From: Artemia franciscana
Lineage: Eukaryota > Arthropoda > Branchiopoda > Anostraca > Artemiidae
Direction of reading: 5' to 3'
NCBI RefSeq assembly: GCF_032884065.1
Contig: NC_088872.1
Coordinates: 33,762,917 to 33,826,916, forward strand
Length of the DNA: 64,000 nt
Shown here: piece by piece, positions 1-64,000 of the stretch
Layout: the number at the start of each line of letters is the position of its first letter
How positions within the stretch are numbered: the first letter of the stretch is position 1
Notes under the pieces: generated by a model
Seen by the model: the letters and a program-made list of their open reading frames with translations, nothing else
Databases searched by the model: none
What the model was told of the DNA's origin: nothing
Program-made: the position numbers and the translations under genes

Positions 1-1560
1 AATCTAAGAATTTCTCCTCATAAAGCTCCAGAATGATGACTTGTGTTATTTTCGAGGTTCTTTAGTGACCAGGTGCAGATGGATGATCAGTAGCATCCCA
101 ATTGAGCTTACAATTTCTGGAGGATCACTCAATATCCAGCCTTCATTTGAAAACATTAACAAATTCATCAGTAACTGTTGATTCAGACAGTTTCTTCCAA
201 CTGTAGACAATTCGTGAGGAAAAAAAATCGAGTGTGGACTATGTAGATGGAGAACCATATACATAAAGATATTCATTGAAAAATAGTCTAACAATGTTTT
301 CCCTATCTTTTTAATTGTTTCTGTACAATATTTATTTTGCAAGATCTTTGCACTAGAGACACGCATTAGAAATTCTTTGTGGTGCAACATCTGACAAGAA
401 AGTCTAACCTGCTCTGATATATCTCTCTCCTATTTTGAATAGGTAAATTCTATTGCCCCAAAATTACAACTTATGATAATTTATAGGAATCATTTAGGTT
501 CAGTGTAACAACAATTCAGGGACAAAATTTGCATAACCATGGTCAGTAATACCATAGTTCTTTTCAGATGTTTACAGCTATTTTGATACTGCTGTTACAG
601 TTTCTTTTTGTTTAGTGACTAGGTTTCAGATGGACATCTGTGGGGCCAGTCATCCCTATGAGCAACTAAGGTCTTGAAAATTCCTCAGATCCAGTGGCAA
701 AAGACATAAGCATGCACGGTAAAATTGTCTGCTTGTCATCCCATTTTTCACTTCTTCTTTTGGCTTAGATTTATCACCAATTTCTAACAGGGTGTTTCAG
801 TTCCTTTTACCACTTTCAGCATAGATACAAGCTTAGAAATTACGATCCTTGTTACAGAAACACAATAAGGTGTTAAGTGATTTTCAAAGCTCCTTCAGTG
901 GAGAAGCTGGAGATATTCCTTTTAACTATGATGTACGAGGTTCAAAATGAAGACTTTCCACCATAAACAATACATGGCCTGGTCCCCTGTTTTCAAAAAT
1001 CAGAACAACATGACTATAAGTTACAATTTCACTACAGCTGTTTAGGGTTTTTAATGGATGTCAGTAGGTAGTCCACTTAGAATTTCAACATCAGTGCAAT
1101 TAAACAGTAAATGACAATAGGTTGTCATCTAGACAGAAAATGTAAATGTCCAGAATTTCCAGTGTGTGCATGCTGATATTTTTTCTAAGATTTTAGGGGC
1201 TGCAATGCACTTTATTCCCTCTTATGAACTAACATTAACAATGAAAGTCTTTCTTGATTAATTTTGGAAAATGTATGCTGATTATGCTTTTGGAATTACT
1301 GCTACTTTAACTACAGTATAAATTTTAGATGATGAACTTACTCCTATCTAACAAAGTAATTGAGTTAGAGAAATGAAACAATCACAAATAAATTAAGAGT
1401 CCAAATTTTGCCTCAAAAGGCATTTTAAAATTCTTGCCTTTACTCATTCCCTACTTCTAAGGCTTTGATGATTTTAAAGACGAACATTGTTGCATTCCAT
1501 CCTTGCTCCCTCTCTAATAGGGTCAACTATAGAGCTTGAATGATTCTGGTTCTTGTTGTT
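1..1560. other. AT-rich stretch with no supported gene
   Basis: No splice-bounded exon, RNA gene or recognisable repeat could be supported here. An open frame of 114 codons on the minus strand (46-390) has no motif that I recognise and no clear splice sites. It could be chance or a decayed coding relic. Segments near 61 and 611 share a short similar block (tagtgac-aggt followed by cagatgga), which hints at a diverged repeat. Confidence 0.4.
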
Positions 1561-1639
1561 TTTTTTTTTTAAACCAACATTTTTTTCTTATTTATCATCA
1601 GCAGTTGGTTCATATTGGAAGAAAAAGCAAAGTCATCAA

Positions 1640-2775
1640 AGTTATTTATATAGTCTAGGACTATATCTAACCCATCAGAGGGGGAGGGGGCTGGTAGAAT
1701 TGCTATAATAGCAACCATTGTATTTAGAAACAGTATTAAACAGGGAATTGAATGGTGCTGCTCTTTTGTTATTATGGTATTTAGTTCAGAAGAGAACATG
1801 CACAAGAATGTTACAGATTCCTTTTCTAACTCCAACACTATAATAATAAAAGGTCAATGAAACATGTTAGGACGTTTCAATTAATTTTCTAGCTAAATGA
1901 TGGTCATCCTATTCGCTTTGTCTTTTAGCACTTTTTTCAAATATACTAATTGCTACAATTGCAAATTCAATTTTGAGCCCTAAAATGAGTTCAAAAGTAT
2001 TAGATAGCACACAATCTTTCATATTTTTGCATTGTAAGACTTAGAAGGAACATACTAATTAATATCTATCCAAAAAATAACCCCTGCCATCACAACTACA
2101 CTTTAGCCTTTCTCTTCCCTAATGAGGCAAAATTTAAGCCTATGATATGCATAAAAGTTTACTAATTTTGTGGATTTACAATATTTTTTATGCTTGTTTC
2201 TCATTGACAATTGTTTCATAAAACCAGCTAAGGTAAAAAAGAACAGAATCAGAAAATGTTTATGCATAGGATAGTCTAGGGCTACACCTTGTCCCATTAG
2301 AGGGGAAGGGGGTTGCAAAACTACAACGGTAGTGATTATTTACATTTGTAAAGAGTATTGAATATGAAATCAACTGTTATGACAATTTTTTTATTATTGC
2401 TAATTGTTATGAGTGCAAATTCTATTTTGTATACTAAAAGAAATTTCAAAGGAAATGTTGACTCACAGTTCCTCTTGTCTTTTGGTAGTAGATCTAAAAA
2501 AAGAAATATAGCATTCAATATTCTTTCAAAATATAGCTATCTCTGCTGTTGTACCTCAGCCCTTCTGTCCTAATGGGATCAGACATGGATATGGCTATAC
2601 ACAGAAGTTGGCTATGGTTACTGATAGGACAAAAATTTGATAAGAAAAAAATTACACCATAAGATTCTTCTTTCAGTTTTTGTTCCAAATACAATTGTTT
2701 CTGGGGTTGCCATTGAATCCCCCTGCCCTTTAACAGTCAGATATAGCCCTAGACTATATGCAAAACCTTGCTGAT
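1640..2775. repeat. Diverged direct and inverted repeat cluster
   Basis: A block near 1650-1745 (tagtctagg, then agaggggga and a purine-rich run, then a ttgtatttagaaa-like segment) recurs in the same orientation at about 2267-2360. An inverted counterpart lies at about 2700-2770, where the complement of tagtctagggctatat can be read. The arrangement is that of an old foldback-type element or nested copies of one family. No coding capacity is visible; the short open frames here lie within the repeat. Confidence 0.5.
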
Positions 2776-2822
2776 ATTGAGTTTCCTAACATCTTTTGTT
2801 ACCTGAATATTTTAAAAACACT

Positions 2823-4020
2823 GATAGTCCAACAGTTCACAGCAATAAACTGTAAGTAAGGAGCAATTTGGCTCAATAGTAACCAAAACTAAAAATAAAG
2901 GAATTCTATAATAATTAATCAGAAGATTTGACTTGTTATGCTGATTCCAGATGTATAAAGTAGGTGCAATGTTACCCATCAAAAGCTACAAGTTTGAGCA
3001 AACTTTCAAACAAAAAAAGGGGGACACCCCAAAAAAATCAAAGGATCTTAATGAAATTCACATCATCAGATTCAGCCTATCTGAGAACCCTACTCTAGAG
3101 ATTTCAAGCTTCTATCTACAAAAATGTGGAATTTGTTTTTTTTTTTTTTTTTTTGCCAAAAGAAAGGCCATGGATGTATGTTTTTTTCTCAGGGGTGACC
3201 ACATAAAACCTATTTTCCTAGAAGATTGGGAGAAGGCTCATTAAAAGAGAAATTCAAAGTTTTAGTTCCTTTTTTTAAGTAACAAAAAAGTATGGAGGGT
3301 AACTGGCTTCCCTGCTCCATTTTTCTCCAATGGCATTTGACCAAAATTTTGAGTGAGCCATTTGATTCAGCATAGTAAAAAGGTCAAACAACTATGCCTC
3401 AGGGGGTGACATGACCCCTCACAGCCCCTGGGGAAAGTGCTGTAAGTTATGAAATTTGTCCACTATTTAGGCTACTCATGATATTTGTTATTGGGAAAAT
3501 ACACAATCTTTTTGTGGTGGTGGGGGGGAGGTATTTCCAAAAGGTAGAATTTTCTGTTGGGAGGAAAGTTTCCAAGGAAAATTTCCAGGGGAAATTTAAC
3601 ATATGCAGAGGAGGGCAGTAATTTGTGCAATTTACCCATTGTTTACACATAGTATATGTTATTGGGGAATACAAAAAAAATTGGGGGGGGGGGGGGGGTA
3701 AGTCCAGAAAAAATATTTTATTGAGTGAATTTTCTGCATGATGTTAAGAACAGTCAGAAACTAAATTAAAAAAGATTTTCTCAACTGAAAGCAGGGAGAA
3801 TTTTCTAGCAGGAATATTGGCAGTGGAGGGATTTTTTTGGGGAGGGGGATTTTCAATGAAGGGGAAGGCAGATTCTTCAGTATAAACTGAAAAATGATAA
3901 GATATTATATAAATAAAGTTTTGTTAAAATATAAAAAGAACAGAAATTATGCTAATCTGCAGGTGAGGAGGGCAACCCCTTCCTTGACCTTTACTCTTTA
4001 GGCTTAAGTTTGACCTTTAG
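2823..4020 (+). repeat. Family B element, old diverged copy
   Basis: The order of blocks matches the better preserved family B copy at 28168-29338. A degraded start resembles the cagttc hairpin and is followed by gtaaggagcaa and ggctcaatagtaaccaaaa. Then come cccatcaaaagctac, a block with catcatcagattcagc, a T-run, cacagcccctgggg, and a ctcaactgaaagcaggga segment. A poly-G run lies at 3683-3698. The high divergence suggests the oldest family B insertion in the window. Confidence 0.65.
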
Positions 4021-4384
4021 TCACAATACTTTAAGAAAGAATGCTCAAAACCAAGAACTGCTGGGATTTGATTGGATGTACTTTTTGGTGAGCTTTAAGA
4101 TTTTAGCATAAAGCACAAGGGTTGAGGAATGAACAGTCCCCTAATATACAGAATAGCTTCTGTTGGTTCTAAATTTTAATGTTGTTCCTTGCTTTCAGTG
4201 GAATTTTATTAATCTAATGCATATTAGAGCCTAATTTTGGGGACACTTTTGAAGTTTTAGCCTAATCCAGCCTGTACAATCTTTGACACATGATCTTAAA
4301 GTAAAATAAATTGTCTAAATCAAAAACAGACTCAGTATAGATCATATTTAATCTAAGACATGTGTTGTGAAGCAGAATAATTAT

Positions 4385-5190
4385 CCTTAAATTACCTTAA
4401 ATCGCATTTGCCAGCGAGATAAGGTGGTAGATCCTCCTGTAGTTCTCGCTGGTGGTGAGTGATGTAATTATGTTGGCTTAGCTTCCCAGTCCAGCCTCCA
4501 CTCGGCCCTCTCCCAGTCCCTGTCGACTCCAGCCTTGAAGGAGTGGGGTGTCTCAGCTTGGATGGTAGACTCGGATAGGCTATTCCAGAGGGGGACCACC
4601 CGAATGGAAAAGAAACCACGTCGTTCCCTTCTCCGACATCCAGGCAGGTGAAGCTTAAGACTGTGACCTCTTGAATTGTTAGCCAAAGAGGGGGGTGAAG
4701 ATCTGGTTCAGGTGACCGGATTTGAAAATTTTGCGTGTCATGATCACATCTCCTCTATATCTTCGATAGGTGAGGGTTGGAAGTCTCAGAGATCCTAGGC
4801 GATCCTGGTAAGGGACATTATTTAAGCCACGGACCAGTTTGGTTGCTCTCCTTTGGACACTTTCAAGGGCTCTTGTGTCCATTTTATTTTGGGGAAAGGC
4901 CAAAGTCAAGCCAAACTCAAGGTGGGGACGGACAAGGGATTTATAAAGTTTTATAACCACACATGACTTTCTGGTTACAAAAGAGCGCTTAATGAGTCCG
5001 AGAGCTCGATTAGCTTTTGCAACCTGAGCCTGAGTGTGGCTGTGGAATTTTAAATCTTTGTCCACAATGACGCCTAAGTCTCTTTCCTCGGCAACTGCTT
5101 CCAACTGATCACACCCTATATGGTAGGGATGGTGGGGGTTATTGTGCCCTAAGTGCAGTACCTTGCATTTTATGTTTAAATGGGAAAGAC
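4385..5190 (-). pseudogene. 5'-truncated CR1-like LINE, RT C-terminal part and 3' end
   Basis: The minus strand reads through the C-terminal part of a non-LTR retrotransposon ORF2, downstream of the reverse transcriptase catalytic core. The motif KCKVLHLGHNN near 5160-5180 is followed by ERDLGVIVDKDLKFHSHTQ. It continues through YKSLVRPHLEFG and ALESVQRRATKLV to YRRYRGDVI at about 4740. An extra base near 4681 shifts the frame. Reading then continues as FFSIRVVPLWNSL and ends at a stop at 4468. These motifs are typical of the CR1/Jockey-like group. The abrupt start near 5190 fits incomplete reverse transcription (5' truncation). About 80 bases of 3' tail follow, to roughly 4385. The copy is dead: truncated and frameshifted. 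Confidence 0.85.
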
Positions 5191-5194
5191 TAAA

Positions 5195-6805
5195 AGGATA
5201 ACTTTAAAATTCATAAGTTGAAAAACAAAAATCTTCAACATTGTAGTCAACCAATCCAAACTACCTTAGACCATAACTATCTGTTAATCTCAAACATCTA
5301 AATCTAAGTGCATAATGTCATAGATTAAGAGTCTATTGTCAATATAGTTATCCAAGACTAGGAACTGTCTGATGCCTCTAGGTCTCAATCCTATTCCTAT
5401 TCTCAAGATGGAAACATTGTAAAATTCAAAAATTACTTTTACAACTTCTAAAACTCTTATTTAGCCTATATCTTTCCCTAGAGCATACCAATAAACTTTA
5501 CCACCTTATTTCTTCCTTAATGATGAAATAGGGTTAACCTGCCTGAGACTCTTACATGCATTTAAATCCACTGTTCAGATTAAGTCCAACTTTCCAATAT
5601 ATTTGCCACTCTCCCAATGTACTATCCAATATAATTCCCAACTATCAAATATAATGGATGATTTTCCATTATATTTGCAAATCCAAGCATGATTAACAGT
5701 GAAGCCTCTGAAAGAACCTCAACAGGCTCAACAGGAATTTTCTTCTCACTCAATTGGATAATCTGTCTTGGCTTTTTCTACAATTAGCCATAACTTGATG
5801 CCCACAACTATTCCATTTTAATTCAAAAGGCCTTTTAAATTCAAAGTCCTCAACCAAGTCCATTGATTTTTTAACTAAAATACCTGTTCCTGCTGCAAAA
5901 GAGTGAAAACGCTACATTTGATAGAGAGCACTGTTACCAATCTTGGTATATATTAAGACAAGTAAACTTCATTTAAAGTCAAAACTTGACCCTATGTCCC
6001 TAGGCTTTAATGTCTAGACTACATTATCCTATCCCAAAATATGGATTATATGAAAGTCAAAATTCACCAGAACGCTTAGCTGGAATTGTATTTCGTATCA
6101 TCATAACAGCCTGGTAGACCACACGTCATACTTAATCATAAAAAAAAACTAAAAAGAGTAAGCCCAAAAGGTTATTTACTTCTGTTTCTTCCTGAAGGAA
6201 ATAATAAACATAAACTATTCTATAATTTGTCAACATAGGTTTTCGGCGAACTATGTCAATGCTGCTCATTACATAGGCAACGGATTTAAAATAAATATTG
6301 AATACTACCAGAAAAATGGATGTTGACTTTGACAACACATTCATTCGCGTTAACGCTAGAACGTTAGGAAAGTTCCATGGCAGAAATGTTTCACTATTAG
6401 GGGAAATAAAGAATGTAAGCTTTCTGAAACTATGCTTGTGATCCACAATGTATTTAGTCCCTTTTAAATTTGTGGTAAAAATTCTAGACAAGGGGCATTT
6501 TAAACATTTTGGAAACCAGTCGAGTTAGGCAAATGAAACTATGGAACCTGAGCCTCAATTATGCCCTGACAATATGTTTTCAAATACCTACTTGAACACC
6601 TTTCCTTTCTCTGGGTTGCTGAATAGTAAAATTCTAGACAAGATTAGCCTATCTATTTTGGTAAATTTTTCACAGTTCATTTATTTGACTTACCAATAAA
6701 GTGAACATACCACTTGATGGCTTTTTTATGTTCTATATGAATATAATAATCACTTCTACCACAAATTCCAATTTAAGTACTTTGACCTAAACTAATGTTA
6801 TTATT
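5195..6805. other. Gene-free AT-rich spacer
   Basis: No supported exon, RNA or known repeat was seen. A 119-codon open frame on the minus strand (6132-6491) is rich in hydrophobic residues but has no motif, homologue or splice context that I recognise. I do not call it a gene. Confidence 0.4.
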
Positions 6806-6807
6806 AC

Positions 6808-7460
6808 ACTCCCCTTCCTCACTAAGGAAGTTAAGAAGCTGATTAACCAGAAATCTAGAGCTCGGAAACGCTAATGAAGAAGGGAAACCAGGAGACCCTG
6901 TCAATTTATAAGGCAGTACAGAATTGTGTGACAGATTCTGTAAAAAAAAAAACTGAAATCTGCTTATGAGGAAAAATTAGCTTCTGACATCAAGTTAAAC
7001 CCAAAATCTTTCTGGAGACATGTCTCTTCTAAAAACCCAAATCATCATACTATTCCTAACCTTGTTGACCACAGTGTACTACACTCATCTCCAATAGATA
7101 AGACTCACATTCTAAATGCACAATTTGCTTCTGCCTTTACCCAAAACTCAGGTACCTCCTCACCAGATCCTCCATTGTATCAGGTGCTTTTCCCTATGCC
7201 TAATCTGTCAGTAAGTGAAGTAATGGTTTTCAATAGCCTTGAGAAGCTTGATGTAAATAAGTCAAAGGGACCAGGACATTGTTCATCCACATCTTCTTAA
7301 GGAGGGTCAAAAAGCTCTCAGTTACCCCCTGTGCATGCTGCTCCAGTTATCTCTTCAAAATGGGGAACTACCGCATTATTGGAAAACATCTTATATAACC
7401 CCAATCCATAAAAAGGGACAAAGAGACTCAGCAGAAAATTACTGTCCTATAAGCAAAAAG
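6808..7460 (+). pseudogene. LINE fragment spanning the endonuclease-RT linker and RT start
   Basis: Read on the + strand with two or three frame changes, the block encodes the region before and at the start of a non-LTR reverse transcriptase. PFLTKEVKKLINQKSRARKR is near 6810-6870, then YKAVQNCVTDSVKK. From 6960 the frame reads EEKLASDIKLNPKSFWRHVSS, then FASAFTQNSG and LEKLDVNKSKGP. After a frameshift near 7283 it reads KALSYPLCMLLQLS, NGELPHYWKTSYITPIHKKG and SAENYCPIS. These are the linker and RT fingers motifs of CR1/Jockey-like elements. The catalytic palm is missing: the homology stops at about 7460, where a different repeat begins. It is a dead fragment that may come from a different insertion than the copy at 4385-5190. 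Confidence 0.85.
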
Positions 7461-8700
7461 GTGATCAGAGAGCAACTAGCCCCTCCTCCAAGGCCTTTTT
7501 ATTTCAATTTTATCCAATCAAAATATTGAAATAGTGATTTTGTTCAAAATGGTTTAAAGATTAAACAACAAAAACTCTGGTGTCAATACAACCCTCCAGA
7601 GCTAGGGGCAAGTGTTGTTAGTTATGTCCCTAGGGCACATAAGGTTTTTGTGGAAGGTATAGTAGTATAAACTTCAGAGGGGGCTCATTCAATTGTAAAT
7701 CAGAATTTCTAGGCCCGTTTTTTAGTCAAAAGTGATCCGAGGGCATATACCCCCCCCCCCCCTATAAGGTCTTTTTTCAATAATGCATCTGATAAAAATT
7801 TTGTGATAACTGTTTTGTTCAAAACAGTTTAAAGATAAAATAACAAAACTCCAGAGTTGGCACAACCCCTAAGAGCTCAGTGGCAGGTGTTGCAAGTTAT
7901 ACAACAGGGTATAGAAGATTTTTATGTAAGAAGTGGCTGTGTAGACTTCAGAGGTGGATCATTTGATTAGAAATTGAAAGTTCTAGTTACCATTTTAAGA
8001 CTAAAAAGTCAACAGAGGGTATCTACCCTCCCCCTCACACACACACCCTCTTTTCCCCAAACACATTAATCAAAATTTTGAGATAGTGATTTTGTTTGAA
8101 ATAGTCCAATGACCAGAGAAAAAACATTGGGGTTAACATAACCCTCTCCTCTCCCCATAGGTTTTGGGGCATATACGGTTTTTAAGGAAAGGGTAAACTT
8201 TGGAGGGGACTTAAATGACATGAAATTGGAAGTTTTAGTTCCATTTTTTGGAGTCAAAAGTGATCTAATGGCAACAAGCCCCCCCCCCCCACCAACCCTC
8301 TTTTCCCTAATTGTATCCAATCAAATTTTTGAGATTTTTATTTTATCCAAAATTCACCACAGATAAAACAAAAACTCAGAGGTTTATACAACCCCCCAGA
8401 ATCCAGGGGCAAGTTTGTAAATTATGCCCTGAGGCATATAATGGTTTTTGCGGAAGGAATGGTTGTATAAGCTTCACCGGGGGCTCATTCTATTGGCAGA
8501 AGGGCAACTAGCCCTTCTGTCTTTTTTACTCAACATCCATCCTATTGAATTTTTTAAATAGATATTTTGTTATAATAAGTGATAAGATCAGATAGCAAAA
8601 ACTCAATGGTCAAAACAACCCCTTAGAGGCTAGGGACAAGTGTTGTATGTTATGTCCTGGGGCATATAAAGTTCTTGTGTTTGGGCTCTCAAAATAGTTC
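7461..8700 (+). repeat. Tandem array of about four 310-bp units related to the family B interior
   Basis: The same ordered blocks recur at intervals of roughly 300 bp. They are a pyrimidine-rich segment with a poly-C run, ttgag/atagtgattttgttc, ggtttaaagat, acaacaaaaactc, agggg-caagtgttgtaagttatg, ggggcatataaggtttttg, and a ggctcattcaatt block. Units start near 7490, 7780, 8060 and 8310, with a weaker one near 8540. Similar blocks occur inside family B (44560-44760) and at 21880-22120 and 47490-47760. The array begins exactly where the upstream LINE fragment ends. Confidence 0.65.
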
Positions 8701-9429
8701 AATGCTCACATATGTCCATTCTCCACCCCCACTCAAAAACTTATGAATGCTAAATTTGTTCCAAAACTTAAAGGATCTGACCCCTGGCGTTTTCTGCATG
8801 CTGCACTCCCCTCCCCAAGAAACTTGGTAGCAATATCTTATTGCAACAATAACAATATTTTTTATTGCAACTCACTGCTGGCCATCCATGGCTTGACTCC
8901 CCCCCCCCATCAAAAAATTTTATTCCAAAAATTATTCAAGCTGACTCCTGGTCCTCCAAGACCCCACCCACCCCCAAAAAAATACTACCTGCCGAAACAA
9001 AGTTATTAACGATATTCGATTCCCAAGATTATGGGAATCAGTTTATTACCTAGTTCCAGAACTGTTAAAGACACATATATTCTTCACTACAAACAACAGT
9101 TTGGCTACTGCCCATTTTCATAATGGTAAATGCATAAGGCCTACTGCGTATTCGGTGCTTTATTAAAATGAATTAAATAATAAATATTTCACTAGACCTA
9201 TCCCTGAAGTTTTGGGGATTTCCCTGAAAGTTTGCAAAAACAGAGTGGCAAAAACGTTTGGGCCTAGAAGTGTCAAAGATTTAAAGTCGGCCCTGATTGA
9301 AACACGAACTAAAGTTAGTGAGCTTTCAGCAATTAATATCATTATATATTGGACGTTCAGTTTAATTTTATTAGTTCTTGCCAATCTCAGGGAATTTGAG
9401 GTGTATATTGAACTTAATCACAACTTACT

Positions 9430-10560
9430 ACTTGCATGAAGATTGTCAAAAGGGGGTATGAGCAATACCTCAGGAGCAGCTTAGAGTATTATATTCAATT
9501 TTTCAGAGCATGTTGAGGGATGTTTGACTTAACAAAAGTCAATATGTGCGTACTACTACTGCTACTACTACTTGTAAGGCTAAGCTTATAAGGATAAAAC
9601 TTGCAGGGAATCTTAAACTGTATCTAATAGACTATGTGCATGCAAGTTATCAAAGGGGTGCATCAGCAATATATCAAAAGCAGATTTAGGGTATGAAGTT
9701 GAAGCTTTCACGGTATGTTGAGAGGGATGTTGAATTAACTGAGACACCATGCAAACTTCTTCTACTAGTATTGCTACTACTAATACTACTACTATTACTA
9801 CTACCACAACTATTGTGACAATTTAAGACTCTTACAACTTGCGACTGTGTTTACTTGTGTCTGTGACTGCACCTACTTAAAACTGTGACTACTTGTGACT
9901 GTAATTGCAGCTACTTGGGATGGCAGCTCATTGCAACTACTATTGCCTACGACTGTTGCTACTTGCAGCTGTAACTATTTGTAACTACAACAACTTGCGA
10001 CCGTAACTGTGGCTACTTGGGATTGTGTCTCCTTGCGACTGTTTGCACTTGTGACTGCAATTAGTTCTGACTGTGACTGTGTATACCTTCAGTGACTTTG
10101 ACTATTTGTGTTTGCATTCGCGAATACCTACGACTACTTGCGACTACTTGCAGTTTCTACTGCAATTACTTGTGACTGTGGTCGTGACCACTTGTGACTG
10201 TAAGTGCGACTACTGGCGATTATAACTACTATGTGTATCCAGAAGGTCAGAATAACATATCTATAATGTCTCATGAAAAGCTAAGGGTATTAAGTTTGAG
10301 ACTTCCATGACATATCGAGGGAGATGTCAAATTGAATCAGAAGAAGCTATGCACCTTCAGGGTTGTCAAAACGTTTGACTGTAATATCTCTGGAACCCCT
10401 AAGGTAATTAAGTTGAAACTTAAGCATGTTGAGAGGACTCTGATAGTGGTCAGAATGGCTTCAACCCTAGGCTATAGAAGACCAAAGATATTCGCATATT
10501 TTCAATTCATTTATTTGGCTAGTATTCCACGTATCCATGTAACCAAAGCTCTATAGAAAA
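9430..10560 (+). repeat. Composite repeat (family F) with CTA triplets and a degenerate 12-mer array
   Basis: A motif of about 90 bp (tgtcaaaaggg-g-at, ag-aatatctcaggag, ctaaggtattaagttgaaactt, catgttgaggg-atgtt) appears near 9440, 9650, 10255 and 10370. Between copies there are CTA/TAC triplet runs (9550-9572 and 9763-9805). From about 9835 to 10225 there is a long degenerate array built on acttgcgactgt-like words. The same core motif appears in reverse orientation at 18410-18890, and on the + strand near 21780-21850 and 47810-47990. Confidence 0.65.
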
Positions 10561-10694
10561 ATAATTATCAAAAATCTGTTGCAAAATTTTGGCAAATATA
10601 CAAATGGCAAGCCAAAATCTTGATTTTTAAAGAGAAAAACCAAAGGAAGATTAGTAAATATTTGTTGAAAAAACTATGAAATGGACAGAAAATA

Positions 10695-11230
10695 ATTTTA
10701 TAAAAAGAAACTGTTTCTACAGAAGACGTTTTTCAAAAGAAAGTAAAAAGCTACATTAAACCTAAGACTAGCGGATATAAGTTAAATAATAATTGAAGAG
10801 TAAAACAACATAAATCACTATCAATAACTACGTGAAACCGAAAACGAACGGAAATTACAACAAATAACTCCATTTAAACTTAAAAAGAACAAAAGCTACC
10901 GGAGTAGGGTTAACGTCCCCTACGGACGTTAAAAACTCACCAACCACTCAAATTAAAAATGGTTTTCAATGAGGCGTAAATGACGATCTGTTCTTAACGA
11001 CGCTTAGAGGGCGTTACCCCTACTCCTGTTTGCTGTAGCTTCTGTTCTTTTTAAGTTTAACTTGAGTCATTTATTGTTATTTCTGTTCTTTACGGATTTC
11101 ACTTCTTTATTGATAGTGATTTATGTTTGGTTCACACTTCAAATATTATGTTGAATTTATTTCCTCTCGTCTTAGGTTTAATGTAGCTGTTTACTTTTTT
11201 GAAAAACTTTTTTGGTGGAAAAAACTTTTT
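10695..11230. repeat. Family C foldback element with arms of about 220 bp
   Basis: The left arm (about 10695-10920) reads aaagtaaaaagct, acattaaacctaagac, ataaatcactatcaata, gaaattacaacaaata and taaaaagaacaaaagctac. The right arm (about 11015-11230) reads the complement of these blocks in reverse order. The centre holds a small perfect hairpin, TAACGTCC and GGACGTTA around CCTAC (10909-10929). Single-arm copies occur at 15690-15830, 17938-18150, 18900-19115, 22150-22470 and 49855-49990. This is a palindromic non-coding mobile element. Confidence 0.75.
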
Positions 11231-11234
11231 TTTT

Positions 11235-12300
11235 AATGACAACACATAGAGCTGATTTCGCTCTTTACCTACCTGTTTATGATGTTTAATGTTTAAATAT
11301 GGTCAGGTAATCTTTTAGAAATCAGCCCTTGAGAAACTAGAGACAGCTAAGTTATTTTCTTGACTTATGCATAATAATAACTTAGTTTTCCCAAATATGT
11401 ATTCCCAGTAGGTTATTTTTTTCTAAACCTTCTCTTTTGTAGCCTTGAAAGCATCCATAACTTTGCCATTTTCAGCAAAACTCAGACGTTCAAACTCTTT
11501 TTTATTGTATCTATAGCGAAGATGGCACTCTATAGATGTGTTTTACTGGTTGGTTGCTTATCAACTGAGAGATTTTCATTTAAAAATCTGAAAAAAATAG
11601 GTTTTAGATACTGTAGCCTTTTTTAAATTCATGTATTGGTATGCATAAACTAAGAAAGTAGTATTGTATGTTCTTAGCTTTCTTGAGACTAGCTTATAAG
11701 AAATACTGAAGACTACATTGATTTGCCCTAAGTGTCTAAATTTGTGTGGATTTCCTCAAAACTTCCCCTGCTATCAGTAAGCTATGCCCAGTCGTTGCCT
11801 TCAGTAATATGAAACGACCAAACTGGTTAAAATAGGCTCATTTTCATCAAATTGAATGATGATATGTACCGAACTTCTGCAGTCAGATTGCTGACTTCGT
11901 GGCATTAAGATTTATTTTTGTTCATACACAGCAATGACATAACTGACTTTTACAATTAAGGTCCTAATCCCATGAGATTCAGATCACTCTCATTCACATA
12001 CAGGGGTGGCAGCCAACAATTTTCACAATCTGGTTTGAGTGCTCATGAAGGTTTGGTCTAACAACAAAACCCTGAATACCACCACTTGTTGTACACCAAA
12101 GCTTCTTACAAGGGGAAAATGTTGAAAAATATTAGATGAACTTTTTTGTACAGAGAATCTTGGCTACGCTTCACATCTTGTAGTTTTGAACTAGCTTTAG
12201 ATCCATATTTCATCTGTGAGGTCTTGAATTTTTTTCCAAAATAAACCCAAAAGATTTTTATTAAGAATTGTAAAATATGCTTAATATTTAACAATTTTAG
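11235..12300. other. Gene-free stretch upstream of the candidate exon
   Basis: AT-rich sequence with no supported gene or recognised repeat. It ends in a pyrimidine-poor but usable acceptor (caattttag) immediately before 12301. Confidence 0.4.
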
Positions 12301-12484
12301 ATAACTGCATCATATATTGAGATACGATCAACTGATGGAATGATTCTAAAAGTTGGAATTCCAAGTGGCAGCCCTGTGTCTCTTACAACTGGTGAATTCG
12401 CTGAAATTGATGGTGTATCCCAGGGAAATACGATTGATATGAGTTCTATCAGTCTAATGCCTTCTGATATGATGAGAGATTTTA
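12301..12484 (+). CDS. Candidate internal exon of an unidentified gene
   Basis: A 184-bp open segment is bounded by an AG acceptor at 12299-12300 and a near-consensus donor (GTAAGT) at 12485. In frame it begins ITASYIEIRSTDGMILKV, continues through a serine- and threonine-rich stretch, and ends LMPSDMMRDF with one leftover base (donor phase 1). The TAG that overlaps the acceptor would stop this frame upstream, so the exon can only be read after splicing. I do not recognise the protein, and no other exon of it can be confirmed. A short segment at 20305-20350 has a gcag acceptor, compatible phase and an open frame (AENYSKACDLIYNI), so it could be a later exon, but its donor is weak. Chance and a relic of a mobile element remain possible. 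Confidence 0.5.
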
Positions 12485-12854
12485 GTAAGTTGTTAATCTA
12501 TGTACTTTAATCTGTGTCTCATATCCTCATTACATGTAACTAAAGGTAAGTTAAAGGAATACTACTATTGTTACAATAGTAACAGCTAGGGATTTCCCTA
12601 GCAGCAAGTTAAACTGACATAACACAAACCAAAAACTGAAAACGATCTTTGTTGCATTAGAAAAAGTTAAAAACTAAAGTAATATGGCCTGTTGAAGATT
12701 CCGGGCTGTATTTGGTAAATAAATGCCTTTTTAAACCTCCTTTAAAGTACAATTCTAACTACAGCTGACATAAAGAGAGGACCTCTGGGTATAGTCAAAT
12801 ATTTGAAATTTCAGTGATACAATATCACTTAAATATGAAAAGGTAAAAAGTAAC

Positions 12855-13635
12855 CTCTGTGTTTGTGCCATTGATATTTCAAAGGCTTGTGACTCCATTC
12901 TTCACTCGCAAGCTATTCTGTCTCTCTTTAGAAGTGGAGTTAATCCATTTGTTTGCACCTGCCTGTGGCAGTGGTATCAGAACTCCTCAATCCAGATTCA
13001 TTGGCAATGTACTGTTAGTAATCGTATTCGTGTGCGTCATGGTGTTAAGCAAGGTTCCGTTTTTAGTCCGGCAATATTTAATAACTCTATTAGACAAGTT
13101 ACTCGACAGATTCCAAAATACTTAATTGAGTCATATATTGACGAAAGTCACTTATCTTATGCTGATGACAATCTTCTCTTGGCTCAAAATCTTGGGGTTC
13201 TCCAAAATGATGTTGATGTTGTTTTGCTCCTGACTAAAAGAAATCGGTCTTTCCGTTGCTACTTCCAAAACCGAGTTTCTTGTCTTTAGAAAGGAGATCG
13301 CCTCCAATGATACAATCCAAGTTGGTCCCGCCACAATCTCATCTTTAGGTATTTAGGTCTTTCTTTTGGAACTTCAATTAGATCCACTAGGCAGCTTATA
13401 ATTACTTCTTTGAAAGAGAAACTAAGAAAATCTTATGGTCGTCTCGCCATGGTAAAGGGCCAGTTTGATAAGAGAACCCTTGGCTGGCTATATAATGCGT
13501 TTTTTGCACCGCATGTGTTGTTTTTGACACCTGTTTGGAAATTTTTCTCTGTATCTGATAAAAAGCAATCCGATCGCTGTTCTTTAGGTCCTGCAAGTAT
13601 TTCCATAGTATCCCCATTTGGACTCGTAGAGCCTT
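12855..13635 (+). pseudogene. LINE reverse transcriptase fragment with YADD catalytic motif
   Basis: The frame that starts near 12859 reads CAIDISKACDS (palm motif A with its aspartate). It goes on to RHGVKQGSVFSPAIFN (motif B) and DESHLSYADDNLLLAQN (motif C, YADD, at about 13155). It then runs into EIASNDTIQVG and YLGLSFGTSIRSTRQL after frame changes near 13230-13350. Further C-terminal text follows in a second frame (LKEKLRKSYGRLAMVKGQFDKRTLGWLY, 13411-13494). This is the polymerase core and early C-terminal part of a non-LTR element. It seems to belong to a different lineage from the copies at 4385 and 6808. Multiple frame breaks make it non-functional. It ends against a hAT relic near 13640-13690. 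Confidence 0.85.
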
Positions 13636-13689
13636 GAATGATGTTGTATATCAGCGGCAATGCCATACCTCTTTTGCCAAGTGTACAGC

Positions 13690-14590
13690 TCTCTGGGGTG
13701 TTCATAAAAAGAGCTCAAAAGCCGACGACGCTGACAAAGAGGTATACGATAGACAGCTCATCAGGCCTGGGATACCTTGGTGGAATTTGAAATATGACTG
13801 TTTAATGGATTGTAATGAAAGAGAGAAGTTTTATCATGTCTGTGAGGTTTTACAGAAGCCTAGGTCTAAGCCTCGCAATGTAAATTTTCTAGAAAAATGC
13901 ATGAAAGTCATGGAGCCATTAGCGGTTGCTCTGGATATCCTCCAGGCGGAAGAAAAGAACTACTTTGGTACAATTTACCAAACAATTCGATTTTTGAAAA
14001 GAAGCTTAAATGCTGAAAGGTTTAGTCAAGTTTTTCAAGCCACTGATACATGCTCTTCTTGTGGGCCTGGAGGAAATATTCCCTACTATCCTGGACGGGG
14101 ACTTTTTCATATTAAAGATTGTGTTGTTACCAGTTCAAGTCATCCTTATTTCAAACTTAATTGTTTCCTAGCAAAAGTAGGAATGTATCTGTTAAATTCT
14201 TGCTAGAAGAAGCAAGAAAGTTTGAAGATCCCAAAGCTGATAGCAAGGATGAGAGAACTGAGAGAGTTAGCTACTTTTCTGGTGATGAATGTTTGACAAA
14301 CCTGACAATAGTGATGCTGAGGAAGGAATGGCCACAAACAGCTCAGAGAACCGTGAATGCAATGACTATAATGTGATGGTGGAGGTTCTTTCATATGCGT
14401 CTGGTAGGTGAAAAGAATCAACCATGGCAAAAAGTCTTCAAGACTAATAAATTTTATCCTGAAAATTTATTTGCATATTTCCTTCATCTGCATTCGCAGA
14501 GCAACTGTTTTCGGCTGGTGGAGAAATTTTTACCCCGAAGCGAAACTTGCTTGGAGGTAATATTTTTGAAAATCTACCACTCTTGATGTG
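13690..14590 (+). pseudogene. hAT-superfamily transposase relic
   Basis: An open frame of about 190 codons (to 14203) includes the pattern RPGIPWWNLKYDCL, then FLEKCMKVMEPLAVALDIL, then YFGTIYQTIRFLKR. This order is typical of the central part of hAT transposases of the ZBED/Tip100-like type. A frame change near 14175 continues with FLLEEARKFEDPK. Near 14500 a third frame reads EQLFSAGGEIFTPKR followed by NLLGGNIFENLPLL, the conserved C-terminal hAT dimerisation motif. In hAT proteins this segment supports dimerisation of the cut-and-paste enzyme. The N-terminal zinc finger and first catalytic residue are missing and at least two frameshifts are present, so the copy is dead. It lies directly downstream of a LINE fragment. 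Confidence 0.85.
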
Positions 14591-14599
14591 AGCAAGCAA

Positions 14600-15685
14600 G
14601 AAACTTGGGTATTAATTTTACTCTCTAGTATTCCGATATTTTGAATGAATCGCATTTCATTATCTAAGTCTTGTAATCGAAGTGGAAAACAGTTTCTATT
14701 GTCTTTGTGTGGTAACTATCTGATAGAGTTCAAAATCAGATATCTGAGGGCAACTATTTTACTTCTAAGAACTAGCACATAGCATGATCACAGTCTATAT
14801 GGTACCATTGCTGTAGGATTTCTTTTAACAAATGTCAGCATAAAACCTTTCTGGTAGTCTGTGACTACCATGGTACTCCGTGAGATAACTTTAAATGGTT
14901 TTGTTTCAAGTTTACCTGGCTTGTTTGGTCTTTGTCTGTACTTACCGGGAAATCAAGAAGATGCTACAGTGAAGGCTTAGGAATTATAAGTGAAGCCTTA
15001 ACACTTCAAAACTTAGGTACTCTGGAAATACTTGAGTACTAAAGTAGCTTTTTTCAAACATTTATTACTTTAGTAGAATTTGGAGGAATACTTGACATTT
15101 ATACTTCAGTAAAAATCCCCTGGAGTACCTGGTACTTGTATTGAAGTAAAAAATAAAGGTAATTGGCACGACAATGGATGTGGAAATATATTTTTCAAAA
15201 ACTGAATTCAAACTTAAAATTGTCTGAAATAAAAATGCGTAAATATAATGTCTGTAAGTCAAATATTGACACTATGCTCTATTCATTTTTTTCTTGGTTT
15301 AGTAATTCAAAATCAAATGAAAACGTTATCTATAAGATATAATATAACATTTTTTGGCAAGAAGGGGGATGGGTTTATCTATATCTTTTGTGCCACACTG
15401 ATGTATGAATAGGATGAAAATCATGCTCATGGCAGGGGGGCCTGCAGCCTTTCAGTTCTGTGCGACTTTGATGCAGAAATCCTTTGAGCTTAGAGGATGG
15501 AAAAGGGTGTGACTAAAAGAGGGTTGTGATTCCCTATATTTCCAGGAAAATTAATGAGAGAAGGCTCTAAAATGAAACATTAAATCTTGGGGAAAATGCA
15601 AGTCGGGCGAATTTTTTAATCCTTTACCTCTGTTAGTTTTAAATTGATGGATCTTGTGTTGCTTAGGTACAACGGATGCAGCAAA
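14600..15685. other. Gene-free stretch
   Basis: No supported exon, RNA or repeat boundary was seen. Only short open frames without motifs are present. Confidence 0.35.
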
Positions 15686-15689
15686 AAAA

Positions 15690-15820
15690 ATGTTTTTCTA
15701 AAATAAAAAAAAACCTAAAAAAAAGTTTTCAAAGAACAACACTGAAATCTAAAACAATTAGAAATAAAGTCAAACTCAAAACAAAAATACATTATTATGA
15801 ATGAAACCTAAAAATAACAG
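15690..15820 (+). repeat. Family C half-element
   Basis: The blocks aaagttttcaaagaacaac, gaaatctaaaacaattagaaataaagtcaaa, and tgaatgaaacctaaaaataacagaaatt match the left arm of the foldback at 10695-11230. The far end of the unit runs into the tandem duplication that follows. Confidence 0.55.
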
Positions 15821-16502
15821 AAATTGAAGGAATAATCAAGTCAAGCTTAAAATGGACGTAAGTCACCACAAGTATGATTGGAGCTGCCACCCTCTTCAAT
15901 TCTTTAAAGGCTGGAGCGTCAAGTGTACTTTACTGAAAAGCGAAAACAAATAAATTTCCAACCATTTGAAAAAAAACAATTTTTTAGGATTTTTTTTGTC
16001 CTATTTTTGGGCAAACTTTTTTTGGGGTATTGAGGTTTTTTGACCCAATTTCTTTGGGATACAAATTTCAAGTTCTTGGTCCATTTTGGGCTTCATTTTT
16101 CAGGGGCCCTTACCTGGAGCGTTTTGTCTTCTTTCCCTTGGACTAGGGACTTACAGATGTAAATTGAAGAAATAATCAAGTCAAGCTTAAAATGGACGTA
16201 AGTCATCACAAGTATGAGTGGAGCTGCCACCCTCTTCAATTCTTTAAAGGCTGGAGCGTCAAGTGTACTTTACTGAAAAGTGAAAACAAATAAATTTCAA
16301 ACCATTTGAAAAAAAAACAAGTTTTTAGGATTTTTTTTGTCCTATTTTTGGGCACACTTTTTTTGGGGGTATTGAGGTTTTTTGACCCAATTTCTTTGGG
16401 ATACAAATTTCAAGTTGTTGGTCCATTTTGGGCTTCATTTTTCAGGGGCCCTTACCTGGAGCGTTTTGTCTTCTTTCCCTTGGACTAGGGACTTACAGAT
16501 GT
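15821..16502 (+). repeat. Nearly identical tandem duplication of a 340-bp unit
   Basis: Copy 1 spans 15821-16160 and copy 2 spans 16161-16502. Both begin aaattgaag, run through aagcttaaaatggacgtaagtca, and end with tggactagggacttacagatgt. Only a few substitutions and one-base length changes in homopolymers separate them. Near identity implies a recent duplication or gene conversion, or an assembly artefact. An open frame in copy 2 has no counterpart function and is not called. Confidence 0.9.
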
Positions 16503-16504
16503 AA

Positions 16505-17935
16505 CGCTCAAGTGTTGAACCCTCATTTCTCTCCCCCCCCCCAAAAAAATAAATGTATTATGTTTATTCCTCACAGCACTCTCTGAATGTTTGAATTTAT
16601 CCCTCCCTCCCCCCTTTGTCGTCCATGAAATGTTGTAAATATCTATTTTGACAAACTGGATGCATATACTGCCTTATTAACTTCGCCAGTGCTCAATACG
16701 TAGATTCTAACTCCCACGGGGGCTAACAGTGCAAAACTTATCAACAAATCAAGAACAAAATAAATTAAACCCTCTCCCAATTGCTTTGACCTGATCCGTT
16801 TTCCAAATGCAAATTTGAATTTCTCTTCTTCGCCACCCGCAACACAACATTAATGTTTCAACTCGATCCCTCAAGCCGTCCTTTAGATATTTCTGACACT
16901 CATTTTGATTACCTGGGTACACATATTGTATTTCGATTTATATTGCTATTTCATCATGAAACAGGTTCGAATGGGGGCAAAAACTTACATACCTGAAATA
17001 TCTAGGAATTAAAGGGGTGCCTGGGAACGAAAATGACAGGAGAGGGGGAGCTTAAATGCCCCTTTAAAGGGGCATTTAAACTTTCATTTTTTGATTAAAC
17101 GAGTCCCTTTCCAAGTTTCTATGAAAACCGCTTCCATGCAAAAAGGCTGGAAGAAAAACCAAATAATTAATATGATAGAAATTTCGTTCTTTATTAAATC
17201 AGCAGTAGCTCATTTTACTATGGAAACGTAGCTATGGGAACATAAGGTTAGTCACTTAGCTATTTAGGGCTTATGCGAAGACAATAGATACCCCAAAAAG
17301 AGGTATCCCCAAAAAATGTGAAAGATTTTTAATGCTAGAAGGATAGTATCATTTTGTTTTGTTTAAGTTTCAGTTCTCTAGAAATATGACAAGAATTGCT
17401 AGCAGTTGTAATTTTTTTATCAAGTTTGTAGACGTTTTGCGGGAAAAAAAACAGGTATCATAGTTGTGTTTCCTAAGTAAGATGTGAACTAATCCCTACA
17501 TCAAAAGGAATCTTATTTCATTCTTTTTTTTCTCACCTTATCTAGTTAAATGATGGAAACAGATTACCTTATATAGTTACCCCAGTTGGATCATGTTTCA
17601 CAACTGTACTAAGAACAAAATATTACTAGAAAACACTTAACTCCGTAACAATATTGCTATGATATTGTCATGAAGTATCTCTTCGTATTTAAGGTGAATT
17701 GTCTCTTAAATTAATCATACGTCACTTTTCTCATTAAATGACATGCTTTTTGTATATCTTACCACGTAATATCTTTGCTGCGGATTTCATTCTAGAGTGT
17801 GCTAAACCATAACTGAAATTAATGTAATAGATAACTAAAAGGGATGTGCGGTTTTTCAGCTTTGAGGTGGGGACAATGAAGCGTATAAGTGGAGCTGTGG
17901 TATATGACAACAGTGTTGTACCTTTTCTAGTGATT
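16505..17935. other. Gene-free stretch with a short palindrome
   Basis: No supported exon or known element. A perfect-looking small palindrome (aaatgcccctttaaaggggcattt) lies near 17054-17077. Confidence 0.4.
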
Positions 17936-17937
17936 AA

Positions 17938-18150
17938 TAAAAAAAACTGTTTCCACAAAAATGTTTTTCAAAGAAAAGTTAAGAGTCATATTAAACCAAA
18001 AATGAGCAGAAATAAAGTCAAATAATTTTTCAAGCATAAAACTACCATAAATCACCATCAATAAAGAAAAAGAAAACCAAAAAAAAAAATCAGAAATCAC
18101 AAGTACCGAGTCAAACTCAAAAGGTTCATAAATTAAGAGGACTAGGGCTG
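17938..18150 (+). repeat. Family C half-element
   Basis: The blocks aaaaactgtttccac, ttcaaagaaaagttaagag, cataaatcaccatcaataaa and agtcaaactcaaaa align with the family C left arm. Confidence 0.65.
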
Positions 18151-18299
18151 TTTATTTGACAGTTTATTTCCTATATTGATATTCTGGAATTCTTAGTAAT
18201 ATTGGTTTTATTAAAGTTTAAAAAAAGAGAAAATACTTAAAATCTAATACACACTGATAGCGTATTTTAATTTAGTTCAACTTTCCCTTTAACATTTCC

Positions 18300-18895
18300 T
18301 GAAAAATTTTCATCTTAAAGCCCTTAGCTTTAGTAGCAGTCAGAATTGAAGTAGTAGTAGTTATAGTAGTGGTGGTGATAGTAGCAGTGGTAGTAGTAGT
18401 GTCCACATATTACCGTTTCGTCCATTGATTATCCCCTTTATCATGTCCTAGAAGTTTCAACTTAATACGCTGAGGAGTTCCTAAAATGCTACTGATGTGC
18501 CCTTTTGACGACCGGCATGCACGTAATTTGTTTTGATTTGATTCAACTTCCCCTTCAACTTTTCCTGAAATTCTCACCTTAGATAGTAATTGCAGTAGAT
18601 AGATAGATAGATACATGTTTATTTACAACAAGAATTAAATCGTATAAACCAATAGCGCAAATGCCTAATGGCAGTAGCAGTAGTAGTAGTGGTGGTGGGA
18701 GAGTTGTAGTTGTGGTAGTTGTAGCGTGTGCACATTTCCTTTTGGTCAGTTGATCGCCCCTTTAGTTTCAATTTAAAATCCAAGTCACTCCATAGATACG
18801 CCCTTTTGACAACCCGCATGCATAGTGTGGTTTGATCTAATTCAGTAGCCCCCCTCAACCTTCCCAGAGAGTTTCACCTGAATACCCTTGACTTT
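18300..18895 (-). repeat. Family F composite repeat with triplet runs, reverse orientation
   Basis: Two copies of the reverse family F core (18415-18560 and 18735-18890) contain gcccttttgac, agtttcaa-tta and ttcaac-ttccc. They are separated by agt/gtag triplet runs (18345-18402 and 18672-18725) and a gata run near 18597-18612. The arrangement mirrors 9430-10560 on the other strand. Confidence 0.65.
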
Positions 18896-18899
18896 TTTG

Positions 18900-19115
18900 G
18901 AAATTAATTTGAAAAACTTTTTCCAAAAAACAAGTCTTTCAAGGAAAAGTAAAGAGCTCCATTTAACCAAAAATGAGCAGAAATAAAGTCAAATAATCTT
19001 CCAAGCGTAAAACTACCACAAATTCTCATTAATAAATAAATGAAATCCGTAACGAACAGAAATTACAATAAATAACCGAGTCAAATTCAAAACGAGCAAG
19101 AATTAACATGAGTAG
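18900..19115 (+). repeat. Family C half-element
   Basis: The blocks tgaaaaactttttcc, tcaaggaaaagtaaagagctc, aaaaatgagcagaaataaag and accacaaattctcattaataaa match the copies at 17938 and 49855. Confidence 0.65.
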
Positions 19116-19296
19116 TGCTGACAACCCTCGTATCTTCTCAAGACGAGGACACAATTTGCGCTATACTGAATAGAAAACTCATTTTAAATATTTTCACTTT
19201 TTTGACTTTAATAAACAAAAAGTTCTTGAAAAATTAAGGAATAAATATCAGTATATACATACTAAAATGACAATCCGCGGTCTTTTTTATTTTTTG

Positions 19297-19308
19297 CGCG
19301 CGCGCGCG
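19297..19308. repeat. Short GC dinucleotide tract
   Basis: An alternating GC run of about 12 bases that continues as gtgcatgc, unusual in this AT-rich setting. Such tracts can adopt Z-DNA; no role is shown here. Confidence 0.7.
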
Positions 19309-19584
19309 TGCATGCTTGTGGCACCTTTGTATCACACCGGAGTACGCTGGAAACATATGAACAATTTCAGCCGGTAGCTTGTACATGGTTTGTGCTTCCG
19401 TTTACGAAAACTAATAAATTTAAATTCGGTGTTCATTATGTATTTTTACAAAAATACAAAATTTTCATTACTTATCTATCTTTCAACTTAAACAAAAAAT
19501 TATGCTTGTTCTTGATCTACAGAAGAATTCTAATTCATCAAAATAAGACGTAATTTTTTTCCCAAGTTTTTCTTGGATCAAAAC

Positions 19585-19690
19585 ATTATTGCTCTTTCCG
19601 TGGATACTTGTGTCTGAGCCGCACTTAAGGAACCAAAGAGCCACATGTGGCCCTGAAGCTGCACTTTGCCGATCGCTCCTCTAGATGCAG
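19585..19690. repeat. Possible hAT-type MITE end fragment
   Basis: The segment contains agccacatgtgg, gaagctgcactttgc, and gatcgctcctctaga. This resembles the terminal sequence of widespread small hAT-derived elements (gagccgcatgtggc, gccgcactttgc, cctgctctaga) as I remember them. No matching opposite end was found nearby, so it is probably a fragment. Confidence 0.4.
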
Positions 19691-21134
19691 CTTTAGAACT
19701 AAATATGTTTTTACCTATTTTTGCAGAAATTTCAATAATGTTTGATAATCTAATCTGTTTTGGAGATATGCTTATTGTCAGCCCCGCATAGCTTGGGTTT
19801 AAATTGATTAATCCGTAATTGCTTGACACTTCGGCTAAGCTTAAAAATACTATTATTCCTCTGAACTGTATCATTTGTCGTTGTAATTGATGATTTTAAT
19901 ATTTGACTTTTTTTGTTGATTTAATTGTTTTGATCTTGAAAAAGTACTACTTTGAGTCTTTGCTGTTTTTCTGTTTCTGTTTATTGTTTTGTTCCCATGT
20001 TCATGTTAGCTTCAAGCTATTGAACTGAATAATCATATTCCATTTTATATTGAATTGAACCCCCTCTTCTCTATAAGAAAGAAATGGCTTCTATAACAAA
20101 ATCTATTCTGATAAACCAAAGATTACGTTGCAGCTTTATGATTTCTGGCCGTATTTGTGTATCCTGCGACAAAAGCGTTAGTTTTTTAGTACACGCCGTT
20201 TTGAAAAATTTTGGTTAGCTTTTATTTTTATTTTATTTTGGGTTAGCTTTCTTGTATTTTTGTCGTTTATTTTTGTATTAATGTTTTTCTATTTATATTT
20301 GCAGATGCTGAAAACTATAGCAAGGCTTGTGACCTTATCTACAATATCCGGTATAATCCATTCGTAATGTGATTCCAGGAATGACATTTTGTATACTTCA
20401 TAAATAAAAATTCGCTTTTCAGAAAATCCCTTTGCCACTTTATTCGTAGTTCTATTATGTTTTTCCAAATTTCCTATAGCTAATTTTTTCACTCTTTTTA
20501 TATTTTTTTACAAATATATCTGTGCACATATCTTTTAGTTCTAAATTGGTGATGTAATTTTTACTTTAGGTTTGGCACTTTATTGTACTTTAATTTTTCA
20601 AATGAAGATTTTAAAAACTATTTCGTAGAAATGTTGATGTTTTTTCCACTGGCTTTGGAACCTGCTACGAAACCCGTAGCTCCTAAAACTAGAATCAGAT
20701 AAAAAAAAAAAAATACACTATTAGAACCGCCTAGTTCAATACCCATATGTAGGAAACTAACTGTCCATTGGCTTGAACAACGAGGATTTACCTTACAGGA
20801 ATGGCCTCAATGTCTGAGTGGCTATAGCAACATATAAATCTAAACAACCTTTTCGGAAAGTGATCATGTCCTCAGGGGTTATTTTACCACTCTGTACTGA
20901 TGTCAAAAATTATTATGTTGCGCTACATTTATACTGTCCAAGGGACGACTATGCTTGGACGCTTTTGGTTCCTAATTATGCTACTCACCATATACTTGTT
21001 ACATCTGGCACTGATTTTGGGCAGACCTGCTATTTCAGCAACATTTTCAAACTTCCAGAGGCCGTCAAAAAGTACTACCCTTAAGCTAAAAACCGTGATG
21101 ATCATGATCAATCCTAACCTGTAGCCGCAATAAA

Positions 21135-21550
21135 CAACAGCAAACACAAATTTAGAAACTGAGCAATAATAAATGACCCCCCCCCCCCCCCGTCGTAATC
21201 CTGGAAAGGAAAATCCATCAATAACTATAAAAGCGCAAGAATACCGAAGCCGAAAACAAAAAACACAGACCTAAGAAACTGAGCAACAATAAATGACCTC
21301 CTTTCGTCGTAATCCTGGAAAGGACAACCCATCAATAACTATAAAAACACAAGAAAACCACCAAATCCAAAAACAACAGCCAAAAACACAAACCTAGAAA
21401 CTGAGCAAAAATAAATGACGCCTATTCTTCATAATCCTGGAAACGACAATCCATCAATAATTATAAAAACGCAAAAAAAAAAACACCTTCAAATCTAAAA
21501 AACAACAACAACAAAAAACACAGACCTAGAAACCGAGAAACAATAAATGA
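21135..21550. repeat. Minisatellite of about 120-130 bp units
   Basis: The word gaaactgagca-aataaatgac recurs at 21154, 21274, 21396 and, as aaaccgagaaacaataaatgac, near 21530. Each is followed by cgtcgtaatcctggaaa and catcaataactataaaa in the first three units. Unit lengths are 120, 122 and about 132 bp. A poly-C run of about 16 bases lies in the first unit. Confidence 0.85.
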
Positions 21551-21779
21551 CTATTTTATAGTCATTTATGTTTAACAGCTATGCTTCAAGGAATGCCATG
21601 CACTTCAAGGAATTGTCAATTGTTTACATGCAGGATTTATCATTTGGAAAGGGAAAATTGTTTGATTATTGGTGGATTCGAAAAGGCTAAATACTTTAAG
21701 GTAAAAGCTTAGAGAGTGTTGTAGGGCATGTTATAATCAATCAAAATGCACTATGTGCATTGAATCTATCGAAAAGGAG

Positions 21780-22125
21780 GATCTGCATTATTTTAAGAAA
21801 GGATGAGGGTATTGAGTTGAAACTTTCAGGAAATGCGGGGAGGGGGTTGAAAAGTGGTTAAAGGGTTGTTAGCCGTCCCATACGTTTCTAATTGCAATTC
21901 CTCCAAAAATATTGGATCAAAACTTTGACAAAGAACTTTTTCAAACTAGTTGATAAGGTCAAATAACTATATCTCCGGAGATGACTAACCCACAGTGCCC
22001 TTGGGGCGAGGGTTTTAAGTTATATAAGTTGGCCAATGTCTATATGCAAGGTTGGTTATTGGGGGAAAGCAGGTTGTTTGATCCTGAGTCTCCAAAAAGG
22101 CTGTCTCTTTTCGATTTTCTTCTTA
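21780..22125 (+). repeat. Family F core followed by family B interior block
   Basis: A family F motif (tcgaaaaggaggatct through gggtattgagttgaaactttcagg) lies near 21770-21850. It is followed by blocks shared with family B: tttttcaaac-ag, ggtcaaataactatat, ccacagtgcccttgggg, and tatatgcaaggttggttattgggg. The same two modules are adjacent in the opposite order at 47490-47990. Confidence 0.55.
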
Positions 22126-22149
22126 ATACTGATCTTAAGAAGCAAACAC

Positions 22150-22470
22150 CAATATAAATGAAGTAAACAAAAACTTTCTAAAGAAGAAATTCTTCAAAAA
22201 AAAGTGAAGAGTCATATTAAACTTAAAACCAGCAGAAATAAATTCTTATCATATTTGAAACTAAAACCAACCAAAATTTACTGTTAAAGAATAAATGAAA
22301 CTCATAACAAACAGAAATTAGATGAACAATCATAACGAACAAACATATAACAATTACTAATATTAATGAATAAATAAACCTTAAAAACCAATAAAACTTA
22401 AACTGAATATCTGAATCAAGCTTAAAATGAACAAAAATACCTACAAACAAAAGTTTGGCTACTGCCCCCT
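22150..22470 (+). repeat. Family C half-element
   Basis: The blocks caaaaactttct, aagtgaagagtcatattaaacttaaaaccagcagaaata, aaactcataacaaacagaaatta and ctgaatcaagcttaaaatgaacaaaa match other family C copies. Confidence 0.6.
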
Positions 22471-22599
22471 TCCCTAACTTTAAAAATCTAAAGTCTAGTG
22501 CTTCATTTGCGCTTTTCTGGAAACGAATTATATTATAAATAATTTTTTGTGCTTACAACATTGAAAATAAAGAGTTTTCGGCATTTAATACTAGCACTA

Positions 22600-22830
22600 C
22601 TAATAATAACTCACCGCAGCACCAAGCCGCCTGAGTCCAACACAGCTACGCACGCTTCTCCTTCAACCCAATCTCATCAAGGTCTCCCTCTTTACACCCT
22701 CCCAGGAAGTTCCCATTTCCTTTATATCGTCACTTATGTCCTCCCCCCACCTCAGATGAGGATGACCTGCTTTCTTTTTAGTCCCAGAAGGTTGGCCAAA
22801 AAGGACAATCTTCGGCAATCTGTTAACTTA
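22600..22830 (-). pseudogene. LINE ORF2 C-terminal end fragment
   Basis: The minus strand reads NRLPKIVLFGQPSG, then KKAGHPHLRW, then DDIKEMGTSWEGVKRETLMRLG. An in-frame TGA stop follows where a tryptophan would be expected, then RRSVRSCVGLRRLGAAVSYY and a stop at 22600-22602. The pattern (lpk.vlfgqpsg..k.GrP.lrW, then W..vk..a..r..WR) is typical of the extreme C-terminus of several non-LTR retrotransposon ORF2 proteins. The family cannot be named firmly. The fragment is severely 5'-truncated and interrupted. The open frame on the opposite strand (22549-22884) is its shadow. Confidence 0.75.
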
Positions 22831-22999
22831 TTCGTGAAACCCGGGAAAACAAAGAAGTGTAGCCTAAATCTGCATAAAGCATAGGTTTCGGGCTCAAGGA
22901 AGCATGATCCTTTCCTTCCGAGTTTGTAACACTGTCAATATCTCGAGCACAGTTTCGAAAAGAAATAAACACTACTGAATTTCAAAGGTAGAATAGACT

Positions 23000-23460
23000 T
23001 TTACTAAGCAAACAACTAGGCTAGTCTATGTACGCTAAACTTTTGTTTCCTTTTACTGTTGGTAGTTCATAACCTTGGCTTGACAAGACCAACAGAAAAC
23101 TCCACTCAAGACGAAAGGTAAACACACTAGAGCTTGTTTCTGGTTGGACTAGCCTACATCAATTGTGTTTGTCTAGGCCTATCATTCAAATCAAGTTTAA
23201 AATAAAAAGGTAGGCTTCTGAAAAGTCACTGGTATATTAAAACTATAGGCTAGTAAAAAGTTACATTTAAGATAAGGTAGCCTACATAGGCTAGCTTTAA
23301 GGCTTTTTTTTTGCTGTGAGATAGGCTATTTGCAAATAGAGTGGAGCTATAGGTAAATATTGAGCAGCTCATATTGTTGAACAATAAATAGAGTGAATAT
23401 ACCAATAGTTGCCATTTTTATGCTATATTTGGATATAAAAATGGTTATAACGTTTGTTTC
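23000..23460. other. Gene-free stretch
   Basis: No exon or recognised element. The words aggctagt and taggct recur here, suggesting an old low-complexity or repeat-derived origin. Confidence 0.3.
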
Positions 23461-23461
23461 A

Positions 23462-24110
23462 AAAATTCTAGTTAATTGACTTCTTGCTACCAAAGCTTCT
23501 TCATGCTTCTTGCTTGTAGAAAGGGCTTAGGTTGGGAAAATGAAACTTTCAGGGATGAATCTACAGACTAAAGTATGTCCCAGGAAGGTATTTTGAAGCA
23601 ACTACCTCCACTCCTTCTCCCCCTAGAGGGCCCTGACCTTTGGTGACCTTTAAAAATACAAGTGTTATAAAAGTGAAACCCTGCAAAATAGATCTTCTGC
23701 TTAATTAAAGTACAGCAAAAGTGTTTTCAGGTTCATAATTTTGCTCAATTCCATTTTATAAGGTTTTAAAGATACACAAATACATTTCCTAAATTTTGAA
23801 AAAAACATTGATATGGCTCAAAATTATACTCAAATAACAGGAATTGCATTTTCAGAACTAAAAGCAGAGAAAAAGCAACTAGTAACTAAAAATTAAGGTA
23901 AAATGTTGTTTTTTCAAAATTTCAATAGATATAGACCTGTCATGTAGGTTAATTTCAGGACCCTCTAGAGAGAGAAGGAGTAGAGGTGGGTAATTTAGAA
24001 TACCTTTGTGGGACATAATTTAGCCTGTAGACCCATCCCTGAAAGTTTCATTTTCCTAAAATAAACCCTTTTCTGAGATAGCAAGAAGTCAATTAACTAG
24101 AATTCTACCC
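23462..24110. repeat. Foldback element (family D)
   Basis: The left arm (about 23465-23630) reads attctagttaattgacttc, then gaaactttcagggatgaatct, then ctacctccactccttctc and ctagagggccctgac. The right arm (about 23960-24108) carries the complements in reverse order: gaccctctagagagagaagg, tagaggtgggta, atccctgaaagtttcatttt, and agaagtcaattaactagaat. Loop-side sequence is about 320 bp with no open frame. It is a non-coding inverted-repeat mobile element, present once in this window. Confidence 0.85.
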
Positions 24111-24588
24111 ACTATTTCTTTATAAATCCATTTTGTGAAATTTGTATAATTCACAAATATTGATTTGTCAAGATTAAGTTTAATATAAAAAATATTCAAC
24201 AAAAACCTGCCATGTTTTCTTTGTATTCTGTTAGGCTACTTATAAACTGCCATTTCACCTATATTTTGAAAAATATCAAAGCTGAAAGTAGAAACATGGT
24301 GTATTGAAAAAAAGGAGAATTGTTTAGAATTTTTATCCAACTTAATTATGACAAATCATTGCTTGCAGACTATACATCTTTAACAAAATGGATTTTATAA
24401 TGAAATAGTATGTTTAAAACAAATGTTTTAACTCTTTTCATACCAAAAACAAAAAATGAAGAAATTATAATTTCAAAAAGAAATTATCATTATCAACAGT
24501 CCAAAAAGGGCTTAAAACTGAATTTACAGGAAAAGTAAGGTACTTGTGTATTATTCAGACTTTTTATATAGAGGTGGTTTAGATTAGG

Positions 24589-24951
24589 TTAAGTTAGGTA
24601 TATGATATAATGCACCCCACCCCCTATAATGTGCAAATATATAGCCCAAACTTTTGATAAAGCTAATGAAATAAAACAAAATATGATGAAAATATAATAC
24701 TTATTAGGAAAAATGTAAAATAACCATATAAGTAGTATTCTAGTGTCACCAAACCATGTATTTACATGCAAATTGACTTTTTTTAAACATGGCCTATTGT
24801 TACACTTCCAAAAATGTTCCTTCTTGTAAGAGTATAAAGTCATGTTGTGTCCATTGACACACTGTTTTTGTGTGGGCAACAACCCCTGGACAAATATAAT
24901 TGCCTGTTTTTCAGTCTTTGGCAAATCCCAAATCTTCATTTCAAAATCCAT
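24589..24951 (-). pseudogene. Merlin/ISXO2-like transposase N-terminal remnant
   Basis: The 120-codon minus-strand frame begins MDFEMKIWDLPKTEKQAI and reaches LLPTQKQCVNGHNMTLYS, then FWKCNNRPCLKKVNLHVNTWF. This is the N-terminal zinc-ribbon-like part of ISXO2/IS1016-type transposases (Merlin in animals), with two cysteine-containing half-motifs, C-x2-GH and W-x-C-x5-C. In complete proteins a DDE catalytic domain follows; here the reading frame instead ends in hydrophobic AT-rich sequence. It is therefore a fragment or an eroded copy. Assignment is by motif memory, not a search. Confidence 0.65.
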
Positions 24952-25234
24952 GTTCAGACACTATTTTCTATCACTATGCATTGCAAACTAAATTGAGTTT
25001 AATTTTTGTGGCTATGAAACCAAATTTACTCAGCAGAATTCTTGAGTGTGTTCTGAATAATAAACAAGTACCAGTCCCCAGCATGCAGCAGGATTCTGTT
25101 TATGGATGCTCATTTTTGCTTGTCCTATAAGTACAGACAATTTGAGCCTTTTCTTGATGTCATGACTTCCAAGTGGACCATAAATTAGAAGAAGTGTCTT
25201 TGTAAAATTCCTTTTTTTTTATTGGACCTTTAAC

Positions 25235-25900
25235 TTTTGCCTTAGCTTGTTGTTTGTCATTACTAAAGACATACTGGTGAACCTTTGTTTTCTTTTAATT
25301 GTTCAGGTGGTGAGACAAAAATTTATTTTTCTTCCAATTAATTATCTAGTCCAGGTTTTTGATTTTCAAAGGTATGTTAGGTATTGATGACCTTAACCCT
25401 ATCCATGTCAAATCAAAAACCAAATCATCTTCACTATCATTTTCAATTTGTTTGGTTTGTTTACCTTGGCTTGTCTTTTGTCATTATGAAATACATGTTG
25501 CCAAACGTTTGTTTTTTAACAAAGGTATGGTAGGCATTGATGACCTTTTCCATGTCAAAATCCCAAACCTAATCATCACTGCCATCAGTTTTAGTTTTTA
25601 CATGTTTCAATTACACTCACATGCTTGGTGTTGCATGTCTTTTAACTGCAAGTGTCTTTGCTCTTCATTTTTGTTTTTGACACACTCCAATTGTTGTTTT
25701 TGTATATCTTCTAACTGCCCATGTCTTTGCTCTAAATTTTCGTTTTTGACAAGTTTTTGGATTTTGATTACTTCACACAATATAGCAATGGCCTTTGCTG
25801 TAGCTGCCTGCATTGGTGTTGTTGCAATTGATGGTCCAGTTTGTCAATTTCAACATCTTATTGCATTTGATAGTTCAGGTGTCAGACCCAAAGAACCATC
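25235..25900 (-). pseudogene. Degenerate coiled-coil-encoding relic with internal repeats
   Basis: On the minus strand 25607-25813 reads a glutamine- and glutamate-rich helix (KNENLEQRHGQLEDIQKQQ, then KNKNEEQRHLQLKDMQHQ), with two near-identical 60-bp halves. Farther along (25371-25580) a ~155-bp direct repeat encodes a variant of DDL followed by the SSIPNIP-like tail, broken by stops. Coiled-coil tails like this occur in SANT/Myb-like transposon-associated proteins, but I cannot assign a family. The 207-codon open frame on the + strand over this region is very likely its shadow. Confidence 0.35.
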
Positions 25901-25999
25901 ATTTATAGTAAATGGAACTACAATTTTTTTTTTTTTGGGGGGGGGGGGCTTCCAGCAGACATTATATAATATAAGTAACTGATATATTGGAAACTGAAT

Positions 26000-26580
26000 A
26001 ATCTTATTTATTCTATAAGAAATGCTTATATGATGTACTAACATAGCACATGATGTCATTTGCAAAAACCAAAATTAAGGCTCTTAACAAATTTTCTCAG
26101 ACTTCTGACCTATCTAGATCATTTTTTATGCAAGAATATCCCAAGATGCCAATTTTACCAAAAAGTGTGGAGAGGTTTTTGAGAACATATGTAAATATAT
26201 AACTATTGCTCACTTATAAAAGTAATATAACTATATATATATTTATATATATTAAACAACTAGTTTAATTTCACTAATTATTTACAGTCATCTTTGGTTA
26301 TATTACTTATTTATTTATTTTTCTGTGAATGTTTTGACAATGGAAGCCACAGTTTCAAAATACATACTGTTTTCAATGATATGTAAATACAAATCAAGTC
26401 GTTTAGAGGATTTGAAAGGGAGGGGGAGAGCCTTGCTATTATCCTTAAATCTTGATCTCAATCCCCATGTTATTTTTGTTGTTGTATTACTGTTGAAATT
26501 ATTTAAAATAAATCAAAGTATAGAATATTTCCAGTAAAACACAAATGATGCTGTAGCCTTTAAAAGGTTAGGGGGTGGTG
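26000..26580. other. Gene-free AT-rich stretch
   Basis: A short AT-rich tract (tatatatatatttatatatat) lies near 26233-26252. No supported exon. Confidence 0.4.
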
Positions 26581-26584
26581 GCCT

Positions 26585-26915
26585 TGCTCATCTTTGTGGT
26601 AATTTGTTTCTTTTAAAGTTTGATTTAATAATTTATTTTAATCTCTTTTTTTAGTTTTTTAATTCATTCATAATAGTTTCTGTTTGTTCAAATTTAGAAT
26701 TATGATTGGAATTATTACATTGTTCGTCTATATCATTGTCTGTTATCCTTATGTTTGAAATGACTATTTATTTTAACTCCTCTTCATTTGGGTTTTGTTA
26801 ATTCATTGATAGTAATTTTGGTGTGTTTTTAATTTGAATTATTATAAAACTTTGTTTCTGCTTGTTTCAGGTTTTAATATGGCTCTTTACTTTTCTTTGG
26901 ATTTTTTTTTTTCAC
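26585..26915 (-). repeat. Family C half-elements, reverse orientation
   Basis: Two consecutive reverse arms contain aattcattcataatagtttctgt and gttaattcattgatagtaattttgg. They are followed by tttctgcttgtttcaggttttaatatggctctttacttttc, the complement of the family C arm seen at 17938-18150. Confidence 0.55.
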
Positions 26916-28167
26916 TTTAAAAGTAGATCTACTGCTAGCACTTTTGGCATAATTCTCGTAGATATTGCCTCCTAATTTATCGGAATTTGAAGTATTCATC
27001 CAGGTAAACTGTTTTTAGAAAATAAAAGAGTCATAGAAATGAAATTCAGGACATCAAAACTAAACCAGTTTTTTGGGAGCTGTTTATGCTAGATATTGAT
27101 CTGATTCCAACTTTGGCTTCCATTTATGACAGAGGTCTTATAGCACATACATTTTCTTTAGCACTAAAGGCAGCTTAGCAAGGCATTTACCAAAGTATTT
27201 GCTTTACTTGTGTTATTCACTTACTGAAAATTGTCTTCCTTATTGTTCTTTCTTTTTATTTCCTTCATTGTGTTGCAAGAGCAACTCTTCGGTTTTGTTG
27301 TGTTTTTTTTTCTTTTTTTTTTTTCTAGCACCCTGATTTCAGCTTATTCCTAGAAAATGGTAAAGGTCTAACCTCTGTGGTTTTTATGGCACTTGGTATT
27401 AACCAAATGACATATAGCAATCGCAAATTCTGTCAGTCTGTTGGTCCTGGTTTTGCTACTTTAGGCACTTGCAGGTAAGCTAGGATGATGAAATTTGGCA
27501 GGGGTATCAGAGACCAGACCATATTAAATTAGAAGCAGTCGTTTTCCCGATTTGACCATCTGGAGGGGGGAGTAGGGGGCCCATTAATTTGGAAATAATA
27601 GAAAAAATGAAGTATTTTTAACTTACAAACGGTCGATCAGATCTTAATGAAATTTGATGTTTGGAAGGATATTGTGGGGTGGGAACCTAAAATCATGGAA
27701 AACGCTTAGATTGGAAAGATTGGGATGAAACTTGGCGGGGAAAATAAGCAGAAGTCTTAGATACGTGATATACATATTTGGAACGGATCCGCTATTGGGG
27801 GGGGGGGTTAATTCTGAAAAATTATAAAAAATGACGTATTTTTAACTTACGAAGGAGTGATCGGATCTTCATGAAACTTCATATTTAGAAGGACCTCGTA
27901 ACTCAGATCTCTTATTTTAAATCTCAACCGGATCCAGCGTCATTGGGGGGGGGCAGTTGGGAGGGGGGGGGGTGAAATCTTAGAAAATACTTAAAGCGGA
28001 GAGATTAGGATGAAACTAGATGGGAAGAATAAAAACCTGTCTAAGATACGTGACTGACATAACCGGACCGGATCTGCTCTCTTTGGTGGAGTTGGGGGGT
28101 GGGGTAATTTGGAAAAATGAGGTATTTGTAACTTACGAAAGGGTGACCAGATCTTAATTGAATTTGA

Positions 28168-29338
28168 TCAAACAGTTCATGGTAACGAACTGTAGTAAGG
28201 AGCGACCCGGCTCAATAGTAACCAAAACTCTAAAAAATGGAATTTTGATACCAATAGCTATATCAAAAGAATCGCATTTTAATGCTGGTTTTAAATATAT
28301 AAGTTTCATCAAGTTTAGTCTTACCCATCAAAAGTTACGAGCCTGAGAAAATTTGAGTTATTTTAGAAAATAGGGGGAAACACCCCCTAAAAGTCATAGA
28401 ATCTTAACGAAAATCACACCATCAGATTCAGCGTATCAGAGAACCCTATTGTAGAAGTTTCGAGCTCCTATCTACAAAAATGTGGAATTTTGCATTTTTT
28501 GCCAGAAGGCAGATCACTTATGCGTGTTTATTTGTTTTTTTGTTTTTTTGTTTGTTTTTTTTCCCAGGGGTGATCGTATCGACCCAGTTGTCCTAGAATG
28601 TTGCAAGAGGGCTCATTCTAACGGAAATGAAAAGTTCTAGTGCCCTTTTTAAGTGACCAAAAAAATTGGAGGGCACCTAGGCCCCCTCCCACGCTAATTA
28701 TTTTCCCAAAGTCAACGGATCAAAATTCTGAGATAGCCATTTTATTCAGCGTAGTCGAAAAACCTTATAAGTATGTCTTTGGGGATGACTTACTCCCCCA
28801 CAGTCCCCGTGGGAGGGGCAACAAGTTACAAACTTTGACCTGTGCTTACATATAGTATTGGTTATTGGGAAGTATACAGGCGTTTTCAGGAGGATTTTTT
28901 TTGGTTGGGGGGAGGGGTTGAGAAGAGGGGGATATGCTGGGGGAAGTTTCCATCGAGAATTTGTCATAGGAGAAGAAAACTTCCATGAAGGGAGATCAGG
29001 ATCTACTAGCATTATTTAAAAAAAAAATTAAAAAATAAATGTGAAAAAGCTTTTTCAGCTGGAAGTAAGGAACAGCAATAAAACTTAAAACAAACAGAAA
29101 TTATTACCCATATAAGGGGCTCACCTCCTTATGATACCTCATCAACGCCCCGCTCTTTACGCTAAAGTTTTTTACTGTTTTAAAAAGAAGAATTGAGAGA
29201 AAGAGTCAAACTTTAGCGTAAAGAGCGGGGCGTTGATGAGGAAGCAGCCTCTTTCATATACGAAGTAATTTCTGTGCGTTTTAAGTTTTGATGTCACTCC
29301 TTACTTTCAGTTAAAAAAACTCGTTTTTTTTATTTAAT
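28168..29338 (+). mobile_element. Family B element, copy B2, nested in A1
   Basis: It starts TCAAACAGTTC with a short hairpin (cagttc and gaactg around an 8-base loop). It continues with taaggagcgacccggctc, gtaaccaaaactc, cttacccatcaaaagttac, acaccatcagattcagcgta, gtgatcgtatcgaccca, and ccacagtccccgtggg. It ends in a palindrome of about 310 bp. The outer palindrome arms carry gtaagga and aaacagaaatta versus gtaatttctg and ctccttac. The core arms at 29140-29170 and 29208-29238 are a perfect 31-bp inverted repeat around a 37-base spacer. The flanks match uninterrupted family A sequence at 36130-36160. No coding sequence is seen. Confidence 0.85.
29140..29238. repeat. Perfect 31-bp inverted repeat in the family B 3' palindrome
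   Basis: The arms 29140-29170 and 29208-29238 are exact complements. Each contains CGCCCCGCTCTTTACGCTAA or its complement. Perfect pairing over 31 bp in an otherwise diverged element suggests recent insertion, selection for structure, or arm homogenisation. Confidence 0.95.
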
Positions 29339-30235
29339 ATTTAGAAGGATCTTGTGCTTTAAAGCTCTAATTTTAAATTTCAACCAGATCCTGTGACATT
29401 GGGGGGAGTTGGAGGGGAAAACCAGAATTCTTGGAAAACGTGAAAATTGGGGTATTTTTGTCTTATGAATAGGTGACCGGATCTTAATGAAATTTGATAT
29501 TTAGAAGGAATGCCTGTCTCAGAGCTCTTATTTCAAATCCTGACCAGATCTTTTGATATTGGGGGATGTTGAAGGGGGGAATCTTGGAAAACACTTGGAG
29601 TGGAGGAATTGGGATGAAGCTTGGTGGATAGAATAAGCAAATGTCCTCGATACGTGATTGACGTAACCGTTCTGGATTCGCTCTCTTTGGGGGAGTTGGG
29701 GGGAGAGGTTGAGTGCTTTGGCGAGTTTGGTGCTTCTGGACGTGCTATGATAAGGTAGGCGTGTCAGGGACCTGCACAAATTGACTTGATAAAGTCGTTT
29801 TCCCAGATTCAATCATCTGGGGGGGGGGGGCTAAAGGGAGAGGAAAAATTAGAAAAAATGAGGTATTTTTAACTTACGAGTGGGGGGTGATCGGACCTTA
29901 ATGAATTTTGATAATTAAAATGACAACGTGACTCAGAGCTCTTATTTTAAATCCTGACCGGCATTAAGCCTCTGATTTTCCTTTTAAACCAATATATTGA
30001 TTCTTAGAATTTTGTTAGAGCTCATACCATATGAGCTCTTGGCTCTTAGCTCTTCTTGCCTTGTCACAAGTGCCATATGAGCTCTTAGCTCTTGTCATGG
30101 AAAGTGAGGACCTTAGGCTGGATTGATCAATATGACTTTGTATTTTGAAAAGCTTTGTAGAACTCTTGTCTGTGGCCAAAAATCTATTGTTTCAACCCAT
30201 TTTTGTTTGCGGTTTCAGCTTACTTTATCATTCGG

Positions 30236-32098
30236 TTTTTATGGCACTTGGTATTTACAAAGTGACATACAGCAATCACAAATTCTGTTGGTCTGTATAT
30301 CTGTCCTGGTTTTGCTAGTTTGGCCACTTGCAGATAAGCTAGGACAATGAAATATAGCAGGCGTATAAGGGACCAGACCAGAATAAACTAGAAATAGTCG
30401 TTTCTCCGATTCGATCATCTGGGGGGAAGTGGGATGAAGGTTAATTCGGAAAAATTAGAAAAAAACGAGGTATTTTTAACTTACAAACAGTTTGACCATC
30501 TGGGGGGCTGGAGGGAGAGGAAAAATTGAAAAAATGAGGTATTTTTAACTTACGAATTGATGATCGGATCTTAATGAAATTTGATATTTAGAAGAAGCTT
30601 AGTTGGGGGAGGGTAATTTGGAAAAATTAGGTATTTTTAACTTATGAAAGGGTGATCAGATCTTGATGAAATTTGATATTTAGAAGGATCTTGTGCCTCA
30701 GAGCTCTTATTTTAAGTCCCGACGATATCTGGTGACATTGGGGGGAGTCGGAGGGAGAAACCGGGAATCTTGGAAAATGTAAAAATATAGGTACCTTTAT
30801 CTTATGAATGGGTGATTGAACCTTAATGAAACTTGATATATAGGAAAAATCTCATGTCTCAGATGCTCCATTTTCAATTCGAATCAGATCCAGGGGCATA
30901 GGGGGTTGAAGGGGGGAAACAGAAATTTTGGAAACTGGAAATCTTGGAAAACGCTTACAGTGGAGAGATCAGGATGAAACTTTATGGGAAGAATAAGCAC
31001 AAGTTCTAGATACGTGATTGACATAACTGGACCGGATCCGCTCTCTTTGGGGAGTTGGGGGATATCCAGTACTTTGGCGAGTTTGGTGCTTCTGGACGTG
31101 CTAGGACGATCAAAATTGTTAGGTGTGTCTGGACCTGCACAAATTGACTTAATAACAGTCGTTTCCCCGATTCGACCATCTGGGGGCTGGAGGGAGAGGA
31201 AAAATTGAAAAAAAAATGAGGTATTTTTACTTACAAATGGGGGACCAGATCTTACTGAAATTTAATATTTAGAAGGATATCGTGTCTCAAAGCTATTATT
31301 TTAAATTCTGACCGTATACGGTGACATTTGGGGGATTTGGAGAGGGAAACCTAGAATCTTGGAAATTGCTTAGAGTGGAGAGATCGGGATGGAAGTTGGT
31401 GGGAAGGATAAGCACAATTCCTAGATACATGATTGACATAACCGGAACGGATCTGCTCTCTTAGGGGAGCTGGGGGGGTGTTAATTCAGAAAAGTTGAGT
31501 TATTTTTAACTTAAGAATGGGTGATCAGATATTAGTGAAATTTGATATTTAGAAGGAGCTCTTGTCTCAGAGCTCTTATTTTAAATCCCAACCAGATCTG
31601 GGAACATTAGGGGGAGTCGGAGGGGGAAACCAGAAATCTTGGAAAATGGTTCGAGTGGACAGATTGGGATGAAACTTGGTGAGTAGAATAAACAAATGTC
31701 GTAGATACGTGATTAACGTAACCAGACTGGTTCGGCTCTCTTTGGGGGAGTTAGGGGGTCCAGTGCTTTAGCGAGTTTAATGCTTCTGGACGTGCTAGGA
31801 CGATGAAAATTGGTAGGTGTGTCAGGGACCTTCACAAATTGACTTGATCAAGTCGTTTTCCCCGATTCGACCATCTGGGGGGGTTGAAGGGAGAAGAAAA
31901 ATTAGAATAATCACGTATTTTCAACTTACGAGTGGGTGATCGGATCTTAATGAATTTTGATATTTAGAAGGACCTTGTGTCTCAGAACTCTTATTGTAAA
32001 TCCCGACCAGCATTAAGCCTCTGATTTTCATTTTGAATCAATCGATTGATTCTTAGAATTTTGCTAGAGCTCATTCCGTATGAGCTCTTAGCTCTTGT
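30236..32098 (+). mobile_element. Family A element, copy A2
   Basis: It begins tttttatggcacttggtatt about 140 bp after the end of A1 and ends gagctcttagctcttg. The interior holds diverged copies of the ~270-300-bp family A unit, marked by repeats of tatttagaagga, ctcttattttaaat, gacattggggg and gatacgtgattgacataacc. The starting hairpin is degraded (accaag reads acaaag). The close same-orientation placement of A1 and A2 suggests tandem insertion or duplication. Confidence 0.85.
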
Positions 32099-32099
32099 T

Positions 32100-34740
32100 T
32101 ACACTTTGGATTGCAATAGAGAAATGGTATCAGATGTCTCTCTTAAACTTTGAAACTTCTCTCATTTCTAAAGAAATTAGAGTTTATCCTTTGCTCCTTT
32201 CTAAGTGATGACGTTAGAAACTTGGCCTACGGCAAAAAAGTGTTGGTAAAGTGTTGGCCTACGGTAAAGTGTTGCTCTCGCAACACTTTACTCGGCGAAA
32301 CCGAACAAAGTTGTCGCAACACCTCACGTTGCCCATGCAACGTAGATCTAGTTTTTTTTTTGTTCTTCATGTTTTCGTATGTCATGCATAGCCAGTTTGA
32401 TCTCAGAATCTATTCACAAAGAGTGTAAACAACATTTCCAGAAGCTCCTGCACCCTTCTATGGGTCAGTTTAGATTATAATGGCCACCTCATTTGTCACT
32501 TTGTAAACAGAGGACTGAGAACTATCTCTTAGTATATAAGCAAAACTGCGGTTTTAGGGGGATAGAGGGGGTTTTGTCCCGGGTTGGGAATTTTTAGAGG
32601 CGCGAAATTTCAAATAAATAATTTAACGGTTATAATTATAATTGTTTTGTTTTTATTAAAGAAAAGTAGAGGGCACAGTTGGCAGTAAGTACTAGCAAAT
32701 GGATTCCGAAATTTTCATTTTTCCAATATCTTCATCACCATTCCTTGAGAATAAAAGCAAGTAGACCAAATTTAAGAATTAGAAACAATCAGTTGGGACG
32801 GATAGTTAATAATTTTGTTGAGGCTAGAGTAAGAAAAGTCATATTTAAATAAATAGAAAATATTGTTACAGCTTAGCCTGCACATTTTTGGAAGACAGGG
32901 GGGGGGCGCTAATCAAGATATTGCCTCGGGTACAAGAGGCCAGAACCACCACTGAAGCAAAACTGATTCGTACGATAGATTGTCTTTTGTGTAAAACATT
33001 CGACTTTTAATAAGCTTAGTATCTTTTATATTTTATGTTGTTATTGAAAATGCACTTGAATTGAAAAATACCCTTTTTTGGTACTTTCATTGAAAAGATC
33101 GAAACGATATTTTGCTCATCCGCCCATCCACGTTTTCGTGAATTGGCCCTTCTGCATCTGATATTTGATTGGTACAAATTCTGCGCCAAGGTAATTTTTG
33201 TAGATTTCCGAATCGCAAAATTTGTTAGTTTTTTTTTGACGTAATAGGTCTGCATGCTCTTGCTTTGTCCGCCTATTTATCCCACTTGGCAAAAGCGGAT
33301 TTCCGTAGTTGATCTCACTAATTAGTGTGTTCTTGAATAAATCAGTGGTTTGAAAACCTTCTATTGTGTGGCAGTAAATGACAATAAAGGATTTTATTCA
33401 GATTTTTTTACAAGTTATCAGAATTAGATTAAAGCTTTCCAGCAACAAGAGGATTCTTTAATATCGGTTTGAATTGTGTCAGGTTTCGTGAGCATTAACT
33501 CCTTGTTAAGAGTGACACCTAATTTGACCTATACGCAAAACATGAAATGAAAGTAAGTATTGGTGATTTTTTATTTACTTGCGATATTAATATTGATTCA
33601 TTAGCACGAGTGCGAAGTTCCTATTTTTGTAGAAGGGGCCTGGGATATTTGTTTTTAGTTTGATTATATTGTAGTTACAAAAAGTGAATGTTTGCGAATT
33701 TTAGAAGCCATTAAAACTATTTTTAGGGAATGGAATGCTTAATTCCACAATTAGTGTGTCCATGGTGCAAGTGCCCCTTCTTCTCCCACCTAAACTGGGG
33801 CCTTTATTGACTAGTCTTGCAAATAGAATGATTTATCATAGAAAAATAAGTTTTGCCGTCTGCTATTAATTATTTAACTTGCTATTGCTGCAGTTCTATT
33901 CTGAGTTCAGAGTCATAGGATTCATAAAAGGTTTTTATTAAAGGACAAAAGAATTGCATGCCCTGTGAGGTTGTCGTTGAACCTTTAAGGATTTGTTTAG
34001 AACCTTCACTCATAAAAAAAAAAAAAAAAAAAAACCTGATTGGATTTCTTTGAAAGTTTTAGCTCTTTAGTATTAAGGAATTTTAGTTTAGTTTGTTCTC
34101 TTTTTTTAATGAGCTCTAGGAAATACGGTCGTCCTTCGATTTGTATTTCACAATGTTTTGAAGTTTGTTGTTTTTATTTCTGTACGGCAGTCCTTATGGT
34201 TTACGATTCAGATTTGTCATTGATAGATGAGCCTGCAAAATCGATAAAAGTTACTTTGTGCTTTCTTTGTAGGGGGCTAGGTGTCCCCCCGGAAGATACC
34301 CCTTCCCCGTGGCTGGCTGGTCTCCAGTCACTTTCGACTTAGAAGAAAACGATCAGAACTATCAATTTCTAATTGAATCAGTATCTTCTGATTTTTCTAC
34401 GACCGTAAGATGGGGATGAAGAAGGGGTAGTCCCACTTCTATACGGAACAAATTCTGCTCACTTTGGGGTTAAATATTACTCTTTACTTTCATAATAACC
34501 GCAGGGACCAGAAATATTTCCGGAGATCGAGAGGTATCCCCCTCAATTTTGGGCTGTCTAACCATTCTTTTCTCCGCAAAATTTGGCTTTTATAAGTTAT
34601 AAAACGTTATATAAAAAGTTATTTGGTCTGATATTCGTTCTCAGCTGGTCCGAATGCATAATATAAGGCTCTTTAAATCGCATTTCATTCCACAGCTTTC
34701 TGGGGAGGGGGCGGGCTAAAATTCGAGTCTCAAGTGTTAT
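32100..34740. other. Gene-free stretch between family A copies
   Basis: No supported exon. A palindromic block with gtgttg-cctacgg-aaagtgttgc and gcaacactttac lies near 32240-32292. A poly-A tract of about 22 bases lies at 34014-34035. Open frames at 33016-33255 (-) and 34040-34342 (+) have no recognisable domain. Confidence 0.35.
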
Positions 34741-34744
34741 TTTG

Positions 34745-37000
34745 GCGCATTTCCTGGTTTTGGGTTTTTTCGGACTTTCTGTATGGTATTTTCTAGATGT
34801 TTCTGAACATTTAGGTATAAGAATCATTTGCGTTGCAATTTGCTCCAGGTTTGACCAATTTTTTTTCAGGTAAAATGACTGATCTATTTTGGTATAAAGA
34901 AAATAGACGTAAGAACCATACCGTGAAATATAATAACCTTAGAACTAAAAGTTACGTGAAGTCTTGCGTTTGCAGGTGAATGGTCTTTAATATGCGCGTT
35001 TTTTATGGCACTTGGTATTAACCAAGTGACATGTAGCAATCGCAAATTCTGTCAGTCTGTCTGTCGTTACCGGTTTTGCTACTTTAGGCACTTCCAGGTA
35101 AGCTAGGACGATGAAATTTGGCAGGCGTATCAGGGACTGGACCAGATTAAATTAGAAATAGTCGTTCCCGATTCCTGATTTGGCCATCTGGGGGGGAGGA
35201 GTGGGGGGCCCGTTAATTCGGAAAAAATAGAAAAATTGAGGTTTGTTTAACTTACGAACGGTTGATCAGATCTTAATGAAATTTGATGTTTGGAAGGATA
35301 CCGTGTCTCAGAGCTGTTATTTTAAATCCTGACTGGATCTGGTTACATTGGGGGGGGGGGGGTTGGGAGGGGGAAACCTAAAACTTGGAAAACACTTAGA
35401 GTGTAGGGATTGGGATGAAACTTGGTGGGAAAAATAAGCACAAGTCCTAGATACATGATTGACATAACCGGAACGGATCCACTCTCTTTGGGGTAGTTGG
35501 GGGGGGGGGGTTAATTCTGAAAAATTAGAAAAAATGAGGCATTTTTAACTTACGAACGGGTGATCGGATCTCAATGAAATTTGATATTTAGAAGGATATC
35601 GTGTCTCAAAGCTCTTATTTTAAATCCCGACCGGATCTGGTGACATTGGGGGTAGTTTGGGGTGGGGGAACCTAAAATCACGGAAAACGCTTAGATTGGA
35701 GGGATCGAGATGAAACTTGGTGGGGAAAATAAGCAGAAGTCTTAGATACCTGATTCACATAACTGGAACGGATCCGCTCTATTGGGGGGGGGGGTGTTTA
35801 ATTCTGAAAAATTAGAAAAAATTATGTATTTTTAACTTACGAAGGAGTGATTGGATCTTCATGGAACTTCATATTTAGAAGGACCTCGTAACTCAGATCT
35901 CTTATTTTAAATCTCAACCGGATCCAGCGTCATTGGGGGGGGGGAGCCGGAAATCTTAGAAAATACTTAAAGCAGAGAGATCAGGATGAAACTGGATGGG
36001 AAGAATAAAAACCTGTCTAAGATACGTGACTGACATAACCGGACCGGATCTGCTCTCTTTGGTGGAGTTTGGGAGGGGGGTAATTTTTAAAAATTGAGGT
36101 AGTTGTAACTTACGAAAGGGTGACCAGATCTTAATGAAATTTGATATTTAGAAGGACCTTGTGCTTTAAAGCTCTAATTTTAAATTCCGACTAGATCCTG
36201 TGACATTGGGGGGAGTTGGAGGGGGAAATCGGAATTCTGGGAAAACGTGAAAATTGGGGTATTTTTATCGTACGAATAGGTGATCGGATCTTAATGAACT
36301 TCGATATTTAGAAGGGATTCGTGTCTCAGAGCTTTTATTTCAAATTCCGACCAGATCTTTTGACATTGGGGGGAGTTGGAGGGGGAAATCTTGGAAAACG
36401 CTTGGAGTGAAGCAATCGGGATGAAAGCTTGGTGGATAGAATAAACAAATTTCCTTGATACGTGATTGACGTAACCGTACTGGATTCGCTCTCTTTCGGG
36501 GAGTTGGGGGGAGGGGCTCAGTGATTTGGCGAGTTTGGTGCTTCTGGACGTGCTAGGACGATGAAAATTGGTAGGCGTGTCAGGGAGCTGCACAAATTGA
36601 CTTGATAAAGTCGTTTTTCCAGATTTGACCATCTGGGGGGCTAAAGAGAGAGGAAAAATTATAAAAAATTAGGTATTTATAAATTACGAGTGGGTGATCT
36701 TGTCTTAATGAATTTTGATATTTAGAAGGACATTGTGACTCAGGGCTCTTATTTTAAATCCTGACCGGCATTAAGCCTCTGATTTTCCTTTTAAATCAAT
36801 CTATTGATTCTTAGAATTTTGTTAGAGCTCATACCATATGAGCTCTTGGCTCTTAGCTCTTCTTGCCTCGTCACAAGTGCCATATGAGCTCTTAGCTCTT
36901 GTTGTTGTTTTTTTTTCCTATTACTGACGTTAAATTATCTAGCTCGTATTTAATGTTTCATAAAGAAAATATTGCTTATTTTTCTTACAATAAAATATTT
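34745..37000 (+). repeat. Host repeat R split by a family A insertion
   Basis: 34745-34999 aligns with 42316-42594 through shared blocks such as gaacatttagg, ttggtataaagaaaatagacgtaa and aaccttag. 36904-37000 aligns with 42588-42660 through acgttaa, tatctagctcgta, taatgtttca and aaagaaaa. The two halves are therefore one repeat into which copy A3 inserted. The identity of repeat R itself is unknown. Confidence 0.7.
35000..36903 (+). mobile_element. Family A element, copy A3 (best preserved)
   Basis: It begins in a T-run followed by atggcacttgg. A perfect starting hairpin has arms CACTTGGT (35009-35016) and ACCAAGTG (35021-35028) around ATTA. The interior has about four tandem units, with acattggggg or its variant near 35345, 35643, 35930, 36203 and 36363. 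The end carries two perfect hairpins: AATCAAT/ATTGATT around CT (36794-36809) and GAGCTCATA/TATGAGCTC around CCA (36825-36845). It finishes catatgagctcttagctctt. There is no coding region. Confidence 0.88.
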
Positions 37001-37520
37001 TCTATTAGATACTTTTTTTTATTCATTCACTGCCTAAAGGTAGTCAGATCTTAGGGCATTTCAGAGACCCTACGATTCCCAAAATTTTTAATCTCATGCT
37101 AAGAATGTTGTTTTTTTTCTTTGGTTCTCTTGTTTTTGTAATCGTTGCAATGGGTTCCCGAATTCCATTCGACTCGGGATCCCCAGTCTTGAGTGGGATT
37201 TATTTTGCATTTTTGCCAAACCATGGGTGTATTTATATGATAATTAGTTTAAATATGGATAATATGGTAAAGGCTATGAAGTTTAGGAGGACCTATGCCC
37301 TAAGCCCGACCTTCCCCGGATTTGCGCCTCCTTCAGAACTAATTACCGTTCTCTTCTTAAGACTTGAGTTTCCCTTGACAATATAGCTTTTGACTAAACC
37401 TTTTGGAAGTTTCAGCTTTTCTTAATTCCGTTTTCTGGGTTTGTATTTTATAGGGCGTTGTCTTGGCGCGAGAAATATGATCTCATTTTAAATCCGTTCT
37501 TGAAGTTGCAGGTTTCAAAG

Positions 37521-58194
<20,674 letters not shown>

Positions 58195-58700
58195 CTACGC
58201 ATAGCCACGAAATTCCATAGGTTGGCCATTTATTTTTATTCTTGTTTTTCCTTATTACCGTTCAAGTCCTTATTCACCTGTGTTTGACTACAAAGGGACC
58301 ATAATGGGCTGTTCACTTTTTTGTGAAGAATATGGTGGATAACCAGAACTGAATCTCATATCATGTTTTTTTTGTTTTTTTTTTTGTCTTTTTTTTTCAT
58401 CGATCTGTAATATACAGGCTGTTTTTAGAAGTGTGTGTTTTTGGTATATTTGTACAAATCATTCGTGTTTTAAGCCAAGTTTGAATGAGAAAATTTTAAA
58501 CCGTTTATGGGGACAGTTTGATTGCATACTCTTAACTGAATCTCTTCGTGTTTCTACTTGGAATTGCGTTTGTGATGTGATTTCATCTCTTGTAAATACT
58601 TCAATATGTACGAGTCAATGACAATCAAGTATTATAATCTCTGTTTTTTGTAGCTTTGAGCTAATCGCACAATTAAAATAAAGATGAAATTCCATGAATT
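58195..58700 (+). other. Tetraspanin 3' UTR (probable)
   Basis: Follows the stop codon at 58192-58194. It is AT-rich with several T-runs near 58363-58400. A candidate AATAAA lies at 58677-58682, so transcripts may end about 10-30 bases later. A second AATAAA near 59019 is an alternative. Confidence 0.6.
58677..58682 (+). terminator. Candidate poly(A) signal of the tetraspanin gene
   Basis: AATAAA about 480 bp after the stop codon; the first canonical hexamer downstream that I noticed. Confidence 0.55.
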
Positions 58701-58709
58701 TTGCAATTC

Positions 58710-61700
58710 ACCGGATCTAAAAACTTGATAAGAAGTTCATTGCAGTGTAGTATCTTCATGGAAGAAAAACACTGAAACTATACAACACACTAAACATCCA
58801 AAAGAAGAAAATTTGCAAGGATCGTGATAACTGATCCTGCATGTATCGAAGTATTTCAACGCATATCGACCTGTGCCTTCTCGCAAATATTATTCCGCAA
58901 AATCGCTAGATTTTTTGAGAAATTTTCGAAAAATCGCCTCAGCAAGATTGCACCAATTTCTATCTTTTCTAACGTGCGACATGTGGGGATGTGCGGTTAT
59001 ACCATATTTTTAACTTTGAATAAAGTCAATTAGAGATATTAGTAATTACACAGACTTCACCCCCCTCCCCTCTCGTTGAAAACTCGAAATTGTATAATTC
59101 TCCCATAATTTCCGCCTTTTTCATACAACTATTCTGTTTTTGCCTTTTTTTTATCCCCTTCCCCTGAAATATATTTCTTTAAATATATACCTATTGAATA
59201 AGTTGTTTGACTAGTTTTGCTAAAGTTCGGGTCTTTCTTACGTAATATTTAAAGTTTTATCTTTAACTCTAATAGGTTTTATCTTTAAAAAGATAAACAG
59301 GTTTATCTTAATGTTTGACTTTTTTAGCTAAACAATATATGTTTACACAAATAAATTTTTCAGAAAAGTGGAAAAACGCATTTCTGATACACGGATTGTT
59401 ATTAACAACCAAATAACAGTGTTGTCTATTGCTGCTAGTGAGAAAAGTAAATTTTTGTAAAAAAAAAAGAAATTTCTAAGCATCTTGAGAGCGAAATATG
59501 TAAACTGATCAAACGCGCTGAGTTTGTGGGGACGGATCTATAAATATTATTTTGAAAATACCGCTTACTTCCGTCTGTATTAACGTAGCAGAATTGTCTT
59601 ATCAAAGATGTTAAGCTCTTTGCATAAATCAAAGTCGTACGTTTGAATTCTCTTCTTTTTGACCTACTAGAATGAATTTTATGGAGCTGTATCCTGAAGG
59701 GATTTATTCTTTAAGGTTTTTAAATTGCTTACTGACCCGATAGGCCACTTTGATAAATTTGTTGAAGTAAAGAAAGAAAAAAGTAAAAAAAAAAAGTACA
59801 TTGCTGGTTTTTACAAAGTGTTTGGTTAAAAAAAAAAGATTAGTTCATTGGTTTGCCAATGTGTTCGTCAGCAGTAAATGCATTTTCAAAGGGGTTCATG
59901 TATTACCGGAAAAAGATAAAAACAGGTGGTTTGGTGCTAAAAATAATTTTTGTTTGAGATTTGCTCTGAGTTGATTTGGCTCCTGAAAGGCTCACTTATC
60001 ATTCACCTTAAATAATTGTTGGGTGGTAAAGAACTGTTTACCGCCGATGTGCATTTTTTTTTTTATCACTAGAATATAAAAAAAATCACATAATTGTAAT
60101 AGCTAAACTATACTTTTTCGTGTTTGAGCTCCCTTGCTCCAAAATGGTTTGAACCCTTCTCGAAATAAAACAAAAATCCTAGCAACACTCTTTTCTAGTT
60201 TTTTCTTCTTTTTTCTGAGGGTAAATCACGCTAGCTGCTAGTATCGTTTGGCCAGTTTTTGTAGCAATAGATGTATTTTTAGTAACAATAAAGGCAAATA
60301 GATGAACATCATCACATCAAAATACCAGTTTAGAGTTGCGTGCTAAGCACGTTTTAAAATAGGGCTTCATGACGGCCAAGAAAAAAAGAACACAAGACAC
60401 GTTTCCTCCAGATTTGTATTATTTTTTCTCTGGGTGTTCTTTTTTGAATTGTAAATATTGTTTTTTCTCTTTTCAAGTTACTAAGAGCTGTGTAGACGTG
60501 CCGTCCGTATTTGATGTTTTCTGTTAGATGGTTTAGGGAAATATTTTCGTTTCCAATTTTGCTAAAGAAAAGTACAAGGTTATACTCAAAACTTCTAAAA
60601 AATAGTTCATTCAAACCTTATTGGCATACAATATTTAGGTGTGCCATTCATAGGTTTAATTTTCATTTCTTCTTGTGTACCTAGTATGTCTGGTTAGTTT
60701 TCTATCATAATGCTTACATTTTGTCTGCAGTAATCCAAAAGGCACTTTATGATGTTTTCTTTTTTATATCAAGCTGAGAATTATAGCCAATTCCTTAAAG
60801 TGAGATGGCTGGATCCAAAATATATGGGATAAGGTCTTCGGCTTCTTATCTCCCCCCACCCCCTGTCTCCTTGTTCCTCGAAGTTCTTAGCTTGTTACGA
60901 TTTTCCCTACTAGTTCTTATATTTCCCATATAATTCGTATAATTGTTGCGTCCATCCTTTTACATTGTGCCCACCCCCTGTGAACAATTTGCCTATATAT
61001 GCGTCAGAACCGGATTTATTGGTCTAACCCTTATCCTTTATTTCATTTGGCTCCAAGTATACTTAACTCTCATGCTGGATTTGTGTATTTCGTTCATTAT
61101 CACGATAAATAGGAAAAGTTTATTTAAAATAGATGGCATTTTTGTTTGTCCCTTTATATTTTCGAGTTTAAAATCTGAAGTCTTTTTAAATTAGTTTGAT
61201 CGGTTAATTTTTATAAGTGTTATAATTTAACTACAGCAAGAAACGAGTGGGTGCTGCAAATGACGCTATATTATTTTAGTTGTCAAATTGCGATTTACAG
61301 TCACTCTTGAAGCCAATATACTAAATTTTCTGTTTTTTTTTTATCTCATTTGGTTATCAGGATACTTAGAATGTTGTCCTAAGATGAGTCCCAACTCGTA
61401 ATATGTACCCTAAAAAAAAGCGGAGGATGAGGCTTTCTGTACTTGAATTGTGTTTGTCCAATCCTGATCGTCAAGGAAGAACCTCGTTCTCTACAAGCAA
61501 AAGTTTGATAGAAGTTTTTGTGACCGCTTATTTTTATGTTGCGTTCCGTATCGGCTTCAAACTTTATGGCATCCTTGGCCTAAAGATCTAAATGAGTTTT
61601 CCAAGAAAATTGTACGAAAAACTTCTCACTCCTCAACGCGTTCTGTAACTGGCAGCTCTTAGCTCTTAGCTCTTAGCAATGAATATGTGCCTCCTACGCT

Positions 61701-63470
61701 TTTACTCACCTTGAGCAATGACAAAACTATAACAGTTTCTAGACGTTCACGTCATACCAGCAAACGAACAGCTAACCTTAAGTTCACAGCGTCCCGAAGA
61801 AATTCATGCCCTTCGAACTTTCCTGACCCTTCGATTCAGTTTTCGATCTAAGAGGACATTGGTCCTTGCAATGACAGAAGAGTAGCTTTTGGTTTTCATA
61901 GAAAAAAATTGATGTAAGTGTTGCTGAATGTCTGAAAATAGCATGGAGGCTCAAAGACAGCTTGTGGCTTCGTACTGATTCTTCAGCAGGTGATATTATT
62001 GCTTCTGAAGTCTGACACAAACGAAGCTCTTCATTGTGAATAACGGGTGTTTTTCTTGTCACTACTTATGTGCATTCTCTGGGTTCTAATCTACTCCTGA
62101 CGTGTGTGCAACAGTTTGTCTTGTTATTCAACCGTAATGAAGTTATGATGTCTTTGAACCTCCACGGTGTTTTCGTACTTCAAAATGTCTCTCGGCTGAA
62201 GTCTAATTAATACTTCTGCGCCAATAAAAAAAAAATACTTCTGCCCAATAAATCTGGTACAAACGGCCAAAGACTGTTGATTTTGGGGACTCCGTGTATC
62301 CCAATTTAATTGAGGAGAACTAAGGAAAAAATGTGACATATGGAGTATTGCAACTAGGATACACAGAAATTTAACGAGATTTTATTGTTAACAAGAGAAA
62401 AAAAGTGTGTTGTCATTTTTCAGTGCTTCCACTCTGGGGTAAAATTTATGTATTGTAATATAACGCCTTTTGTGGTTACCGCAGCTTATGTACTCTTTAA
62501 GATGTGAAGTTTATATTTTAACATGTTATTACTCTTAGCTATTTTATTTATAAACATATCACATATTTTGGAAGATATTTTCTTAGAACGTTTATCAAAT
62601 GTCTGTTTGAGTGCCATTTCGTTTGCAGTTGTTCTTAGTGAAAGATTTCATAGATAAAGTGATTAAATCTCATGTTTTACGGAAGTTTCTTTGTTTTCTT
62701 TTTTTCTGTTAGGTATCCACATATTTAGGAACCACTGACATGGCGACATTCCCCCTAGAATTGAATAAGTACATTTTGAGGTTAATTGTTTGATGTAATT
62801 TGTTATGAAGCCAAGTGATAACCGCCAGGCAAGAAACTGTTGCGTCTTGCGGGTTGAATCGTGTTTCATCTTTTTACCAATTTTGCTCGACTACTGAATT
62901 TTATTATCATTGATTTGTATTATTCCAGGCTGGACTAATTCTGACTGGACATCCTTTCGTCATTTGAAATTGTAGGTTCATAGAAACCATAGCCCTAACA
63001 TCGAAAATTTTTCAAATCAGGGCCACTACAACAGGGTTTCTATACGAAACTTCAATAAAACAAAATCCTCTGCTCCAGAAACGTTCCCTAAATTGGCATA
63101 TAGATTCAAAAAATACGTATGCTGTTCAAAACGAGTCACCAAGCAGAAGTGATGCCAAATAAACAAAAAAAAATTAAGCGACAATTTAAAAATGCGTTAT
63201 TTTTATACTGCTAAAAGGTTCCTCAAATGATTTACTTTTACCCTGCCAAAACTCCTATATTGTTTTATGTCTACGGTAAAGCACTTAGTTTTCTGCAATC
63301 CTACAAACGTCGGAAAATATCACCAATCGATTTATTTGCACTAGTTTTATTGATACATGTTAGATAGGGCGTGAAGTTACTTCCCTCGGAAAAACTTTTG
63401 TTTTTTAAGTTAATCTTTGTTCGTTTTTTATTACAATCTAATGTAGAAACAACGCTGCTATGATCTTTTT
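58710..63470. other. Downstream intergenic stretch
   Basis: No supported exon, RNA gene or complete element. Fragments include a family A end-like agctcttagctcttagctctt near 61656-61676 and a hairpin-like aaagaactgttt near 60029 that recalls the family B start. Open frames at 60354-60614, 61784-62062 and 62663-62869 (-) have no recognised domain. Confidence 0.4.
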
Positions 63471-63474
63471 TATT

Positions 63475-63560
63475 TATGCAGAATAATTCTGTTGTTTTAA
63501 GTTTTATTGTTGCTCCTTAGTTTTGGTTGAAAATTAATTTTGTCATATAATTTCTAAATC
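63475..63560. repeat. Family B palindrome half-arm fragment
   Basis: gcagaataattctgttgttt, taagttttattgttgctcctta, then ttttggttgaaaattaat match the right arm of the family B terminal palindrome, in diverged form. Confidence 0.5.
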
Positions 63561-63564
63561 ATCT

Positions 63565-64000
63565 CCAACCTTAGATAAGAGACATCAATCCTTATTAAGG
63601 AGCTGAACGAAGAAATGGTACAAGAATTTTAGGAAAAAATTGGTTTAGAATAGAAAAAAGAATTAAACAGTGTCGTTTCTTTTCGTATTTTTTTTTAGAG
63701 AAGAAATAGATTGTTAATTCTTTGTTTAAAAAAAAAAAAATATAGTAGCACTTAAAAAATTAGCTGCAGCCGAGTAGCTTTGACATAAAAGGTTAACTAA
63801 ACAGACAGGTTTACATATAGACATGCTTGTTGAAAATTTTGCTAGCTCAACAGAAATGTCCCTTTAGGCTTAGGGAGTTTTTTGGCCTGTCCATAAATAG
63901 AAGTCACTCATTACTTAGAAATGAATTTAAATTTCCAAAAAAGATCATTTCTTGTGTAGGTACCATAAAAGGTATTACAAACTATGAGTTTGTTTTCATT
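63565..64000. other. Window end without recognised features
   Basis: AT-rich with A-runs; nothing could be supported. Confidence 0.35.

Follow-up and report, generated by a model that had tools for sequence, protein, structure and literature searches.

A probable HINE-type, non-autonomous Helentron family with a hierarchical central array in the brine shrimp Artemia franciscana

The window analysed here, a 64,000-nucleotide stretch at C10:33762917–33826916 of the Artemia franciscana genome, carries four copies of a repeat, family A (copies A1–A4; Table 1), which together occupy 6,793 of its bases (10.6%). An earlier note on this DNA had proposed four copies with common borders, and comparison of the window copies with each other and with matches elsewhere in the genome bears this out: A1, A2 and A4 are approximately 77–90% identical to A3 over their best stretches. 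A1, listed there as 27381–30095, is in fact split by an unrelated repeat, family B. In A2, the stretch between the two 3′ palindromes has been lost together with the 3′ subterminal inverted repeat (subTIR), and the palindromes now overlap. The last assignable base of A3 is the G of CTCTTG (36901), the two further T's being ambiguous. As the note had also held, a coding region is absent: the longest stop-to-stop frame is 42–148 aa per copy in each of 29 complete copies, in keeping with the non-coding nature of HINEs, and none of the window's four frames of at least 150 aa lies inside an A copy. An RNA family search of the 64 kb returned nothing above threshold, and a tRNA search of the window with bacterial settings found none.

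Table 1 Family A copies in the window, the modules of A3 and the nested repeat
Feature	Position	Strand	Remarks
Family A copy A3, complete	35000..36903	+	5′ T-run to CTCTTG(TT); 12 monomers: c-a-b-a-b-a-b-a-a-b-c-a
A3 5′ subTIR TATGGCACTTG	35004..35014	+	Pairs with CAAGTGCCATA
A3 5′ hairpin CACTTGGT-ATTA-ACCAAGTG	35009..35028	+	The inner, subTIR-complementary repeat forms the second arm
A3 GTCY-type microsatellite	35049..35067	+	
A3 central array of ~140-bp diverged monomers, classes a/b/c	35095..36760	+	Most with a G-run on the + strand
A3 upstream 3′ palindrome AGAGCTCATA-CCA-TATGAGCTCT	36824..36846	+	
A3 3′ subTIR CAAGTGCCATA	36874..36884	+	
A3 terminal 3′ palindrome GAGCT-CTT-AGCTC	36886..36898	+	3 bases before the CTCTTG border
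Family A copy A1, left part	27381..28168	+	
Family B repeat nested in A1, unrelated to family A	28169..29331	+	1,163 bp
Family A copy A1, right part	29332..30095	+	
Family A copy A2	30236..32098	+	Without 3′ subTIR
Family A copy A4	56150..57616	-	76.7% identity to A3 over the longest matched stretch

Family A is abundant well beyond the window. A genome search with the whole length of A3 gave at least 18,414 first-look candidates, and the near-full-length matches among the 40 scored are 88–92% identical. Its 5′ end (172 bases) gave at least 2,680 first-look candidates and its 3′ end (151 bases) at least 699; the best 40 of each were scored and, A3 included, 40 of 40 match at 94–100% and 97–100%, respectively. 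Because every scored place matches at each end, the family is real far beyond chance, with the proviso that these two samples are the 40 best matches to A3 and are hence biased towards A3-like copies. Flanking other copies, 75 stretches of 1,400 bases were counted, repeated flanks and those with more than 100 N having been left out; family A makes up 6,158 of their 105,000 bases (5.9%), a sample that may be richer in the family than the genome overall. The exact 37-base 5′ end was absent from viral contigs in an exact search. Collecting genomic copies, building a consensus and aligning the borders, as the earlier note had proposed, yielded 55 distinct 5′ ends and 56 distinct 3′ ends with sharp borders, and 29 copies with both ends and their flanks, the four window copies included. 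The complete copies span 462–2,709 bp. As the ends were found through terminal motifs with mismatches allowed, the counts that follow describe conservation, are partly circular and give no discovery rate.

The 5′ ends read T(1–10) followed at the border by ATGGCACTTGG or a close variant in all 55, the T-run reaching four or more T's in 50, with the consensus ATGGCACTTGGTATTAACCAAGTGACATATAGC after it; the 3′ border reads CAAGTGCCATATGAGCTCTTAGCTCTTG and is followed by T. Of the 56 3′ ends, 53 have this T next to the terminal G; a fairer figure is 27 of the 30 that did not come from the 3′-end search (the others 2 G and 1 C), since the query of that search included flank letters, and the next base is likewise T in 27 of 30. 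Just inside these borders lies an 11-bp pair, TATGGCACTTG and its exact inverse complement CAAGTGCCATA. The earlier statement that there is no terminal inverted repeat thus holds for the outermost ends and fails just inside them. Such pairing was reached in none of 2,000 shuffles of both A3 ends (longest, 10 bp), and is kept exactly in 17 of the 29 complete copies, with 5–10 bp in the other 12. Scored over 10 bases, the 5′ subTIR is exact in 47 of 55 ends and the 3′ subTIR in 46 of 56 (one mismatch in 6, two to five in 4). An 11-bp repeat in this position agrees with the subTIRs of HINEs, which measure 11–15 bp and begin 2–4 nt from the 5′ end.

The remaining terminal modules follow the same plan. 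The 5′ subTIR is predicted to fold into a hairpin with 8-bp arms, perfect in 37 of 55 5′ ends and with one mismatch in 18, its second arm matching the inner complementary repeat of HINEs. The starting hairpin reported as perfect is so in A3, and imperfect in A1, A2 and A4. At least four GTCN units occur within bases 41–90 in 49 of 55 5′ ends; in HINEs a microsatellite, often (GTCY)n, follows the 5′ repeats. At the other end, the subTIR stops 17 bases, and the terminal palindrome 3 bases, short of the CTCTTG border; the GAGCT/AGCTC arms are perfect in 46 of 56 3′ ends and have one mismatch in 8, reproducing the 3′ subTIR-plus-palindrome arrangement of HINEs, and a further palindrome upstream has no more than one mismatch in 49 of 56. 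Two perfect hairpins near the 3′ end, as first described, are present in A3 and A1 and overlap in A2, and the fixed end sequence is common to the copies with one mismatch in the end quoted for A4.

To place these borders against their targets, each of the 29 complete copies had its two flanks joined and compared with the collected sequence, and empty relatives were aligned for four insertions: A1, A2 and the copies at loci L022 and L042. For L042 the target is a T-run within a repeat of family B, with five empty relatives; for L022 it is the T-run of a second family-A copy, with four. A third repeat hosts A1, with three such relatives, and A2, with two. At all four sites the empty relatives run on uninterrupted, and the occupied ones gain ATGG...CTCTTG plus two letters (two or three at L022, depending on the relative), any duplication being limited to about two T's of ambiguous origin. 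For L001, L012, L015 and L045, too, the joined flanks matched sequence across the junction. The pattern at the four aligned sites is the T-T insertion into T-rich DNA without target duplication that characterizes HINEs, although within a T-run two extra T's of element sequence are indistinguishable from a 2-bp TT duplication.

That ambiguity also speaks for a MITE-like element of a DNA transposon with terminal inverted repeats (TIRs) and a 2-bp TT target duplication, as the two letters gained at occupied sites are what such a duplication would give, and an 11-bp inverted repeat does lie near both ends. Such transposons carry inverted repeats at their very ends and make target duplications of fixed length. 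Here, the inverted repeat is set in from the ends, by about 4 bases on one side and 17 on the other, the outermost sequences (ATGG... and ...CTCTTG) are mismatched, the ends bear palindromes and a microsatellite as in HINEs, and we know of no superfamily that combines a TT duplication with ends of this kind. We consider this reading extremely improbable and set it aside on its inverted repeats and duplication. LINEs and SINEs, which have a 3′ tail and variable target duplications, are set aside on account of 3′ borders that lack an A-tail—the absence of poly-A noted earlier is confirmed—and of the lack of direct repeats at the four empty sites. The ends, the target and the empty sites therefore disagree with a standard MITE, SINE or LINE, as the earlier note had said; of the two findings that it had named beforehand as telling against the family, copies without shared borders and TIRs coupled to target duplications, neither was seen.

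Between the ends lies the array, in which monomers were read with three anchor motifs (9 edits allowed) in the 29 complete copies. Each copy holds 2 to 16 monomers, giving family A the central tandem repeats seen in part of the HINE families, and 262 of 290 monomer spacings fall at 130–165 bp (the rest at 85–129 or 166–293, apart from one of 1,465 that spans the nest in A1). The order c-a-b-a-b-a-b-a-a-b-c-a recurs in 9 of the 29; three copies have 16 monomers, and two, of 462 and 478 bp, have only c-a. All 29 arrays start with c-a and 27 end with it, the exceptions being the window copies A4 and A1. It follows from these strings that the 287-bp period returned by Tandem Repeats Finder is an a-b dimer; the diverged internal units of about 270–300 bp described earlier are thus real as repeats (period 287–289 in A3 and A4), each being a dimer of ~140-bp monomers. 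Among the eleven copies of 1,840–1,910 bp, full-length identity averages 87% (range 69–95%), compared with about 75% between units inside A3, and the array was thus most likely built before the copies spread.

An array whose length varies in monomer steps could also be read as a dispersed satellite, its ~140-bp monomers spread by recombination or extrachromosomal circles and its borders incidental, and comparable monomers can form satellites in oysters, according to the part of PMC7492417 concerned. Re-insertion of circles would be expected to permute the arrays, yet all 29 start c-a; the two copies reduced to c-a still have both ends, and empty sites are precise at the element ends. With ends so fixed and empty sites so precise, the satellite explanation is almost certainly wrong, and it was set aside.

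Most monomers also carry a G-run at a fixed distance past a conserved core, always on one strand of the element: at least four G's occur within 130 bases after the core motif in 162 of 191 cores, at a median distance of 76 bases. Across 28 copies (A1 omitted, owing to its nest), there are 393 runs of five or more G's and no run of five or more C's, whereas a single mononucleotide shuffle gave 63 G-runs; outside the copies, the window contains 53 G-runs and 46 C-runs of this length. PIF1-type helicases belong to a family known for unwinding G-quadruplex structures. The array might accordingly be something other than passive cargo, its G-runs forming G-quadruplexes on one strand that pause or engage the PIF1-type helicase of a partner and its length tuning copying, an idea that we hold to be distinctly improbable.

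Taken together, these features identify family A, with a probability of roughly 0.9, as a non-autonomous Helentron derivative (HINE, DINE-1 type) of Artemia franciscana that would depend for its movement on the Rep/helicase of an autonomous Helentron acting in trans. The assignment is made because the published HINE features—subTIR, inner repeat, microsatellite, array, palindrome and T-run target—were looked for one by one and found. The Helentron/HINE-type link, put forward earlier on the grounds of resemblance, is hence supported by subTIRs, an inner complementary repeat, a GTCY microsatellite, tandem repeats, a 3′ palindrome and T-run insertion.

The closest structural counterparts have been described in a mite, in flies and in an oyster. 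HINE-Mo of the mite Metaseiulus occidentalis and DINE-1 of Drosophila, as presented in the relevant sections of PMC4067079, are like family A non-coding, with subTIRs and a 3′ palindrome, tandem repeats in some copies, a T-rich target and variable flanking T's, and the subTIRs of HINE-Mo are themselves palindromic. The same sections give the number of T's at Helentron-group termini as variable, and place the 3′ subTIR of the mite elements, at 38–60 bp, and their palindrome, at 8–35 bp, from the end. In comparison with the elements covered there, family A has its subTIR and palindrome nearer the 3′ end, a second, larger palindrome upstream and a long hierarchical central array; the likeness is one of structure. 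Closer still in module order is Cg_HINE of the oyster, for which PMC7492417 gives subTIR, complementary repeat, (GTCY)n, an array of 140–180-bp monomers, subTIR and palindrome, as in family A. In the elements of that paper, the inner repeat is complementary to the subTIR, several carry GTCY-type microsatellites, the 140–180-bp monomers of the central array keep a single orientation throughout, and empty sites lie at TT with no duplication. Orientation and empty sites are as in family A, as are the 11-bp length of the oyster subTIR and, as far as that account goes, an autonomous partner not identified. Family A differs from the oyster arrays as reported there in its three diverged monomer classes, whose order is c-a-(b-a)n...c-a in arrays of as many as 16, and in the G-run on one strand of most monomers.

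On this basis we propose how family A may move, the rolling-circle steps being the most likely course in light of published knowledge of Helentrons. As family A codes for nothing, the Rep/helicase of an autonomous Helentron would act in trans, recognizing and nicking the 5′ end, where the subTIR is predicted to fold into a hairpin. One strand would then be peeled off via rolling-circle replication, with termination at the 3′ end signalled by the matching subTIR and palindrome, and the peeled strand would be joined into a T-run, an insertion that would as a consequence leave no real target duplication. The array of ~140-bp monomers would in this scheme be passive cargo that predates the spread and travels as a block, gaining or losing monomers, probably often as a-b dimers.

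A source of such activity, in the manner of autonomous Helentrons with their Rep, helicase and endonuclease, may exist in the Artemia genome, in which candidate Rep places occur, some in very long open frames. A Helentron-type Rep query of 180 aa, itself matching PF14214 at E 7.7e-23, gave at least 4,369 candidates; the best 150 were scored, all at E 0.001 or better (lowest, 3.7e-26). Five of the open frames with Rep candidates run to 2,446, 2,492, 2,679, 2,679 and 2,701 aa, and the longer ones would, from their predicted length, fit a fused endonuclease. Candidate places in frames of 1,747–2,701 aa are C6:2730255, C6:2740691, C76:535542, C3032:15413, C4112:13132 and C10:1770484, the first two lying 10.4 kb apart in like orientation, perhaps as a tandem pair; C17:44999073 and C116:283599 also match well, in shorter frames. 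The lower part of the match list merges into the PF14214 family, and C3:44381655 overlaps a PF14214 place. No autonomous element with family A ends was found, the Rep candidates being known by position; the nearest pair among the matches listed, comparing the 37 best Rep places (E below 1e-7) with 119 family A places, is 36 kb apart, a distance that says little.

PF14214 (Helitron_like_N) itself gave at least 7,436 first-look candidates in the genome and none in 14 control genomes. The best 150 were scored and all exceed the cut-off, at 197–205 bits and in frames that range from 200 to 2,091 aa, with many at 1,500–1,690 aa and free of stops; the near-equal scores suggest one family. These places probably form a large, recent family. 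The collected loci contain 126 stop-to-stop frames of at least 100 aa, of which the four scanned (L057, L018, L078 and L089, three from loci with an A end) have no Pfam match. The stretch at L089, which lies beside a PF14214 domain, presumably resembles a canonical animal Helitron protein, and the frame at L078:2395-2877, outside the A copy, resembles what we take to be the C-terminal end of a Helitron helicase.

This wealth of PF14214 proteins raises the question of whether family A is instead a non-autonomous canonical Helitron. Canonical Helitrons run from 5′-TC to CTRR-3′ and are inserted between A and T. The left end of family A is ATGG after a T-run rather than TC, its right end CTCTTG rather than CTRR, and its target a T-run rather than A^T. 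The Helitron share reported for the assembly, discussed below, counts in favour of that reading, whereas the structure of Helentrons is clearly distinct from that of canonical Helitrons in the sections of PMC4067079 (Thomas et al. 2014) noted above. We regard a canonical Helitron as very unlikely and set it aside for its wrong ends and target.

The HINE kind of element is already known from mites, flies and oysters, and only the Artemia family seems to be new. The suggestion that the family may be undescribed therefore stands for family A itself, which seems undescribed, and falls for its kind; among the papers searched, none joins Artemia with Helentron, and a search on Artemia satellites brought up nothing of use. 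The Artemia franciscana genome has been annotated with 8.81% Helitrons, according to PMC11492255, so family A may sit unnamed in the repeat library behind that figure and, at 5.9% of flanks and 10.6% of the window, may be a large part of that fraction. With family A, the HINE plan extends to a brine shrimp. The family illustrates clearly how an element of rolling-circle type builds and disperses tandem repeats, with 2 to 16 monomers and precise empty sites, and is a useful system in which to study how transposons seed satellite DNA.

The copies are not all of one age. Mean K2P distance to the consensus is 0.045 at 5′ ends and 0.030 at 3′ ends in samples biased to A3-like copies; A1, A2 and A4 stand at 0.07–0.16 at the 5′ end and 0.02–0.11 at the 3′ end, where A3 is identical to the consensus; it follows that ages differ among the window copies. 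Loci found by the 5′ end mostly continue as A sequence from the border onward; at L013/L057, A cover is just 364 bp, with foreign DNA after it. Loci found by the 3′ end with short or interrupted A cover include L060, L062, L064, L067, L071, L073, L074, L079, L081 and L085–L087. The 3′ ends at the last three (C6:10650359, 10634777 and 10627234) lie within 24 kb and have their downstream flank in common, the group being a local segmental duplication.

The third repeat, at 30096–30235 and in the flanks, hosts A1 and A2 at two T-runs. At L020, an A copy lies at apparently the same site of this repeat as A2, and at L085–L087 the repeat is empty, beside an A 3′ end. The A copies in the third repeat may mark a hotspot for insertion at T-runs, or else they were copied together with the repeat as one composite unit.

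Family B, which hosts the L042 copy and interrupts A1, has matches in the window at 28169–29331, 2831–3497, 44104–45007, 45288–45560, 48223–49756 and 51417–51853. Its TC start is Helitron-like, with no CTRR end established among the ends seen. All eight left ends seen have TCAA ahead of ACAGTTC and a hairpin; the 3′ part contains long inverted repeats, and the ends mostly resemble ...CTTG-T(n)-ATTTAA.
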